Shown here: positions 1 to 64,000 of the stretch, in pieces
How positions within the stretch are numbered: position 1 is the first letter of the stretch
Layout of the letters: each line of letters begins with the position of its first letter
DNA from: Petrimonas sulfuriphila
GTDB taxonomy: Bacteria; Bacteroidota; Bacteroidia; Bacteroidales; Dysgonomonadaceae
NCBI GenBank assembly: GCA_038561985.1
Contig: CP073276.1
Location: 1,736,001 to 1,800,000, forward strand
Length of the DNA: 64,000 bases
Reading direction: 5' to 3'
The notes under the pieces: generated by a model
The model's database searches: none
Told to the model about the DNA's origin: nothing
Seen by the model: only the letters and a program-made list of their open reading frames with translations
Translations under genes and position numbers: made by a program

Positions 1-1313
1 ACTTTGCCAAAGGGCATCAGTTCGGATTCTTCCCCGCTTATTCTGCCGCGTGGAACATCGCGGAGGAGCAGTTTGTGAAAGACCGTATCGATTGGCTGGG
101 AATGCTCAAGATCCGGTATTCTTACGGTGAAGTGGGAACCGATAACTCCTCATCCCGTTTTCCCTACCTGGCCGATTTCGGAAACTACAGCAGGAACACA
201 CCGGCAGGCGATCAGGATGTTTATTACAACTGGGGCGACCTGAACAGTGCTTTCGGGTATCCGGGATTGACCTATACCCGGGTATCCTCCAACAACGTAA
301 CTTGGGAGATTGCCAAAAAACACGACCTGGGAGTAGACCTTTACTTGTGGGGAGACAAGTTTGGACTGACAGTCGACTACTTCGACGAAAAGCGGGACGG
401 CATCTATATGGTCCGATCCTATCTGCCCGACATGGTGGGTATCCAGGGTGCAAACCCCTCCGCCAACGTGGGCAGTGTGAAAACCAACGGGTTCGACGGG
501 AACTTCAAGCTGGATCAGAAAATGGCTGATGTGGCGCTGCAGATCCGCGGCAACTTCACCTATAGCAAGAACGAGATCACCGAAGCCGATGAGATGGTGA
601 ACCGTTATCCCTACCTCCGTCGCACCGGCTATCGTGTGGATCAGGCAAAGGGTTTGATCGCCCTGGGCCTGTTCAAGGATTATGAAGATATCCGCAACAG
701 CCCCCGCCAGGACTTCAGTGATCCCAGGGACGTCATGCCCGGCGACATCAAGTATAAGGATATCAATGGAGACGGCATCATCAACAACGATGATATTGTA
801 CCTATTGGCTCTACCACACGGCCCAACCTTATTTACGGCCTCGGCCTTTCTGCCACATGGAGGGGTTTTGACTTTAACCTCCATTTCCAGGGGGCGGGCA
901 AATCCCACTTCTTCATCAACGGGTTTACCGTTTATCCTTTTGTCAACGGAGAGTGGGGCAACATCCTCGAAGAGATGGCCAACTCCAACCGCTGGATACT
1001 GGGTGTCAACGAAGACCCCGATGCCGAGTATCCCCGGTTGAGCTATGGCGGCAACGCCAACAACTACCGTGCCTCTACCTACTGGTTGCGCGACGGCTCC
1101 TACGTTCGGCTGAAGACGCTGGAGATGGGATACACCCTGCCCAAGGTATTGACTACCCGGATGTATATGGACAAGGTGCGGATACATATTATCGGGCAGA
1201 ACCTATTGACATTTTCGAAATTCAAATTATGGGATCCGGAGATGGGAAGTTCCAACGGCATGAAGTATCCGTTGGGGAAAACAATTACATTCGGGTTAAC
1301 AGTCAATATTTAA
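1..1313 (+). CDS. SusC/RagA-family TonB-dependent outer-membrane receptor, C-terminal part
   Basis: The reading frame is open from the first bases of the window (first complete codon at base 3), so the N-terminal signal peptide, carboxypeptidase-like domain and plug lie outside. What remains is about 437 residues of a SusC/RagA beta-barrel. The frame opens with GFFPAYSAAWNIAEEQF, the characteristic SusC-type motif, and ends in an aromatic-containing strand (ITFGLTVNI) typical of an outer-membrane barrel C-terminus. SusC proteins import oligosaccharides or peptides across the outer membrane with a SusD lipoprotein lid. The susD-like gene starts 12 bases downstream, which supports this assignment. 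The substrate cannot be told from this fragment. Confidence 0.93.
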   Translation, partial: FAKGHQFGFFPAYSAAWNIAEEQFVKDRIDWLGMLKIRYSYGEVGTDNSSSRFPYLADFGNYSRNTPAGDQDVYYNWGDLNSAFGYPGLTYTRVSSNNVTWEIAKKHDLGVDLYLWGDKFGLTVDYFDEKRDGIYMVRSYLPDMVGIQGANPSANVGSVKTNGFDGNFKLDQKMADVALQIRGNFTYSKNEITEADEMVNRYPYLRRTGYRVDQAKGLIALGLFKDYEDIRNSPRQDFSDPRDVMPGDIKYKDINGDGIINNDDIVPIGSTTRPNLIYGLGLSATWRGFDFNLHFQGAGKSHFFINGFTVYPFVNGEWGNILEEMANSNRWILGVNEDPDAEYPRLSYGGNANNYRASTYWLRDGSYVRLKTLEMGYTLPKVLTTRMYMDKVRIHIIGQNLLTFSKFKLWDPEMGSSNGMKYPLGKTITFGLTVNI

Positions 1314-1325
1314 ATAGAAAAAAAG

Positions 1326-3350
1326 ATGAGAAAAAATATACTATTCAGCGTAATAATCTACATCGGAGCCTTTGTATTGTCCTGCTCCGATTACCTCGAT
1401 GTGGAGCGTTATTTTAACGACCGGCAGGACCTGGAACGCATCTTCAACAGCAGGGACTATACCGAGCAATGGCTGGCCAACGCTTACTACCAGCTTCTTT
1501 CCTATAACCTGGAGATCGGACACGTACGCTTTACCCTCACCAATTACTCCGATGATATGATCTTCACGGAAGGCGGTGCCGGCATCTCATACTCCAACTA
1601 TAAATTCGGGCAGTACGGCCCCCAGTACGGAGGAAATGTCAATGCCCTGATTGCCCGTCCCTGGGATCAGTCGTACGAAGGTATCCGCCAGGCCTCCATC
1701 TTCCTGCAGCATGTCCACCCGGGTGCAGAGATCAGCGCAGAGATGTGCGAGGATCTGAAGGGGCAGGCTTACTTTATCCGCGGCTACCTCTACTGGCTGT
1801 TGTTGAGGAAATACGGGCCGGTGCCCATTCTACCCGACGAGGGACTCGACTATGAAGCTTCCTACGGCGAGCTGGCCTATCCGAGAAGTACGTATGATGA
1901 ATGCGCCGAGTATATTGCTGAACAGATGTTAATGGCAGCACAACTTCTGGAAAGTGACCGCAGCTCACGCAATGCATCGCGTCCCACCAAAGGAGCCGCA
2001 CTGGCCGTCCGTGCCAAGGCCTATCTCTACGCTGCCAGTCCGCTGATGAATGGTAATCCCGATATGTCCGGTTTTACCGATGATACGGGAAAACAACTCA
2101 TCTCCGGAGACTACGACGAGGAGAAATGGGCAAAAGCCGCTGCAGCAGCCCTCGACGTGATCAGACTGAACAAATATGAAATTTATGTGGCACCCAAACG
2201 AAGCAGCGGAGGACTTTGGGGAGCCTATCCCAAAACAATTGAACCGCCTTACCATCCGGTATATTCGGAGCGCGGATGGAAGGATAGGGGATGGAAGGAT
2301 ATCGATCCGCTCGATTCTTACCGTGCCCTGTTCAACGGCGACCTCTACGTATCGGAAAACCCCGAGCTTATCTTCTCGCGCGGAGATAATCAGCTGCACG
2401 ACGAATATGGCATTCAGTCCATGTCTCGCCACCAGATGCCTGTCAGCAAGGCAGGCGGTTGGAACTGCCACGGCATCACGGGTAAACAGTGCGATGCCTA
2501 TGCGATGAACGATGGGAAGCCGTTCGACCGTGCTACCAGCTTGAAAGGCTTTACGCAGGCCGACGGCGAATACCCCTACTTGAGGAAAGATGTCTGGCTC
2601 GAATATGCCAACCGGGAACCGCGGTTTTACGCTTCGGTAGCCTTCAACGGTGCGCACTGGGCCTGCACCAGCGCCAAGGATGCCAATAACCGGGACTTTC
2701 AGACGTTTTACTATTACGGGGAAGACGACGGCCGTAAGATCGTGAGTACAGACGACCGGTGGATACCCACCGGCATAGGCATGATGAAGTATGTAAACCC
2801 CAAGGAAAGCTACAAGGACGGAACGGTATATCCGAAAGTGGATCCGGCCATCCGTTATGCCGATATCCTGCTCATGTATGCCGAGGCACTCAATGAATTA
2901 ACGTCTGTCTATCAGATAAAATCCTGGGACGGTAGCGAGACATATACCGTGTCCCGCGATATTGCAGCCATGAAAGCGGTTGTTCTCCCTGTACGACTAC
3001 GGGCTGGTCTACCCAACTACGATGAGATCGGCATGGGTGATCCCTTTGTTAATCCCGATGAATTGAGAGAGCTCCTCAAACGTGAACGGCAGGTCGAGTT
3101 TCTGGGAGAAAACCAGCGCTATTACGACCTTCGTCGCTGGAAAGACGCGCCCGAGGAAGAGAGTCAGATGATTTACGGTTGCAACACCACCGTTCCGAGA
3201 GAATACCGAGACTTCTTCCATGAACAGGTTGTCGTACCCAGTGTACAGACCTCATGGTCCACAAAAAAATATTTCTGGCCCGTTTCTTACGATGAACTGA
3301 AACGCAATGCCCGCCTTACACAGGCTCCGGGATGGCCATCTTTTGATTAA
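1326..3350 (+). CDS. SusD/RagB-family nutrient-binding outer-membrane lipoprotein
   Basis: This 674-residue protein has a lipoprotein signal (MRKNILFSVIIYIGAFVLSC, with Cys about residue 20) followed by SDYLDVE, a common start of mature SusD proteins. The later segment AIRYADILLMYAEALNE and the C-terminal LLKRERQVEFLGENQRYYDLRRW are hallmark RagB/SusD sequences (tetratricopeptide-like core and C-terminal SusD domain). SusD proteins sit on the SusC barrel and capture glycans at the surface. It follows the SusC gene by 12 bases and precedes another lipoprotein gene by 24, so the three are probably one transcript. It is somewhat longer than starch SusD (about 550 residues) but within the family range. 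The ligand is unknown. Confidence 0.95.
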   Translation: MRKNILFSVIIYIGAFVLSCSDYLDVERYFNDRQDLERIFNSRDYTEQWLANAYYQLLSYNLEIGHVRFTLTNYSDDMIFTEGGAGISYSNYKFGQYGPQYGGNVNALIARPWDQSYEGIRQASIFLQHVHPGAEISAEMCEDLKGQAYFIRGYLYWLLLRKYGPVPILPDEGLDYEASYGELAYPRSTYDECAEYIAEQMLMAAQLLESDRSSRNASRPTKGAALAVRAKAYLYAASPLMNGNPDMSGFTDDTGKQLISGDYDEEKWAKAAAAALDVIRLNKYEIYVAPKRSSGGLWGAYPKTIEPPYHPVYSERGWKDRGWKDIDPLDSYRALFNGDLYVSENPELIFSRGDNQLHDEYGIQSMSRHQMPVSKAGGWNCHGITGKQCDAYAMNDGKPFDRATSLKGFTQADGEYPYLRKDVWLEYANREPRFYASVAFNGAHWACTSAKDANNRDFQTFYYYGEDDGRKIVSTDDRWIPTGIGMMKYVNPKESYKDGTVYPKVDPAIRYADILLMYAEALNELTSVYQIKSWDGSETYTVSRDIAAMKAVVLPVRLRAGLPNYDEIGMGDPFVNPDELRELLKRERQVEFLGENQRYYDLRRWKDAPEEESQMIYGCNTTVPREYRDFFHEQVVVPSVQTSWSTKKYFWPVSYDELKRNARLTQAPGWPSFD

Positions 3351-3374
3351 TTCAACATAAACAGCAAATAAATA

Positions 3375-4400
3375 ATGAGACACATATCTATTTTTACGAT
3401 CCTGTTGCTGGGTGGTCTCTTTGTGGTGACCGGTTGCAACAATGAGTGGGAAGAAGAGTTGTACACCCGGATGATATCCCTGAAAGCCCCGATCAACAGG
3501 GATGACGTATCGGTAATTTATTTAAGGTATCAGCCCGATAGCCTGCAGGTCACCTACAAGTTGCCGGTGATCGTGAGCGGCTCAAAAACCAACGACCGCG
3601 ATTATTCCGTCCGCATCGACGTGGATAACGATACGTTGAACCAGTTGAACTTCGGTAGATATGCTGCCCGGAGCGATCTGTATTACAAACAGCTGCCGGA
3701 AGAGTTTTTTGAATTGCCTTCGAAGACCTGCCGGATTCCCTCCGGTGCCGATGTGGCGTTCTTTCCCATACACTTCAACTTTTCGGGGTTGGACCTGGTG
3801 GAGAAATGGGTCTTGCCCCTGACCATCCTGCCCGATCCGTCCTATACGCTGAACACCTATAAAGGCCGGCAGAAAGCGTTGCTCTGGATCATGCCTTTTA
3901 ACGATTACTCGGGAATCTACAATGCCGCCAGCATGTATGTTTACTTTGGGGACAACACCACCAAGTACATGACCGCCAGCACCCGGGAAGCCCGGGTTGT
4001 GGATGAAAACACCGTATTTTTTTATGCCGGCATCACGGAGGAGCTGGCAGAGAACAGGGGCGATTTTAAGGTGAAGTGCGAATTTCTGGAACCGGATGAG
4101 GTGACGGAAGTTGAAGCCACGGGCCTCTATCTGAAGAAAGGGAGGTTGGTATTGACAGCCGAGAATCCCGCGCTGGAATTTGAAGTGATTGGCGAGCCGA
4201 CGTATGAAATAAAGGAAGAGCTGGATATCGACCGTCCGCACATCATCAAGCGTTTCTTTACGTTAACGATGGAGTACCGCTACAAAGATCCCGTTTCCAG
4301 TGAAAACATGGTCTTCCCCTACAGATGTAAAGGCACCATGCTGATGCAGCGCAACGTGAGCACACTGGTTCCGGACGAAGACCAGGCAATATTTTGGTAA
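3375..4400 (+). CDS. DUF1735/DUF4973-like surface lipoprotein of the SusCD locus
   Basis: This 341-residue protein begins with a lipoprotein signal (MRHISIFTILLLGGLFVVTGC, Cys at residue 21). The N-terminal part, with VIYLRYQPDSLQVTYKLPVIVSGS and a later segment ending in VLPLTILPD, resembles the immunoglobulin-like DUF1735/BT_3987-type domain that often follows SusD in Bacteroidales. The C-terminal part (NDYSGIYNAASMYVYFG onward) looks like the DUF4361/DUF4973-type ligand-binding half. Such proteins are usually surface glycan-binding proteins. It lies 24 bases after the SusD gene on the same strand. The fold assignment is from pattern recognition, and no binding residues can be named. Confidence 0.75.
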   Translation: MRHISIFTILLLGGLFVVTGCNNEWEEELYTRMISLKAPINRDDVSVIYLRYQPDSLQVTYKLPVIVSGSKTNDRDYSVRIDVDNDTLNQLNFGRYAARSDLYYKQLPEEFFELPSKTCRIPSGADVAFFPIHFNFSGLDLVEKWVLPLTILPDPSYTLNTYKGRQKALLWIMPFNDYSGIYNAASMYVYFGDNTTKYMTASTREARVVDENTVFFYAGITEELAENRGDFKVKCEFLEPDEVTEVEATGLYLKKGRLVLTAENPALEFEVIGEPTYEIKEELDIDRPHIIKRFFTLTMEYRYKDPVSSENMVFPYRCKGTMLMQRNVSTLVPDEDQAIFW

Positions 4401-4500
4401 GTACCTCTCCGGTGTTCCTGTTCAGCAAGCGCCATGTTCTTCTCTTTTCTTGTTCCATGTTTCGATGAACTCAAATACCAGGATATTGTATTCTGCAAAT

Positions 4501-4833
4501 ATGTATAAAATGATTGCAAGGCAAATTGCTCCCATATTACAAAAACGGTTGGAGAAATTTCCGATTCTTTCTTTAACCGGGCCACGACAATCAGGTAAAA
4601 GTGCCCTGTTGAAAAACTGTTTTCCTGAATACCAGTACTATAATCTGGAGAGGGCAGACTATCGCCAGTTGATGTTGACCTATCCGGTAGGATTTTTCCA
4701 AAATCAGGGTGAGCGAGTCATATTCGACGAAGCACGGCAAGTACCCGAGTTGTTCAGCTATCTTCAGGTAATATCGGATGAGAGAGGTACTGCCAGAAGA
4801 CACCATCAAAGGAATCATATCCCTTTGATGTAG
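4501..4833 (+). pseudogene. N-terminal fragment of an AAA ATPase with lost DUF4143 half
   Basis: The frame encodes a clear start of the AAA_14/DUF4143 ATPase family: MYKMIARQIAPILQKRLEKF, then a Walker A motif GPRQSGKSALL and a Walker B-like VIFDEARQVP, ending at FSYLQVISDERG. Intact relatives run to about 380-400 residues. Here similarity stops after DERG and the frame ends about 15 residues later. The rest of the ATPase domain and the whole C-terminal domain are missing, and the next gene is on the opposite strand. An upstream ATG at 4450 in the same frame is possible, but 4501 matches the usual family start. I call it a relic; it is unlikely to be functional. Confidence 0.8.
4804..4830. 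repeat. 27-bp perfect-armed inverted repeat at the broken end of the ATPase relic
   Basis: CATCAAAGG (4804-4812) is complementary to CCTTTGATG (4822-4830), with a 9-base loop. There is no T-run on either side, so it is not a standard intrinsic terminator, although it lies just past the stop codon of the minus-strand gene ending at 4851. It sits close to the point where homology to the AAA ATPase stops. Confidence 0.5.
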
Positions 4834-4850
4834 GTGCTGATGTGCCAATC

Positions 4851-6218
4851 TCATGCAAACCGAGGGTCGGTCTCCTTGTCGTCGGCAGAAACATGCAAGC
4901 TGAGGTTTAACAAGGAAGATTTCCATTCATCCGGGTCATAAGTACCACCCAGCCAATAAAGATATTCCTCCCGTTCCGGATCATCCGGGTCGTTCAGTAT
5001 CTGCAGCATCTGCTGATATCCGTGTACACCGCCACAATCCTCCGGGGGACATCTTCGCGCTCCCTCCGTGCAGACCCTATATTCACGCCCCTCCTGCGGG
5101 ATCGTCATTTCTTCCAGTTCGATGTCATGCTGCCAGTTATCACCGAAGTCGTACCGGTAGATCATCCTGTCGCCACTCTCTTTGAGCAGGTCTGCAATCA
5201 TCATACCACCATATTGGACCGACGGCAGCTCCTCATCCACCACATTGGTGTAGCAAACCTCTTCTTTTTCAAACTCATGCAGGTGCGCGTCCTCCCATCC
5301 CATGGTGTACTGGATCAGGTAATGCAGATCGCTCAGCAGCATGGATGAAGGCACCTGTATGCGTCTCCACACCGGGGGATTGGTACCTCTCAAGGTGATC
5401 TTCAGCGTGTAGATCTTCAGCTCGGGGCTCATCCTCACACCAATCCGGTCATAGTCGTCCCTGATGGAAATCATCCTGTCGAAGAGCGGAGTCGGTTGGA
5501 TTGTCATGATCATCCGATTCTCCTCCCTGTTCCATTTCTGGTCGGTGGTTACAAGTCCAAACAGCTCCATGAAGTTCTGGTACGTCCTGAACAGGTAACA
5601 GTCGATGCTCCTCATGCCCTCATAGACATCGGGGCGGATATCGAAATACCCCTTCGCGTAATCCATGTCCGAGGGCGATTCCCCCGGCATCTGTCTGCGC
5701 ACCCTGTCGAACACCAGGAGTGAAAGTCCGGCATCCCGAAAGCCCAATCCTGGGGCAGACTCATAGCCATCATATCGGCCGAGGTCGAACAGGTGTACGA
5801 AATCACGGATAAGCGTCTCCAGCAGCAACTGCCGGTCTGCGAGCAGCTTCTCCCCCTTCTTGGTCATCAAAAGAGCATTATTCCGTTTGCGGATGATCCC
5901 CGACACCGTTACCAGGTCGCGTGCAATCATCACGAACTGCGCGTCGGTCTCCTTGATTCTCTTATCGGGATACTTCGTGTAGTACCAGTCGCGGACACCC
6001 GTCAGGTACATCTCCCTGACCACTTTCAGCGGCAGGTTACCCGTGTTGGTCAGCTGCAAGGTACCGTTCTCCTCCCTGATAAATTGGCACAGGCAGACAA
6101 CCTGCCTGAGGATGGGGATCTGTTCGAGGTCATCCTCATCCAGCCTGTTTAACCCGATCACCCCTTTCGGATAAAAGGCGGTAACCATGATCCGTTCAAT
6201 AATGTGTGGTAAGATCAT
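4851..6218 (-). CDS. pRiA4b ORF-3 family protein (IS1096 TnpR-like domain)
   Basis: This is a 455-residue protein. Its C-terminal third carries the pRiA4b ORF-3-like domain: IYTLKITLRGTNPPVWRRIQ, LHYLIQYTMGWEDAHLHEF, YRYDFGDNWQHDIELE, a CPPEDCGGVHGY segment and YDPDEW near the end. These are the usual signatures of this family, whose biochemical role is not established. The N-terminal 260 residues are not recognised beyond a mixed helical appearance. The gene is transcribed away from the abiE-like pair, and a good minus-strand -7 box (TATCTTTG) lies 31-38 bases upstream of the ATG. It has no obvious operon partner; the frame looks intact. Confidence 0.8.
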   Translation of the reverse strand: MILPHIIERIMVTAFYPKGVIGLNRLDEDDLEQIPILRQVVCLCQFIREENGTLQLTNTGNLPLKVVREMYLTGVRDWYYTKYPDKRIKETDAQFVMIARDLVTVSGIIRKRNNALLMTKKGEKLLADRQLLLETLIRDFVHLFDLGRYDGYESAPGLGFRDAGLSLLVFDRVRRQMPGESPSDMDYAKGYFDIRPDVYEGMRSIDCYLFRTYQNFMELFGLVTTDQKWNREENRMIMTIQPTPLFDRMISIRDDYDRIGVRMSPELKIYTLKITLRGTNPPVWRRIQVPSSMLLSDLHYLIQYTMGWEDAHLHEFEKEEVCYTNVVDEELPSVQYGGMMIADLLKESGDRMIYRYDFGDNWQHDIELEEMTIPQEGREYRVCTEGARRCPPEDCGGVHGYQQMLQILNDPDDPEREEYLYWLGGTYDPDEWKSSLLNLSLHVSADDKETDPRFA

Positions 6219-6248
6219 CGTGGTAAGTCTCTAATCGGTGAATAATTA

Positions 6249-6256
6249 CAAAGATA
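6249..6256 (-). promoter_or_regulatory. Bacteroidota -7 box for the pRiA4b ORF-3 gene
   Basis: The minus strand reads TATCTTTG, an exact match to the TAnnTTTG -7 consensus of Bacteroidota sigma-ABfr promoters, about 30 bases upstream of the ATG at 6218. I see no clear -33 box at the normal distance. Confidence 0.5.
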
Positions 6257-6277
6257 GGAAATCTATTCCGCATATTA

Positions 6278-6309
6278 TTTGGACAAATCAGCGTTATTTC
6301 ATAATTTTG
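6278..6309 (+). promoter_or_regulatory. Promoter of the abiEi-abiEii pair
   Basis: TTTG at 6278-6281 (-33 box) and TAATTTTG at 6302-6309 (-7 box) are 20 bases apart, matching the Bacteroidota TTTG-N19/20-TAnnTTTG pattern. The ATG follows at 6335, leaving a leader of about 20 bases. It is back to back with the promoter of the divergent gene. Confidence 0.6.
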
Positions 6310-6334
6310 TGAACTGAACATTGAAATTAATCCA

Positions 6335-6913
6335 ATGAATAGTTCTCGAAATAAGGACTTAATTTTGTCTGTTTTCAGCGATACACGAACTGTGTTCTCG
6401 CTGAACGATGTTGCCATGCTCATCGGAGAGAGCGAATTTAAGAAGCTGAATGAGCGATTGAATTATTATGTCCGCAAAGGGAAGCTGCTTCGTCCGCGAA
6501 AGGGCATTTACGCCAAACCCGGATATAAACCCGAAGAGTTGGCCTGTACGCTTTACACTCCATCTTACATCTCGCTTGAATATGTACTGCAAAAGGCCGG
6601 CATTGTCTTTCAATATGATGAACGGATAACCGTGGTCAGCTATTTGAGCCGCAGTGTAGATATCGAAGGCCGCATTTATGCCTATCGAAAAATCAAGGGA
6701 GAGATCCTGATTGTCACGCAGGGTATCATCCAAACCGGTAATGTAAACATTGCCATACCTGAACGTGCCTTTCTGGACATTTTGTATTTGAATAAGGAAT
6801 ACTATTTCGACAACCTGACTCCCCTGGACAAAAATTTAATAACCAAACTTTTGCCGGAATATAATTCCAACACTCTTACGGCAAAAGTAAAAAAACTGTT
6901 TGCAAATGGTTAG
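6335..6913 (+). CDS. AbiEi-type antitoxin / transcriptional regulator
   Basis: This 192-residue protein has an N-terminal winged-helix region (VFSLNDVAMLIGESEFKKLNERLNYYVRKGKL, then LRPRKGIYAKPGYKPEELA) typical of AbiEi antitoxins of type IV toxin-antitoxin systems, followed by the usual SYISLEYVLQKAGIVFQY and IPERAFLDILYL segments. AbiEi represses its own operon and neutralises the AbiEii nucleotidyltransferase. The stop overlaps the start of the downstream gene by 14 bases, as expected for translational coupling of this pair. An upstream promoter is visible at 6278-6309. Family identity is good; antiphage function is inferred from the family. Confidence 0.85.
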   Translation: MNSSRNKDLILSVFSDTRTVFSLNDVAMLIGESEFKKLNERLNYYVRKGKLLRPRKGIYAKPGYKPEELACTLYTPSYISLEYVLQKAGIVFQYDERITVVSYLSRSVDIEGRIYAYRKIKGEILIVTQGIIQTGNVNIAIPERAFLDILYLNKEYYFDNLTPLDKNLITKLLPEYNSNTLTAKVKKLFANG

Positions 6914-7604
6914 TATCAACAAACACAAATTTTTTCTGATGCAGATACTCAAAGATATCTATTCCGATATTGAGTTGGCAAACTGTCTTGGCTTTAAAGG
7001 CGGAACGGCGTTGATGTTCTTTTACGATCTGCCCCGTTTTTCGGTCGATTTGGATTTCAACCTGCTCAACCCTGCCAAAGAAAAAACGGTGTACGAAAAG
7101 GTGCGAAAAATTCTGTCGAAACAGGGTAAGATATTCGACGAGGCAATGAAGTTCTACGGTCCGATTATCGTATTGGATTATGGCATCGGCGAACGGAAAT
7201 TGAAAGTGGAAATATCCAACCGACAGTGGGACAACCGGTACGAAATAAAGAACTTGCTGGGTATCAACATGCAGGTAATGGTCGCTTCAGACATGTTTGC
7301 CCATAAACTCTGCGCCATGCTTGACCGTGGAGAAGTGACGAATCGCGATATCTTCGACAGTTGGTTTTTCATGCAGAAACAAACACCGATAAACAAAGAT
7401 ATTGTTGAGACACGTATGGCAATGCCACTAGCCGATTATATACAGAAATGTATCGGGCATCTCGAAAGCATGAGTGACCGGGGTATGTTGAATGGCTTAG
7501 GGGAATTAATGGATGAGGATATAAAGAAATTCGTTCGTTCCAAACTACGGACTGAAACTATATCCCTGCTTCGATTCTATAAAGAATTTCCGATTCTCGC
7601 ATAG
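6900..7604 (+). CDS. AbiEii/AbiGii-type nucleotidyltransferase toxin
   Basis: This 234-residue protein carries the AbiEii nucleotidyltransferase signature: FKGGTALMFFYDLPRFSVDLDF, with the GG-T/S motif and the metal-binding DLDF pair at about residues 38-57. The segment MVASDMFAHKLCAMLDRGEVTNRDIFDSWFF matches the conserved central region of the family (K in AHKLCAMLDR, then RDIFD). AbiEii enzymes add nucleotides to tRNA or other acceptors and arrest growth. The start may be ATG 6900 or ATG 6906; both lie inside the end of the antitoxin gene. The frame is complete. It converges with the wbuC gene, 15 bases away. Confidence 0.87.
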   Translation: MQMVSINKHKFFLMQILKDIYSDIELANCLGFKGGTALMFFYDLPRFSVDLDFNLLNPAKEKTVYEKVRKILSKQGKIFDEAMKFYGPIIVLDYGIGERKLKVEISNRQWDNRYEIKNLLGINMQVMVASDMFAHKLCAMLDRGEVTNRDIFDSWFFMQKQTPINKDIVETRMAMPLADYIQKCIGHLESMSDRGMLNGLGELMDEDIKKFVRSKLRTETISLLRFYKEFPILA

Positions 7605-7619
7605 TGTGAATGAACATTC

Positions 7620-8015
7620 CTATAACAGGATGATATCTTCCGGCCCTAGCGGCATATAAGGCCCGTCCTTCACCTCGAAGATCACGGTGCCGCTCTCCAG
7701 CACCTCCAGCGTGTGCCACTGTCCCGCCGGGATATGCACCCCGTACACCTTCTCTTCCGGATGAACTGTAAACGCATCGGTGAGTGTCCTGTCGTCATCA
7801 TAAAACAACACCCTGATGGACCCCCGCAGCACGATGTAAGTCTCCGCCGTATGGCGGTGTCGGTGTACCGGCAGCAACGTACCCGGCTCCAGCGCGTTCA
7901 GCAACCGCTGCGCCTTCGCCTCAAGGCTGTCGTGCAGGTTGAAATTCATGCGCAACCGCTCACTCCCCTTGGCCCGCTCCGTCACCTCATCCAGTAAATG
8001 ATCATCAATCAACAT
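7620..8015 (-). CDS. wbuC: WbuC-family cupin metalloprotein
   Basis: This 131-residue protein consists mostly of one cupin fold. It has HRHRHTAETYIVLRGSIRVLFYDD (first cupin motif with three His and a Glu) and the second motif around GVHIPAGQWHTLEV. This is the pattern of WbuC, a small cupin found at the end of O-antigen clusters that make L-FucNAc or L-QuiNAc. Its role is not established; metal binding is inferred from the His/Glu set. It is the last gene of the polysaccharide operon, 3 bases after the initiating glycosyltransferase gene. Length is close to the family norm. Reading beyond this point converges with abiEii. Confidence 0.85.
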   Translation of the reverse strand: MLIDDHLLDEVTERAKGSERLRMNFNLHDSLEAKAQRLLNALEPGTLLPVHRHRHTAETYIVLRGSIRVLFYDDDRTLTDAFTVHPEEKVYGVHIPAGQWHTLEVLESGTVIFEVKDGPYMPLGPEDIILL

Positions 8016-8018
8016 CCG

Positions 8019-8996
8019 TCAAACGTTATTTGTTTTCATCATTCTGAACTTTATCATGTAGACACCCATCAACAACAGCAGCAGGATCACGAAGATGCCC
8101 CACCCCATCGAAGGATAAAGCATCACGATCAGTGCCGAGCAGAGCAGCTGAACGATGAAGTAGATCACCGACACCACCCGGTGCGGCATCTTTTTCTCGT
8201 TCGCCAATATCTGGTAAAAATGAAGCCGATGCGCCTCCATGATGTTCTGCTTCAAATAGATACGATGCACGATGGTCATCACTGCATCCACGCCATACAC
8301 CATCAGGAAGCCCAGCCATATCAGGTTCTCCGTCTTCACGATCAGCAACAGCAACAAGGTCACGATCCAGAAGGCGATGGCCACGCTCCCCACGTCGCCC
8401 GCGAAGCACCTCGCCCTCTTCCGGAAATTGAAAAAGAGGAACACCACTGACGCCAGCATTGGGAACCATATAAGGTCCGGATGCACGAAGCTGCCGCAGG
8501 TCATATTCACGTATTGCAGCGATGCCAGCACCGCGATGCTGTAGAGGCCCGTGATCCCGTTGATGCCATCCATGAAGTTATAGGCATTCACGATGCCGAT
8601 GAAGACGATGTAACCAATCACGATGGCCCACCAGGGATAGATCCCGAACACCCCCGCCAGGTAAAAAGCGCAGCTCATTGCCAGCAGGTGAAACAGCAAC
8701 CGCACCCGCTGACCCAGGGTCACGATGTCATCCACAAAGCTCACCCCCGCGATCAGCGTGATGCCCGCGAAGAACCACATCCCCAGGGGAGAGAAATGAA
8801 ACAGCAGGAACAGCAGCGCCGCCACCCACCAGATGATCCCCCCACCCCTAATGGTGATGTAGTTGTGCGAGCTCCGCTCGTTCGGTTTGTCGATGATGTT
8901 AAACCAATCCGCAATCCGGAAATAAAAAAGTTCTGCCGCAAGCAGCAAAACCAGAACTAAACCATATGATAACAATGTAGCCATATTACATTTCAA
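8019..8996 (-). CDS. WbpL/WecA-like polyprenyl-phosphate HexNAc-1-phosphate transferase
   Basis: This 325-residue integral membrane protein has about ten hydrophobic segments. It shows MraY/WecA family motifs: PNERSSHNYITIRGGGI near residues 38-52 (PxxRSSH), VSFVDDI (the Asp-Asp pair), and NAYNFMDGINGI around residue 140. Members transfer HexNAc-1-phosphate, often D-FucNAc or D-QuiNAc for the WbpL branch, to undecaprenyl phosphate and so start a surface glycan unit at the inner membrane. The adjacent upstream gene encodes a WbpV-like reductase, which fits a WbpL-type donor. It is followed by wbuC within 3 bases. Confidence 0.88.
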   Translation of the reverse strand: MKCNMATLLSYGLVLVLLLAAELFYFRIADWFNIIDKPNERSSHNYITIRGGGIIWWVAALLFLLFHFSPLGMWFFAGITLIAGVSFVDDIVTLGQRVRLLFHLLAMSCAFYLAGVFGIYPWWAIVIGYIVFIGIVNAYNFMDGINGITGLYSIAVLASLQYVNMTCGSFVHPDLIWFPMLASVVFLFFNFRKRARCFAGDVGSVAIAFWIVTLLLLLIVKTENLIWLGFLMVYGVDAVMTIVHRIYLKQNIMEAHRLHFYQILANEKKMPHRVVSVIYFIVQLLCSALIVMLYPSMGWGIFVILLLLLMGVYMIKFRMMKTNNV

Positions 8997-9011
8997 GCGT
9001 TGAAATCTTTG

Positions 9012-9908
9012 TTATTGTATTTTGAAATTATCCAACACATTCAAAGGTTGCCAATTCAATTCCCGCTTGGCTTTCTCATTAGAGAAAGTAAGAGATTCCG
9101 TAATTTTCTTCAGTTTAAGTGAGTTGATGGGAGCCTTCTTACCCAATAGATCACCAACCAAAGCCATCGATTTTGCCAGCCAAAAGGGAATTGATAAAGG
9201 AGTTTTTAACCCAAGCTGTTTCGAAATAAGATTTTCAAGCTCTCTAAAAGTAGGCTGAGAATCGTCACACACATTGTATATGCCACCTTTTTCAATTAAA
9301 GGTAATATCATTCGATCTATATCCTCGACCATCAGCACACTCTTACGTGCCTTTCCACCTGCAATGGAAAGATACTTACCCGTCTTGATGCCACGAATCA
9401 TATCACCCAGGTTTCCCGGAGGATTTGGACCCGCAATCAGTGAAGGGCGTATAATTCCCAATGTCACATTGTTCCGAGCACACCAATCAGTAAGATATTC
9501 TTCCGCTTGAATCTTACTCAAAGCATATGGTGTATCCCCATTTAATGGATGCTCCTCAGTGATGTTTTCACCAAATTCCAATCCATACACGGCTACTGTA
9601 CTGACAAAAATAAAAGCCTTAGGAACACCTGAGTTCCCTAAAGCCTTGCATAAATTCACTGTACCTTGAAAGTTGATATCAAAAAAAGCTTTCTTCTCAC
9701 TCTCGGTCTTGGGAACCATGTGTGCCTTACCGGCAGCGTGCAATACAACGTCAAATTCATCTTGTATGTCTGGGATGGTAGTGGCTAAATTAACTTTGTA
9801 GTCATCTTCATCCATTAATCCCATCGTCTTCACTTGAGAAACTATTTGAAGTAAAGGTTTCAAATGAGCACCAAGGAATCCCGATGCGCCGGTAAATAGT
9901 AATTTCAT
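9012..9908 (-). CDS. WbpV/WbpK-like NAD-dependent nucleotide-sugar reductase/epimerase
   Basis: This 298-residue extended short-chain dehydrogenase has the N-terminal Rossmann motif TGASGFLGAHL, a HAAGKAHMV segment, STVAVYG, and the catalytic YALSKIQAE (YxxxK) at about residues 131-135. The AGKAH version of the third motif and the position directly before a WbpL-like transferase are typical of the WbpV/WbpK/Gne-like branch, which forms UDP-D-QuiNAc or UDP-D-FucNAc from the 4-keto intermediate. The exact product is inferred. The gene is 15 bases upstream of the transferase gene and 6 bases after the glycosyltransferase gene on the same strand. Plain GalE-type 4-epimerase activity is the alternative. 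Confidence 0.8.
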   Translation of the reverse strand: MKLLFTGASGFLGAHLKPLLQIVSQVKTMGLMDEDDYKVNLATTIPDIQDEFDVVLHAAGKAHMVPKTESEKKAFFDINFQGTVNLCKALGNSGVPKAFIFVSTVAVYGLEFGENITEEHPLNGDTPYALSKIQAEEYLTDWCARNNVTLGIIRPSLIAGPNPPGNLGDMIRGIKTGKYLSIAGGKARKSVLMVEDIDRMILPLIEKGGIYNVCDDSQPTFRELENLISKQLGLKTPLSIPFWLAKSMALVGDLLGKKAPINSLKLKKITESLTFSNEKAKRELNWQPLNVLDNFKIQ

Positions 9909-9914
9909 CCTAAT

Positions 9915-11120
9915 TTAACTGTTAAATAAATTGTAGTATTTTTCTAAAATTTTATTTTTAGAAAAAACTTCTTCTGCTGCTTTTCTTGCATTTTTGGAGA
10001 TATCATCCAATGTGTTTTGATCATTATATATTTCATTAATTTTTGAGCATAATGATTCTGGATCATTTGGTTTCACTATCCAACCTAAATTATACTCTTT
10101 TATGCATAATGCTATTTCAGATCGTTCATCTCCAATCATTAATATTGGCTTACCTGCTGCCATTATATTATAGGATTTTGATGGCACACCCAATCCATAC
10201 ATTCCATTATTTAGCGTAACTATAGAAATATCACATGCGTTTAGGAAGTCGTTCTGAGTAATTCGATCTTGAAAACCAATTAATTGAACATTACCACTGT
10301 TTTTGCTAAATTCACTAATTGTTTCATATTTTGCACCTCCACCAACAAATAAAAAATTAATAGCTGGGTTCTTGATCAATTTAATTGCACTCAAAATATT
10401 ATCTAAACCTTGAGCATGCCCTAAATTACCAGCAAACTGAAAAACAAATTCTTTTTGTTTATACAATTGGTTATATAATTTCGTATCTTCTTTTTTAAGT
10501 GGATACACATCGTCAATATCAGACCAATTAGGTATATATTCTAATATACCACTATTACCAATTTTTTTGGCAAGTACTTCACTCATGTCTCTCCCAATGG
10601 AAATACAAGTTTCTGGTGCTTTATAAGCCCTATTAAATATACTATTTAAGATTTTAAATGTCCAAGAGGTAGATTTAACCCCTCCAATAGCAGCTAGATT
10701 TTCGGGAAATATATCATGAACCAAAAGTGAATAACTTATTCCCTTCAATAGTTTCATTATAGGCATTAACAAAATAATGAAAGCAGGATTTGTTACTACC
10801 ATGATGGTGTCTCCTCTTTTAACATTTTGCATTGCTTTAATAAAAAGTGAGATACTAGTCTTTAAAAGACGAAAAGTTCTCTTTAAAAAATTATTTTTAT
10901 CAATATTCCCTACTTTAACTCGAATGATATTGACTCCATTATGGATTTCTTTTTTTTTAAATTTGTAAACAGATTCTTCATTGTATTTTGCTTCTGTACT
11001 TATCACATGAACGTCCATTCCTTTTAAGGAGAGATATTCTGCAATTTCAGTAATATAATATCCAGTAGATGTAACAATGGGATAATAGAATTCTGAAATT
11101 ATCCAAATTTTTCCACTCAT
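9915..11120 (-). CDS. WbuB-like glycosyltransferase (GT4 type)
   Basis: This 401-residue GT-B glycosyltransferase has an N-terminal acceptor domain (ISEFYYPIVTSTGYYITEIAEYL, then GMDVHVIST) and a C-terminal nucleotide-sugar domain with FAGNLGHAQGLDNILSAI and LGVPSKSYNIMAAGKPILMI. These are the hallmark segments of the WbuB group of L-FucNAc/L-QuiNAc transferases. It follows the three genes that would make such a UDP-L-sugar and starts 4 bases after the RmlD-like gene. It probably adds that L-sugar to the lipid-linked acceptor on the cytoplasmic face. Codon use is clearly AT-rich compared with the genes to its left. Confidence 0.85.
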   Translation of the reverse strand: MSGKIWIISEFYYPIVTSTGYYITEIAEYLSLKGMDVHVISTEAKYNEESVYKFKKKEIHNGVNIIRVKVGNIDKNNFLKRTFRLLKTSISLFIKAMQNVKRGDTIMVVTNPAFIILLMPIMKLLKGISYSLLVHDIFPENLAAIGGVKSTSWTFKILNSIFNRAYKAPETCISIGRDMSEVLAKKIGNSGILEYIPNWSDIDDVYPLKKEDTKLYNQLYKQKEFVFQFAGNLGHAQGLDNILSAIKLIKNPAINFLFVGGGAKYETISEFSKNSGNVQLIGFQDRITQNDFLNACDISIVTLNNGMYGLGVPSKSYNIMAAGKPILMIGDERSEIALCIKEYNLGWIVKPNDPESLCSKINEIYNDQNTLDDISKNARKAAEEVFSKNKILEKYYNLFNS

Positions 11121-11124
11121 TCAA

Positions 11125-11985
11125 TTAGCAATATTGGTTATAAATGGATTTATGATTGTCCATCCAATTTTTCAATTCATCTAACATTGCACTGTACGAA
11201 GGTACATTCATATTAAACTTTGTAGATGATTGGAGAGATTTATCTACAGCATGCCCTTCAAAAGGATTGATATCGATATTATTTCTATTCCAAATACTTT
11301 TAAACAAAGTCAGCAAATCATATTTGTTAATACCTTTTCCATTGCTTAAATGTACTAAACCTGTCAAGTTATTGTCGATTGCTTTATCTATGGCTTTAGC
11401 AAGTTCCAAGGTAGTAACACCACCCCATATAGCATCTGTGAAACCGTTTACTATTCCCTCTTGGTGCATTAACCAGTGAAAAAGTCCCTCACCATTTTGT
11501 TTCAGTTCAGGTCCAATGATCGAAGTACGAATGGTCAAATCTCTGTCATTGTCAACTTCACCCAATGCCTTACTTCGTCCATAAACATCATCTGCATCTT
11601 TGAAATCGTACTCGGTGTAATTCCCCTTCTTTCCTGAAAAAACACAATCGGTGCTGATATGAATAAGCTTAGCATCAATTTCACAAGAAAGCCTCTCCAG
11701 TAAATGAGGGAAATATGCATTAATATAAATCGCATTATCCGGATGCTGTCTCGAACCCTTAATTAAAATCCCGATACAATTCACAATTATATCGGGTTTG
11801 ACTGTTTTAATCAATTCTTCTGTAGCCTGTTTGTCAGTAACATCCAATACAATACTATCAGCAGTTAATTTATTACGGAAGACAACATCTACAATCTCAT
11901 ATTTGTCTGTTTCCTTCAAATAATGATAGGCTACGTGACCCGCCATCCCCGTGGCACCAAGTAATAATATCTTTTTCTTTGTCAT
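11125..11985 (-). CDS. RmlD-like 4-keto reductase for a UDP-L-deoxy-HexNAc sugar (WbvR-type)
   Basis: This 286-residue RmlD-superfamily reductase has GATGMAGHVAYHYL at the N-terminus, VNCIGI, HISTDCVFSG and YGRSKALGE (YxxxK) at about residues 134-138. It sits between a FnlC-like 2-epimerase gene (4 bases away) and a WbuB-like transferase gene. It lacks the extra cupin domain of FnlB/CapF (about 370 residues). From published comparisons this fits the WbvR type, which reduces the 4-keto intermediate on the way to UDP-L-QuiNAc, rather than the FnlB type leading to UDP-L-FucNAc. That product choice is inference. It should not be taken for the missing dTDP-rhamnose rfbD without testing. Confidence 0.82.
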   Translation of the reverse strand: MTKKKILLLGATGMAGHVAYHYLKETDKYEIVDVVFRNKLTADSIVLDVTDKQATEELIKTVKPDIIVNCIGILIKGSRQHPDNAIYINAYFPHLLERLSCEIDAKLIHISTDCVFSGKKGNYTEYDFKDADDVYGRSKALGEVDNDRDLTIRTSIIGPELKQNGEGLFHWLMHQEGIVNGFTDAIWGGVTTLELAKAIDKAIDNNLTGLVHLSNGKGINKYDLLTLFKSIWNRNNIDINPFEGHAVDKSLQSSTKFNMNVPSYSAMLDELKNWMDNHKSIYNQYC

Positions 11986-11989
11986 TACA

Positions 11990-13117
11990 CTATTCTTTAT
12001 GCCACACGGTTCTGTTTATATAATCCGTATATGATAAAATAATTCGAACAACTTTCTTAGAAACATTATCGGATGAATAATCACCTATGGAATGAATGGT
12101 ATCCTCTCCTTCCTTATGATGCGATGTGACTACATCAATCGCATTTAGTATCGTCTCTTTTTTTAATCCCGTCATAATAACACTTGCTTCATCCATCCCT
12201 TCAGGACGTTCATGAGCCTGACGGACGGTGATTGCGGGGAATTTTAAAATAGACGATTCCTCTGTGATTGTGCCACTATCTGAAATAACACAAAAAGCAT
12301 TCATCTGCAATTTTATGTACTCCAGGAAACCAAAAGGTTTCATGAATTCAATCATTGAATTGTTATTGATAAATCTAATCGTTTCTAATTTCTTCCGTGT
12401 TCTGGGATGAGTTGAAACAATAACTTTCTTGTGGAACTTATCAACTATTGCATTCAATGAATCCAAAAGATCCGCGAAGTTCTTTTCCGAGTCTACATTC
12501 TCCTCCCGATGAGTGCTCACGATGAAATAATCACCTTTACCAAGATTCTCTTTCTCCAGGATATCACAATGATCAATAGCCGTTTTGTGATACTCAAGTA
12601 CCTCTCTCATCGGTGAACCTGTTTTAATGACCGTTTCAGGTCTTAGTCCCTCATCAAGCAAATACCGACGAGCATGTTCAGAAAGAGGCATATTTATATC
12701 GCTTAAATGATCCACGATCTTGCGATTTATTTCTTCAGGCACTCGCTGATCAAAACATCTATTCCCTGCTTCCATATGAAAGATAGGAATCTTCAGTTTC
12801 TTAGCTGATATCACAGAGAGGCAGCTGTTTGTATCACCATAAAGCAATACAGCATCCGGATTCTCTTTCTCCATCACTGCATCCGATTTCGTAATCACAT
12901 TGGCGATCGTTTCAGATGCATTTGTTCCGGCAGCATCAAGAAAATAATCCGGTTTACGAATCTGCAATTGATTGAAAAATATCTCGTTTAATTCATAATC
13001 GAAATTTTGACCGGTATGAACGATTACCTGTTTCGTATATTTATCCAATTCATTGATCACGCAACTCAATTTGATAATTTCAGGCCGAGTTCCAATTATT
13101 GTCATCACTTTTAGCAT
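11990..13117 (-). CDS. UDP-HexNAc 2-epimerase, FnlC/WbjD/CapG type
   Basis: This 375-residue WecB-family epimerase has MTIIGTRPEIIKLS at the N-terminus, HTGQNFDYELNEIFF, VLLYGDTNSCL, FHMEAGNRCFDQRVPEEINR and STHREENV, followed by SDSGTITEESSIL. The HMEAGNRCFDQRVPEE version is typical of the FnlC/WbjD/CapG group, which performs the last C2 epimerisation of UDP-L-sugar intermediates, rather than housekeeping WecB. The start overlaps the end of the FnlA-like gene by 7 bases. It acts in the cytoplasm in UDP-L-FucNAc or UDP-L-QuiNAc synthesis. The frame is complete and of normal length. Confidence 0.9.
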   Translation of the reverse strand: MLKVMTIIGTRPEIIKLSCVINELDKYTKQVIVHTGQNFDYELNEIFFNQLQIRKPDYFLDAAGTNASETIANVITKSDAVMEKENPDAVLLYGDTNSCLSVISAKKLKIPIFHMEAGNRCFDQRVPEEINRKIVDHLSDINMPLSEHARRYLLDEGLRPETVIKTGSPMREVLEYHKTAIDHCDILEKENLGKGDYFIVSTHREENVDSEKNFADLLDSLNAIVDKFHKKVIVSTHPRTRKKLETIRFINNNSMIEFMKPFGFLEYIKLQMNAFCVISDSGTITEESSILKFPAITVRQAHERPEGMDEASVIMTGLKKETILNAIDVVTSHHKEGEDTIHSIGDYSSDNVSKKVVRIILSYTDYINRTVWHKE

Positions 13118-14127
13118 ATATCCTCCTTTATTTCGTTCAATCTTAACAGTAATTCTTTCATCCCTTCGATATCCAGCCTCCGTGTATTGTGCGAATTGTA
13201 ATCTTCAAATTTCGATACCTTTTCTTCACCTTCAACAAAATACTTATCGTAATTCAAATCACGAGCATCACAAGGAATTCGGAAATAATTACCCATATCT
13301 TCCGATTTAGCCATCTCTTCACGTGTAACCAGCGTTTCGTATAGTTTTTCTCCATGACGGGTACCTATAACTCTTACTTCAGTCTTCGCTTTGTACAAAT
13401 CCTTCAATGCTTCAGCCAGAATATCTAAAGTAACTGCAGGAGCTTTCTGAACAAACAAATCACCATTGTTACCATGCTCAAAAGCATACAGCACCAAATC
13501 CACCGCATCATCCAGTGTCATCATGTAACGGGTCATGTTTGGATCAGTAATTGTGATTGGTTCACCTGATTTAATCTGATCAACCCAGAGCGGAATTACA
13601 GACCCTCGACTTGCCATTACATTTCCATAACGTGTACAACAGATTGTTGTGGCAGCATCATCCCCTAATGAACGGGCTTTGGCGATTGCAACTTTTTCCA
13701 TCATCGCTTTACTGATACCCATCGCATTGATTGGATACGCCGCCTTATCAGTACTAAGTACAACCACATTTTTCACACCATGCTCCACAGCTGAATCCAA
13801 CACATTCTCCGTACCAATCACGTTTGTACGAACAGCCTGCATCGGAAAAAACTCACACGAAGGGACCTGTTTCAATGCAGCAGCGTGAAAAACATAATCT
13901 ACTCCACGCATAGCAGTATCCACAGAACGCTTGTCACGTACATCACCTATATAGAACTTCACTTTTGGATTCTGTAAACGATGACGCATGTCGTCTTGCT
14001 TCTTTTCATCCCTACTAAAAATACGGATTTCCTTAAAATGATCTGTATTTAAAAACCGATTCAGCACTGCATTACCGAATGAACCTGTACCTCCGGTAAT
14101 AAGTAATATTTTATTGTCTATTTCCAT
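13111..14127 (-). CDS. UDP-GlcNAc 4,6-dehydratase/5-epimerase, FnlA/WbjB/CapE type
   Basis: This 338-residue enzyme has the Rossmann motif ITGGTGSFGNAVL, FHAAALKQVPSCEFFP, and STDKAAYPINAMGISKAMMEK, where Met replaces the usual catalytic Tyr (MxxxK), as known for the CapE/WbjB/FnlA group. It catalyses the first committed step from UDP-GlcNAc towards UDP-L-6-deoxy-HexNAc sugars. It overlaps the upstream glycosyltransferase gene by 17 bases and the downstream 2-epimerase gene by 7, so the block is tightly coupled. The motif makes family identity firm; the final sugar depends on the downstream reductase. Confidence 0.92.
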   Translation of the reverse strand: MEIDNKILLITGGTGSFGNAVLNRFLNTDHFKEIRIFSRDEKKQDDMRHRLQNPKVKFYIGDVRDKRSVDTAMRGVDYVFHAAALKQVPSCEFFPMQAVRTNVIGTENVLDSAVEHGVKNVVVLSTDKAAYPINAMGISKAMMEKVAIAKARSLGDDAATTICCTRYGNVMASRGSVIPLWVDQIKSGEPITITDPNMTRYMMTLDDAVDLVLYAFEHGNNGDLFVQKAPAVTLDILAEALKDLYKAKTEVRVIGTRHGEKLYETLVTREEMAKSEDMGNYFRIPCDARDLNYDKYFVEGEEKVSKFEDYNSHNTRRLDIEGMKELLLRLNEIKEDIC

Positions 14128-15262
14128 AATAACTAGTGTAAATTTCTTCTAAAAAACTAAACGTTTCATTAGCCGTAATTTCCCATGAGTATTTTTTCAC
14201 CTCTTCAAAATTTCTTTTTGCCATTGACTCTCTTTTCTCCGGATTTAAAAACATTTCTTCAATAGCATTTGAGATAGAGTCCACGTTTTTTGCATCAAAA
14301 TAAAACCCATTTTCCTTCAAAAACTCCGGCATGGGCTGTTTATTGCTACAAACAATGGGTAAACCGGAAGCCATACTTTCAATTAAAATATTGGGCATGT
14401 TTTCGCAAGTGGAGGCATAAACGATACCATCGGCTTTTTTATAAAATTCATCTATTTTGTCGTATGGAACATGGCCATGATAATGAATGAATTTATGATG
14501 CGGGTCGATTTCCTGTATTACTTTTTCCAGTTTTTTACCGGCTGGTTTAAAAATAACGCCTCCAACCAAATCCAGTACAATGGGGTAGCCCTTTTTCCTT
14601 AACAGGTCAACTGCTTCGACCAAATTCCACTGATGTTTATATACATGCACTGTAGAAACATAAAGCAATTTAAATGGATTTTTTTCAGAATAATTATCAA
14701 TAGAAAACTGTTTTCTGACTTTCCCTTGAAACCTGGGTGAAATACCATGATGAATAATCGAAATCTCTTTATTTTTAAGATTCAGTTTGTTTGAAACATA
14801 TTTCTTGGCATATTGTGATATAAAAATTATACCAGAAGCATTGCTAAAACAGCGCCTTTGTTTTAAAAAATTGAGCCAGAAACGCATTATTTCTTTGGGC
14901 TGTTTTATTTCTTTCCAAATATTGCGTTCATATAAAAGCATATTTTGAGACATGCCCACCACAGGCTTAAACCTGCCCAAATAATCGCCTGTAACTGAAA
15001 ATAAAATGTCACAGTGTTGCTTTAAATGTTTGTCGTAATCCCAAAGCTGAAATACCACTCGATTAAGTAGCCCCTTGTTCAATGCAGGAAAAGTAATTTT
15101 CTTAATGTGATCAACCTCTGATAACTGTTTTAATACTTTCTGAGAGGCAAAAACAGTAACCTTTTCAATTTCTTTCAGTTCTGGTAAATTAGCCAATATT
15201 TCCTTTAAATGGGTTACTCCACCGCCTCCACCAATATTTGATGCATCAATACCTATTCTCAT
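14111..15262 (-). CDS. Glycosyltransferase family 4 protein
   Basis: This 383-residue GT-B enzyme starts with MRIGIDASNIGGGGGVTHLKE, a glycine-rich loop typical of RfaB/GT4 enzymes. It has LLYVSTVHVYKHQWNLVEAV in the linker and the C-terminal donor motif DGIVYASTCENMPNILIESMASGLPIVCS (ExxxxxxPxxxxE-like). It will add one sugar to the lipid-linked repeat unit on the cytoplasmic side; donor and acceptor are unknown. Its start codon is only 5 bases from the edge of an IS remnant (15268-16017), so its original upstream sequence has been separated from it and its expression may depend on read-through. It overlaps the next gene by 17 bases. Confidence 0.85.
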   Translation of the reverse strand: MRIGIDASNIGGGGGVTHLKEILANLPELKEIEKVTVFASQKVLKQLSEVDHIKKITFPALNKGLLNRVVFQLWDYDKHLKQHCDILFSVTGDYLGRFKPVVGMSQNMLLYERNIWKEIKQPKEIMRFWLNFLKQRRCFSNASGIIFISQYAKKYVSNKLNLKNKEISIIHHGISPRFQGKVRKQFSIDNYSEKNPFKLLYVSTVHVYKHQWNLVEAVDLLRKKGYPIVLDLVGGVIFKPAGKKLEKVIQEIDPHHKFIHYHGHVPYDKIDEFYKKADGIVYASTCENMPNILIESMASGLPIVCSNKQPMPEFLKENGFYFDAKNVDSISNAIEEMFLNPEKRESMAKRNFEEVKKYSWEITANETFSFLEEIYTSYYGNRQ

Positions 15263-15267
15263 TATTT

Positions 15268-16017
15268 AGGGTCTATTTATTAAATCCCAATCAGGCACAC
15301 AATTTCATTTGTGGCCTGAGTGGATAAATGTTTATATTTCTCACTTTCATCAGTTTCAATAGTAACGAGACAAAATAAGACAAGGGAATATCCCTCATGT
15401 ACCTGATCAGGTTCATCACAAAAATGATAGCCCCTATCCAACTGTTTGATGTCGTGGCCAATCTGGCGCGGATATCATTTAAACCATATCCACGTTTCCC
15501 CTGACCAAACTTTCCTTCAACCTGATTGCGTTCCGCCGCCTCTCGTCGCTCTTTACGTTTTTGGTATCTGCTCTTGATCTCTTTTGCCGGTTTTCGTCCC
15601 AGTGGCTCCCCGGTGAAACGGACTCATTTCTCTTTCAAAAACTGCTAATACTCCTGTATAATCTCTATCACTCCGCGATCGTCCGTCTTCATGATGTGTT
15701 TGATGATGATCACTCCCGTCACAAGCCTGGCATCCTTGGTGGGGGCACCACGCTTGCTCTTGAAGTTCTTGTAGAAAAGCTGGGCGAACTCTTCCCAGGG
15801 TACTATTTTGGAAAGAACAACCCACCGGTTATTCTCATCCAGTTTTGCCTCAAAGGGCATAGTGAACTCGGAAATTGAAAGCTGCCTGGAGCTCTTGTAT
15901 CTTTCATAAAATGCAAGGTTTATGAAGTAAAAATACTCAATTTCTTGCAGTTATGCAAATTTTATATCGCTTAATTTGCTGATTTTCAGCATATATATCT
16001 ATTATTCAGCAGACCCT
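15268..16017 (-). mobile_element. Deleted IS5/IS1182-like insertion sequence remnant
   Basis: The element is bounded by AGGGTCT (15268-15274) and its complement AGACCCT (16011-16017). Both are flanked by ATTT (15264-15267 and 16018-16021), which could be a 4-bp target duplication. Inside is a transposase frame that keeps only its two ends. The element separates wzy from the next glycosyltransferase gene in the polysaccharide operon. Assignment to IS5 or IS1182 rests on the DUF772-like N-terminus and is not certain. Confidence 0.65.
15291..15860 (-). pseudogene. Transposase pseudogene with internal deletion (DUF772-type)
   Basis: Reading leftwards from the ATG at 15860, the first 70 residues (MPFEAKLDENNRWVVLSK, then KHIMKTDDRGVIEIIQEY) match the N-terminus of DUF772-type transposases. 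Two in-frame stops then occur near 15645 and 15625. The same frame resumes with EPLGRKPAKEIKSRYQKRKE and NQVEGKFGQGKRGYGLNDI and runs to a stop at 15291. That second part is a normal transposase C-terminus. Intact relatives are around 450-500 residues, so most of the catalytic core is gone. It cannot encode an active transposase. Confidence 0.8.
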
Positions 16018-16083
16018 ATTTATTAAAATCTTCCCAGTTTTAATGGGGCATTAATGCTGTAATATTATAAATTAAATCCTTTT

Positions 16084-17424
16084 TTATCGAATCTTTATTT
16101 TTGTTCTAGCGGTCATATGTACTAAAAGAATCGAGATCAGAAAACCTACTGTAAAAGCAAATGAACTCATCAAATCTCCCCTTAATATAAAGAACAATAT
16201 CCCAATCAACAGGAAGTAAATAACCTTAAAATAATTGTTATTTTGATGTAAGACAATTTCCCAATAATATTTGTCAAAACGGGCTGTAATATATGACATA
16301 AAAACGGTAAACAGAATAATTCCAAAAAATCCGAAATTGATATACCCTTCTGCAAAATAACTGCATGAGACATTTGAAAAATAGAATCCCATTTCATCAG
16401 CCAAAAACGCTCCCGAACCTATTGGTTTATTAGGCCAGACGCTTCGCGGAACCCAAAACAACAAAACTCCCACAAATTGTCTTCCATAAGTTACAATATT
16501 CTCCATGGTCACTAGTGTGAAGTTCTGGTAACAATCGAAGTGTCCCTCGTTAAACATTTCGAAATCGAATCCGAAATGGATCTGCTGGTCTTTTGAAAAA
16601 TGCCTGAAATTATTCAGAAAAGGGAAAACAATCAATAAGCCCATGATAAATGTGATTGAGAAAAAGTTGCTTTTTTTGAACCACGGTACAACAATTAACA
16701 AGAGGGGCAAATAGAGTGCTGCAGCCGAAAATCGAGCCATACCGAGTGGGAAGCAGGTAATCAATGTCAACAGGAACATGATTGACAGTACGAAGATATT
16801 CTTTGATTTTGTAAGGATATAAAACAACAGACTCATCATGGAGAGAGGTTGGAATACACGGAAAATAATTAAAGCACTCGTTTTACTCCCAACGGTAGAT
16901 TCTTTAAATTCTCCTCCCCTGAATAACATACTCAGCAAGCTGAAATTGTTTGCCTGAAATATCATAAAAAAAGAGAGTAAAGCAAGGGCGAGTAGCAAAA
17001 ACACCCGTATTTTATTTAACTTGTCGGGAATCTCAAATCTTTTGATGAACCTGATCTTTAATGCGCTTTTTTTCTTTTTGGAAAACATCCAATAGCACCC
17101 TTGATAGATAAAGATAATGAAAAGAATAAGTACATTCATCAAAAAGTACTCGTTCTCCTTTATCGCTCTGGCTCCAAAAAAGGTGGCTCCTGATTGAAAC
17201 TGAAGGTAAGGAGCAATCCCGAAAAAGAAAAAAATGAAAAGATATAAGGTTTTGTTTAATGAATAAGGTATGTATTTCTCTTTAAATATAAATATGATAC
17301 AGATGATCTGGATGGCCAGGCTTGAAACGAACACCCTTAAAGTAGGATCGTTTCCCTTATCCGGAATCGTATACATCAATATTGGCAGTAAAAGAGAAAA
17401 TAACAATATATATATCCTGTTCAT
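16084..17424 (-). CDS. Wzy-like O-antigen/capsule repeat-unit polymerase
   Basis: This 446-residue, strongly hydrophobic protein has about 11-12 predicted membrane segments and a long periplasmic-type loop in the second half containing FWVPRSVWPNKPIGSGAFLA. The PRxxWPxKP pattern is common in oligosaccharide repeat-unit polymerases. These join lipid-linked repeats on the periplasmic face after flipping by Wzx. It is the only such candidate in the cluster, which supports the role. Sequence of Wzy proteins is very variable, so the assignment rests on topology, motif and location. The gene is AT-rich, and an IS remnant sits immediately downstream. Confidence 0.78.
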   Translation of the reverse strand: MNRIYILLFSLLLPILMYTIPDKGNDPTLRVFVSSLAIQIICIIFIFKEKYIPYSLNKTLYLFIFFFFGIAPYLQFQSGATFFGARAIKENEYFLMNVLILFIIFIYQGCYWMFSKKKKSALKIRFIKRFEIPDKLNKIRVFLLLALALLSFFMIFQANNFSLLSMLFRGGEFKESTVGSKTSALIIFRVFQPLSMMSLLFYILTKSKNIFVLSIMFLLTLITCFPLGMARFSAAALYLPLLLIVVPWFKKSNFFSITFIMGLLIVFPFLNNFRHFSKDQQIHFGFDFEMFNEGHFDCYQNFTLVTMENIVTYGRQFVGVLLFWVPRSVWPNKPIGSGAFLADEMGFYFSNVSCSYFAEGYINFGFFGIILFTVFMSYITARFDKYYWEIVLHQNNNYFKVIYFLLIGILFFILRGDLMSSFAFTVGFLISILLVHMTARTKIKIR

Positions 17425-18050
17425 TTGTCTCTGTTTTAAAATTGTCCAATTAAAGCTGGTACGTTATTAATAAACGAACAAACCTGATTCTTTAGGTCTA
17501 GATTGTTCTTTGTCAATTTGAAATTTATTTCAGTAAAAGAAGAGATGTGCGTTGTATATGCCAAGAATACAAATTCACATTTCTATTATTCATTCCTATA
17601 TCTTTCCAAGCGAAGAGGCTCAGGGAAGTATTGAATTGGATAATAACCCGCTAATTCAATTGTTAAATCCGGAAGCACGCTCTATGACAACCTTAGCATC
17701 CATTTGATTATCTTGTACATCTGATTATTCTTTATATGAATAACGAAGTATAAACTTCTCACCTTACCTATACATATATCATTCACAGACAAATTATTTT
17801 CCGGGGATTGTCAATCTTTGAGAATATGAATTTTCCGTTATGTATTTTCACTACTGATTAGGATTATAAATATGAAAAATCTAATCCGTTTTAATAATAA
17901 TCGCCTTTAACAAAACAAACTTCAAATAAATCAAATAGCTATTGAATATATTAAAGTTAAAGCGATGGTAATAAAAAATCAAGTAAAAAATTCTGAAAAT
18001 ATTTATCTTGAAAGTTTACACTGTGTTTTATCCTTATTAAAGCCTTAATA
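17425..18050. other. AT-rich gene-free gap between wzy and the phosphoesterase gene
   Basis: This is a 626-base stretch with no convincing gene. The plus strand has a 49-codon frame at 17558-17707 of no recognisable family. The minus strand has two short open stretches, one containing QYFPEPLRLERYRNE, separated by stops. They could be debris of a lost polysaccharide gene. No RNA gene, terminator or repeat was recognised. Confidence 0.4.
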
Positions 18051-19490
18051 TCAGTATTTTTTTAATTCGTTGAGACTTTTAAAAGATATAGTTTGTTGAT
18101 AAATATTTCCAAATGGATCAGTAGCTTTGATTGAGAAAACCGCATCTTTATTTGTGGGTTTTAATCGAAAAAGATGGTCCGTCTTCATACTTGATTTATC
18201 CAGAGCATACACTTCCGGTGCGACTGCTCTGAACTGCTCCATTTGTCCAGTATTGATGCCATCTTCAAAAAGTTCCACTTTCCAGTTATCATCCGCATTC
18301 CAAACATTGGCTATAACGTAACCTTCTGTATCACCAAAAGAATATGGCTCTATCAATCTAATCTGATGCTCTTTATCATAGTTAACAGATTTATAATACC
18401 AGTTTTTCATTTGGTTCCCACTGATTTCATAAACAGCATATCCGTTTGGGGCACCGCATTTATTCACTGTACTATTCCACACATTACCACTTGCAGCACC
18501 GGTTATATGTTCATAAAGATTCATATCAGAATGAATAATATTTTCATTGGAATGCCAATGTCCGGAGAGAATATGCACTTCGTTAAAAGAATTGAGTGCC
18601 GCCAAAAATTGAGATTTTCGTTCCATTTTCGTGGTGGGTAATACCGGGATATGGACACATACAATCACCATTTTCTCTTTAGATACATGATTTAAGTCTG
18701 ATTTTAACCAGTTTATTTGTTCTTCCGAAAAACCCCAATTATAAGAAGTAACCCCATAGTTAAAAACGTTATTCATTACAACGATGTGGGCTTCTCCCCT
18801 ATTGAAAGAATAATTTAAAGGGCCAAAATGAGATACAAAGTCTTGTGAAGCCTCTGCAGGCTCATATACAATAGCAGAAAAGTCGTGATTACCTATTGTA
18901 TGAAAAAATGGGATATTAGTAGATATGAAAGATTGTTTAATATCACTAAACATGCTTAGATAATCGAAGGCAACATCTCCCAATGTAAGACCGTATACGT
19001 TATTATGATTTTCTAGTGTATTTTTAATGTCAGGAATTGTTTCGTCATTTAATCTAACTAAATGATTTGCAGTTCGTACCTGAGGATCAGCAACAGCGAT
19101 AAGAGTAAATTCTTTTTCATCGTCATTTATTAATGGCTTAAGACTAAAATTAACCTGAACAGAATCTTTAAATGAGTCAATTGTTTCAAATAATTGAGGC
19201 ATTCCGTCCACCATTGGTATCTCATATTCTGCAGGTACAGAAATGAAAACGTGCGTAACCCCCGAGTGAGAAATAAAACGATATTCACCTTTTGTATCGG
19301 TTGAAACAGTCGTGAAACCATCACTTATAACTGCATCTGGTATTGGTGTTCCTGTATCTGTATTAATAACTTTACCATAAATGAAGTGAGTAGGCCCATC
19401 AGGGTGTGTGCTAGGAATATCCTGAAGGCATCCGTTAAATATTATGACAACCAATAATATATGTAAATATAAGTATGTAAATTTACGCAT
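18051..19490 (-). CDS. Calcineurin-like phosphoesterase lipoprotein with MetallophosN/C-type domains
   Basis: This is a 479-residue exported protein. A lipoprotein signal ends at VIIFNGC (Cys about residue 21). It is followed by a beta-sandwich domain at about residues 38-125 (YGKVINTDTGTPIPDAVISDG, carboxypeptidase-regulatory-like). The metallophosphoesterase core comes next: AVADPQ, LGDVAFDY, TIGNHDF, VCVHIP and LSGHWHSNE, the ordered metal ligands of the calcineurin fold. A C-terminal beta domain follows. These enzymes cleave phosphoesters, here outside the cytoplasm. Its place inside a glycan cluster, next to a Stealth sugar-phosphate transferase, suggests action on a phosphate-containing polysaccharide, but this is inference. 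Confidence 0.85.
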   Translation of the reverse strand: MRKFTYLYLHILLVVIIFNGCLQDIPSTHPDGPTHFIYGKVINTDTGTPIPDAVISDGFTTVSTDTKGEYRFISHSGVTHVFISVPAEYEIPMVDGMPQLFETIDSFKDSVQVNFSLKPLINDDEKEFTLIAVADPQVRTANHLVRLNDETIPDIKNTLENHNNVYGLTLGDVAFDYLSMFSDIKQSFISTNIPFFHTIGNHDFSAIVYEPAEASQDFVSHFGPLNYSFNRGEAHIVVMNNVFNYGVTSYNWGFSEEQINWLKSDLNHVSKEKMVIVCVHIPVLPTTKMERKSQFLAALNSFNEVHILSGHWHSNENIIHSDMNLYEHITGAASGNVWNSTVNKCGAPNGYAVYEISGNQMKNWYYKSVNYDKEHQIRLIEPYSFGDTEGYVIANVWNADDNWKVELFEDGINTGQMEQFRAVAPEVYALDKSSMKTDHLFRLKPTNKDAVFSIKATDPFGNIYQQTISFKSLNELKKY

Positions 19491-19569
19491 TTTAATTATA
19501 AAATCAAAATTTAAAAATTAGGTTGATAGTTGTGATTGAATTTATTGTATTAGTCTGTAATAACTGTGC

Positions 19570-19585
19570 AACTTAATTGAGACAC
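19570..19585 (+). repeat. Solitary copy of the IS3 left-end sequence
   Basis: AACTTAATTGAGACA here is identical over 15 bases, in the same orientation, to the left terminal sequence of the IS3 element at 20685. No transposase lies next to it. It may be the end of a second, otherwise lost IS copy, or an older insertion boundary. Confidence 0.55.
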
Positions 19586-19617
19586 TTAAAATGAGGAAAA
19601 GCTGAACCTCTCATTAT

Positions 19618-20601
19618 TCATAATTCGAAATTAGATTTTTCTGAAAAAAGTTTTCCAAAAGCATTAATAATTTCATTCTTAGTGACCTCAAATTTTTCTA
19701 AATTGTCACCATCATTAACACAAACAATAGGCTTCTTTTGACTTTTAATGAATTTTGCCACATCTTTTACATTATCATCATCTAAATCAAAATGACTGCC
19801 AATCTTTGTGATATTTGTGGGGTGAAAGTTGTTTGATGCAAGATCCCAGTAGCGTTGTACATAGTTATTGACAGTATCGTAATCCCTAAATTTTTTTTTG
19901 GAGCTATTATGCATCACTTCGAACTCTAACTCCCAAAGGATCATAAGTGTTTCTTTTTTTGAAGGTAATGCTAAATGAAAATTTTTGAATGATAAATGAT
20001 GTGATCTAAAAAAAAAATTGAAAAATAAATTAGAAATGATAAACTTTCCATAACTGAGATTAATCCAATTACAAGGTTGTTTTTTAAAAGCCATTCTTTT
20101 ATCGAAATGCTTATTTATCACAATTAAGTCATTAAGAATTGTTTTTGAATATACTGATATATCAAATGGCTTAAGAATTGGCATATCACAAGGTTTGCCT
20201 TTTACAAAAAAAGTGCTTTCATCAACTTTGTCAATTAAAAAAACATCATCATTAAAGAGTACATATTCATCACAAAGCCCCTCAATTCTATGCAAATTTA
20301 ATTCAATTGTTCGGGTATTAAAAGTTGGTAAATACTCTTTGGGAATAAAGTCAGTATGCTTAACTATATTCAGCTTAGGGTGATTTATATTCAACCATTG
20401 GGGAATATGTCCCCAGGTTACAAAGTGAACTTTATCTACCCATGGAGCAAATTTCTCAACACCTCTAAACCAAAAATGAAAATTGTCCCAACTACGAAAA
20501 CGTACATCTCGATTGTCATTTATAGTTTGCTTTCTATAATTATTAAATTGTGCTTTCCATTCTGGGTCACTATCATCTACCCATGTTATTACAAAATCCA
20601 T
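19618..20601 (-). CDS. Stealth-family sugar-phosphate transferase
   Basis: This 327-residue protein has the Stealth conserved regions: CR1 MDFVITWVDDSDPEW at the N-terminus; CR2 with FRSWDNFHFWFRGVEKFAPWVDKVHFVTWGH and LCDEYVLFNDDVFL; and weaker CR3/CR4 segments. Stealth proteins transfer hexose-1-phosphate or similar groups from nucleotide sugars, making phosphodiester-linked capsules. The NDD motif probably forms the catalytic metal site. It lies 83 bases downstream of an IS3 insertion, so its promoter may be altered. A glycan with a sugar-phosphate link is the expected consequence. Confidence 0.9.
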   Translation of the reverse strand: MDFVITWVDDSDPEWKAQFNNYRKQTINDNRDVRFRSWDNFHFWFRGVEKFAPWVDKVHFVTWGHIPQWLNINHPKLNIVKHTDFIPKEYLPTFNTRTIELNLHRIEGLCDEYVLFNDDVFLIDKVDESTFFVKGKPCDMPILKPFDISVYSKTILNDLIVINKHFDKRMAFKKQPCNWINLSYGKFIISNLFFNFFFRSHHLSFKNFHLALPSKKETLMILWELEFEVMHNSSKKKFRDYDTVNNYVQRYWDLASNNFHPTNITKIGSHFDLDDDNVKDVAKFIKSQKKPIVCVNDGDNLEKFEVTKNEIINAFGKLFSEKSNFEL

Positions 20602-20704
20602 ATTTTTTTATTTAAATTTTCATAACTGTACGCTTAATTCCATTTAATTTCTGATTGTTTAGAAATTAGTTCTTGGACTTGCAAAACTTAATTGAGACAA
20701 AAAG

Positions 20705-21598
20705 TTAAGCGACACTTTTAATTGATTCTTTTTTAAGATTATACTGATTCCAGAATTCATAAATGGTTAAGTTACCCAATGCTGAGAATCTCCTTTTATG
20801 ATTATACCAGGATTCAATATATTCAAATACCTGCAAGTGCATTTGCTCTCTTGTTTTGAGTTTGGTACCATAGACCAATTCAGATTTGAAAGTTTTGAAA
20901 AAGCTTTCAGCCACAGCATTATCCCAACAATTTCCCTTTCCACTCATACTTTGTTCCAGCTTCAAGGATTTCAAAAGGTTGACAGTCTGTTTGCAGGCAT
21001 ACTGGATACCCCGGTCAGAATGGAATATCATTCCTTCTGCAAAAGGTCTGTTCCTATTGGCCATCCTTATGGCCGGGACTACGGTATGGGAGGCATTCAT
21101 ATGATCGCTTATGGACCACCCGATCAGTTTGCGATCAAAAAGATCCAGCACACAGGTCAGATAAAGAAACCCATCCTTACACGGAATATAGGTCAGGTCA
21201 GAGACACATGCTTTCACAGGCTCATTCTGATTAAACCTGCGATTCAGCAGATTTGGAGCTACCTTATAGTTGTGAGAGGCATCCGTCGTCACTTTGAATC
21301 GTCTCGAGAGTTTGCTGCGCAAGCCCATTTCCCTCATATGGCATGCTACGGTGGTTCTCGAGACGGGAGTTCCGGATACCTGCAAATCCTTCGCCAGCCT
21401 GGGGCTTCCATTGCGTCCTTTGGCAGCAAAATAGGCATCTCTGATCTTTTCATCCAGCTCCATATATTTGCGCCTGCGTTGGCCCTCCGGATCTTTAAGC
21501 CAGCGGTAATAACTGCTCCTGGGGACTTTCAGTACTTTACACATCACCTCGACCGTCCATTGTTTCGAGTTATATTCCTTTATAAAGAGATAGATCAA
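20705..21598 (-). CDS. IS3-family transposase OrfB (DDE integrase domain)
   Basis: This 297-residue frame opens at a TTG at 21598 and overlaps the orfA stop. It has an HTH_21-like region (RRKYMELDEKIRDAYF, then GRNGSPRLAKDL) and a retroviral-type integrase core with the catalytic triad D134 (CVSDLTYIP), D195 (FHSDRGIQY) and E231 (DNAVAESFF), giving the DD(35)E spacing. It is normally made as an OrfAB fusion by -1 frameshifting. The frame extends upstream without a stop to the A7 motif, consistent with that. Length and triad suggest it is functional. Confidence 0.93.
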   Translation of the reverse strand: MIYLFIKEYNSKQWTVEVMCKVLKVPRSSYYRWLKDPEGQRRRKYMELDEKIRDAYFAAKGRNGSPRLAKDLQVSGTPVSRTTVACHMREMGLRSKLSRRFKVTTDASHNYKVAPNLLNRRFNQNEPVKACVSDLTYIPCKDGFLYLTCVLDLFDRKLIGWSISDHMNASHTVVPAIRMANRNRPFAEGMIFHSDRGIQYACKQTVNLLKSLKLEQSMSGKGNCWDNAVAESFFKTFKSELVYGTKLKTREQMHLQVFEYIESWYNHKRRFSALGNLTIYEFWNQYNLKKESIKSVA

Positions 21599-21903
21599 CG
21601 ATCTCTCTTGGAGATGATGCTCAAAGCTTTTTTTAATATGTCCCGCTCCGTTTCAGCTTCACCCAGACGTTTTTCCAGTTCAGCAATCCTTTTGGTGTCC
21701 TCACTTAATGACTGGACTCCGTGTCCGGGAAAACTGGCATCCCCTTTCTGCTGGAACTCTTTCCGCCAACGATATAGAAGAAAGGGGGCAATACCCAATT
21801 CCTGTGCAAGCTCGGAAACATTCTTGCGTTCTAAACTGAGTTTGACCGCATTCTCTTTGAATGCCTTGTCAAAATGTGTTCTTTGTTTTCTCATATTACA
21901 CAA
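21595..21903 (-). CDS. IS3-family transposase OrfA (helix-turn-helix)
   Basis: This 102-residue protein has an HTH_Tnp_1-type DNA-binding region (FDKAFKENAVKLSLERK, then SELAQELGIAPFLLYRWRKEF) and a leucine-zipper-like C-terminal coiled coil (LSEDTKRIAELEKRLGEAE). It ends LKKALSIISKRDR, the usual OrfA terminus. It binds the element ends and pairs with OrfB. The start ATG is 40 bases inside the right end of the element. Confidence 0.92.
   Translation of the reverse strand: MCNMRKQRTHFDKAFKENAVKLSLERKNVSELAQELGIAPFLLYRWRKEFQQKGDASFPGHGVQSLSEDTKRIAELEKRLGEAETERDILKKALSIISKRDR
21628..21634 (-). promoter_or_regulatory. A7 slippery site for programmed -1 frameshifting in IS3
   Basis: On the minus strand TTA AAA AAA GCT in the orfA frame forms A AAA AAA G. 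A -1 slip here enters ATT AAA AAA AGC TTT GAG, which is open straight into orfB. This is the normal means by which IS3 elements make the OrfAB transposase. Confidence 0.7.
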
Positions 21904-21943
21904 AAATAAGCGTTTATGCTTAACTCTGTGTCCCGGCTAAGTT

Positions 21944-22069
21944 AGTAATTCCAAAGTCATCTTTTAATGATTTATTAAATTTTCTACCATCCACTCCTGA
22001 GGTTTAAATTCGCCTTCGTGCCAATAGAGTGTAGAGTCCCAATATCCAGGTGCATTATCGATTCTTTTC
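21944..22069 (-). pseudogene. Remnant of an unknown gene truncated at the IS3 end
   Basis: An ATG at 22069, inside the end of the ATP-grasp gene, opens a frame reading MKRIDNAPGYWDSTLYWHEG and on to QEWMVENL before a stop near 21968. A second frame over the last part reads SGVDGRKFNKSLKDDFGI up to the IS edge. Both have coding character, so a small frameshift plus the IS insertion may have destroyed a translationally coupled gene. I do not recognise the family. It may also be only a non-coding tail. Confidence 0.4.
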
Positions 22070-23203
22070 ATACCATTCAGTTATGACATTTCTTATAACA
22101 AGTTCTTGCACCCAGAATTTTCCTTCTTTGAACCTGATATTGTCGATATCCGATAGATCATAGTATCCTGGCACGCCATCAATTACTAATTGTTCCGGTG
22201 TATCAATCTGATTGAATAATGATGTTTCAATAATATAATACTTTTTATTTTTTCCTGAATATAGAAGATCAACACCCATCTGTCTACTATTGAGTTTATT
22301 TCTCACCTCAACAGCCAATCTTAATGCATCTTCAGGTATAGCTTTTTTTTCTGTATTACCAGCACCCGACGCTCTAAAATCCCCCTTATTGGGATATCTA
22401 TAATATCCAAATGCCATATTTCCAACTAACATTATTCTTAAATCAAAAGTTGCATCATCGATAAACTTTTGAACATATAAATAATCTTTTTGCCGTTGAT
22501 ATGGATATTGTGTTTTCAAGCCGTTGTGACAAAATATTGAGTTAATCATTTTAACTGCTTCGCTTCTAGTCTTTATTTTTCTCACTCCAGTAGAGCCAGC
22601 CCCTATTGTTGTTTTGGTGATATATGGATAACCTACCTTATCAATAAGATCAAATGCTTCTTCTTTGTTTTGAGTCACATAAGTAGGAATAGTAGGTAAA
22701 TCATAATGTTTATATAAATAATTAGCTCTATTCTTATTTTCATATTGCCAAACTTCATGATATGATGGGAAACAAAACTTGCCCATTAGATTCTCCAAAA
22801 TATAAATTTTCGATTCTATCATTTCCTGATAAGCCGGATTAGATTCAGTATGGCAGATAATAATATCATATTTTTCAGCTTCAGTCATCCAATTACTTCT
22901 TGTAATATCAAAAAATCCATAGGGAATATCATTGTTATTACAAAAACGTTCATAACGCAGCCATGAAGCTTTAGGGTTTACATAATCTTTCCCAAGTACA
23001 GATTCCTGCGTTTTTATAATTCCTACATTAGGTTTTTCTTTTAGCTCAAGACCTAAATTTAAAACAGGTGCTTCATTTAAAAAACTATCAACTTCATAAT
23101 ATTTGACTGCGGTTCTGTTTCTTAATGATCGTTTTTCATAAAAACCTGTTTTACGTAGTAATCTTTTTACTGATTCTGGAATGAATTGATATTTCGAATT
23201 CAT
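22055..23203 (-). CDS. ATP-grasp ligase-like protein
   Basis: This 382-residue protein has an ATP-grasp fold: YPYITKTTIGAGSTGVRKIKT supplies the ATP-binding lysine and glycine-rich loop (about residues 194-214), DYLYVQKFIDDATFDLRIMLVGN gives the second strand set, and MGVDLLYSGKNKKYYIIETSLFNQ (E then N, about residue 330) gives the Mg-ATP ligands. ATP-grasp enzymes join a carboxylate to an amine or thiol through an acyl-phosphate. It follows an opine dehydrogenase-like gene by 9 bases within a polysaccharide cluster, which suggests attachment of an amino-acid derivative to a sugar. Substrates are not known. AT-rich, like its neighbours. Confidence 0.8.
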   Translation of the reverse strand: MNSKYQFIPESVKRLLRKTGFYEKRSLRNRTAVKYYEVDSFLNEAPVLNLGLELKEKPNVGIIKTQESVLGKDYVNPKASWLRYERFCNNNDIPYGFFDITRSNWMTEAEKYDIIICHTESNPAYQEMIESKIYILENLMGKFCFPSYHEVWQYENKNRANYLYKHYDLPTIPTYVTQNKEEAFDLIDKVGYPYITKTTIGAGSTGVRKIKTRSEAVKMINSIFCHNGLKTQYPYQRQKDYLYVQKFIDDATFDLRIMLVGNMAFGYYRYPNKGDFRASGAGNTEKKAIPEDALRLAVEVRNKLNSRQMGVDLLYSGKNKKYYIIETSLFNQIDTPEQLVIDGVPGYYDLSDIDNIRFKEGKFWVQELVIRNVITEWYEKNR

Positions 23204-23212
23204 AGTCTATTT

Positions 23213-24307
23213 TTAATTATTTATTAAATTATATATATCTTGAAAGTTATGATTTATCAAACCAAAATCCTCTTTTGTTCTTTTTAAACTATGAAAATCC
23301 TTATTCACAAGATAAGAAGCTATAGTAATTAATGAGTCTGTAACAGGAGTTGAAATATTAGCTTCTGTGCCTAACATTGACAACAAACCCAAACCAACAA
23401 CAACATCTTCATGTAGAAAACGAGTTTCTAAATTATCTGGACCTTTAGGACCTCCATTTTCAGCATAAGATTTAAATACTTTTAAAGAGTCCTGATTTAA
23501 GTCTTTTTCATTTCTATATTTACAAGCGTCTAGATAAGAAATTGCTTTGCCTCCAAACTTTAGAATCACATTATTTTTTTCTTTATCTAGTTGGCGTATT
23601 AGATTCCATATAGATGGAGTGAAAGCTTCTCTGTACATCCAAAACTCTCCTTTCATTCTCTCTATGCGATTTGCAGACATTATGACTCCCACTGTATGCA
23701 CAATTAAATTTGGATTATGCAATGCTGACTCAATTATATTTGTTCTATAATCTCCATAAGTATCTACAAGCTTTGAGACATACTTCATACCTTCTTCTTT
23801 TCTAGAATTAGGTAAAAAAGCAACTGCATTTCTAGCATTTTTAAATAAAATATTAACTACACCTGGCTCTATAATACGAGCATCAAAAGGAGTTGATTCA
23901 CCTTCAGCTAAAATAATATCTACACCATCTAGTTCTTTTCTGAAAAACAAAGAACCAAGGTTGCCTGGAACACAAAGTATGATTTTTGTAGTCTCTTTAT
24001 CAATATAAGGTGCAATTAGTTTTGCTGCCTTCTCATGATGAAGGCTTTGTATTAAAACAAGAATAAGCTCAACACTTCTCAATCCTTCCTTGATATCTCT
24101 TGTAATTAAATTTAATTTCTGAAATGACTTCTTTCCACTTTCAGTATTGTCTATACCGTATATACCTTTATGCTCAACAATCTTATCAAAATTACTTTCA
24201 TGCAAAGTATGCGATGTTTTTATAAGATTTACTAGGTGTCCTCTTTCTGCTAATTTAAATGCATGTGCACAACCAGCATTTCCTGATCCAACAATTGCTA
24301 TTTTCAT
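23213..24307 (-). CDS. Octopine/nopaline-type (opine) dehydrogenase
   Basis: This 364-residue protein begins with a Rossmann motif IAIVGSGNAGCAHAFKLAERGH. The C-terminal octopine dehydrogenase domain shows ALHNPNLIVHTVGVIMS, with the conserved catalytic-type His, then MYREAFTPSIWNLIRQLDKEKNNV and RFLHEDVVVGLGLLSMLG. Opine dehydrogenases reductively join an amino acid and a 2-keto acid, giving N-(1-carboxyalkyl) amino acids. Such compounds are known as amide-linked decorations on some O-antigens. The gene overlaps the CapA-like remnant by 4 bases and precedes an ATP-grasp gene, so the three form a unit. Its substrates are unknown. Confidence 0.87.
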   Translation of the reverse strand: MKIAIVGSGNAGCAHAFKLAERGHLVNLIKTSHTLHESNFDKIVEHKGIYGIDNTESGKKSFQKLNLITRDIKEGLRSVELILVLIQSLHHEKAAKLIAPYIDKETTKIILCVPGNLGSLFFRKELDGVDIILAEGESTPFDARIIEPGVVNILFKNARNAVAFLPNSRKEEGMKYVSKLVDTYGDYRTNIIESALHNPNLIVHTVGVIMSANRIERMKGEFWMYREAFTPSIWNLIRQLDKEKNNVILKFGGKAISYLDACKYRNEKDLNQDSLKVFKSYAENGGPKGPDNLETRFLHEDVVVGLGLLSMLGTEANISTPVTDSLITIASYLVNKDFHSLKRTKEDFGLINHNFQDIYNLINN

Positions 24308-25077
24308 CCCTTTAAATATTTTTTATTTACTTCCTTCGACATATCCACATGCGCCTCACACCTCATTAAATTAAGTGCAAGCGCAATTCCTTTTTTATTT
24401 AATCCTTTTATGCCTAACCTATTCAATACTCCTCTCACATAGCGATTGGAAATAAATGAAAATGGAGACCAATAGTTAAGATACACATCATATTTGGTAT
24501 CTACGTAATTATCCCATTCATTTTTCAACTTCTCTTCATCTTCAATGATAGCGTTATACTTTGAAATTCGCTTTAATATATCTTCTCTCTTTTTTCCAAT
24601 TAGTAAGCTTAGCTCAAACGTTTCTTTTTGTTGCTCTACAGGATGAAGTTTCGATGTCAAATTTCCTTTCTCTATATTAACCTCTAATACCAAACCTGTG
24701 TACCAATCTTCTATAGTACTTTTACTTGTAAAAAGAAAATTACCCAAACTATAATATATAGGCACTCCATTATGAATTTCATTACCACTAATGCAATGCG
24801 TGTGATGTCCAACTACAATATCAGCACCTTGATCTGCATAGAATCGATACTGCTTTTGCATACGAGGGCTGGGTAGATTATAATATTCATGACCACCGTG
24901 GACTATCACAATCACTTTATCGTGAGATGCTTTAGCTTCTTTTATCTGATTCGTGTTATCGATGATATCCATCGGATTGGCACCGGGTGAATCATCTTCT
25001 GCAATAGACCACTCATTTTCGCAAAAGTTGAGGATGGCGATTTTCGTTCCATCTTTATTAAGATTATGGACTTTTTT
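24304..25077 (-). pseudogene. 5'-truncated CapA/PgsA-family metallophosphatase-like gene
   Basis: The frame is open from 25077, directly after a stop, and reads VHNLNKDGTKIAILNFCENE, internal CapA-type sequence. It continues with VIVIVHGGHEYYNLPSPRM, the core DIVVGHHTHCISGNEIHNGV and PIYYSLGNFLF, all hallmark CapA motifs of the metallophosphatase fold. No ATG precedes 24972, and the first third of the fold (the initial metal ligands, roughly 110 residues) is missing. The upstream wzx gene stops 7 bases away. CapA proteins take part in poly-gamma-glutamate and capsule synthesis. A shortened product from ATG 24972 (222 residues) is possible but would lack key ligands. Confidence 0.75.
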
Positions 25078-25083
25078 TTAATC

Positions 25084-26346
25084 TTATAATTGATTTGAAC
25101 TATTGATTCTCTTTGCTTTGTAAGTTATTGATAAACCAAGAATTCCTCTTGTTACCACAATTGTAATGGCAGCACCAATATAATCGAAGAAATATATTAA
25201 TGGAAATGAAATTATAAAACCAATTAATGAGCTAAAAAAGGTGATATTTCTAAGTTGTTTTTCAAATCCCTGAATAATCATATAATTAGTTCCATAAACA
25301 CTACTAAGAGATAAAAATAAAACAGAGATTGACATAATCCTTAATACAGTAATAGCTGATATAAAATCTTCCGAAAAAAAAAGTTTAATAACAATGGGGG
25401 CAAAAATAAAGAGAAAGCATGAAAAGATAACTGCAATTAGTATATTAAGAATTGCAAATGAATTATGTTTGTCTATTCTCCTTGATAAAAATGGAAAAAA
25501 TGTTCTCGAGATCACTGTCATAAATTGTTGAGATATATTTACAAATTTACTCCCTGCATCTAATAACCCATTAGATACTGGACCTCCGTAAAACCCCAAT
25601 AACATAACAGAAAAGCTATTGTAAAGATTTGGCATTATATTATTTATAAAAACATCCGTACTCTCTTTAATCGTTTTAAATATTTTTTTTGAAGAAGGCC
25701 GCTTTAGCATTACTTTCCATTTAGATAATATAATGTACATTGCAATCATCCCAGACAGCAAGAATCCCAAAGATGTAAATAGAGGCTGCAATATAAAGTC
25801 ATTTTTCTCTTTAATAAAAACAAAGACTAAAATTGTGAAAAATAATTTAGATAAGAGGTTTAGTATTGTGATATATTTCATTCTTTCCATTGCCTGGAAG
25901 AACCAGTCTGGAAACATTATATGTCCGGGAACAAGAAGAAATGTCACTAATATTACTGCATAGTTTTCTCTAAAAGTTGACACTATGGAAATGACTAGCA
26001 CCAATAGCAAGAATGATAAAATCATTAAAAGGCATCGTGCCCATAAAACATTGCTGAATATTTCAGATACTTTTTCTTTATCATCTCTATTCTTGGCTAC
26101 ATCTCGGGTTGCTGTGTAATTAAATCCCCAATCGGCTACAGTTTGGAACCATACTACAACAGCTGATGCAAATGCAATTTTTCCAAACCCTTCAACACCA
26201 ATTACCCTTGCCAGGTATGGCATTGTAATTAAAGGGAATATGTAACCTGCAATTTGAAGTAGAGAAAGATAACCAAAGTTGGCAGCTAATGTTCGGCCGT
26301 CCTTACTCTTTTTAATTCGATTGAAGTATTTCTTTATATTAAACAT
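25084..26346 (-). CDS. Wzx-like oligosaccharide flippase
   Basis: This 420-residue membrane protein of the MATE/polysaccharide transporter type has about 12 hydrophobic segments. The N-terminus reads NFGYLSLLQIAGYIFPLITMPYLARVIGVEGFGKIAFA, the standard opening of RfbX/Wzx flippases, followed by WFQTVADWGFNYTATRDVAKNR. It moves lipid-linked repeat units across the inner membrane. It follows the UDP-sugar dehydrogenase gene directly (adjacent bases) and is followed by a damaged CapA gene. Sequence composition turns strongly AT-rich here compared with the genes upstream. Confidence 0.9.
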   Translation of the reverse strand: MFNIKKYFNRIKKSKDGRTLAANFGYLSLLQIAGYIFPLITMPYLARVIGVEGFGKIAFASAVVVWFQTVADWGFNYTATRDVAKNRDDKEKVSEIFSNVLWARCLLMILSFLLLVLVISIVSTFRENYAVILVTFLLVPGHIMFPDWFFQAMERMKYITILNLLSKLFFTILVFVFIKEKNDFILQPLFTSLGFLLSGMIAMYIILSKWKVMLKRPSSKKIFKTIKESTDVFINNIMPNLYNSFSVMLLGFYGGPVSNGLLDAGSKFVNISQQFMTVISRTFFPFLSRRIDKHNSFAILNILIAVIFSCFLFIFAPIVIKLFFSEDFISAITVLRIMSISVLFLSLSSVYGTNYMIIQGFEKQLRNITFFSSLIGFIISFPLIYFFDYIGAAITIVVTRGILGLSITYKAKRINSSNQL

Positions 26347-27615
26347 CTACAACTTCCCATCAATAACCTCTTTACCCAAAATACCCTTCACATCATACAC
26401 CACGCTGTTCCCGTTGGAAATGTGGGCGATATCAAGCTTCTTGAATTCATTGTGTGCCACTGCAAGAATAACCGCATCATAATGTTGTTCAGGAAGCTCA
26501 TTGTGCAATTCAACCCCATACTCATGCTTTGCAATGGCTGGATTAGCCCAGGGATCGTAAACGATTACATTGGCATTGTACTCTTCCAGCGTCTTGATGA
26601 TGTCGATCACCTTGGTATTGCGCACGTCGGGACAGTTTTCCTTGAAGGTAAAGCCTAAAACCAGCACATTTGAGCCAAGTACCTGAATCCCTTTCTTGAG
26701 CATCAGCTTCACCACCTGATCGGCCACATACTCGCCCATGCCATCATTGATGCGACGTCCGGATAGAATGATCTCCGGATTGTAACCCAATCGCTGTGCT
26801 GCCTGTGCCAGGTAGTAGGGATCCACACCAATACAGTGACCGCCTACCAACCCCGGTTTAAAGGGGAGAAAGTTCCACTTGGTGCCGGCTGCTTCCAGCA
26901 CATCCTGTGTATCGATGCCCATCTTGTTGAATATCTTGGCCAGCTCGTTCACAAAGGCAATGTTGATGTCCCTCTGCGAGTTCTCGATCACCTTGGCGGC
27001 TTCAGCTACCTTGATGGTGGGGGCCAGGTGGGTGCCGGCGGTGATGACTGAAGCATATACCTCATCCACAATCTTACCAATTTCAGGGGTGCTGCCGGAG
27101 GTGACTTTCAATATCTTCTCCACGGTGTGTTCCTTGTCACCGGGATTGATCCGCTCGGGACTGTATCCGGCAAAGAACTCTTCGTTGTATTTCAGTCCGC
27201 TCACTCTTTCCACCACGGGAATGCACTCATCTTCGGTTACACCGGGATAGACGGTGGACTCATAGACAACGATATCGCCCCTGTCGATTACCTTGCCCAC
27301 GGTTTCACTGGCTCCCCAAAGGGGGCGCAAGTCGGGGTTGTTGTTCCTGTCCACCGGGGTGGGTACGGCTACTACGTAGAAGTTGCAATCACGGATCGCT
27401 TCGATATCGGTGGTGCAGCTGAATCCGTTTGCCAAAGCAGACTGCAACAATTCATCTTCTACCTCGAGGGTGCTGTCGTGTCCGCTCATCAGTTCATCCA
27501 CACGCGACTGGCTCAATTCGAACCCCACGGTCTTATACTTTGTGCTGAAAAGTCTTGCCAGCGGCAGGCCCACATATCCCAAACCGATCACGGCCACCTT
27601 GATTTCTTTGTGCAT
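26347..27615 (-). CDS. UDP-HexNAc 6-dehydrogenase, WbpO/TviB-type
   Basis: This 422-residue nucleotide-sugar dehydrogenase has [18 protein letters not shown] at the N-terminus, [37 protein letters not shown], a [19 protein letters not shown] helix, and the catalytic Cys in [16 protein letters not shown] (about residue 260). The NPGDK version and [17 protein letters not shown] fit the WbpO/TviB group, which oxidises UDP-GalNAc or UDP-GlcNAc to the uronic acid. Paired with the WbpP-like epimerase gene 17 bases upstream, UDP-GalNAcA is the likely product. It provides an acidic sugar whose carboxyl could carry an amide substituent. Confidence 0.9.
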
Positions 27616-27632
27616 ATTATTTTGTTGATTAA

Positions 27633-28604
27633 TTACAAGTTATTCCAATACCACTTCACCGCCTCTTTCAATCCCTGTTTCATGGAGAATTGGGGATTAT
27701 ATCCTAGCAGATTACGGGCCTTGTCGATATTGGCCAGTGAGTGAGGTATATCCCCCGCACGGTTGGGGCCATGCAGAATTTCTACCTGGCCAATTGCCGG
27801 ATCAAGCTCCGAAAGGTATTCTTTCAGATATCCTACCAATTGATTTAGTGTGGTACGTTCACCATATGCCGTATTATAAACCGTATTAATCGCCTCGGGA
27901 TTGGTGGTTTCCATTGCCCGGATGTTCATCTGGATCACATTGTCGATATAGGTGAAGTCGCGACTGTATTCTCCGTCCCCATTGATCAAAGGCGACTCAT
28001 GGTTCATCAACTTCTTCACGAACAACGGTATCACCGCTGCATAGGCTCCGTTGGGGTCCTGCTTCCTGCCGAAGACGTTGAAATAGCGCAACCCGATGGT
28101 CTCAATACCGTAGGTTCTGGAGAAAACATCGGCATACAGCTCATTCACATATTTAGTAATTGCGTAAGGTGACAAAGGTTTGCCTATTACATCCTCAACC
28201 TTTGGGAGCGATTTGCTATCTCCATATGTTGAAGAGCTTGCTGCATAAATAAAACGTTTTACGCCGGCATCACGACTGGCGATAAGCATATTGAGAAAAC
28301 CAGACACATTGACTTCGTTTGATGTGATCGGATCTTTAATTGAACGGGGTACTGATCCGAGTGCTGCCTCGTGAAATACATAGTCAATCTTCTCGGTGGC
28401 TTTCCGGCAATCTTCCATATTGCGGATATCGCCCACCTGAAGTGTGAGCGAGTCAGGGTATTTTTCCAATAGAGGAAGCAGATTTTCAATCTTGCCGGTT
28501 GCAAAGTTATCAAGTACTCTTACTGAATGTCCGCTGTCCAACAGTGCTTCCGTGAGGTTGGAGCCGATAAAACCGGCTCCACCGGTTACCAAGATATTAT
28601 TCAT
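27633..28604 (-). CDS. UDP-GlcNAc 4-epimerase, WbpP/TviC-type
   Basis: This 323-residue extended SDR has [20 protein letters not shown], the segment [16 protein letters not shown] (signature of the WbpP/TviC group), [11 protein letters not shown] with the catalytic region [17 protein letters not shown] (YxxxK), and [19 protein letters not shown]. WbpP-type enzymes interconvert UDP-GlcNAc and UDP-GalNAc, or their uronic acids. It precedes the WbpO/TviB-like dehydrogenase gene, the standard pairing for UDP-GalNAcA synthesis. The frame is complete and of family length. Confidence 0.92.
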
Positions 28605-28626
28605 TTATATAATCGCTTAAGAAAAA

Positions 28627-29763
28627 TTAGTTTTGTTCAATCTCCTTAAAAATTTTTTGCACATATGGTTTTCCTTGTACCCATCCAAAGGCAGTAGCTA
28701 TACCTAAAAAAAAGAAGCCGATCAGAATAATGCTCCTACGGGGGGCGCTCTTCTCGTGGGGTACAACAGCAGGGTTGACCAACGTAAGGATAGTCTGGTT
28801 CTCCTTTACCGCAATCCGGGCCTGTTCCCGCTGTTTGGCCAGCTCGCTGTACACGGAAAAAGCGATATTGAACTCGCTCTGCAGCCGCATTTCTGTAGAA
28901 CGGGCGGTGGCAGTGGCCAGCCCGCGGTTGGCATCCTGAAAAGCAGTTAGGTGCGACTGGGCCTGTAGGAAATCCTTGCGGGCAGTCTCATAACTCTCCT
29001 CCACAAACTGCAGGTTATCCTCCAGTTTCTCTGATTTAAAGGTTGCCACATACTTTTCCAGGGTCCGATAAAGATTGTCCGTTACCTCAGCGGCCGGTTG
29101 AGCTTCGGGGAAACTGTAGCTTAACGACACATATCCTTCCTTGGGATTAACGGAAACTTGTAAGGCTCCTTGAATCGCCTCGTATACTTTTTTTTCTTCT
29201 TCGTTCAGTGAATAAACAGTTACAGAATCTGTGAAAAATGCTGTTTCTTCAACCGGATTCTTTTTCCTGAGGCTGGCGAGTAGCACGCCGGGCAGGCCAA
29301 GGGTATACTTTTTGATGCTACCCAGCACATTTCTATCCTGGTACTGTCTGTTGGCGTAATACTCATACAGAGTTATTGCTTTTCCGTTCGATCGCTTGGT
29401 TACAATGGGTGTCTGCATGATTTCCCGGGTGAAAGGCACACTTTTCACGATTTCGGGATAAATGTGGGGTGACAAGGTGCCTTCGGACATCATGGCGGTT
29501 CCCAGGTTGACTCCCATCATCGCGGCGACGCCACTCAGTCCTCCGGTTTTGTTTTCCCCGCTCTGGGGCACTACCGTGCAGCTGGCGGTATAACTCACCG
29601 GAGAGAAGAGGGCTACAAAGAGACCGATCAGCAGGAATATACCTGTAGCTGTTAGGATAAATTTTCGCTTTATCCACAGTTTTCGCAGTAAGTCTACCAG
29701 ATCGATTTCATCGCTATTCTGAGCAAGTTGGGAGAGGTTTTGTTGTTCCATCGGTTCGGTCAT
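28627..29763 (-). CDS. Wzz-like chain-length determinant / polysaccharide co-polymerase
   Basis: This 378-residue inner-membrane protein has an N-terminal cytoplasmic tail and a first membrane segment (FILTATGIFLLIGLFVALF, about residues 34-52), a long periplasmic coiled-coil stretch, and a second membrane segment near the C-terminus (SIILIGFFFLGIATAFGW). SPVSYTASCTVVPQ after the first helix and NPAVVPHEKSAPRR before the second (the proline-rich Wzz motif) are typical of GNVR/Wzz proteins. It controls length and export together with the SLBB outer-membrane protein, whose stop codon is 1 base away. No tyrosine-kinase domain is attached. Confidence 0.9.
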   Translation of the reverse strand: MTEPMEQQNLSQLAQNSDEIDLVDLLRKLWIKRKFILTATGIFLLIGLFVALFSPVSYTASCTVVPQSGENKTGGLSGVAAMMGVNLGTAMMSEGTLSPHIYPEIVKSVPFTREIMQTPIVTKRSNGKAITLYEYYANRQYQDRNVLGSIKKYTLGLPGVLLASLRKKNPVEETAFFTDSVTVYSLNEEEKKVYEAIQGALQVSVNPKEGYVSLSYSFPEAQPAAEVTDNLYRTLEKYVATFKSEKLEDNLQFVEESYETARKDFLQAQSHLTAFQDANRGLATATARSTEMRLQSEFNIAFSVYSELAKQREQARIAVKENQTILTLVNPAVVPHEKSAPRRSIILIGFFFLGIATAFGWVQGKPYVQKIFKEIEQN

Positions 29764-29764
29764 A

Positions 29765-32182
29765 TTATTTGATCAGGTTGGAAATTAACAATGCGATTGT
29801 AGCGAGTGAGGTGGTCATGCCCATAATGCCCTGGAGCGACATCGGTTCCCGTTCGGGGCGTTCCGGCACGATGATCTCGCAGCCGGGTTCGATCCGCGCC
29901 CAGTAGCCGGAGGCCACCTGGCCGTTCATATAGACCACGTAGGGATTGCGCTTCTGCGCCAGGCGGGAATAACCGCCGGCCTGGTTGATGTAGTAACCCA
30001 GCTTCTTGTTCTTCTTGTAGGTAACGGTATTGGGATACAACACCCCCCCCGATATCCGTACCGTAGCTTCGAACTGCGGTATGTTCAGCACATCGCCGTC
30101 GCGCAGGATAATGTCTTCCGGTCCGCCGGGATGCTTCAGCGCTTTCTCCAGGTCGATGCCCACGGGGCGGTTGCTCAGGTCCACCTGTGCCAGCTGCTCC
30201 TCGTAATTGACACTGTCCTCTTTTTTGGTAACATCGGCTTCCGCTTTTAGCTTCAGCGCCTCCTGCGCCTGCTTCAATTCTGCGGCGGTCAGCCGTCGCG
30301 TGAGGCGTGCGCCTTTCACGTAGGCGTGGGGGGTGAGGCCGCCCGCCCGTTCCACCAGCGAGGAGAGCCGTTCGTCCTTACTTACCTTGGCGTATTGCCC
30401 GCCAAACAGCACCTCGCCGCTGACGGTCACGTTCTGTTGTACCTCGTAACCCGGGGAGCGGCGCACCACCACCTGGTCGTAGGGTTGCAGCGTGAAGCCG
30501 GGATCGCTCGACACGATCTCCCCGTCGGCCAGGGTGAAAGTGAACCGTTCGCCCGACTCTTTCGGCACGGCGGTGCCGGAGGGGTCCCTGAGGCGGCGGT
30601 AGACATCGACGCGGGCGGTGGAGGCGGCTTCCGTCAGTCCGCCGGCACGCAGGATAATGTCTTCGATCGTCATGTTCTCGGCATAGGGATAGCTGTCGGG
30701 ATGGCGTACTTCTCCTCCGATATAGACGGTGAAGTCGCTCTCGAGCGAGAGCACCGAGGGGATGTGCAGCAGGTCGTTCTTCCGCAGTTCGATATCGGCG
30801 ATCTGCCCACTGAGCAGCGCGTCCAGACTGAACGACTGCATAGAGCGGGTGAGGTCTTCGTTCTCGCGGTAGAGCAGTGCCCGCTGCAGGTAAGCGTCGC
30901 CGGTGGTGCCCTGGGCCACCTTGATCAGGTCGCCCACGGTGCGGATCTGCTCACCGATGGCGTACTTTCCGGGGCGATAGACCGATCCGGTTACCTCCAC
31001 CATGTTGGCGTATTTGTCGAGGATAGTGCTCACCTCGGCACGGTCGCCATCCTTGAGCCGGAAAGTACCGTACTGCGCCTCACCGAGGGTGTGGGCTTCC
31101 ATCTCTTCACTCCCCTTACGAAGCACGGAGACGTTGCCGCGGTAGGCGTTTCCGCTGTAGCCGCCCGCATAGCGGATGAGGTCTTCCAGCGTTTCGCCCT
31201 CTTTCAGTTCGTACCACATGGGGCGCTTCACTTCGCCAATAGCCTGTGCCAGGATGCCGTAGGGCTCCACCATCACGATGTCGCCTTCCTGCAGGGTGAT
31301 GTCGGCCATGTTGTTCCCTTTCATCAGGTACTCGTAGAGGTCGACCGTAGCGACGGCCTTGCCCGAACGGAAGAGCCGTATGTTGCGGATGCTCCCGATG
31401 CGGCTGGTGCCACCGGCGGCGTAGAGGGCATGGAAAGCGGAGGAGAAGGAGCTGAGGGTATAGGTGCCGGGCCGCTTCACCTCACCCATCACGTTGACCT
31501 TGATGCTCCGCACGTTGCCGACGGAGATGGCGAGGAAAGTGTGGGGCTCGCCGGAGCCGAGGTCGGAATAGATGGTGGAAAATTCATTCTTGATTTTCAG
31601 TTCTGCCTGTTTTACGCTTAATCCGCTCAGTTGGATGCGTCCCAGCCCGGGTACCGTAATGTGCCCGTCGGGGGCAACGGTATACCGGACGTTCAGTTCC
31701 GAGTCGCCCCACACGTCGATAATGACCTCGTCACCCGGCCCCAGTACGTAATTGGCCGGGGTAGGCATGTTCATATTGGGGGCGAACGTGAGGTTCTGAC
31801 TGGAAAAGAGGGATTGCCCGTAAACGCTTTCCGTAGGGGAGCCTTTATCTTCGGTGGCAACGGGGTTCTCCGTGAAGCCGGCCTCCCCGCGGAGCACATC
31901 GTCCTGGAGGCTTTTCCCAGAAGGAGCAGCGGCAGCGGCCTCGCCCTCCTGGTTGAGGTACTGGTCGCGCAGGCGCTGTACCTGTGCTGGGGTGACTCCT
32001 TTCTTCGTCATCTCTCTGATAATCTGCTCCTGCGACATGCCGGCATCGCGGTATCGCTTGAGTTCCTCAATCACCTGGCTGTCGCTGATCTGGGCAAAAA
32101 GGCTGCCTGCGGTCAGCAGGAACAGCAGCAAAACGGTAAGAAATCGACTGGGGTTTACATGCATGGAAATGAATGGTTTCAT
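29765..32182 (-). CDS. Wza-like SLBB-domain polysaccharide export protein
   Basis: This exported protein of about 805 residues has a signal peptide (FLTVLLLFLLTAGSLFAQ). I chose ATG 32182 because a start at 32230 would add 16 polar residues before the signal; ATG 32164 is also possible. A polysaccharide export domain follows (ANYVLGPGDEVIIDVWGD, then YTVAPDGHITVPGLGRIQLSGLS), then several SLBB repeats (VNVMGEVKRPGTYTL, VTGSVYRPGKYAI, VYIGGEVRHPDSYPY, VTVSGEVLFGGQYA). A C-terminal hydrophobic helix (TTSLATIALLISNLI) ends it. It forms the export channel through the periplasm and outer membrane. No lipobox is seen, unlike E. coli Wza. GC-rich. Confidence 0.9.
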   Translation of the reverse strand: MKPFISMHVNPSRFLTVLLLFLLTAGSLFAQISDSQVIEELKRYRDAGMSQEQIIREMTKKGVTPAQVQRLRDQYLNQEGEAAAAAPSGKSLQDDVLRGEAGFTENPVATEDKGSPTESVYGQSLFSSQNLTFAPNMNMPTPANYVLGPGDEVIIDVWGDSELNVRYTVAPDGHITVPGLGRIQLSGLSVKQAELKIKNEFSTIYSDLGSGEPHTFLAISVGNVRSIKVNVMGEVKRPGTYTLSSFSSAFHALYAAGGTSRIGSIRNIRLFRSGKAVATVDLYEYLMKGNNMADITLQEGDIVMVEPYGILAQAIGEVKRPMWYELKEGETLEDLIRYAGGYSGNAYRGNVSVLRKGSEEMEAHTLGEAQYGTFRLKDGDRAEVSTILDKYANMVEVTGSVYRPGKYAIGEQIRTVGDLIKVAQGTTGDAYLQRALLYRENEDLTRSMQSFSLDALLSGQIADIELRKNDLLHIPSVLSLESDFTVYIGGEVRHPDSYPYAENMTIEDIILRAGGLTEAASTARVDVYRRLRDPSGTAVPKESGERFTFTLADGEIVSSDPGFTLQPYDQVVVRRSPGYEVQQNVTVSGEVLFGGQYAKVSKDERLSSLVERAGGLTPHAYVKGARLTRRLTAAELKQAQEALKLKAEADVTKKEDSVNYEEQLAQVDLSNRPVGIDLEKALKHPGGPEDIILRDGDVLNIPQFEATVRISGGVLYPNTVTYKKNKKLGYYINQAGGYSRLAQKRNPYVVYMNGQVASGYWARIEPGCEIIVPERPEREPMSLQGIMGMTTSLATIALLISNLIK

Positions 32183-32347
32183 GTTGAAATGTTCTGTTTG
32201 AATAGATGTTGAAAAGAGACGTACGGGCACACTTCGTGACTGGCTGTCCCATTCCCGGGAGGGCGGCCCATCAATTTTCAGTGTACAAAATTACAATAAA
32301 AACCCGCACTTTCCATTTTTTGTCCTGGAAAATGGCGGAAAATGGGA

Positions 32348-32848
32348 CTAATTCCCCACCATGGAGGTGCATATCTCCACGGTGGCGCAACCCAGCTGGT
32401 TGATGCGGACAACAACGGTGGACTTGCCATCGACGGTAACCAGCTCACCCTCAAGCCCGGACAGGGGGCCCTTGATGACACGCACTTTCTCGCCGGGCTG
32501 GAGCCCGGTGGTGTTGAACGATACAGGTTGGTCGGAGAAATCGAGCATGAACCGGAACCGGTTCATCTGCTCTTCGGGGATCTCGGTGGGGGCATGTTCG
32601 CCCCGCAACACGAGGTAGCGGAGCACGGAGGGGTGGGTGAGGACGGCGCGCTGCTCCGTGCTGTCCACGTGCACGAAGATCATCATGGGAATCAGTACCC
32701 GCTCCACCCGCTTCTTGCGGTCGCTCCACTGACGAACCTCGTTCTGTACCGGGAGGAAGTTCTCGATCCCCAGCTCCGTCAACCGGTCACGCACCCGCTT
32801 CTCGTGGTGCATCTTCACATAGGCTGCCAGCCATCTTTTCTCAGTCAT
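32348..32848 (-). CDS. UpxY-family NusG-like transcription antiterminator
   Basis: This 166-residue protein has an N-terminal NusG-like domain (KRWLAAYVKMHHEKRVRDRL, then FLPVQNEVRQWSDRKK and VLIPMMIFVHV) and a C-terminal KOW motif (VRVIKGPLSGLEGELVTVDG). UpxY proteins bind RNA polymerase on the leader of their own capsule operon and prevent early termination; they are specific to Bacteroidales surface glycan loci. Unusually it is not the first gene: rfbA, rfbC and rfbB precede it (13 bases from rfbB). No upxZ-like gene is adjacent. The frame is intact. Confidence 0.9.
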   Translation of the reverse strand: MTEKRWLAAYVKMHHEKRVRDRLTELGIENFLPVQNEVRQWSDRKKRVERVLIPMMIFVHVDSTEQRAVLTHPSVLRYLVLRGEHAPTEIPEEQMNRFRFMLDFSDQPVSFNTTGLQPGEKVRVIKGPLSGLEGELVTVDGKSTVVVRINQLGCATVEICTSMVGN

Positions 32849-32861
32849 CGTTACCCGTTAC

Positions 32862-33926
32862 TCAGTTGCCGTACATTTTTTGGTAATAGCGCTGGTAATC
32901 ACCGCTGGTGACGTTGTCGAGCCACTCCTGGTGGTCGAGGTACCAGCGCACGGTCTTTTCGATCCTTTCCTCGAACTGTAGCGACGGCTCCCAGCCGAGC
33001 TCGTTCTTCAGCTTGGTGGAGTCGATGGCGTAGCGCAGGTCGTGCCCGGCCCGGTCGGTAACAAACGTGATCAGCTTTTCCGACTCGCCCTCTTTGCGCC
33101 CCAGTAACCGGTCGACCGTCTTGATCATCACCCGGATCAGGTCGATGTTCTTCCACTCGTTGAACCCGCCGATGTTGTAGGTCTCGCCCGTTCTTCCCCG
33201 GTGGAAGATCAGGTCGATGGCCCGGGCGTGGTCTTCCACATAGAGCCAGTCGCGCACGTTCTCCCCCTTCCCGTAAACCGGAAGCGGCTTGTTGTGGCGG
33301 ATGTTGTTGATGAACAGCGGAATCAGCTTCTCGGGGAACTGATAGGGCCCGTAGTTGTTGGAGCAGTTGGACAGTACTACGGGCAACCCGTAGGTGTCGT
33401 GATAGGCCCGGACAAAGTGGTCGGAAGCCGCCTTGGAGGCGGAGTAGGGCGAATGCGGGTCGTAGCGTGTCTCCTCGGTAAAGAGGGCATCGCCGAAAGG
33501 CAGTGCGCCGTACACTTCATCGGTGGAAACGTGGTAGAAGAGGTGCGGGGTGGCGGGCTGCCACGTCCGGCGGGCTGCCTCCAGCAGGTTGAGGGTGCCC
33601 ATGACGTTGGTCCGGGCGAAGGAAAGGGGATCGGTGATGGAACGGTCCACGTGGCTTTCGGCCGCCAGGTGAATGACGCTGTCGATCCGGTACTCTTCAA
33701 ACACGCGCCGCACCTCGTCGGGGTCGCAGATATCGGCTTTGACGAACCGGTAGTTGGGCTTCTCCTGAACATCGTGCAGGTTGGCCAGGTTGCCGGCGTA
33801 GGTAAGCTTGTCGAGGTTCACGATGCGGTAGTGGGGATAGCGGGTCACCATCAGCCTCACCACGTGTGACCCGATAAATCCGGCTCCACCGGTGATCAGG
33901 ATATTTTTCTTGAATTGACTCTCCAT
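32862..33926 (-). CDS. rfbB: dTDP-glucose 4,6-dehydratase
   Basis: This 354-residue SDR has [41 protein letters not shown] (the Asp-Glu pair of the dehydratase site) and HSPYSASKAASDHFVRAY (YxxxK), then NNYGPYQFPEKLIPLFI and the dTDP-binding GKGENVRDWLYVEDHARA. It turns dTDP-glucose into dTDP-4-keto-6-deoxyglucose. The start codon overlaps the stop of rfbC by one base, showing one operon. No partner rfbD reductase lies next to it. The region is GC-rich. Confidence 0.96.
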   Translation of the reverse strand: MESQFKKNILITGGAGFIGSHVVRLMVTRYPHYRIVNLDKLTYAGNLANLHDVQEKPNYRFVKADICDPDEVRRVFEEYRIDSVIHLAAESHVDRSITDPLSFARTNVMGTLNLLEAARRTWQPATPHLFYHVSTDEVYGALPFGDALFTEETRYDPHSPYSASKAASDHFVRAYHDTYGLPVVLSNCSNNYGPYQFPEKLIPLFINNIRHNKPLPVYGKGENVRDWLYVEDHARAIDLIFHRGRTGETYNIGGFNEWKNIDLIRVMIKTVDRLLGRKEGESEKLITFVTDRAGHDLRYAIDSTKLKNELGWEPSLQFEERIEKTVRWYLDHQEWLDNVTSGDYQRYYQKMYGN

Positions 33927-34471
33927 CAGTATAGTTTTAACTCGTTAAGTAATTTGTTTTTCTTGTCTTTCTCCGACAAGATTATCGCTTCTGCCGGTAA
34001 CTTCCAATCGATCCCCAAAGCAGGATCGTTCCAGAGGATGCCTCCCTCGGAGCCCGGAGCGAAGTAGTTGTCGCACTTGTACTGGAGTATGACCTCGTCG
34101 CTCAGTGCCGCGAAACCGTGGGCGAACCCCCGGGGGATAAAGAGCTGGCGCTTGTTCTCTCCCGACAGCTCCGTGGCGACATGCTGGCCGAACGTGGACG
34201 ACCCTTTCCGGATATCCAGGGCGATGTCGAGCACCGTCCCCTTGACCACGCGGACCAGCTTTGCCTGGGCGTGGGGCGGTCTCTGGAAGTGAAGCCCCCT
34301 CAGGACGCCGTAGCGGGAGCAGGATTCGTTGTCCTGCACAAAGGCGGTCCGACATACTTGCTCTTCAAACTCCCGCTGAGAGAATGATTCGAAGAAGTAG
34401 CCCCGCCCGTCGGCGAACACCTTGGGTTCGAGGATAACAAGACCCTCTATCTCTGTTGTTGTAATGTTCAT
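33926..34471 (-). CDS. rfbC: dTDP-4-dehydrorhamnose 3,5-epimerase
   Basis: This 181-residue cupin-type epimerase has IEGLVILEPKVFADGRGYFFESF at the N-terminus, NESCSRYGVLRGLHFQRPPHAQAKLVRVVKG (catalytic His in GLHFQ), LDIALDIRKGSSTFGQ, and FIPRGFAHGFAALSDEVILQYK. It acts on the product of RfbB to give dTDP-4-keto-L-rhamnose. It starts 8 bases after rfbA and touches rfbB. Length equals the family norm. Confidence 0.96.
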   Translation of the reverse strand: MNITTTEIEGLVILEPKVFADGRGYFFESFSQREFEEQVCRTAFVQDNESCSRYGVLRGLHFQRPPHAQAKLVRVVKGTVLDIALDIRKGSSTFGQHVATELSGENKRQLFIPRGFAHGFAALSDEVILQYKCDNYFAPGSEGGILWNDPALGIDWKLPAEAIILSEKDKKNKLLNELKLY

Positions 34472-34479
34472 GGGGCTAC

Positions 34480-35358
34480 CTATTCATTGTCAATTAATCT
34501 CAGCAAATACTTGCCGTACTCGTTCTTTTTCATCGGCTCCGCCAGGCTTCGCAGCCTCTCGTCGTCGATCCAGCCGTTGCGCCAGGCGATCTCCTCGAGG
34601 CAGGAGATCTTCAGCCCCTGCCGCTTCTCCAGTACCTCGATAAAGGTGGAGGCTTCCGACAACGAGCCGAAGGTGCCGGTGTCGAGCCAGGCGAAGCCGC
34701 GTCCGAAGAGTTGGACCTTGAGCTGCCGCTCGTTGAGGAAGTGCTGGTTCACCGCGGTGATCTCCAGCTCCCCCCGGGCGGAAGGACGGATGCTCTTCGC
34801 CACCTCCACCACCTTGTTGGGGTAGAAGTAGAGGCCCACGATCGCGTAGTTCGATTTGGGCTGTTGGGGCTTCTCTTCGATACCCAGCACATTGCCCTCC
34901 CGGTCGAACTCCGCCACCCCGTACCGCTCGGGGTCGTTCACCCAGTATCCGAAGACGGTGGCGTTGTTGTCCGACTCCGCGTCCCTGACGGCTTGCCTCA
35001 GCAGGTTGGGAAACCCCTGGCCGTAGAAGATGTTGTCGCCCAGCACCAGACAGGCACAATCGTTGCCGATGAACTCCTCGCCGATGATGAATGCCTGGGC
35101 CAGCCCGTCGGGACTGGGTTGTTCCGCATAGGAGAAAGAGACGCCGTAATCCGACCCGTCGCCCAGCAACCGCTGAAACCCGGGCAGGTCGTGCGGGGTG
35201 GAGATGATGAGGATCTCCTTGATCCCGGCAAGCATCAGGGCCGAAATGGGGTAGTAGACCATCGGCTTGTCGTAGACCGGGATAAGTTGCTTGGAGATCC
35301 CTTTGGTGATCGGATAAAGCCGGGTACCGGACCCTCCGGCAAGAACGATTCCTTTCAT
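34480..35358 (-). CDS. rfbA: Glucose-1-phosphate thymidylyltransferase
   Basis: This 292-residue enzyme opens with [20 protein letters not shown] and continues [16 protein letters not shown], the signature of RmlA. Further motifs are [10 protein letters not shown] (catalytic Asp), [22 protein letters not shown] and [19 protein letters not shown]. It makes dTDP-glucose from dTTP and glucose-1-phosphate. It is the first gene of the long minus-strand glycan operon, with about 130 bases of leader between likely -7 boxes and the ATG. That leader is where UpxY would have to act. Confidence 0.97.
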
Positions 35359-35491
35359 ATATAGTATTTTTATTCTCTTTTATTACAACAATTGTTGTAT
35401 TTTTAACCAAGCAGCTAAATTTGAAACATTGTCAGTCGAAGATTTAGTTGCAATTAAAGCACATGCAAATTATTAATGAACATAACAATTA

Positions 35492-35508
35492 CAAAAATAA
35501 CAAAATTA
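35492..35508 (-). promoter_or_regulatory. Candidate promoter(s) of the polysaccharide operon
   Basis: On the minus strand two -7 matches lie side by side: TAATTTTG (35501-35508) and TATTTTTG (35492-35499). A TTTG that could serve as a -33 box lies at 35532-35535, 23 bases from the first. The leader to rfbA would be about 130 bases. No invertible repeat was noticed around it. Confidence 0.45.
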
Positions 35509-35560
35509 AACGACAAATGTTGTAATTTTTTCAAATTCTCCCGGTTGCATTTTTCACTCG

Positions 35561-35593
35561 TTGGCAGTTATTCAACAATTATTTTTATCTTTG
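35561..35593 (+). promoter_or_regulatory. Promoter of the DUF3078 gene
   Basis: TTGG at 35561-35564 and TATCTTTG at 35586-35593, 21 bases apart, match the Bacteroidota promoter pattern. The chosen ATG follows at 35612. A TTG at 35561 that would extend the reading frame lies in this -33 box and so cannot be the start. Confidence 0.6.
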
Positions 35594-35611
35594 CTCCTAA
35601 AACAGAAAAGA

Positions 35612-37117
35612 ATGTCGAATAATACAATTATGAAACAGATTGGTTTGTTTATCATTTTTTTGATCGCACCGTTTATCTTGCCGGAGACCGTTGCCCAGGA
35701 GACCGATAGCCTGAAGCTTTTCGAAAGCATCACGGACATAGAGAAGTTGATCCAGCAGAGGCAGGTTCAGGACACGGCCCCACCGGTTGTGCCCGACCTC
35801 ACGCAACAACGGGATACCTCCAAGTCCGCGATACTGGAAACCGCTACCGTGCTGCTGGACTCCCTCTACCACAGAAAAGAGAACGGAACGCTCCAGCTGC
35901 CCGACAACCTGTTCGGCTCCACCTCGCTCCACGGACTGACGTTCAGGGACACCATCTTCTACAACCCGCTGTTCCTCCCGATGATCTTCACGGGGAAGAT
36001 ACTGCCGACGGACCTCTCGTTTTATCCGCCCAAGGAGGAAAGCATCTACAAGGGGTTGCTGATCCCCCGGGAGAAAACCTTTGCACCCGGCCTGGTGCAT
36101 GCCGCGTTTGTGGATGAGACGCGCCGCGATTTCTACAGGAGGTACCCCGACCGGGTGAACCGTTCGGTGTTCCACCTCGACTCGCTTCCGTCGTCCAGCA
36201 AGGACACCGAGGTGCTGGAGACGTTCAACCCGTTCAAGGAGCTGATCTCCACGGAGACAAGCTATTCGCTGAACGCTCCGCAGGTGGAGAAGACGGAGAT
36301 CAGGCGAAGGTACTGGGTCTACAACGGCGACCACTCGTTCCAGCTCTCCCAGAGCTACTTCTCGCCGAACTGGCACAAGGGGGGGACGAGCAACTTCACG
36401 TTCGTGAACAACCACATCCTGAGGATGAACTACCGGAAAGAGAAGGTGCGCTTCAACAACACTTTCGAGTGGAGGCTCTCCGTCTTTACCGCCCCCGACG
36501 ATACCCTCCGGAAATACAGGATCGGGGACGACCTGTTGCGCTACTACGGGGACTTCGGGCTCGACGCCTTTGCGAAGAAGTGGTCTTACTCGACCAACCT
36601 CGACGTGAGGTCGCAGCTCTTCAACAACTTCCCGACCAACTCCAACACCATCCGGTCGGCATTCCTCGCCCCGTTATACGTGAACGGCGGTGTCGGGTTG
36701 AAGTACAACCTCGACAAGCGGTTCGAAAAGGTGAGGCACCGCAGGGTGCGGCTGGACCTGCACCTGGCGCCCTTAAGCTTTAACTTCAGGTACATCGGCA
36801 ATGATAAGGTGAGCGTGACCCGTTACGGGATCGAGGAGGGAAAGAAACACACCATGGACCTGGGGTCCACGGTTACGGCCAACCTGATTTACGACTTCAA
36901 CCGGTACATCACCTGGAACTCGCGGCTGAAGTACTTCACCAGCTACGAGAAGGTGGAGGCGGAGTTCGAGAATACGTTGAACATGGCGCTGACCAATGCT
37001 TTCTCCACCCGGTTCTTCCTGAACCTGCGGTTCGACGACAGCGTCCCGCCCGATCCGAAGTTCAAGTACCTGCAGATCACGCAGCTGCTCAGCTTCGGGC
37101 TGAACTACAAGTGGTAG
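35612..37117 (+). CDS. DUF3078 outer-membrane protein
   Basis: This is a protein of about 501 residues. ATG 35612 (MSNNTIMKQIGLF) or ATG 35630 gives a normal signal peptide (MKQIGLFIIFLIAPFILPETVAQ). The second half, with YFSPNWHKGGTSNFTFVNNH and WRLSVFTAPDDTLRKYRIGDD, is the DUF3078 domain, a beta-rich domain of Bacteroidota outer-membrane proteins; the C-terminus LSFGLNYKW ends in an aromatic residue as barrels do. Function is not established. It has its own promoter and converges with fmt, 13 bases away. GC-rich. Confidence 0.85.
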   Translation: MSNNTIMKQIGLFIIFLIAPFILPETVAQETDSLKLFESITDIEKLIQQRQVQDTAPPVVPDLTQQRDTSKSAILETATVLLDSLYHRKENGTLQLPDNLFGSTSLHGLTFRDTIFYNPLFLPMIFTGKILPTDLSFYPPKEESIYKGLLIPREKTFAPGLVHAAFVDETRRDFYRRYPDRVNRSVFHLDSLPSSSKDTEVLETFNPFKELISTETSYSLNAPQVEKTEIRRRYWVYNGDHSFQLSQSYFSPNWHKGGTSNFTFVNNHILRMNYRKEKVRFNNTFEWRLSVFTAPDDTLRKYRIGDDLLRYYGDFGLDAFAKKWSYSTNLDVRSQLFNNFPTNSNTIRSAFLAPLYVNGGVGLKYNLDKRFEKVRHRRVRLDLHLAPLSFNFRYIGNDKVSVTRYGIEEGKKHTMDLGSTVTANLIYDFNRYITWNSRLKYFTSYEKVEAEFENTLNMALTNAFSTRFFLNLRFDDSVPPDPKFKYLQITQLLSFGLNYKW

Positions 37118-37130
37118 GCGTGTTGCGGGT

Positions 37131-38078
37131 TCAGAAAGAGAACCCGTTGAGGAAGTCGCCGGTCTTCATCCGTTTTTTCCCCGACAGCTGGATCTCCAGC
37201 ACCTCGATAAAGCCATCCTGTGCGGCAACCCGCAGGGTGACTTTGTTGTCGGTGACGACTTCTCCTGGCCGCAGCCGGTGCGCCTCCGGGAGGGTTCTGG
37301 CCGCGAAGATCCGGAAGTTCATCTTCTCGCCGTTGACATCGAGCTCGGTCCACGCGGCCGGGTAGGGAGACAGCCCGCGGACGAAGTTGCGGATCTCCTC
37401 CACGGGGCGGTCCCAGTTGATCCGGCAGGTCTCCTTGTGGATCTTGGGCGCCGGCTTCAATTCCTTGTTCCCCTCCGTCAACTCACTTTGCGGCAGCGAC
37501 CGGACCGTTCCGCTAATCACGGCGTCGATGGTCCTTACCACCAGCCGTGCCCCCAGGGTCATCAGGCTGTCGTGCAGGGTGCCCGCATCGTCGTTCTCCC
37601 CGATGGCCACCTTCTCCTGAAAAATAATTTCTCCGGTATCGATCTCGTGCTTGAGGAAGAACGTGGTGACCCCCGTCTCCTTTTCTCCGTTGATTATCGC
37701 CCAGTTGATGGGCGCCGCACCCCGGTACTGGGGCAGCAGCGAGGCGTGCAGGTTGAACGTCCCCCGGGGAGGCATGCTCCAGACCACCTCGGGCAGCATA
37801 CGGAATGCCACAACCACCTGGATGTCGGCTTTCAGTCGCCTCAACTCGTCCAGGAACACCTCGTTCTTCAGGTTTTCGGGTTGCAGAACGGTTAATCCTG
37901 CCGACAGGGCATACTCTTTCACAGCCGGCGGCTGCAGCTTGTATCCTCTCCCGGCGGGCTTGTCGGGCGCGGTGATGACGCCCACCACGTTGTAGCCGTT
38001 CCCGACCAGTGCGCGCAGCGACTCCACGGCGAAGTCGGGCGTCCCCATAAAAACGATGCGTAACTCTTTTTTATCCAT
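37131..38078 (-). CDS. fmt: Methionyl-tRNA formyltransferase
   Basis: This 315-residue protein has the N-terminal formyltransferase fold: IVFMGTPDFAVESLRAL, GVITAPDKPAGRGYK, and the catalytic stretch FNLHASLLPQYRGAAPINWA (Asn and His of the formyl-transfer site). This is followed by GVTTFFLKHEIDTGEII (Asp). The C-terminal OB-like domain binds tRNA. It formylates initiator Met-tRNA with 10-formyl-THF. Length and motifs are normal. It is divergent from the damaged pabB gene. Confidence 0.97.
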   Translation of the reverse strand: MDKKELRIVFMGTPDFAVESLRALVGNGYNVVGVITAPDKPAGRGYKLQPPAVKEYALSAGLTVLQPENLKNEVFLDELRRLKADIQVVVAFRMLPEVVWSMPPRGTFNLHASLLPQYRGAAPINWAIINGEKETGVTTFFLKHEIDTGEIIFQEKVAIGENDDAGTLHDSLMTLGARLVVRTIDAVISGTVRSLPQSELTEGNKELKPAPKIHKETCRINWDRPVEEIRNFVRGLSPYPAAWTELDVNGEKMNFRIFAARTLPEAHRLRPGEVVTDNKVTLRVAAQDGFIEVLEIQLSGKKRMKTGDFLNGFSF

Positions 38079-38104
38079 TTCGGTACAATTTTCTAATTTT
38101 TACA

Positions 38105-38112
38105 CAAAAATA
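38105..38112 (-). promoter_or_regulatory. -7 box for fmt
   Basis: The minus strand reads TATTTTTG, an exact TAnnTTTG match, 27-34 bases upstream of the fmt ATG at 38078. Confidence 0.45.
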
Positions 38113-38134
38113 GCGGAAAAAGATCGAATTCGGT

Positions 38135-38142
38135 TAATTTTG
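38135..38142 (+). promoter_or_regulatory. -7 box for pabB
   Basis: TAATTTTG on the plus strand lies only 5 bases before the ATG at 38147, which would give a very short leader. It supports 38147 as the original start of the damaged pabB gene. Confidence 0.45.
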
Positions 38143-38146
38143 CAGC

Positions 38147-38814
38147 ATGTTTACCTCCTGCAACGACGTAAAGCGAAGCATGGACGCAGCCGGGCGAAGT
38201 ACCGGCTCTATGTCCCCGGCCGGTTTGTCTGCTTCTCCCCCGAACGGTTCGTGCGGATCGACAAGGGAAAGGTGTTCTCCCATCCCATGAAAGGGACGAT
38301 CGATGCTTCGGTGGAAAATGCGGAAGAGACGATCCTGAACGATTACAAGGAGAAAGCCGAACACAGCACGATTGTCGATCTGATCCGAAACGACCTAAGC
38401 CGGATAGCCAGCGGGGTGAGGGTGAACCGTTTTCGCTACATCGATCGGGTGGAGACGAACGGGGGGACCATCTTGCAGGTCAGCTCCGAGATTGAGGGGA
38501 CGCTGCCGGACGACTACCCCGAAAACCTCGGGACGCTTTTCTTTGAACTGCTGCCTGCCGGGTCGGTCTCGGGGGCGCCCAAGGAGGCCACGTTGGCCCT
38601 TATCCGCGAGGCGGAACAGGAACCGCGCGGCTTCTACACCGGGGTGGCCGGGTATTTCGACGGTACGGCCCTCGACTCCTGCGTGCTGATCCGGTATGTC
38701 GAGCAGGCGGAAGACGGCTTGTACTTCCGGAGCGGAGGCGGCATCACGGTCAACAGCGCATGTGAGAAAGAGTATGCGGAAGCTGTCCGGAAAATTTATT
38801 TGCCCTTTACCTGA
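38147..38814 (+). pseudogene. pabB: Aminodeoxychorismate synthase component I with internal deletion
   Basis: From ATG 38147 the first frame reads MFTSCNDVKRSMDAAGRS, resembling the N-terminus of Bacteroidales PabB. About 50 bases in, the coding sequence continues in another frame as AKYRLYVPGRFVCFSPERFV and then the full chorismate-binding core: HPMKGTID, EHSTIVDLIRNDLS, LLPAGSVSGAPKEATL, RGFYTGVAGYFDG, FRSGGGITVNS. Intact PabB here would be about 320-330 residues; roughly 100 residues between the two parts are missing and the frame changes at the junction (near 38190). The core residues retained are intact, but the protein cannot be made normally. The pabC-like gene follows by 6 bases. Confidence 0.8.
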
Positions 38815-38820
38815 ATCAAG

Positions 38821-39423
38821 ATGTTTCTCGAAACCATTTGCATAAAGAACGGCGTCGCAGTGAGCCTGGAGGCCCACGCGGAGCGGATGCGGCAGACGGC
38901 AGACCGTTTCGGCTTTACCGCTCCCGGACTGCCTTGCATCGAATCGTTGCTCCCCGGGTCGCTCCGCGACAAGAAAGTGAAATGCAGCATCGGGTACAGG
39001 GAGACGATCCGTACGGTCCGGTTTGTGGCATACGCCCCGAAACGGATCCGTTCGCTGGTGCTGGTGGAGGCGGAGGAGCTGGACTACTCGTTCAAGTATT
39101 CTGACAGGGTGCAGCTGGAGGTGCTGAATAAACAGAGAGGGGAGAGGGATGAAGTGCTGATCGTGCAAAACGGCTGCATCACCGATACTACCTACAGCAA
39201 CGTGGTTTTCCGGAAGAACGGGGAGTTCTTCACGCCCCATACTTATCTGTTAAACGGGACAAAACGGCAGAGGTTATTGCGGGAATCCATCATCAAAGAA
39301 GCGGACATCACTGTTGACAACCTGCACGAGTACGAGCACGTTTACCTCATCAACTCCATGCTCGATATAGAGGACGGGGTAGGCTGTCCGATGAAGAGTA
39401 TTCTAAATTCTATAATTATTTAG
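38821..39423 (+). CDS. pabC: Class IV aminotransferase-like protein, probable 4-amino-4-deoxychorismate lyase
   Basis: This 200-residue protein is typical of the short PabC-like class IV aminotransferase relatives of Bacteroidales. It has MFLETICIKNGVAVSLEAHAERM at the start, then DEVLIVQNGCITDTTYSNVVF (PLP-binding region) and TYLLNGTKRQRLLRE. It would release 4-aminobenzoate and pyruvate from aminodeoxychorismate for folate synthesis. It directly follows pabB (6 bases). If pabB is truly broken, this gene may have lost its partner. The symbol is given by context; family identity is firmer than the exact reaction. Confidence 0.8.
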   Translation: MFLETICIKNGVAVSLEAHAERMRQTADRFGFTAPGLPCIESLLPGSLRDKKVKCSIGYRETIRTVRFVAYAPKRIRSLVLVEAEELDYSFKYSDRVQLEVLNKQRGERDEVLIVQNGCITDTTYSNVVFRKNGEFFTPHTYLLNGTKRQRLLRESIIKEADITVDNLHEYEHVYLINSMLDIEDGVGCPMKSILNSIII

Positions 39424-39439
39424 TCTTTCCGACAAAAAC

Positions 39440-40342
39440 TTATAAGGAGAAAAGTGTCTTATCAATTGACTCTTTTTTGTCTTTATCCACACCTGCCTTG
39501 TCTGCATAATAATTCCAGTTGTGTACCGTATCGTTAACCTGATCAATAATTTCCTCCGCCTTTTTATTGCGGATGGAACGTCCTATCACGATCAGATCTT
39601 CCCGTGTAATATTTTCCCGCTTCCCGTTAACACTCAACGCGTGACGGCTTACCCATTCGCTTCCGGGACGATAAGCATGACAGAGGTCGTATGCCGGGGC
39701 CAATCTCCACCGGTCTCCCTGTTTAAGAATAAAAGAGAAGTTCTTGCTATGGTCATCACAGTTGCGGGCTATCACATTAAACACCATACGGCGGAACATC
39801 TGTTCGGCTTCGGCATAAGTCAGCTTCAGCTCCCGCATGGCCTTTTCTTCCTCGGATTTTAAATTGGCTACAAAAGCCTCTTTCTTCGAAAGCATCTTGC
39901 TCGCAATTTCCACCAGGCTATCTATTTCCACCGAAAAGGTATTTACATTTTGTTTTAAAATGGCCGGCTCAATCTCCAATGCTCCCATTCCCCGTTTACC
40001 TATAAAACAAAGCATTTCTATGGGATTCATACTGTTTTCCGGCCGTCCTTGCTGCGCCAGCCACAAATTGATCAATTCATTCCCGTAACGGTCGGGCAGC
40101 ATGTCCGCAAGCAATCCGGGCAACCCTTTAAAAGTATCGAAAGAAGAACCGGTTTCTTTGCGTAATTCAGGGAAGGAGTAAATTCGTTGTTCCGGGGACA
40201 ACGGCATCTTTAAGGGAGATAGTTCCCATCCAAGTCTTTTAAAAGCAGGATCGTATTCAAAAGAAGCCCATCCGGATTTTTCATCCCAGGCAACGGCTCC
40301 TACCATTTTGCCCCATATATTCACGATGGCGGTATTCATCAT
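39440..40342 (-). CDS. HipA-like toxin kinase lacking its central ATP-binding segment
   Basis: This is a 300-residue protein. Residues 1-166 match the N-terminal HipA region (FSFPELRKETG, then FKGLPGLLADMLPDRYGNEL and CFIGKRGMGALEIEP). Residues 169-300 match the C-terminal kinase half: QMFRRMVFNVIARNCDDHSKN with catalytic D196 and N201, APAYD with D219, and HALSVNGKRENITREDL. Between them about 135 residues of normal HipA (family about 430) are absent, including the GGARPKA phosphate loop and the ATP-binding lysine region. The junction near base 39838 is in frame. The protein can be made but should be inactive as a kinase. It is paired with an upstream Xre antitoxin gene. Confidence 0.85.
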   Translation of the reverse strand: MMNTAIVNIWGKMVGAVAWDEKSGWASFEYDPAFKRLGWELSPLKMPLSPEQRIYSFPELRKETGSSFDTFKGLPGLLADMLPDRYGNELINLWLAQQGRPENSMNPIEMLCFIGKRGMGALEIEPAILKQNVNTFSVEIDSLVEIASKMLSKKEAFVANLKSEEEKAMRELKLTYAEAEQMFRRMVFNVIARNCDDHSKNFSFILKQGDRWRLAPAYDLCHAYRPGSEWVSRHALSVNGKRENITREDLIVIGRSIRNKKAEEIIDQVNDTVHNWNYYADKAGVDKDKKESIDKTLFSL

Positions 40343-40351
40343 TTACCAATT

Positions 40352-40714
40352 TTACCAATCAATATTCTCATTATCTGATTTATCTGTTTTCCTCCTTTTA
40401 GGAAAAGAAACCCGCTGTTTTTTTTTTCTCTCGGCTTGGGCCAGGGCTAACGGACTTTGCCGGCGGACAACCACAAAAACATCCATGATATGTAATTGAT
40501 CCAATACCCGCAATACCCGAATGAGTGTTGCGACCGTTACTGTGTCACCTCTTTCCAGCAAACTGAGTGTGGAGCGGCTTATTCCTGCATCTTCAGCAAG
40601 CATCGCCTGGGTTTTATTTTGCTCCATACGGTGATGTTTTACAAATTCTCCGATTTGACTGAGAATGTGATCATCACTCATTGCATTCCAATCGTTGCGT
40701 GATATATCATTCAT
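40352..40714 (-). CDS. HipB-like Xre-family antitoxin
   Basis: This 120-residue protein has a helix-turn-helix at about residues 20-75 (IGEFVKHHRMEQNKTQAMLA, then EDAGISRSTLSLLERGDTVTVATLIRVLRVLDQL). This is typical of the regulators that pair with HipA in Bacteroidales. The C-terminal tail is basic and disordered (RKKKQRVSFPKRRKTDKSDN). It binds operator DNA and HipA. It lies 9 bases upstream of hipA and has a visible -7 box (40753-40760). Confidence 0.88.
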   Translation of the reverse strand: MNDISRNDWNAMSDDHILSQIGEFVKHHRMEQNKTQAMLAEDAGISRSTLSLLERGDTVTVATLIRVLRVLDQLHIMDVFVVVRRQSPLALAQAERKKKQRVSFPKRRKTDKSDNENIDW

Positions 40715-40752
40715 AACAGAAGTTTTTTATGTATAGTGAATGAAAAACTACA

Positions 40753-40760
40753 CAAAGATA
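40753..40760 (-). promoter_or_regulatory. -7 box of hipBA
   Basis: The minus strand reads TATCTTTG, a perfect TAnnTTTG match, about 40 bases upstream of the hipB ATG at 40714. Confidence 0.55.
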
Positions 40761-40905
40761 TCGTTTTTTAATCAATAAATTTATTTTTGAATGAAATAAA
40801 ATTCAGACAGGGATGCCCAGTTTCTTTTTTAGGCAGTACATTTATTATCAAGCTGATACTTAGGCATCTTAAAGTTTTTATAGGACACTAGTGATTATGT
40901 ATAAT

Positions 40906-40948
40906 AAAAAAAGGGGTGTATCACAGATGTGATTTCACCCTCTTTTTA
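40906..40948 (-). terminator. Intrinsic terminator after ilvC
   Basis: A long hairpin with arms around GGGTG/CACCC and an inner stem ATCAC/GTGAT is flanked on both sides by A/T runs (seven A on the plus strand, giving a T-run for minus-strand transcripts). It would end the leu-ilv transcript; the symmetric flanks make it potentially bidirectional. Confidence 0.75.
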
Positions 40949-41060
40949 TTCGGATACTTATTACTTATCTGATTTGATCTGAGAACAGATTCAAATATTC
41001 ATTTCTCAAAAGGTAATTTTTTATTTTGAGACAACCTTCTTTATAAAAATAATAGAACCC

Positions 41061-42107
41061 TCAGTTGTTCTCCGGACGTAATTTCCTTACTACGGCTCCG
41101 GTCTGCCACATCTCGCTTTCGCGGAGGGCTTTTAGCTCTGCTTCCAGTTTCTCGCGGTAGTCGGCCTGCGAATTGCTGTCGATGGAGCGTTGCGCTTCAT
41201 TCCCACTGGCCACTTCTTTGTAAAGTTTTTCGAAGACGGGCTTGGTGGCATCGTGGAACGGTGTCATCCAGTCCAACGCACCGCGCTGGGCAGTTGTGGA
41301 GCAGTTGGCATACATCCAGTCCATCCCTTTTGCGGCAAAAAGCGGCATCAACGACTGTGTGAGCTCTTCTACCGTTTCGTTGAACGCTTCCGACGGGGTA
41401 TGTCCGTTTTCGCGGAGTACTTCGTACTGAGCCAGTAAGAGTCCCTGGATGGCACCCATTAATGTTCCGCGTTCACCGGTGAGGTCGGAATAGACTTCGC
41501 GTTTAAATGTTGTTTCGAACAGATAACCCGATCCAACACCAATTCCCAATGCTACAACACGGTCGAAAGCGCGTCCGGTAGCGTCCTGGAAAATGGCGTA
41601 AGAAGAGTTCAAACCGCGTCCTTCGAGGAACATTGTTCTCAACGAAGTTCCCGATCCTTTTGGTGCTACAAGGATCACATCCACATCGGCGGGCGGAATA
41701 ATTCCCGTGCGTTCCTTGTAGGTGATGCCGAAGCCGTGGGAGAAGTACAATGCTTTACCGGGAGTAAGATGCTTTTTCACCGTTGGCCAAACTTCAATTT
41801 GTGCTGCATCTGAAAGCAAATATTGAATAATGGTTGCTTTCTCACACGCCTCTTCAATTTCGAAAAGCGTTTCACCCGGAACCCAGCCATCAGCAACAGC
41901 TTTGTCCCAGGTTTTTCCTCCTTTGCGTTGTCCGACGATTACGTTGAAACCATTGTCACGCAGGTTTAGCGATTGTCCCGGACCTTGAACACCGTAGCCG
42001 ATCACTGCGATGGTTTCGTTTTTCAATGTTTCCTGTGCTTTGCTCAACGGAAACTCGTCGCGGGTAACTACATTTTCTTCTACCCCGCCAAAATTCATTT
42101 TTGCCAT
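41061..42107 (-). CDS. ilvC: Ketol-acid reductoisomerase
   Basis: This 348-residue enzyme is started at ATG 42107 (MAKMNFGGVEENVVTRDEFP) rather than 42146, since the extra 13 residues are not family-like. It has the Rossmann motif VIGYGVQGPGQSLNLRDNG, QYLLSDAAQIEVWP, LYFSHGFGITYK and VAPKGSGTSLR, and a KARI domain with EVYSDLTGERGTLMGAIQGL (acidic metal ligands). It converts acetolactate or acetohydroxybutyrate to dihydroxy acids for Val/Ile/Leu. It is the last gene of the leu-ilv block and is separated from ilvN by about 260 bases that hold a palindromic element. Confidence 0.96.
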   Translation of the reverse strand: MAKMNFGGVEENVVTRDEFPLSKAQETLKNETIAVIGYGVQGPGQSLNLRDNGFNVIVGQRKGGKTWDKAVADGWVPGETLFEIEEACEKATIIQYLLSDAAQIEVWPTVKKHLTPGKALYFSHGFGITYKERTGIIPPADVDVILVAPKGSGTSLRTMFLEGRGLNSSYAIFQDATGRAFDRVVALGIGVGSGYLFETTFKREVYSDLTGERGTLMGAIQGLLLAQYEVLRENGHTPSEAFNETVEELTQSLMPLFAAKGMDWMYANCSTTAQRGALDWMTPFHDATKPVFEKLYKEVASGNEAQRSIDSNSQADYREKLEAELKALRESEMWQTGAVVRKLRPENN

Positions 42108-42220
42108 ATTTTTTATTGATTTTAAAAACCGGGAACAAAGACACATCCGGCCCTTGCTTCCCCGGTCTGATTATTTACATTTTTATTGTTTTCGAATACA
42201 ATTGATTACGAAATGTTTAG

Positions 42221-42329
42221 ATGTTTTATGGGGTACCCGTCGATAAAGCAGGCGTAATCTGATATGTTGTTTGAGCGAAGCGAGTTATTTATCAGATAGC
42301 CTGTGAATCGGTAACGGGTCACAAAACAT
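42221..42329. repeat. 109-bp imperfect palindromic element between ilvN and ilvC
   Basis: The outer tips ATGTTTT (42221-42227) and AAAACAT (42323-42329) are complementary. Going inward, ACCCGT/ACGGGT, CGAT/ATCG, CAGGC/GCCTG and ATCTGATA/TATCAGAT also pair in order. The central loop of about 25 bases contains GAGCGAAGCGAG. The RNA would fold into one long interrupted hairpin. It could be a MITE-like or REP-like element, or an RNA processing or attenuation structure. Confidence 0.7.
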
Positions 42330-42370
42330 TGTCAATTGAGTAATTAGTTGTATTCATATTTTTATATTAT

Positions 42371-42934
42371 TTATAGATGTGATAGTTGTTCCTGCTTCAT
42401 CTCTTCCCGCTGCGCGAGCATGTCGCTCAGGCGTTCCACCTTCGACTTGGTGATGGCGATTCTGCCGGAGCGGATGAACTGGAGCACGCCGATCTTCTCG
42501 GCCAGCTCGTCGAAGAGGCCCTGCGTCTCGGCGTAGTGGCCGGCCTTGAGGAACACCACGCAGTCGTTGTTGACCTCGAGCACCCGGATGTTGTATTTCC
42601 GGATGAGGTATTCGATGGACCCGTGTTCCATAATCTTATCGGTAGCCAGTTTGTACAGGGCCAGCTCCTGGTGGATCAGCTCGTTGTCCACATTGAAGTA
42701 GGCTTTGAGCACATCGATACGTTTGTCGATCTGGCGCACCAGCTTCTTCATCGCTTCGTCGGATTCCGCAAAAACGGTGATGGTGAACTTATGGATGCCT
42801 GCCAGGGCCGAGGGCGAGACCGAGAGGGTCTCGATGTTCAGTTGCCGGCGCGTGAAGATGGTGGTGATCTGGTTGAGCACCCCTACCGTATTTTCTGAGA
42901 AAATGGTGACGGTATATAATGTTTTTCCTTCCAT
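42371..42934 (-). CDS. ilvN: Acetolactate synthase small (regulatory) subunit
   Basis: This 187-residue protein has an N-terminal ACT domain (YTVTIFSENTVGVLNQITTIFTRRQLNIETLSVSPSA style, residues 5-80), a second half with ELALYKLATDK, and a C-terminal ACT-like region. It binds branched-chain amino acids and activates the catalytic subunit encoded 12 bases upstream. Length matches Bacteroidales IlvN. Confidence 0.93.
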   Translation of the reverse strand: MEGKTLYTVTIFSENTVGVLNQITTIFTRRQLNIETLSVSPSALAGIHKFTITVFAESDEAMKKLVRQIDKRIDVLKAYFNVDNELIHQELALYKLATDKIMEHGSIEYLIRKYNIRVLEVNNDCVVFLKAGHYAETQGLFDELAEKIGVLQFIRSGRIAITKSKVERLSDMLAQREEMKQEQLSHL

Positions 42935-42946
42935 AGCTTGTTGAGT

Positions 42947-44704
42947 TTAGAGTTTGTGTCCGTTTCCAATCAGTATGTCGGTAACGCTTCCGCCGGCAGG
43001 TACCATGGGATAAACCATTCCTTTGGTTTCCACCACTGCTTCGAGCAGGTAGGCACCCTCGTGGGACAGCATCTCCTCGATGGCGCTGTCCAGCTCTTTC
43101 CGGTCGGTCACTTTCCTTCCCCGGATGCCGTAGGCTTCGGCAATCTTTACGAAGTCGGGATTCTTGAGGTGTGTCTCGGAGTATCGTTCATCGAAGAAGA
43201 GCTCCTGCCACTGTCGGACCATGCCCAGGTAGTTGTTGTTCAGCAGGATAATCTTGACGTCGATGTTGTACTCCAGGATGGTTCCGAGCTCCTGGATGGA
43301 CATCTGCAGGCCACCGTCTCCGACGAAGATGCAGACAGTACGGTCGGGAGCCCCGTATTTCGCCCCGATCCCGGCGGGAAGCCCGAACCCCATGGTGCCC
43401 AGTCCGCCCGAAGTGACCATGCTGCGTGTCAGCGTGGATTTGAAATAGCGGGTGGCCATCATCTGGTGTTGCCCCACGTCGGTCACGCATACTGCCTTAT
43501 GTCCCGTAGCTTCCGATACCTTGTTCACCACTTCACCCATCTTCAGCTCTCCTCCGTTTTCGGGATACAGTTCGGCCTTGATGACGCAATCGAACTCCGT
43601 CTTTTTGTACTGTCCGAATTTCTCCATCCACTCCGAATGTTTACGTTCCTCGATCAGAGCCGTGACGAGCGGCAGTGTGTCTTTGGCATTACCCAGCACC
43701 TTTACGGTGGTTTTCACGTTCTTGTCCATCTCCGCCAGGTCGATATCGAAGTGGATGATTTTTGCCTGCCGGGCGTAGGTGTTGAGGTTGCCGGTGACGC
43801 GGTCGTCGAAGCGCATGCCGATGGCGATCAGCACGTCGCACTCGTTGGTGTTCATGTTGGGAGCGATGTTGCCGTGCATGCCCAGCATCCCGGCGTTGAG
43901 CGGGTGGTCGGAGGGGATGGCGGAGAGCCCGAGGATGGTCGATCCGAACGGGATGTTGCCTTTCTCCAGGAATGTCATCAGCTCCTGCTCCGCGTTTCCG
44001 AGGATCACGCCCTGTCCCACCAGCGCCAGGGGCTTTTGCGCCCGGTTGATCAGCTCCGCCGCCGCCTTGATATTCTCCATTTCCGACTCAGGAAAAGGGA
44101 TGTAGCTCCTCAGGAACGATGTCCTGCTGTAGGTATAGTCGAGTTTGTTGATCTGCGCATCCTTCGTTATGTCGAGGACCACCGGTCCGGGGCGGCCGCT
44201 TTTGGCAATGTAAAAGGCACGGGAAACGGCCCAGGGAATCTCTTCCGCCCGCCTTACCTGATAGGCCCACTTGGTGATGGGTTGGGTGATACCGATCACA
44301 TCGGCTTCCTGAAAGGCATCGGAGCCCAGCAAGCCCGATATAACCTGTCCCGAGATCACCACCAGTGGGGTGCTGTCCATCATGGCGTCGGTGATTCCGG
44401 TTACGGCGTTGGTGGCTCCGGGGCCGGAGGTGACCAGGGCAACACCGGTTTTCCTGGATACGCGTGCGTAGCCTTGTGCTGCGTGGACGGCCCCTTGTTC
44501 GTGACGGACCAGGATATGTTTTATGTCGTTCTTATGATCGTACAGCGCGTCGAAAACGGGCATGATGGCGCCGCCGGGATAGCCGAACATGGTATCTACG
44601 CCTTCGGCCAGTAACGAGCGGATAAGGGCCTCACTTCCCGAAATGTTTACCTTGGCCTCCTCTGTGGAGGGTTGGGTGGATTGTGAATGATTACTCCTGT
44701 TCAT
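42947..44704 (-). CDS. ilvB: Acetolactate synthase large (catalytic) subunit
   Basis: This 585-residue thiamine-diphosphate enzyme has a PYR domain with VDTMFGYPGGAIMPVFDALY and HEQGAVHAAQGYARVS (catalytic Glu). A middle FAD-type domain follows, and then a PP domain with VGDGGLQMSIQELGTI and ILLNNNYLGMVRQWQELFF (TPP/Mg-binding motif). It condenses pyruvate with pyruvate or 2-ketobutyrate. It lies between ilvD (20 bases) and ilvN (12 bases). Motifs and length are normal. Confidence 0.96.
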   Translation of the reverse strand: MNRSNHSQSTQPSTEEAKVNISGSEALIRSLLAEGVDTMFGYPGGAIMPVFDALYDHKNDIKHILVRHEQGAVHAAQGYARVSRKTGVALVTSGPGATNAVTGITDAMMDSTPLVVISGQVISGLLGSDAFQEADVIGITQPITKWAYQVRRAEEIPWAVSRAFYIAKSGRPGPVVLDITKDAQINKLDYTYSRTSFLRSYIPFPESEMENIKAAAELINRAQKPLALVGQGVILGNAEQELMTFLEKGNIPFGSTILGLSAIPSDHPLNAGMLGMHGNIAPNMNTNECDVLIAIGMRFDDRVTGNLNTYARQAKIIHFDIDLAEMDKNVKTTVKVLGNAKDTLPLVTALIEERKHSEWMEKFGQYKKTEFDCVIKAELYPENGGELKMGEVVNKVSEATGHKAVCVTDVGQHQMMATRYFKSTLTRSMVTSGGLGTMGFGLPAGIGAKYGAPDRTVCIFVGDGGLQMSIQELGTILEYNIDVKIILLNNNYLGMVRQWQELFFDERYSETHLKNPDFVKIAEAYGIRGRKVTDRKELDSAIEEMLSHEGAYLLEAVVETKGMVYPMVPAGGSVTDILIGNGHKL

Positions 44705-44724
44705 ATTTGTAGATTTATAGACTG

Positions 44725-46563
44725 TTATAGTATTCTCACACCGCCTAAATCGGCTGAACTGACGAAATGGGCGTAGAGCTTCAGTGCGTTGGATACTTTC
44801 CGGTCCCTGACCGGCTTAAAGGCGGCTTTCCCTTTCGCCTCCTCCTGTTTTCTCCGTTCCGCCAGCTCGGCGTCGGAGAGTTGGACCCGGATGATCCGGT
44901 TGGGAATATCGATTTCGATAACATCACCGTCTTTCACAAGCCCGATGTTGCCCCCGGCAGCCGCTTCAGGAGATATATGCCCGATGGACAGGCCCGAGGT
45001 GCCTCCCGAGAACCGTCCGTCGGTAATCAGGGCGCAGGCTTTTCCCAAATGTTTTGCTTTGATGTAGGAAGTGGGGTAGAGCATCTCCTGCATCCCCGGC
45101 CCTCCCTTAGGCCCTTCGTACACGATGACGACCACGTCGCCGGCTTCAATCTCTCCGTTCAGGATCCCGGTGCACGCTTCGTCCTGGGAATGGTACACCT
45201 TGGCTTTTCCCGAGAATTTCCAGATATTCTCATCTACCCCTGCCGTTTTCACCACGCAGCCGTTCTGTGCGATGTTACCTTTCAGGACGGCGAGTCCGCC
45301 GTCGAGGGTATAGGCATTTGCGATGTTCCGGATACAACCGTCTTCCCGGTCGGCATCGAGGGTTTTGTAAACGGCGTTTTGCGAGCCCATGACCAGGTTA
45401 AACCTGTTTCCCGGTGCCGAGCTGTAGATCGCTTGCGCCTCGGGATGGATATTTTCTGTTGTGATGTCGTACTTTTCTATCGCCTGTTTCAGCGTCAGTC
45501 CGTCGGCACGGTGGACCGATGTGTCGATCAGCCCGCCTTTTGCCAGTTCGCCCACGATACCCAGAATGCCTCCGGCGCGGTTCACATCCTGGACGTGGTA
45601 CTTCTTGGTGTTGGGCGCTACTTTGCATACGCAAGGCACCTTACGCGAGAGGGCGTCGATATCGTCCATCGTGAAATCCACTTCCGCCTCACGGGCAATG
45701 GCCAGCAGGTGAAGGATGGTGTTGGTGGAGCCGCCCATGGCAATGTCGAGCGACATGGCGTTGAGGAACGCCGCGCGTGTGGCGATGTTTCTCGGCAGCA
45801 CGCTTTCGTCGCCGTCGAAATAGTAGCGGTAGGCGTTTTCCACGATCTGCCCTGCTGCTTTGCGGAAGAGTCCGATCCGGTTGGCGTGTGTGGCCACGAT
45901 CGTCCCGTTGCCGGGCAGTGCCAGGCCGATGGCTTCGTTGAGGCAGTTCATGGAGTTGGCGGTAAACATTCCCGAGCACGAGCCGCAGGTGGGGCAAGCC
46001 AGCTTCTCGAGCTGCGAGATGCGGTCGTCCGACACGGCATCGTCGGCCGATTCGATCATCGCATCGATCAGGTCGATGGATTCGTCGCCAATTTTTCCCG
46101 CCTCCATGGGCCCGCCCGAAACAAAGATGGCGGGGATGTTCAGCCGCATGGCTGCCATGAGCATGCCCGGCGTTATCTTGTCGCAGTTGCTGATGCACAC
46201 CATCGCATCCACCTTGTGAGCGTTAATCATATATTCTATGGAGTCGGCAATCAGGTCGCGCGACGGTAACGAGTAGAGCATCCCGTCGTGGCCCATGGCG
46301 ATGCCGTCGTCCACGGCGATGGTGTTGAATTCGGCGGCAAAGCACCCCAACTTTTCGATTTCGGCTTTCACCATCTGCCCGATATCGTGCAGGTGTGCGT
46401 GCCCGGGCACAAACTGGGTGAATGAATTCACCACGGCGATGATGGGTTTTCCCATCTGCTCGTCTTTCATTCCGTTAGCCCTCCACAGCGCGCGTGCGCC
46501 GGCCATCAGGCGGCCCTGAGTGGAGGTGTAGCTCCGGAGGTGTTTATTGTCTTTACGGTTCAT
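44725..46563 (-). CDS. ilvD: Dihydroxy-acid dehydratase
   Basis: This 612-residue enzyme has Fe-S ligands in [15 protein letters not shown] (Cys123, Cys127) and [20 protein letters not shown], along with [21 protein letters not shown] near the C-terminus. It dehydrates dihydroxy acids to 2-keto acids in Ile/Val/Leu synthesis. The ATG is preceded by a 175-base gap filled by a 12-bp tandem repeat that separates it from leuB. This could give ilvDBN-C its own expression control. Confidence 0.96.
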
Positions 46564-46596
46564 TCCTGTATGTTCCTATTTTATTGTTTTCTTTTA

Positions 46597-46735
46597 TTTC
46601 AATCTTAATCCCTATCTCTATTTCAATCTCTATTTCAATCTCTATTTCAATCCCTATTTCAATCTCAAATTCAATCTCAAATTCAATCTCAAATTCAATC
46701 TCAAATTCAATCTTATTCTCTATCTCTATCTCTAT
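46597..46735. repeat. 12-bp tandem repeat array between leuB and ilvD
   Basis: About eight consecutive 12-base units run from about 46620 to 46715: first ATTTCAATCTCT-type, then AATTCAATCTCA-type. They are followed by 6-base TATCTC units to about 46733 and preceded by related degenerate sequence. It fills the whole leuB-ilvD gap, so the transcript would carry a purine-rich repeat just before the ilvD start. Array length could vary by slippage. Confidence 0.8.
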
Positions 46736-46738
46736 TTC

Positions 46739-47824
46739 TTATAAAGTAACTAAAATGGAGCTTTTAATATACTCCGCAATCCAGTCCCCCACCTCACTTG
46801 TCCCGTAGGCTTTTCCCCCTTCGGCAATATCTTCGGTGACGACGCCCGCTTCGAGGCTTGCGTTGACGGCCCGGCGGATGGCTGCTCCTTCTTCCTGCAG
46901 GTTGAAAGCGTATTCAAACATCAGTGCGGCGGAGAGGATCATGGCGGCGGGATTGGCAATGTTTTTTCCGGTTGCCTGCGGGTAGGAGCCGTGGATCGGT
47001 TCGAACAGGGAGGTGTGTATGCCTATCGAAGCGGAGGGGAGCATCCCCAGTGATCCGGTGATGACCGATGCTTCGTCGGTGAGGATGTCGCCGAAGAGGT
47101 TTTCGGTTACCAGCACATCGAAGCTCTTGGGCCACTGGATGATGCGCATGGCTGCGTTGTCCACGAACAGGTAATCGGTCTCGATGTCGGGGTATTGCGG
47201 GGCGATCTCCTGCGCGATCTGGCGCCACAGGCGGGAGGTGGCAATCACGTTTGCCTTGTCCACCACGGTAAGCTTCTTGCGGCGTTGCCCGGCAAACTTG
47301 TAGGCCAGGTGCAGGATCCGTTCGATCTCTTCGCGCGTGTAGACACAGGTGTCGTAAGCCGTGTCTCCGTCTTCGCTCCGTCCTTGCGGCCGTCCGAAGT
47401 ACATGCCTCCCGTCAGTTCGCGGATGCAGACGAAGTCGGCTCCTTCCACCAGGTCGGCGCGAAGGGGTGATTTGTGGATCAGCGAGGGGAACGTCATTAC
47501 GGGACGGATGTTTCCGTACAGTCCCAGTTGCTTGCGCATCCGGAGCAGCCCCTGCTCGGGGCGTACCCTGGCGTTAGGGTCGTTGTCGAACTTGGGGTGT
47601 CCGATGGCGCCGAACAACACCGCGTCTGCCTGCATGCACACTTCGTGCGTCTCCGGCGGATAGGGGTCGCCGACGGCATCGATGGCGCAAGCGCCGACAA
47701 TGGCTTCCGTGAACGTTACCTCGTGGTTAAATTTCTCGCATACGGCACGCGTCACTTTCAACGCCTGGTCCATGATCTCGGGACCGATGCCGTCGCCGGG
47801 CAATACTGCTATCTTCAATTTCAT
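46739..47824 (-). CDS. leuB: 3-isopropylmalate dehydrogenase
   Basis: This 361-residue decarboxylating dehydrogenase has [19 protein letters not shown] at the N-terminus and [10 protein letters not shown]. Substrate-binding arginines lie in [18 protein letters not shown] and [27 protein letters not shown] and [27 protein letters not shown] (metal-binding Asp) follow. It carries out the third step of leucine synthesis. It is 22 bases downstream of the cimA-like gene; its stop is at the edge of the tandem repeat. Confidence 0.96.
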
Positions 47825-47846
47825 AGGTTTTCTTTTCTTTTTATTT

Positions 47847-49403
47847 TTACGGTAGCTCCATGTGGCGGATCACCGGTATGTTTCCTTTTTCTATCATGTT
47901 CAGCATTTTTATCGTGGCCTTGATGGCGGCAGCCGTCTGGTCGACATCCAGTCCCCGGGTTTTGAAGACCTTCCCGTCGAACCTCCACGTGATGATGGTC
48001 TGTACGTAGGCGTTGGTTTTTCCGCCGGGGGGAATGACCACCACGTAGTCGAGCAAATCGGGCGTGGGTTTGTTGAGGCTCTTGTAAATCTTGTACATGG
48101 CCTTCGAGAAGGCGTGGTACTGCCCGTCTCCCGCGGCTGACTGCTGATACACCTCCCCCCGGATGGATATCTTTACGGTGGCTGTCGGGCGCATGCCGTC
48201 GGTGAGGTTCAGCGAGTAGTTCAGTATCTGTATCTCCTGGTTGTCGATTCCGTTCTTCAGGATGTCGGAAACGATGTAGGGCAGCTCATCGGGGCTGACC
48301 AGCTCTTTCTTGTCGCCCAGCTCGATGATGCGGGCCGTCACTTTTTTGGCGGCTTCATCGTCTACTTCGATTCCCAGCGCCTCCAGGTTCTTCAGGATGT
48401 TGGCCTTGCCGGAGTTCTTCCCCAGGGCGTATTCCCGTGAACGTCCGAACCGCTCGGGCACGAGGTCGTTGTGGTAAAGGTTCTTCTTCTTGTCGCCATC
48501 GGCATGGACTCCGGCCACCTGTGTGAACACGTTGTCACCGATAACGGGTTTGTTGTTGGGGATACGTACGCCGGAGTAACTTTCCACGATCTTGCTGACG
48601 CTGTAGAGCTTGTCCTCGGCAACGTTGGTGCTGAGCTTCAGCTGGTCGTGGATCAGGGCGACGATGCTGGTGACGGGCGCGTTACCGGCTCGTTCCCCCA
48701 GGCCGTTCACGGTGACGTGGACGCCTTTTACTCCCGCTTTCACCGCTTCGAAAACGTTGGCTACCGCCAGGTCGTAATCGTTGTGCGCGTGGAAGTCGAA
48801 GTGCAGGCCGGGGTACCTGCCGATCATCTTCTCACAGAACATCCGGGTCTCGGAGGGGTTCAGTATGCCCAAGGTGTCGGGCAGCATGTAGCGGGTGATG
48901 GGCTGGTGTTGCAGCTCATCCATCATCTCGAACACGTACGCCTCTGAATCGCGCATCCCGTTGGACCAGTCTTCGAGGTAGACGTTCACGTCCATTCCCC
49001 GCTTTTTGGCTTCGGCGATGACCGACTTTATGTCGGCGAGGTGCTCCCGGGCCGTTTTTCTGAGTTGATGGGTGCAATGTTTCTCCGAACCTTTGCAAAG
49101 GAGGTTGACCACCCGGCATCCCGCGGCGGTGATCCAGTCGAGCGATGCGTTTCCATCCACAAATCCCAGGATCTCTATCTTGTTGATATGCCCGTGACTG
49201 TTTGCCCATTGTGCAATCTTCTGCACCGACTTAAATTCTCCTTCCGATACCCGCGCGGACGCGATCTCTACCCGGTCGACATTTAACTCTTCAATGAGCA
49301 AGCGGACAATGCTTACTTTTTCTTCCGTTGCGAATGAAACGCCCGAGGTCTGTTCCCCGTCGCGCAACGTGGTGTCCATTATTTCTATTTTCCGCTTTAC
49401 CAT
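47847..49403 (-). CDS. Citramalate/2-isopropylmalate synthase-like protein (second LeuA paralogue)
   Basis: This is a protein of about 518 residues. ATG 49403 ([20 protein letters not shown]) is the family-like start; the open frame extends upstream but that part overlaps leuD and is not family sequence. A TIM-barrel HMGL domain ([25 protein letters not shown] with metal His; [12 protein letters not shown]) is followed by a LeuA-type allosteric domain ([20 protein letters not shown]). It may be citramalate synthase, feeding isoleucine from pyruvate, since no ilvA is seen nearby. A second isopropylmalate synthase is the alternative. It lies between leuD and leuB. Confidence 0.88.
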
Positions 49404-49432
49404 GTGTTGATGAACTGAAACGTGTGATACAT

Positions 49433-50029
49433 TCAATAGACGTAAGGGCGATTCTTCTCGTACGCTTCGATCTTCTCTTTGTTCGACAGGAGGAAGTCGA
49501 TGTCGTCGAGCCCTTTCAGGAGGCATTCTTTTTTATAGGGATTGATGTCGAACGGCTCCCTGTTTCCGGTCTGGTTGTTCCTGATGAACTGCTCCTCGAG
49601 GTTCACCGTAACCGTTGCCTGCGGGTCCTGGCCGACCGATGTGAACAGTTCTCCGAGGAACTTCTCGCTGACCACCACGGGCAGGATGCCGTTGTTAAGC
49701 GCATTGTTGCGGAAGATATCGGCAAAGAAGCTCGATACCACCACCTTGAAGCCGTATCCGGCAATTGCCCAGGCGGCATGCTCGCGGCTTGACCCGCTGC
49801 CGAAGTTTTTCCCTGCCACCAGGACTTCGCCGCTGTAGGCGGGGTTGTTGAGGACGAAATCGGCTTTCGGCTCGCCCGATTTTTCGTACCGCCAGTCGGC
49901 AAACAAGTTGTCTCCGAACCCTTCGCGGGTAGTGGCTTTCAGGAAGCGGGCGGGAATGATCTGGTCGGTGTCCACGTTCTCTATCGGAAGGGGGACGTAT
50001 GTGGATGTGATTGTTTTGAATTTTTCCAT
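49433..50029 (-). CDS. leuD: 3-isopropylmalate dehydratase small subunit
   Basis: This 198-residue swivel-domain subunit has [20 protein letters not shown] at the N-terminus and the substrate-loop motif [17 protein letters not shown] (residues about 72-88). It pairs with LeuC to isomerise isopropylmalate. It follows leuC by 37 bases. Length and motifs are typical. Confidence 0.96.
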
Positions 50030-50066
50030 ATTTGTTTGATGTACTGATGTGCTGATCGAATAGTGG

Positions 50067-51452
50067 TTACGGTGCCGTTATCTTTCCCGTTACGGCAGCA
50101 GCGGCGGCTACCAGCGGGCTTGCCAGGATGGTGCGTGCGCCGGGCCCTTGTCTCCCCTCGAAGTTACGGTTGGATGTGGAGACGGCATATTTTCCGGCCG
50201 GTACTTTATCGTCGTTCATGGCCAGGCAGGCGGAGCATCCCGGCTGACGGAGCTCAAAGCCAGCTTCTTCCAGGATCTTGTCCAGCCCTTCAGCTTCAAT
50301 CTGCTGGCGGACCTGCCAACTTCCGGGTACCAGCCATGCTGTCACGTTGCCGGCTTTCTTTTTCCCTTTCACGTAGTGGGTGAACACGCGGAAGTCTTCG
50401 ATGCGCCCGTTGGTACAACTGCCCAGGAAGACGTAGTCGATCGGTTTCCCTTCCAGTTTTTGTCCGGGTTCGAAACCCATGTATTTCAACGATTTCTCAA
50501 ACGAGATCTTTCCGGCTTCGTCGATGGCCGAAAGTTCGGGAATGGCTCCGTCGATGGGCATGCCCATTCCGGGATTGGTTCCGTAGGTTATCATCGGTTT
50601 TATTTGGGAAGCATCGAACGTGACCTCTTTATCGAAGGCAGCGCCTTCGTCGGACTTCAACGTTTTCCAGTAGGCCATCGCTTCGTCCCACCTTTCCCCC
50701 TTGGGAGCAAACTCGCGCCCCTGGATGTAGTTGTAGGTTGTTTCGTCGGGGGCGATCAATCCTCCGCGGGCACCCATCTCGATGCTCAGGTTGCAAAGCG
50801 TCATCCGCTGTTCCATGGTCAGGTTGCGGACCGCTTCCCCCGCATACTCCACGAAGTAGCCCGTGGCACCGCCTGTGGTGAGTTGCCAGATCATGTACAA
50901 CGCCATGTCCTTTGCACTTACGCCGTCGTTGAGCTTCCCTTCGAAGTTCACGCGCATGGTTTTCGGGCGTGTTTGCAGGATACATTGCGACGATAACACC
51001 ATCTCCACCTCGCTGGTCCCTATGCCGAAAGCGATTGCGCCGAACGCTCCGTGGGTGGAGGTATGGCTGTCGCCGCAGACGATGGTCATTCCCGGCTGAG
51101 TGAAGCCGTTCTCCGGGCCGATCACGTGAACGATCCCGTTTTTGGAATGGCGAAGGCCGTAGTAGGTGAGTCCGAACTCCCGGGCATTTTTGGCCAGGGT
51201 GTCCACCTGGTACCGGGAAACCTCATCGCGGATGGGCTTGTCTTGTTCCACGGTAGGGATGTTGTGGTCGGCCGTAAGCAGGGTCTGTCCGGGACGAAAG
51301 ACCTTCAGCCCCCGTTCCCGCAGCCCCGAGAAAGCTTGCGGGCTGGTTACCTCGTGGCACAAATGCCTGTCGATGTACAGTTGCGAAGGGCCGTCTTTCA
51401 CTGTGGTAACCACGTGCGCGTCCCATATCTTATCAAAAAGCGTCTTATTCAT
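50067..51452 (-). CDS. leuC: 3-isopropylmalate dehydratase large subunit
   Basis: This 461-residue aconitase-family subunit has [34 protein letters not shown] and [10 protein letters not shown], which together give the [4Fe-4S] cysteines. [18 protein letters not shown] is the usual LeuC segment. It is 37 bases downstream of leuA. It isomerises 2-isopropylmalate with LeuD. Confidence 0.96.
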
Positions 51453-51489
51453 ATAATTTTGTCTGTTGTATGTTATCTGTTAGCTTTGT

Positions 51490-52977
51490 TCATTCTACAA
51501 ATTTATTCACCGCATCTATAAATGCTTCCACGGATGCCGAAACGATATCGGTGTTTGCCGAGAAGCCGTAGTAGAGCATCCCGTTGTGTTCCACCTGCAT
51601 GTGGACCTTGCCCACGTCGTCGCTTCCGCGGTTGATGGCCTGGATCAGGAACTCCTGAATGACCGTTTCGCGGCTGATGATTTTCTTTACTGCTTTTATC
51701 GCCGCGTCCACCGGACCGTTTCCGGTTGCTGATGCCTCAAAATGCTCCCCGGCTATGTTCAGGCCGATGCTGGCCACGTTGCGCAGCCCCACGCCGCAGG
51801 TAACCTGCAGGTAATCGATCTGGATGCGGTTCATGCGAGACTCTTTCCCGACCAGGGCGAGTATATCGTCGTCCTTGATGTCTTTTTTCCTGTCGGCGAG
51901 AGAAAGGAATTTCTGGTAAACGTCATCCAGCTCGCCGTTGTCGAGATCCACTCCCAGCAGGGTCAACCGGTTTTTCAGTGCGGCGCGGCCGCTCCGTGCT
52001 GTCAGCACGATGGAGTTCTCGTCGATCCCCACGTCTTTCGGGTCGATGATCTCGTACGTTTCCACGTTCTTCAGCACGCCGTCCTGGTGAATGCCCGAGG
52101 AGTGTGCAAAGGCGTTTCGGCCGACGATGGCCTTGTTGGGCTGGACGGGCATGTTCATCAATGTGGAAACCAACCGGCTGGTGGAATATATCTTGGTGGT
52201 GTTGATGTTGGTGTCGAACCCGAGGTCCTTGTGGCTCTTCAGCGCCATCACCACTTCCTCGAGCGAAGTGTTCCCCGCGCGTTCCCCAATACCGTTGACG
52301 GTTACTTCAACCTGGCGGGCGCCGTTGAGGACTCCCGAGAGGGTGTTGGCTGTAGCCATCCCCAAATCCTGGTGGCAATGCGTCGAGAGGATCGCATTTT
52401 TCAGATCTACATGATCCACCAGGTATTTTATTTTTGCACCGTAAGCGTTTGGAAAACAGTAACCGGTGGTGTCGGGGATATTGACCACGGTGGCTCCGGC
52501 GTTTACGACTGCCTGCACCACACGTGCGAGGTATTCGTTGTCGGTGCGGCCTGCATCTTCGGCGTAGAACTCCACATCATCCACAAACCGGCGGGCATAC
52601 TTCACGGCTTTTACGGCACGCTCGATGATCTCTTCGCGGTTGGAGTTGAACTTGTGTTTGATGTGCATATCCGATGTGCCGATACCTGTATGGATCCGTT
52701 TGCGTTTGGCGTATTTCAGCGATTCGGCAGCCACTTCGATGTCTTTTTCCACCGCGCGTGTGAGCGCACATATAACGGGCCAGGTGACGGCTTTGGAGAT
52801 CTCAACCACAGAGTTGAAGTCGCCGGGGCTGGATACTGGAAATCCGGCTTCGATAACATCTACCCCCAGCAATTCCAGGGCTTTGGCCACCTGGATTTTT
52901 TCGATGGTGTTTAACTGACACCCGGGAACCTGTTCCCCGTCGCGCAACGTCGTGTCAAAAACATAAATTCTTTCCAT
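51490..52977 (-). CDS. leuA: 2-isopropylmalate synthase
   Basis: This 495-residue enzyme has a TIM barrel ([35 protein letters not shown] with metal-binding His; [16 protein letters not shown]) and a C-terminal allosteric domain ([20 protein letters not shown]). It commits 2-ketoisovalerate to leucine and is usually feedback inhibited by leucine. It is the first structural gene of the block. The 170 bases before it hold a branched-chain-rich leader peptide and an attenuator hairpin. Confidence 0.96.
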
Positions 52978-53007
52978 TATAACCTGTATTATTCGTTTTT
53001 TTACAAG

Positions 53008-53042
53008 AAAAAAACCTTTCCCACACGGTGAGAAAGGTTTTC
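53008..53042 (-). terminator. Leader terminator (attenuator) of the leu-ilv block
   Basis: On the minus strand AACCTTTCTCACC pairs with GGGAAAGGTT around a short loop, followed by seven T. This intrinsic terminator lies 31 bases upstream of leuA, between the leader peptide and the gene. Its 5' arm contains TCTCACC (53027-53033), which can instead pair with GGTGAGA (53082-53088) overlapping the leader stop codon. The two structures exclude each other. Confidence 0.8.
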
Positions 53043-53083
53043 TTTATTTTATTGTTCTTTATTTCAATATCGATATACCGGTC

Positions 53084-53149
53084 TCACCCTCTGAAGTCCT
53101 CCAGAAGTAGAATAGAAATGACTAGAATAGCGATAGAATGAGTGTTCAT
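53084..53149 (-). CDS. Branched-chain leader peptide of the leu-ilv attenuator
   Basis: This short frame of 21 residues starts ATG 53149 and begins MNTHSIAILVISILLL, ending at TGA 53084-53086. Nine of 21 residues are Ile, Leu or Val, including the run Ile-Leu-Leu-Leu. The stop codon lies within GGTGAGA, the segment that can pair with the terminator arm. This is the arrangement of classical attenuation. A translating ribosome that reaches the stop would cover that segment and allow termination. Stalling at Ile/Leu codons would leave it free to block the terminator. Translation is inferred, not shown. Confidence 0.75.
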   Translation of the reverse strand: MNTHSIAILVISILLLEDFRG

Positions 53150-53390
53150 TGATAAAATGAAAAAACTTGTTCGTTAATTGTCTGCAAAGAAAAAGCAAAA
53201 AAACGGAATAACAAAATATTTTCCAGTTTTTATTCAAAAAAAATTACAAATTGAAATAAAAAGAGAGTTATCGATTACAAAATATATTCCCTGTAAAATG
53301 AAATAAACTGTGTTTCAGTTGATTAGTGTTTTTGATTCACTCGCTGGTTTTCACCGGATAAAAAGTGTCGGAACGGAAAGAAATTATCAC
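53150..53390. other. Divergent AT-rich region between the leader peptide and the transporter gene
   Basis: This stretch must contain the leu-ilv promoter on the minus strand. I found no exact TAnnTTTG box for it, only the near match CAAAATAT on the plus strand. No gene or repeat was recognised. Confidence 0.4.
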
Positions 53391-53398
53391 TATTTTTG
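53391..53398 (+). promoter_or_regulatory. -7 box of the EamA-type transporter gene
   Basis: TATTTTTG matches TAnnTTTG and lies 28-35 bases before the ATG at 53426. A TTG inside it would extend the frame, but this position makes it unlikely as a start. Confidence 0.5.
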
Positions 53399-53425
53399 CG
53401 TGCCGGATTATTCGGGTTGCTTCGA

Positions 53426-54319
53426 ATGAAAGAAAACAATAAAGCACTTTTGTTTACTGTTATTGCTGTTGCCAGCTGGTCGACAGTTGCTTCTGCTTTC
53501 AAGATCGGGCTGCGTCACTACGGCTACTTTGAGCTGATCCTGGTTTCGGCCGTCACGGCGATGCTGATCTTTGCGGGGGTTATCACGGTCCAGAAAAAAT
53601 GGCCTCTGTTGCGGAGGCTGACCCTTAAGGAGACGGGGAGCTATGCTTTTACCGGCTTGTTGAATCCTGCCATTTATTACCTGATCCTTTTCAAGTCGTA
53701 CGATTTGTTGCCGGCGCAGATTGCGCAGCCCATCAATTATTTCTGGCCCATCCTGTTGACCCTGTTGTTAGCGGTGATCGAGAAAAAGCCTGTTCCCTTG
53801 TTCAAGTTTATCGGGATGACAATCTCGTTTGGCGGCGTGGTGCTGATCTCGGTGGGAACCGAAGGGATCGCCGGAGTGGAGCTCTCAAAACCGGGAGTCT
53901 TACTGGCTTTCTTCAGTGCGTTCCTGTGGGCTTCCTTCTGGATAGTGAACCGACGGAACAAAAACGTGGACGGTATCCTGGGTTTGTTCCTGAGTTTTAT
54001 GTTCGGTTCCGTCTATCTGTCGCTGGCCACACTCTTTGTCCCGGTCAGCCTGGGTTCCCTGCAGGGGTTTTTGTCGGCCGTTTACGTGGGGTTGTTTGAA
54101 ATGGCGGTGCCGTTTATCTTTTTCGGGCTGGCGTTACAGAAGACCACCAATCCCGCACTTACCAATCAGTTGTGTTACCTTTCTCCCTTCATTTCCCTTT
54201 TTCTTATCCATGCGGTTTTGGGTGAAACCATCTATTTTACCACCTACATGGGCTTGTTCCTGATCGTTTTCGGCATTCTGCTAAACGAATATTTAAACAA
54301 GCGCAGGGTTGCCGTTTAA
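53426..54319 (+). CDS. EamA/DMT-family inner-membrane transporter
   Basis: This 297-residue protein with about ten membrane helices starts at ATG 53426 (MKENNKALLFTVIAVASWSTVASAFKIGL). It has two EamA repeats; the first includes WSTVASAFKIGLRHYGYFELI and the second LLAFFSAFLWASFWIVNRRNK. ALTNQLCYLSPFISLFLIHAVLGE near the end is typical of drug/metabolite transporters. Substrate unknown. It is divergent from the leu-ilv block, so amino-acid efflux is conceivable but is only a guess. Confidence 0.88.
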   Translation: MKENNKALLFTVIAVASWSTVASAFKIGLRHYGYFELILVSAVTAMLIFAGVITVQKKWPLLRRLTLKETGSYAFTGLLNPAIYYLILFKSYDLLPAQIAQPINYFWPILLTLLLAVIEKKPVPLFKFIGMTISFGGVVLISVGTEGIAGVELSKPGVLLAFFSAFLWASFWIVNRRNKNVDGILGLFLSFMFGSVYLSLATLFVPVSLGSLQGFLSAVYVGLFEMAVPFIFFGLALQKTTNPALTNQLCYLSPFISLFLIHAVLGETIYFTTYMGLFLIVFGILLNEYLNKRRVAV

Positions 54320-54504
54320 GCTGAAAATATCAACCGTTGTGAGGCAAGCTCGCTTGGATCCATGCTGGACGGTGGCGAAATCTGCGAGGCGAATTCTTTA
54401 AGGCTATTAGGTTTAAGAAAAAATAACATTTTCTCGTGCAAGGTTTCGGCTTTTGCCGGATTTATAGGGTAACTGTACAAACACGAATGCAAAAATTAAA
54501 AACA

Positions 54505-55248
54505 ATGAAAACTATGAAGATTACTCCTTTTCTTTTAACAGCGGGAATGCTGTTGGGCTTTCTGCTTTTACCGTCCTGCCTGGACGACGACAATGATGTG
54601 AACCGCTTATATCCGAATGCGTTGGTGACCGTTAAGCATGCGGGGGATAAAACTGTTTTTCTGCAGTTGGACGACAAGACGACACTGCTTCCCGTGAACC
54701 TGACAACCTCACCCTTTGGGGAAAAAGAAGTGCGGGCGCTGGTAAACTACGAAGAAGTGGACAAGCCAGGCAGCGGATACGACCAGGCGGTACACGTGAA
54801 CTGGATAGACAGTATCCGTACGAAACCGATGGCGCCTAATCTGGGGACTGAAAACGATACGAAGTACGGTATCGACCCCGTTGAGATTGTGGGCGACTGG
54901 GTGACCGTTGCCGAAGACGGCTATCTCACGCTGCGATTCAGGACGCAGTGGGGCTATCCGCGGGTTGTCCACTCCGTGAACCTTATCCCGGCCAACAATC
55001 CCGAAAACCCGTATGAGGTGGAATTCCGTCACAACTCCAACGGAGATATAGGAGAACGGTTTGGCGACGGCCTCGTGGCTTTCCGGCTCAACAGCCTGCC
55101 CGACACGGAAGGGAATACGGTAAAGCTGAAGTTGAAATGGAAATCGTTTAGCGGCGAGAAATCGGTTGAGTTCGACTATAAAACGCGTGCCGCGACGCCC
55201 GCCAGCTCTGCCATCGCTGCTGAGCGCAGCGTGATCCCATTGCAATAA
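54505..55248 (+). CDS. NigD-like lipoprotein
   Basis: This protein of about 247 residues has a lipoprotein signal (MKTMKITPFLLTAGMLLGFLLLPSC); I chose ATG 54505, although ATG 54487 in frame is possible. The mature part (LDDDNDVNRLYPNALVTVKH, then TVFLQLDDKTTLLPVNL, VNWIDSIRTKPM and FRTQWGYPRVVHSVNLI) fits the NigD-like family of Bacteroidales, two beta-sandwich domains of unknown function. Its carboxy end has a low-complexity Ala/Ser tail. It stands between a transporter and a sigma factor gene with no tight spacing to either. Confidence 0.75.
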   Translation: MKTMKITPFLLTAGMLLGFLLLPSCLDDDNDVNRLYPNALVTVKHAGDKTVFLQLDDKTTLLPVNLTTSPFGEKEVRALVNYEEVDKPGSGYDQAVHVNWIDSIRTKPMAPNLGTENDTKYGIDPVEIVGDWVTVAEDGYLTLRFRTQWGYPRVVHSVNLIPANNPENPYEVEFRHNSNGDIGERFGDGLVAFRLNSLPDTEGNTVKLKLKWKSFSGEKSVEFDYKTRAATPASSAIAAERSVIPLQ

Positions 55249-55292
55249 CCGCTTGCCGGGAGCATCCGCTTCGGCAACCGTGCCACAAAGGG

Positions 55293-55326
55293 TTGTTTCA
55301 AAAATCGACAAAAGGCTGTACCTTTG
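55293..55326 (+). promoter_or_regulatory. Promoter of the ECF sigma operon
   Basis: TTGT at 55293-55296 and TACCTTTG at 55319-55326, 22 bases apart, fit the Bacteroidota pattern. The ATG follows at 55398, giving a leader of about 65 bases. Confidence 0.5.
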
Positions 55327-55397
55327 CATGATAAAGGTACACCTTTTTCGTAAAGGGAGAGCGTGTATTTTAGTGTTGGTTCGAACAAAATCCGTTA

Positions 55398-55967
55398 ATG
55401 ATCAGAGACGAAAACAAAGAGCAGGCCCTTCTTCAGCAGATTGTACGCGGTAATACGATGGCCATGAAGAAGTTTTACGACACCTATTCGGGGTATCTTA
55501 CCGCGGTATGCTCTCGTTACATCGCTGACAAAGAGGATGTAAAAGATATCTTACAAGAAAGCTTCATCAAAATTTTCAAAGCAGTAGATAAGTTCGAATA
55601 TAAAGGGGCGGGATCGTTAAAAGCGTGGTCGGCCCGCATTGTAGTCAATGAAGCGTTGAGACATATCCGGGAAAGCAATAAGCTGAAGGTTATAAACCTG
55701 CCCGGTGAGGAGCTGCCCGACATGGCCGATGACCGTGAGCCTGATTTCAATGAGATACCCACGCAGGTTATCCTGGAAATGATCCGGAAGTTACCTGTGG
55801 GCTACCGGACCGTATTTAACCTGTATGTTTTTGAGGAAAAAAGTCACAAGGAAATTGCTTCGATACTGAGCATTTCTGAAAGTACTTCTGCCTCGCAGTT
55901 ACACAGAGCCAAAGGCTTGTTGATGCAAGAGATAGATTTGTATCGGTTTAAAAAAATGGCACTATGA
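55398..55967 (+). CDS. ECF-type RNA polymerase sigma factor
   Basis: This 189-residue sigma-70 family protein has region 2 (AMKKFYDTYSGYLTAVCSRYIADKEDVKDILQESFIKIFK, the sigma2 core-binding helix) and region 4 (LPVGYRTVFNLYVFEEKSHK, then EIASILSISESTSASQLHRAK) with its helix-turn-helix. It redirects polymerase to a small regulon. The stop overlaps the start of the next gene (ATGA), so the pair is co-translated. The trigger is not visible. Confidence 0.92.
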   Translation: MIRDENKEQALLQQIVRGNTMAMKKFYDTYSGYLTAVCSRYIADKEDVKDILQESFIKIFKAVDKFEYKGAGSLKAWSARIVVNEALRHIRESNKLKVINLPGEELPDMADDREPDFNEIPTQVILEMIRKLPVGYRTVFNLYVFEEKSHKEIASILSISESTSASQLHRAKGLLMQEIDLYRFKKMAL

Positions 55968-57220
55968 ATAATCAATGGCAGGATAACCTGCGCAATCGGA
56001 TGGAGCATCACGAAGAGCCTGTTCCCGAAGGTTTGTGGGAGAGCGTCGAGCAGGTGATTAGCGCCGGGAGCTCCGTAGGGACAAAGCCGGCGGGACAACG
56101 GATCCGGTTGTGGGACAAGCGTATCGGGGCAGTAGCAGCAGTGGGGATTGTTTTGTTTTTTATCGGGTTGTACACGTTGAAGGAAAATCAAAAAAACATA
56201 CAGCTCGTAGAACAGAGACAGCCAGAACTGCCTGCTCCCGTTGCGCATCCCGACAAAGAACCGCTCTTGGCGCACCGTACTGAAAATGAAAAACCGGAAA
56301 CGGAAAAAAAGTTGCGTGGAGCTAAAGGAGAGGAAACAGCTAAAACAGCGGAAACGGTGAGGACAGCGGATGTTGTTGAAGCGGCTGAACGGCAAAGCGA
56401 AGAAATCCCGCGTCAGGGAGAGCCCGAAAATTCTCCTTCTCCCCGTGTTGACCGGAAATACAGTCCGGAAACTAACGACGGGCAGGCGTTTCGCTTGCCG
56501 GCACGGCGGCGTAACGGCAGGCCCGCAAAATGGCAGACGGACCTTTATGCGTCGAACATCCCGTCGGGTTCCTCCAAACATTACGACGGATACCGCAGCT
56601 TTACCCCTTTTGGGTTAAAATCGGAGGAAGAGGAGCATGTGCTGGCCGCAGGTTCGGGTTTGCCCGGCGATTTTATTGTGGGGAAGGAGTACCGGCACGT
56701 CTATACCGACGTCAAGCATTTTCAGCCGGTCACGCTGGGTGTTTCGCTGAAGTACAACCTCAGCGACAGCTGGAGCATCACGAGCGGCCTCAACTATACC
56801 GTTCTCTCCTCGCAGCTAAGCACGGGAAGCTACAATCATTACTACAACAGCCGGCAGACGCTGCACTACCTGGGCCTTCCGGTAACTGTCAACTACACCG
56901 TCTGGCGCTCCGGCCAATTATCAACGTATATCTCCGGCGGTGGGATGGTGGAGAAGAACGTCGCGGGCGCACTGTCCACCGATTATATTGTGGACAATAA
57001 AATTGAGGAGCGTAGCCAGGAAGGGTTGTCCGTAAAACCGTTGCAATGGTCTGTAAGTTCTGCCGCCGGCATGGAGTACCGGTTGTGGAAAGGCATCGGA
57101 TTGTATGCCGAACCGGGAGTGACCTACCATTTCAGGAACAGTAGCGGAGTGGAAACGATTTATCGGGAAAAGCCGTTGAACTTCAACATCAGGCTGGGAC
57201 TGCGCTTCTCCTTTTTTTAG
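55964..57220 (+). CDS. Membrane protein with cytoplasmic N-terminus and C-terminal beta-barrel
   Basis: This is a 418-residue protein. A short N-terminal region (WQDNLRNRMEHHEEPVPEGLWESVEQVI) resembles anti-sigma cytoplasmic tails. One membrane helix follows at about residues 49-67 (IGAVAAVGIVLFFIGLYTL), then a low-complexity acidic/basic linker. A C-terminal region of alternating hydrophobic strands has FQPVTLGVSLKYNLSDSWSI, GLNYTVLSS, LHYLGLPVTVNYTV and RLGLRFSFF at the end, like PorT-type outer-membrane barrels. It is co-expressed with the sigma factor and may be its regulator. The same protein seems to carry an inner-membrane anchor and an outer-membrane domain, which is odd but seen in this phylum. 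Confidence 0.7.
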   Translation: MNNQWQDNLRNRMEHHEEPVPEGLWESVEQVISAGSSVGTKPAGQRIRLWDKRIGAVAAVGIVLFFIGLYTLKENQKNIQLVEQRQPELPAPVAHPDKEPLLAHRTENEKPETEKKLRGAKGEETAKTAETVRTADVVEAAERQSEEIPRQGEPENSPSPRVDRKYSPETNDGQAFRLPARRRNGRPAKWQTDLYASNIPSGSSKHYDGYRSFTPFGLKSEEEEHVLAAGSGLPGDFIVGKEYRHVYTDVKHFQPVTLGVSLKYNLSDSWSITSGLNYTVLSSQLSTGSYNHYYNSRQTLHYLGLPVTVNYTVWRSGQLSTYISGGGMVEKNVAGALSTDYIVDNKIEERSQEGLSVKPLQWSVSSAAGMEYRLWKGIGLYAEPGVTYHFRNSSGVETIYREKPLNFNIRLGLRFSFF

Positions 57221-57222
57221 GT

Positions 57223-58497
57223 TTATCCGAAATCGTCGAACATGATCATTTCCGGCGGGACGCCGAGGCTGTCGAGCATCCGCTGTACGGCTGCCGCCAT
57301 TGGCCCGGGGCCACACATGTAGTATTCGATATCTTCGGGTGCATCGTGATCCTTCAAGTACGTGTCGTGAATCACCTGATGCACGAACCCGGCGGTGTAC
57401 TTTACACCTGCCGCATCGGCTGCCGGATCGGGACGGTCCAGCGCCAGGTGGAACGAGAAGTTGGGAAACTCGCGTTCCAACTCGTAAAAATCTTCCAGGT
57501 AAAAAGCCTCCATCAATGCACGTGCACCGTAGAAATAGGACATTTTTCGGTCGGTAGTCTTCAGCGTCTTCATCATGTGCATGATTTGCGCGCGTAAGGG
57601 GGCCATCCCGGCGCCACCGCCCACCCAAAGCATTTCGCGCTTGCTGTTGTAGATGGGGTGGAAATCGCCGTAGGGGCCGGACATGGTTACTTTATCGCCC
57701 GGCTTCAGGTTGAATATATAGGACGATACGATACCCGGGTTCACGTTCATCCATGTATTTTTTGCCCGGTCGAACGGCGGGGTTGCCACGCGCACGTTCA
57801 GCTTGATAATATCGCCTTCGGCAGGATAGTTTGCCATGGAGTAAGCACGAATGGTTTCTTCTTCGTTCTTGACGGTCAGGTCCCACATCTTAAACTTGTC
57901 CCACTCGGGTTTATATTGTTCATCGATCGCGAAATCGGTATATTTCAACTCGTATTTGGGCACTTTTATCTGGCTGTAGGAGCCGGGGATAAAATCCAAA
58001 TGCTCGCCGTCGGGCAGCCGCACCACAAATTCCTTGATGAAGGTAGCCACGTTGTTGTTGGAAACGACCTCGCATTCCCATTCCTTAACGCCAAATACCT
58101 CTTCCGGCACGACGATATTCATGTCTTCTTTCACCTTTACCTGGCAACTGAGGCGCCAATTGGCCATCTGCTCCTTGCGGCTGAAGTGTCCGGTTTCGGT
58201 CGGGAGGATTTCTCCGCCTCCGTCCAGCACCTGGCAGCGGCATTGTCCGCATGTTCCTCCTCCACCACACGCGGACGAGAGGAATATGTTCTGTGATTGC
58301 AGCGTATTAAGCAGGGTTGACCCCATGGGAACTTCTAGATTTTTCTCTTTATTGACGGTAATCTTCACATTTCCGGAAGGCATCAGCTTTGCTTTGGCCA
58401 CCAGAATGACAATTACCAAGATCAGAATTATCAACAAGAAAACCACTACACTGGTTAAGATGGTTATTCCGCCTGAACTCATTAACAACACATTCAT
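57223..58497 (-). CDS. nqrF: Na+-translocating NADH:quinone reductase subunit F
   Basis: This 424-residue NADH-oxidising subunit has an N-terminal membrane helix, a 2Fe-2S domain with Cys77, Cys83, Cys86 and Cys118 (ACGGGGTCGQC), the FAD motif RAYSMANYP (217-225), and the NADH site VGGGAGMAP (about 292-300). It accepts electrons from NADH on the cytoplasmic side. It is the last gene of the nqrABCDEF cluster and converges with the barrel protein gene 2 bases away. Confidence 0.97.
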   Translation of the reverse strand: MNVLLMSSGGITILTSVVVFLLIILILVIVILVAKAKLMPSGNVKITVNKEKNLEVPMGSTLLNTLQSQNIFLSSACGGGGTCGQCRCQVLDGGGEILPTETGHFSRKEQMANWRLSCQVKVKEDMNIVVPEEVFGVKEWECEVVSNNNVATFIKEFVVRLPDGEHLDFIPGSYSQIKVPKYELKYTDFAIDEQYKPEWDKFKMWDLTVKNEEETIRAYSMANYPAEGDIIKLNVRVATPPFDRAKNTWMNVNPGIVSSYIFNLKPGDKVTMSGPYGDFHPIYNSKREMLWVGGGAGMAPLRAQIMHMMKTLKTTDRKMSYFYGARALMEAFYLEDFYELEREFPNFSFHLALDRPDPAADAAGVKYTAGFVHQVIHDTYLKDHDAPEDIEYYMCGPGPMAAAVQRMLDSLGVPPEMIMFDDFG

Positions 58498-58559
58498 TGT
58501 ATATCCTGTTTTTTTATTTTGAAAACTTTGTTTATTTTAATTGGCGTTGAGCTTACTGT

Positions 58560-59174
58560 TTAAATATTGATTCCCGAGAAACTCATGAATCCAATGGCCA
58601 TCAAGGCCGTGATGATAAATGTTATGCCCAACCCTTTCAGCGGTTTGGGAACGTGGGAATATTCCAGTTTCTCCCGGATGGCGGCCATTCCAAGAATGGC
58701 CAGCAGCCAACCGATACCGGAGCCGAACCCGTAGGCGGTGGCCATGCCCACATTGGCAAATTCGCGTTGCTGCATGAACAATGAACCTCCGAGGATGGCA
58801 CAGTTTACGGCAATCAATGGCAGAAAGATACCCAACGAGGCGTAAAGCGACGGGCTGAATTTCTCCACTACCATTTCAACCAACTGAACGAAAGATGCAA
58901 TAACGGCGATAAAAATGAGCAGGCTGAACACACTCAGGTCGATCGTTGCAAATTGCGGGCCCAACCACGCTAAAGCGCCTGCCTTAAGTACGTAGTTTTC
59001 GAGCATATAATTGATGGGCAGGGTGAGCACGAGCACGAAAGTGACCGCAATGCCCAGCCCGAAAGCCGTCTTAACGTTTTTTGATACAGCAAGATAGGAG
59101 CACATACCCAGAAAGTATGCGAATATCATATTGTCTACAAATATCGATCTTACAATTAGACTAATAGCATCCAT
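58560..59174 (-). CDS. nqrE: Na+-translocating NADH:quinone reductase subunit E
   Basis: This 204-residue membrane subunit of six helices has FVDNMIFAYFLGMCSYLAVSK (conserved Cys), FLPLIAVNCAILGGSLFMQQRE and a helix with IGWLLAILGMAAIREKL. It forms with NqrD the Fe-binding core of the complex. Order and length are standard. Confidence 0.96.
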   Translation of the reverse strand: MDAISLIVRSIFVDNMIFAYFLGMCSYLAVSKNVKTAFGLGIAVTFVLVLTLPINYMLENYVLKAGALAWLGPQFATIDLSVFSLLIFIAVIASFVQLVEMVVEKFSPSLYASLGIFLPLIAVNCAILGGSLFMQQREFANVGMATAYGFGSGIGWLLAILGMAAIREKLEYSHVPKPLKGLGITFIITALMAIGFMSFSGINI

Positions 59175-59251
59175 ATTTATTTTTTTATTTTTGTTTTACG
59201 ATAATTTTTCGATAAATACTCGATAGTTATCCGGTTAACACGCGTAGCGCA

Positions 59252-59884
59252 CTAATTGGTCCCTTCCTGTAAATCCTTGTTTTTCGACCGGTGTACCCAG
59301 ATGATTACCGCGACAAGGATCAACGCCATGGGGGCCAGCATCATAAGGCCGTTGTTTTCGTAACCGGCACTGTATGCTGCCTGCGGGATGACTTTGTATC
59401 CGAGTAGCGTGCCGGATCCCAGCAGTTCGCGGAAGAAGCCCACCGTTACCAGTATCCATCCGTATCCCAGTCCGTTACCGATCCCGTCGAGGAAGGAAGG
59501 CCACGGCCCGTTACCCAGGGCAAACGCTTCCAGGCGCCCCATCAGTATACAGTTCGTAACGATCAGTCCCACAAAAACCGACAGCTGCTTGTTCACGTCG
59601 TAAGCAAATGCTTTGAGTACTTCGCTCACGATGGTCACCAATGCGGCCACCACCACCAGTTGGACGATGATACGGATACGGTTGGGGATAGTTTTTCTCA
59701 ACAGCGAGATAATAACGTTTCCGAAAGCGGTGACAATGGTTACGGCGATGGCCATTACCAATGACGGTTCCAGCTTGGACGTTACAGCCAGTGCCGAACA
59801 GATGCCGAGCACCTGTACCAGGATAGGGTTATTTTTATTGAGAGGCCCTAACAGAGCCTGTTTTGCTTTTGCTGATAATGCCAT
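59252..59884 (-). CDS. nqrD: Na+-translocating NADH:quinone reductase subunit D
   Basis: This 210-residue membrane subunit has NPILVQVLGICSALAVTSKL (conserved Cys), a cytoplasmic TIPNRIRIIVQLVVVAALVT stretch, and VGLIVTNCILMGRLEAFALGN (second Cys). It is homologous to NqrE. It starts 29 bases after nqrC. Confidence 0.96.
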   Translation of the reverse strand: MALSAKAKQALLGPLNKNNPILVQVLGICSALAVTSKLEPSLVMAIAVTIVTAFGNVIISLLRKTIPNRIRIIVQLVVVAALVTIVSEVLKAFAYDVNKQLSVFVGLIVTNCILMGRLEAFALGNGPWPSFLDGIGNGLGYGWILVTVGFFRELLGSGTLLGYKVIPQAAYSAGYENNGLMMLAPMALILVAVIIWVHRSKNKDLQEGTN

Positions 59885-59913
59885 ATTCTTATCGTTTTAT
59901 AGTGAATGCGGAT

Positions 59914-60609
59914 CTATTTTCCGTCATTTAATTGCAGTAAAAAATTCTTGTATTCTCCCACGCTTTCCAGCAACATCGCGTCAACTCCTTTACTGGTGAT
60001 GGTGCCACCCGATATTCCGTCGACATAGTCCCTTTCGGAGTTGGTTTGTCCGGGTTTAACCACGGCTATGGATTTAAATTCGCCGTTTTTTATCAGCTCT
60101 TTCCCGTTGAATTGATTCCGGAAATGTGGGTAAACTATTTCCGCGCCCAGCCCCGGAGTTTCACCCGCGTGTCCGAATTCGGAACCGTAAACGGTGCTGC
60201 CGTTGCCCTCTACGGAGAGGTATCCCCAGATAGGCCCCCACAGGCCGGTGCCGTTCATGGGGATAATGTATTTTTTGGAACCTTCCACTTCCGCTTCATA
60301 GACAGCAAGCCCTTCCCCTTCGCCCGAAAAAGCGGGATCGGTGGGCTCAATTCCCTCCGTGCCGTCGATCTTTACTCCTTCGGGAGTAATGAGGTAGGCC
60401 GATTTAACCAGGGTTCTGTAGATACCGTCGGCTTCGGCCGGGGAGGCATCAACGCGTAGCGACCGGAGGATCTGCTGCATCTTGTCGGTATTCACGTTTG
60501 CAGTTTGTCTGTCGCTCAACACCTGGTGGGTGAAGGCCAGACCTATGGCAACGATAATCACCATTACCGATGCGTATATTATTGTATATGTGCTATTTTC
60601 TCTGTTCAT
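59914..60609 (-). CDS. nqrC: Na+-translocating NADH:quinone reductase subunit C
   Basis: This 231-residue subunit has one N-terminal membrane helix and a periplasmic FMN domain with GLWGPIWGYL and DGISGGTITSKGV. T203 in SGGT is the likely covalent FMN site (the common form is SGAT). It passes electrons across the membrane. It lies between nqrB and nqrD. Confidence 0.95.
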   Translation of the reverse strand: MNRENSTYTIIYASVMVIIVAIGLAFTHQVLSDRQTANVNTDKMQQILRSLRVDASPAEADGIYRTLVKSAYLITPEGVKIDGTEGIEPTDPAFSGEGEGLAVYEAEVEGSKKYIIPMNGTGLWGPIWGYLSVEGNGSTVYGSEFGHAGETPGLGAEIVYPHFRNQFNGKELIKNGEFKSIAVVKPGQTNSERDYVDGISGGTITSKGVDAMLLESVGEYKNFLLQLNDGK

Positions 60610-60649
60610 AGTTCAATTGTATTCAGTAGTTATTCAGAAACGCGAATCC

Positions 60650-61855
60650 CTATTTTTTCACGGCAGCTCGTTTTAAGCGGCGTTTGATGTTGGCATCCAC
60701 CACATAGAAATCGATCAGCGGAGCGAAAGCGTTCATAAACAGGATGGCAAGCATCATGCCTTCGGGATACCCCGGGTTGAAGATACGGATCAGGATGGCC
60801 ACCACACCAATCAGAAAACCATATATCCATTTCCCCTTTTCCGTACGTGCCGATGTCACCGGATCGGTTGCCATGAATACAGCCCCGAAAGCGAAACCGC
60901 CAAGCAGGAAGTGATACACCGGCGGCATTTCCATAGCGGCATTTTGTGCGAGCAAATTAAGCAGGGCAACGGTGAACAGCCCTCCCAGGAAGACGGAAGT
61001 CATCGTTTTCCAGCTTCCTACGCCCGTTATGATCAGCAGGATGGCTCCCAGCAGGATGGCCAGGGTGGATACCTCACCGACCGACCCGGGAATTAATCCG
61101 ATAAACATATCCCACAACGACAAAGGATTACCTGTGATTCCCAGGAAAGAGAAGTCTCCGAAACGTGAAGCGTCCGATACGGCAAGTTGTCCGAGCGGTG
61201 TTGCGCCGGAAAAGCCGTCTACAACATTTCCTCCACCCAGGCCGAACGTGTCGGCAGTGCGTACCCATACCTGATCGCCCGACATTTTAGAGGGATAGGC
61301 AAAGAACAAGAATGCGCGGGCGATCAACGCCACGTTAAAAATATTGTATCCGGTTCCGCCAAAAACTTCCTTCGCAAAAATGACGGAGAACGCAGTGGCT
61401 ACGGCAATCATCCAGAGCGGGGTGTCCACGGGTAAAATCATCGGGATAAGCAATCCCGAGACCAAAAAACCTTCGGCCACTTCTTCCTTCTTCATCTGAG
61501 CCATGGCAAATTCGATGCCCAGGCCCACCACGTAGGAAACAACGATCTGTGGAAGCATGGCTAAAAGTCCGTAGAGGAAAGTTCCCACAAAGCCTGCCTG
61601 AACGTTTATGGCCAGATAATGCTGGTAACCTACATTATACATCCCCATGAGCAATGCCGGAATAAGTGCGAGTATCACGATAACCATCGTACGTTTTGAG
61701 TCTCTGGCATCGTGGATATGTACTCCCGATTTCGACGTCTTGTTGGGTACGTACAGGAAGGTTTCAAAGGCATCGTATGTAGAATTCAACCAATGAAATT
61801 TACCTCCTTCTTCGAAATTCGGTTTTATTTTATCGAGAAATTTTCTTAACGACAT
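60650..61855 (-). CDS. nqrB: Na+-translocating NADH:quinone reductase subunit B
   Basis: This 401-residue membrane subunit of about ten helices has SGVHIHDARDSKRTM, FLVSGLLIPMILPVDTPLWM, KEVFGGTGYNIFNVALIARAFLFFAYP, and VVDGFSGATPLGQL with T219 as covalent FMN attachment. It is the main sodium-pumping subunit. It is 68 bases after nqrA. All motifs are intact. Confidence 0.97.
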   Translation of the reverse strand: MSLRKFLDKIKPNFEEGGKFHWLNSTYDAFETFLYVPNKTSKSGVHIHDARDSKRTMVIVILALIPALLMGMYNVGYQHYLAINVQAGFVGTFLYGLLAMLPQIVVSYVVGLGIEFAMAQMKKEEVAEGFLVSGLLIPMILPVDTPLWMIAVATAFSVIFAKEVFGGTGYNIFNVALIARAFLFFAYPSKMSGDQVWVRTADTFGLGGGNVVDGFSGATPLGQLAVSDASRFGDFSFLGITGNPLSLWDMFIGLIPGSVGEVSTLAILLGAILLIITGVGSWKTMTSVFLGGLFTVALLNLLAQNAAMEMPPVYHFLLGGFAFGAVFMATDPVTSARTEKGKWIYGFLIGVVAILIRIFNPGYPEGMMLAILFMNAFAPLIDFYVVDANIKRRLKRAAVKK

Positions 61856-61923
61856 TTATTTTATCTGTTTTAATTTATTGTTATTCTATATTTGTCAATG
61901 CGTAGAGCGGAGGGCCGTACCGG

Positions 61924-63270
61924 TTACTCCATCTCTTTTCTCAGCATATCCAATCCTGTGCGTACAATACGCTGCAACTCCAGCTTGGAGGTGTCCACAA
62001 ACTCGCAAAGTGCAAAATCCTCGGGCGCCACTTCGTAGATCCCGAGCTGTTCCATCTTATCGATGTTGAATGCCAGGGTGGATTTTATCAGCTGTTCGGG
62101 GAAAATATCCAGGGGGAATACCTTGTCGTATTCGTTGGAGACGATGATGGCTCTGGGGCCGCCCAGCAGGCGTGCATCCAGGCGATAGGCCTTTTTCAGT
62201 TTCAGGTAGGTGGCGCCGGCGCTGTAGCGTTTGGGCGACAGGGATGCCCATCCGAAAGCTTCGTGAACATCGTCACCTTCCGGTATTACGGTCAGTTGCG
62301 AATGGGTGGCGCGGAGCGCGCCTTCTGCCTCTATCCGGGTTCCGGTAAGCACGTTCCCGCTGATGTACCTCAGGTTGCCTTTTCCGTTGACATTGTCAGC
62401 AAAGAGCTTGCCCAGCTCCGTGCCGACAAGCATGTTGTAATAGCCGGTTTGTTTGACTTCCGATCCGGTAAGTGCTACGGTGCGGGTAAGGTCTACCACG
62501 CCTTTGTTGAAAAGCCTTCCGATGAACAACACATCCAGGGCATTTAATGTCCAGACTACTTCGCCCCTGTTCACGGGTGCCAGGTAGTTGATGTGTGTGC
62601 CGGTGTTTCCGGCGGGGTGTGGCCCTTCAAACTCAGTTATCGTTACGTTTGCGGCTTTCCTCAGCCCTTCGTTTTTCGTAGCGGGGCTGATGGAGAGGAA
62701 CACCTTTCCTTTGGTGAGCCTGGCTAATGCGTTCAACCCGGTTTGCAGGTCGGCCTCCTGGCCTTTCAGGATGAAATCGTATGAGGGGGCCAGCGGAGCC
62801 GTGTCGAATCCGGTAACGAAAATGTCGCGCGGTTCTTTTCCGGGATCGGCAACGACGTCGTAAGGGCGTTGTTTGATGACAAACCAGATGCCGGCGTCGA
62901 GCAGTCTCTTTTTGATTTCTTCGGGAGGCAACGTACCGATCTCACTTTTGCCGTACTCTACGTAAGTGTTTTCTTTGTCGGCTTTGACAGTAACGTTCAG
63001 TATACGTCTTTTTTCTCCGCGGTTGATGGCTGTGACTGTTCCGCTGACGGGAGATGCAACCATCATGTCCGGGTGCATTTTAGAGAAAAATAACGCTTGT
63101 CCGGCTTTCACGGTATCACCCACCTTAACTTTGAGTTTGGGCGTGATTCCCTGAAAATCTTCCGGGCACACCTGTACATATTCACTTGTTATACTGCCGA
63201 GAAGTGTTTCTTCGGGTTTCCCTAACAAAGGAATCTGCAAGCCTTTCTTGATTTTAATTCGATTAGCCAT
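61924..63270 (-). CDS. nqrA: Na+-translocating NADH:quinone reductase subunit A
   Basis: This 448-residue peripheral cytoplasmic subunit is started at ATG 63270 (MANRIKIKKGLQIPLLGKPEE). A longer frame from 63321 adds 17 residues that are not family-like. Motifs include KMHPDMMVASPVSGTVTAINRGEKR, EFEGPHPAGNTGTHINYLAPVN and RVIGNxLTG-like RYISGNVLTGTR. It contacts quinone and NqrB. It is the first gene of the cluster, with a -7 box about 110 bases upstream. Confidence 0.96.
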   Translation of the reverse strand: MANRIKIKKGLQIPLLGKPEETLLGSITSEYVQVCPEDFQGITPKLKVKVGDTVKAGQALFFSKMHPDMMVASPVSGTVTAINRGEKRRILNVTVKADKENTYVEYGKSEIGTLPPEEIKKRLLDAGIWFVIKQRPYDVVADPGKEPRDIFVTGFDTAPLAPSYDFILKGQEADLQTGLNALARLTKGKVFLSISPATKNEGLRKAANVTITEFEGPHPAGNTGTHINYLAPVNRGEVVWTLNALDVLFIGRLFNKGVVDLTRTVALTGSEVKQTGYYNMLVGTELGKLFADNVNGKGNLRYISGNVLTGTRIEAEGALRATHSQLTVIPEGDDVHEAFGWASLSPKRYSAGATYLKLKKAYRLDARLLGGPRAIIVSNEYDKVFPLDIFPEQLIKSTLAFNIDKMEQLGIYEVAPEDFALCEFVDTSKLELQRIVRTGLDMLRKEME

Positions 63271-63378
63271 ATGTAATTGATAAAAATAACTGTTGGTTTT
63301 CTCAGGATAAACAACTATCAATCAGAGTTCTATTTAAAATAAGCTGTGAGGAGGGATAGCTATTTTCCGTTTAAGGTG

Positions 63379-63386
63379 CAAAGATA
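63379..63386 (-). promoter_or_regulatory. -7 box of the nqr operon
   Basis: The minus strand reads TATCTTTG, an exact consensus match. A leader of about 100 bases would precede the nqrA ATG at 63270. Confidence 0.6.
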
Positions 63387-63551
63387 ACTGTTTTATATTC
63401 AAAAAAGGAAGAATAGTGAAAAAAATCTTTATTCTGAAAATAAGTTAATCCCCGGTTTCCCTGAACGGGAGCTTGTCCGCTATCTATTTGTGGGGATAAG
63501 ATGATCGAGGAATAAAAGTTGGAGAATATTTCCTGTTTTCAACAAGATCGT

Positions 63552-63559
63552 TATCTTTG
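63552..63559 (+). promoter_or_regulatory. -7 box of the rhamnosidase-like gene
   Basis: TATCTTTG on the plus strand, an exact match, lies about 120 bases before the ATG at 63680. No good -33 box was found. Confidence 0.5.
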
Positions 63560-63679
63560 CAGCCGTCATTCTTTCGGGTATTGGTTTTATGAAACTGTGA
63601 GAAAAATTGTTGGTCGCAAGATTCAGCTGTTAACGAAAAGCATGCGAAAGCCCATTACTAATTTATAAAATACAAAGTC

Positions 63680-64000
63680 ATGAAAAATCTGTTGATAATA
63701 TGCTCCTTATTTGCGTCATTATCGGTTGCAGCCCAGTTTGGAAATTTTAACCGGAACAGTCCTTGGGATGCCAGCTGGATATGTGTTCCCGATGCAGGAG
63801 AGAATGCCCCCGGGCTTTATTTATTCAGGAAAACAATAGATATAAAGTCGGTTCCCGGACAATTCGAGATTTACGTGTCGGCCGATAACCGCTATAAGTT
63901 GTATGTTAACGAGGTTCTGGTATCCATAGGATCTGCTCAGGGGGATTTAGGGCACTGGAATTATGAGGCGCTTGATATTGCCCCTTTTCTGAAAACCGGG
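63680..64000 (+). CDS. Exported glycosidase-like protein, N-terminal part (alpha-L-rhamnosidase-like)
   Basis: A frame from ATG 63680 is open to the end of the window (107 residues seen). It has a signal peptide (MKNLLIICSLFASLSVAAQ) and then SPWDASWICVPDAGENAPGL, LFRKTIDI, FEIYVSADNRYKLYVNEVLV and HWNYEALDIAPFLKTG. This beta-sandwich pattern is the N-terminal accessory domain of Bacteroidota alpha-L-rhamnosidases (GH78) and of some other glycoside hydrolases. The catalytic domain lies outside the window, so the enzyme class remains open. Confidence 0.65.
   Translation, partial: MKNLLIICSLFASLSVAAQFGNFNRNSPWDASWICVPDAGENAPGLYLFRKTIDIKSVPGQFEIYVSADNRYKLYVNEVLVSIGSAQGDLGHWNYEALDIAPFLKTG

Follow-up and report, generated by a model that had tools for sequence, protein, structure and literature searches.

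Is expression of the leu-ilv genes of Petrimonas sulfuriphila tuned by the supply of the amino acids they make, and could the DNA directly upstream of leuA be the place where that supply is read? The window analyzed here (a stretch of 64,000 nucleotides from a genome of 3.83 Mb assembled as a single contig) holds a leu-(CimA-like)-ilv block that, together with the putative attenuator in front of it, lies on the minus strand throughout, and the genes from leuA to ilvC presumably share a single transcript:

51490..52977, minus strand: leuA, the nearest gene after the attenuator, with its ATG at 52977 (TIGR00973, 660 bits, cut-off 598.7)
50067..51452, minus strand: leuC (TIGR00170)
49433..50029, minus strand: leuD (TIGR00171)
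47847..49526, minus strand: gene for a LeuA/CimA-family enzyme (top match NF042433 CimA, 645 bits, below the cut-off of 950)
46739..47824, minus strand: leuB (TIGR00169)
44725..46563, minus strand: ilvD (NF009103, 1057 bits)
42947..44704, minus strand: ilvB (TIGR00118)
42371..42934, minus strand: ilvN (TIGR00119, 72.6 bits, cut-off 56.9)
41061..42146, minus strand: ilvC (TIGR00465)

The gene at 47847-49526, whose start codon is uncertain (the ORF as listed overlaps leuD), has a Leptospira-type citramalate synthase as its top NCBIfam match, with a score under the cut-off of that family. Its product is perhaps an (R)-citramalate synthase, and its place in the leu block may allow isoleucine to be made via the citramalate route; the block would then serve isoleucine too, which fits a leader holding Ile, Leu and Val. 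Most of the leuB-ilvD gap is occupied by a tandem repeat of the 12-bp unit TATTTCAATCTC (46595-46729, 11.2 copies, 84% matches).

A preliminary description of this DNA had placed a leader-peptide attenuator ahead of leuA. The region between the promoter-like site and leuA contains the following features:

53185..53215, minus strand: promoter-like site, TTTG (53215-53212), 19 nt, TTTCTTTG (53192-53185), a loose Bacteroides-type -33/-7 pattern
53084..53149, minus strand: leader peptide ORF MNTHSIAILVISILLLEDFRG including its stop, 21 aa, frame kept in relatives
53102..53128, minus strand: control codons ATT CTA GTC ATT TCT ATT CTA CTT CTG (Ile8-Leu16)
53088..53107, minus strand: hairpin 1:2, CUUCUGGA-GGAC-UUCAGAGG (53107-53100 with 53095-53088), predicted by folding, spanning the final two Leu codons
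53077..53088, minus strand: strand 2, GGUGAGAccGGU, which is the 5' arm of the antiterminator and overlaps the leader stop
53027..53038, minus strand: strand 3, ACCuuUCUCACC, common to terminator and antiterminator
53008..53037, minus strand: terminator hairpin 3:4 with a T7 run, from folding and comparison with relatives

The three parts that had been named beforehand are in place. The 21-codon frame (53149-53084) carries 4 Ile, 4 Leu and 1 Val, that is, nine Ile/Leu/Val among its 21 residues. By sequence and fold, a terminator hairpin with T7 (53037-53008) follows, its stem pairing 53037-53028 with 53024-53015 around the loop 53027-53025, and its T7 (53014-53008) ending 30 nt upstream of the leuA ATG. 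The leader stop TGA (53086-53084) lies within GGTGAGA (53088-53082), and this heptamer is perfectly complementary to TCTCACC (53033-53027) of the terminator arm. Two elements were absent from that description: hairpin 1:2, which spans the last Leu codons, and another antiterminator block, GGU/ACC, beyond a 2x2 loop, which extends the whole antiterminator of this genome to GGUGAGAccGGU/ACCuuUCUCACC. The RNA of 53160-53008 folds to -38.5 kcal/mol (shuffled mean -27.18, z -3.34; one of 200 shuffles equally good), and a shorter stretch (53130-53000) gives a z of -2.00, with 5 of 200 shuffles equally good. Strand 3 includes the letters CCUUUCU (53037-53031), a likeness to the 16S rRNA 3' tail of the phylum.

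The promoter-like site was recognized by the loose form of the Bacteroides-type consensus, T(T/G)TG-17 to 23 nt-T(A/T)NNTTTG. This pattern stands 21-43 nt upstream of the leader ATG in 76 of 77 leaders from the family (in all counts the Dysgonomonadaceae, Bacteroidales) and in 41 of 57 leaders outside it, compared with 2/77 and 0/57 shuffled stretches, respectively. A stricter form, TA..TTTG, which the window site does not match, is found in 23/77 family and 49/57 other leaders. Generic scans of 40000-54000 were uninformative, both for sigma-70-type promoters (10 sites, 9.7 in shuffles) and for terminators (20 sites, 19.4 in shuffles; the attenuator terminator is not among them).

Ribosome-mediated attenuation is a textbook mechanism, and the leader-peptide attenuators of the enterobacterial leu, ilvGMEDA, ilvBN, trp and his operons likewise combine a short leader that abounds in the amino acids of the operon, with rare Leu codons, and antiterminator and terminator helices; they also have a protector helix, for which hairpin 1:2 is the candidate here. 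What sets the present arrangement apart from them is that strand 2 overlaps the leader stop and that the candidate protector shares about one base with strand 2 (in this genome). We consider it highly probable, judging from sequence, that the window element is a ribosome-mediated transcription attenuator controlling leu-ilv, and we infer the stalling, the termination and the response to Leu/Ile/Val as follows. RNA polymerase would start some 30 nt upstream of the leader ATG, followed by a ribosome translating the 21-codon leader. With charged Leu, Ile or Val tRNA in short supply, the ribosome would stall within the control codons, its leading edge halting just before strand 2, which could then pair with the emerging strand 3; the antiterminator so formed would block the terminator, and leu-ilv would be transcribed. 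With abundant amino acids, the ribosome would reach UGA and cover strand 2, strands 3 and 4 would pair, and transcription would stop at T7. With no ribosome, hairpin 1:2 would form, and it is predicted to block strand 2 in most relatives folded and to leave most of strand 2 unblocked in this genome. Attenuators depend on kinetics, not on equilibrium; since folding of the full-length RNA at equilibrium prefers the terminator over the antiterminator, this model needs kinetics, and the order of events in transcription must decide.

Conservation of the leader frame among relatives had been named beforehand as the point on which the attenuator should stand or fall. The regions upstream of LeuA homologs came from the best 80 among 593 or more relatives, plus genomes from the same genus, family and order (74 of 92 LeuA places in the family plus named records, and 47 of 47 in the order sample). 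A region was counted as positive when it held an ATG frame 12-33 codons long, with six or more Ile/Leu/Val among eight consecutive residues, followed by a terminator of -10 kcal/mol or better. The frame proved conserved: leader and terminator precede leuA in 76 of the 77 distinct regions from the family and in 58 of the 105 distinct regions from elsewhere (these regions are mutually related and hence not independent trials), compared with 0/385 and 0/525 dinucleotide shuffles, respectively. The sole family region failing, L111, has both leader and terminator under a slightly different search. Lowering the threshold to five of eight gave 69/105 outside the family and 2/525 in shuffles. The 105 outside regions are mostly from Bacteroidales, with a few labelled just Bacteroidetes, Bacteroidota or Flavobacteriaceae; 36 of them lacked leader plus terminator even under the loosest threshold, and in at least four genomes of those 36 regions (G133, G195, G127 and G205) the element stands upstream of ilvD instead. 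At 23 loci outside the order, the scan used found no leader directly upstream of leuA. From these sequence comparisons we conclude that the leader and predicted terminator in front of leuA are not a product of chance, and that the same leader design, as recognized by this search, recurs widely across Bacteroidales. At E 0.01, a covariance model (R1, built from the alignment A2 described below) had matches in 83 of the 198 genomes from the order, a count that is not used as a prevalence because many matches are weak or are antisense echoes of the terminator (the second match in this genome, G000, is one). Two of the leuA matches, L322 (G335) and L333 (G381), contain one in-frame TAA apiece, and in two genomes from another order (L337 and L338, at about 3934-4081, reverse complement) a MMQISIIITSVIVVNV-type leader with a terminator lies about 1.3 kb behind leuA.

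A second point raised beforehand, whether the alternative pairing is maintained in relatives, received a divided answer: the complementarity is kept across species, and few independent joint changes can be placed on a tree. Over 134 elements, strand 2 and strand 3 scored 19.58 within their own species, 16.29 when swapped (maximum of 40 permutations 16.67) and 12.76 when shuffled. For a test of the flanking pairs, elements were anchored on GTGAG and CTCAC alone (107 of the 134 have both anchors, 102 of them distinct). The first flanking pair, the strand-3 side of which sits in the terminator loop, so that the terminator does not require it, forms in 94/102 (GC 44, AT 35, GT 12, TA 3), compared with a permuted mean of 71.6 and a highest of 500 permutations of 81. 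An excess is also seen for the second pair (71/102; permuted mean 57.4, maximum 65) and the third (44; 35.5, maximum 43), and none for the fourth (41/102, control 42.2). Positions 5 and 6, beyond any continuous helix, likewise exceed all permutations (69 and 72, as opposed to 48.7 and 56.7), and position 2 goes up from 71 to 87/102 when its partner is slid by one; these two observations imply that the permutation excess is partly due to shared ancestry.

Alignment A2 covers 62 of 87 non-redundant elements, selected for a GTGAG-like arm and omitting Prevotella-type and the most distant elements. Within it, 84.0% of the antiterminator cells pair (at most 56.1% with the partner slid by up to three columns), and 36 cells are changed on both sides, as opposed to 10.5 after shuffling. 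Three pairs have a double change; 57 of 500 shuffles also attain this number, and the double changes fall almost wholly in two flanking pairs. On a LeuA tree of the 72 elements with full LeuA, the first flanking pair shows 7 and 9 changes, two of them on the same branch (0.4 expected), while mismatched control positions show three same-branch joint changes (0.7 expected). Complementarity of the arms is, by comparison of these sequences, clearly kept across species, and the candidate independent compensatory events are few and inseparable from the controls. Larger joint differences occur in single lineages: in a separate lineage (L092 and L093) the arms read GTGTGTGAGA/TCTCACACAC, and in others GAAGCGAG/CTCGCTTC and GTGAGAATGGT/GCCATTCTCAC. 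The terminator in A2 has 92.8% of its cells paired and 31 double-change cells, compared with 8.7 in shuffles.

The preliminary description had also called the architecture simple, with the ribosome at the stop codon itself masking the antiterminator arm. The masking is borne out by modelling (see below); the architecture is less simple than that, as a conserved hairpin lies over the last control codons. The 25-nt stretch of hairpin 1:2 folds to a mean of -6.33 kcal/mol in 85 distinct relatives (81 of which reach -3), compared with -4.00 for chimeras that join 5' and 3' halves from different relatives (of 200 such means the lowest was -4.53) and -2.76 for shuffled stretches. On alignment A1, 15 cells are changed on both sides (6.7 in shuffles) and 77.5% of the cells are paired, with 74.0% paired when slid by one column, so that the alignment test alone is weak. 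Overall, this predicted hairpin over the last control codons is conserved. Its position is that of the protector or pause hairpin in the trp and his attenuators.

Strand 2 (sought between 20 nt into the leader and the terminator) begins a median of 12 nt past the last Ile/Leu/Val codon of the run (IQR 11-13, n=132). Relative to the end of the stop codon, the arm starts at a median of -6 (IQR -19 to -5), with two peaks at about -6 and about -21; in Bacteroides-type leaders the frame passes through the arm and stops further downstream. Since this stop-relative distance varies while the control-codon distance of about 12 nt stays, the stop codon is not the fixed point. In one relative (L003, 2351-2469) the in-arm stop reads TGG and the frame is longer; by eye the arm still pairs through G-U, and the automatic search picked a different pairing. 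Stalling was modelled for 107 of the 134 elements with an assumed leading edge 12 nt beyond the first A-site base. A ribosome whose A site holds the last Ile/Leu/Val codon ahead of the arm would leave the core of strand 2 free in 102/107 (the control codon was required to end before the arm, and the leaders had been preselected for at least six of eight Ile/Leu/Val), and the freed core is predicted to pair with strand 3 at a mean probability of 0.996. A ribosome at the stop would cover the core wholly in 101/107 and at least partly in 107/107, a figure inflated by an arm search that favoured stop-near sites.

Codon choice in the leaders departs from that in the genes. CTA makes up 36% of Leu codons both in the family leaders (108/304) and in other leaders (93/261), compared with 2-3% in leuA genes and in the window operon, a ten- to twentyfold enrichment, and ATT accounts for 85% and 76% of Ile codons in leaders, compared with 17-38% in genes; these codon counts are not independent events, given the kinship among leaders and the constraint that hairpin 1:2 puts on their letters. 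The content of the leaders also tends to follow the operon, as judged from their sequences. In 13 of 16 stretches taken from R1 matches the first gene is ilvD, 66-79% identical to the window IlvD (the remaining three comprise two leuA-first stretches and one that opens with an acetolactate-synthase-like gene, assigned by eye). In these 13 ilvD-first leaders (L361-L371, L373 and L374; e.g. MKLLNTVLVVVVVVVLKNIE and MKSQLLTSLVSVVVVVNEGK) Val makes up 32% of Ile/Leu/Val, compared with 11% across the 134 leuA-first leaders (p 4e-5 by rank test, kinship ignored), and at least two Val are present in 10/13 and 41/134, respectively. Four genomes have both leaders; in three of them the ilv leader is the richer in Val, and in G044 both leaders have two Val, those of the leu leader being behind the control run. 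A codon content that follows the operon is what an attenuation mechanism requires. The window IlvD used as a phylum-wide query gave, besides itself, just matches of 50-54% identity, and two of the 29 loci scanned held a frame and a hairpin.

Several other readings of the element were weighed. That it is a plain terminator next to a chance small frame, the leader never being translated, is a reading to which we give hardly any credence: AT-rich DNA does readily yield Ile/Leu-rich frames (10-15 of 77 shuffled regions at the loosest threshold), but frame and terminator were never found jointly in shuffles at six of eight, and neither the spacing nor the codon choice resembles what chance would give. 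Just as improbable is a leader that merely aids translation of leuA by reinitiation, or that is a functional small protein. Leader genes have indeed been proposed to raise translation in several phyla including Bacteroidetes, at distances of 11-14 bp, in the accessible text of that work (PMC4833913). The present leader, however, ends 106 nt upstream of leuA with the terminator in between, and its relatives range from 14 to 30 aa and vary in sequence outside the control run. A little more room, though still very little, is left for control of termination by a protein or small molecule bound to the conserved strand 3 (CCUUUCUCAC), by itself or in addition to the ribosome. In its favor, CCTTTCTCAC of strand 3 does not vary among the family rows of A1 (30 of 30), with strand 4 drifting via G-U changes, which exceeds what the terminator by itself needs. 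Strand 3, however, already has two pairing partners, and this double duty in terminator and antiterminator in part accounts for its invariance; extra pairs between the GG behind strand 2 and the CC of strand 3 are present in 48 and 29 of the 62 A2 rows, which explains the conservation in part; and the codon evidence needs a translating ribosome, with no Rfam riboswitch match obtained. An RNA polymerase pause site behind hairpin 1:2 was also considered for the conserved GG after GTGAG and set aside; pairing with the strand-3 CC partly explains these letters.

The remaining alternative is a two-state variant of the same mechanism, in which hairpin 1:2 does not exclude strand 2 in this clade, so that an untranslated leader would mean read-through and only a ribosome at the stop codon would trigger termination. 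We treat it as a tenable but less favored version. It agrees with the fold of the window RNA up to strand 3 with no ribosome, which holds both 1:2 and 2:3 (core pairing probability 0.99), and with the 35 of 107 relatives (the window included) that form 2:3 without a ribosome, 31 of them along with a 1:2 hairpin of at least four pairs. Against it, 70 of the 107 show hairpin 1:2 without the antiterminator, like the trp protector, and the distinction hangs on one or two base pairs in a fold that is thermodynamic, not kinetic. The relatives would thus split into predicted protector and predicted two-state leaders.

Similar arrangements stand before other amino-acid operons. The same genome has a His-rich leader, MKVNKLHHHHFHTCNQAS, with a terminator before hisG (L208 of G000, minus strand of the locus), and a Phe/Tyr-rich leader, MKQNHFAYSFYFYFYFSK, with a terminator before pheA (L263 of G000); in the latter, strand 2 (ACAGGATTT) lies one base past the stop and has the complement AAATCCTGT. 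Counted over this genome and its relatives, leader and terminator accompany 14 of 15 hisG and 13 of 17 pheA matches (raw counts), with arm sequences quite unlike the leu-ilv arms. Small frames containing WWW lie near trp genes in G102, G104, G106 and G107 (L285, L217, L221 and L228), which belong to other families of the order; no Trp leader was seen in the trp stretches of this genome, and no Thr leader in eight thrA upstream stretches at the threshold used.

Rfam gave nothing but a tRNA at the gathering threshold over eight loci. In the window at 52500-53500, its best amino-acid leader match was Phe_leader at 20.8 bits (threshold 55), and no T-box was among 16 matches up to E 5, all of which stayed below threshold. 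The comparative study of Lopatovskaya and others from 2010 may cover the leu-ilv element. In the literature searched, largely without subscription journals and in part through partial texts, we found no description of this element in Bacteroidales. Leader-peptide attenuators are described for the Corynebacterium ilvBNC operon and other Actinobacteria (PMC11857589, PMC1262725, PMC10272879, from the parts available), where a branched-chain leader likewise precedes an ilv operon, in another phylum and with other downstream genes, a likeness drawn from the descriptions. In Staphylococcus aureus, again of another phylum, the available part of a report describes a leucine-rich attenuator peptide that also controls branched-chain amino acid genes and acts alongside CodY (PMC5794164). 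Within the phylum, a study of Flavobacterium psychrophilum reports strong clues for leader-peptide attenuation ahead of amino-acid operons, the same mechanism as proposed here, and lists pheA and hisG among structured elements shared within Flavobacteriaceae; its attenuation section, as available, mentions neither leu-ilv nor Bacteroidales (PMC9723704). A transcriptome map of Bacteroides thetaiotaomicron notes sORFs in long 5' UTRs that are 'reminiscent of leader peptides', and leuA and ilv are absent from its main text as available (PMC7366714). The preliminary remark that attenuation is much less described in Bacteroidota is therefore fair, but not absolute in view of the Flavobacterium study; in the literature searched, as far as the accessible texts go, attenuation in this phylum had just been hinted at. 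The mechanism itself is classical and partly anticipated in print, and the two-state leader is a possible new variant.

The present analysis offers a concrete, testable account of how branched-chain amino acid synthesis may be controlled in an order that contains major gut bacteria, and the elements, which have no Rfam family among those scanned, can be annotated from the present alignments. That attenuation exists would hardly surprise a specialist; what may surprise is the wide, multi-operon use in an order with little-mapped amino-acid regulation, and the tight spacing. A still broader picture, in which Bacteroidales possess an order-wide attenuator set (leu, ilv, his, phe and partly trp) with a spacing of about 12 nt and coupled transcription and translation, and in which the untranslated default in the window clade is read-through, is speculative and, taken whole, rather unlikely. 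If true, the spacing of about 12 nt would imply tight ribosome-RNA polymerase coupling in the phylum, and the default of the window clade would be the reverse of that in the trp operon. Attenuators of this type work only where ribosome and RNA polymerase move in step, so that their conservation leads one to expect coupled transcription and translation in Bacteroidales, for which these attenuators would offer a reporter.
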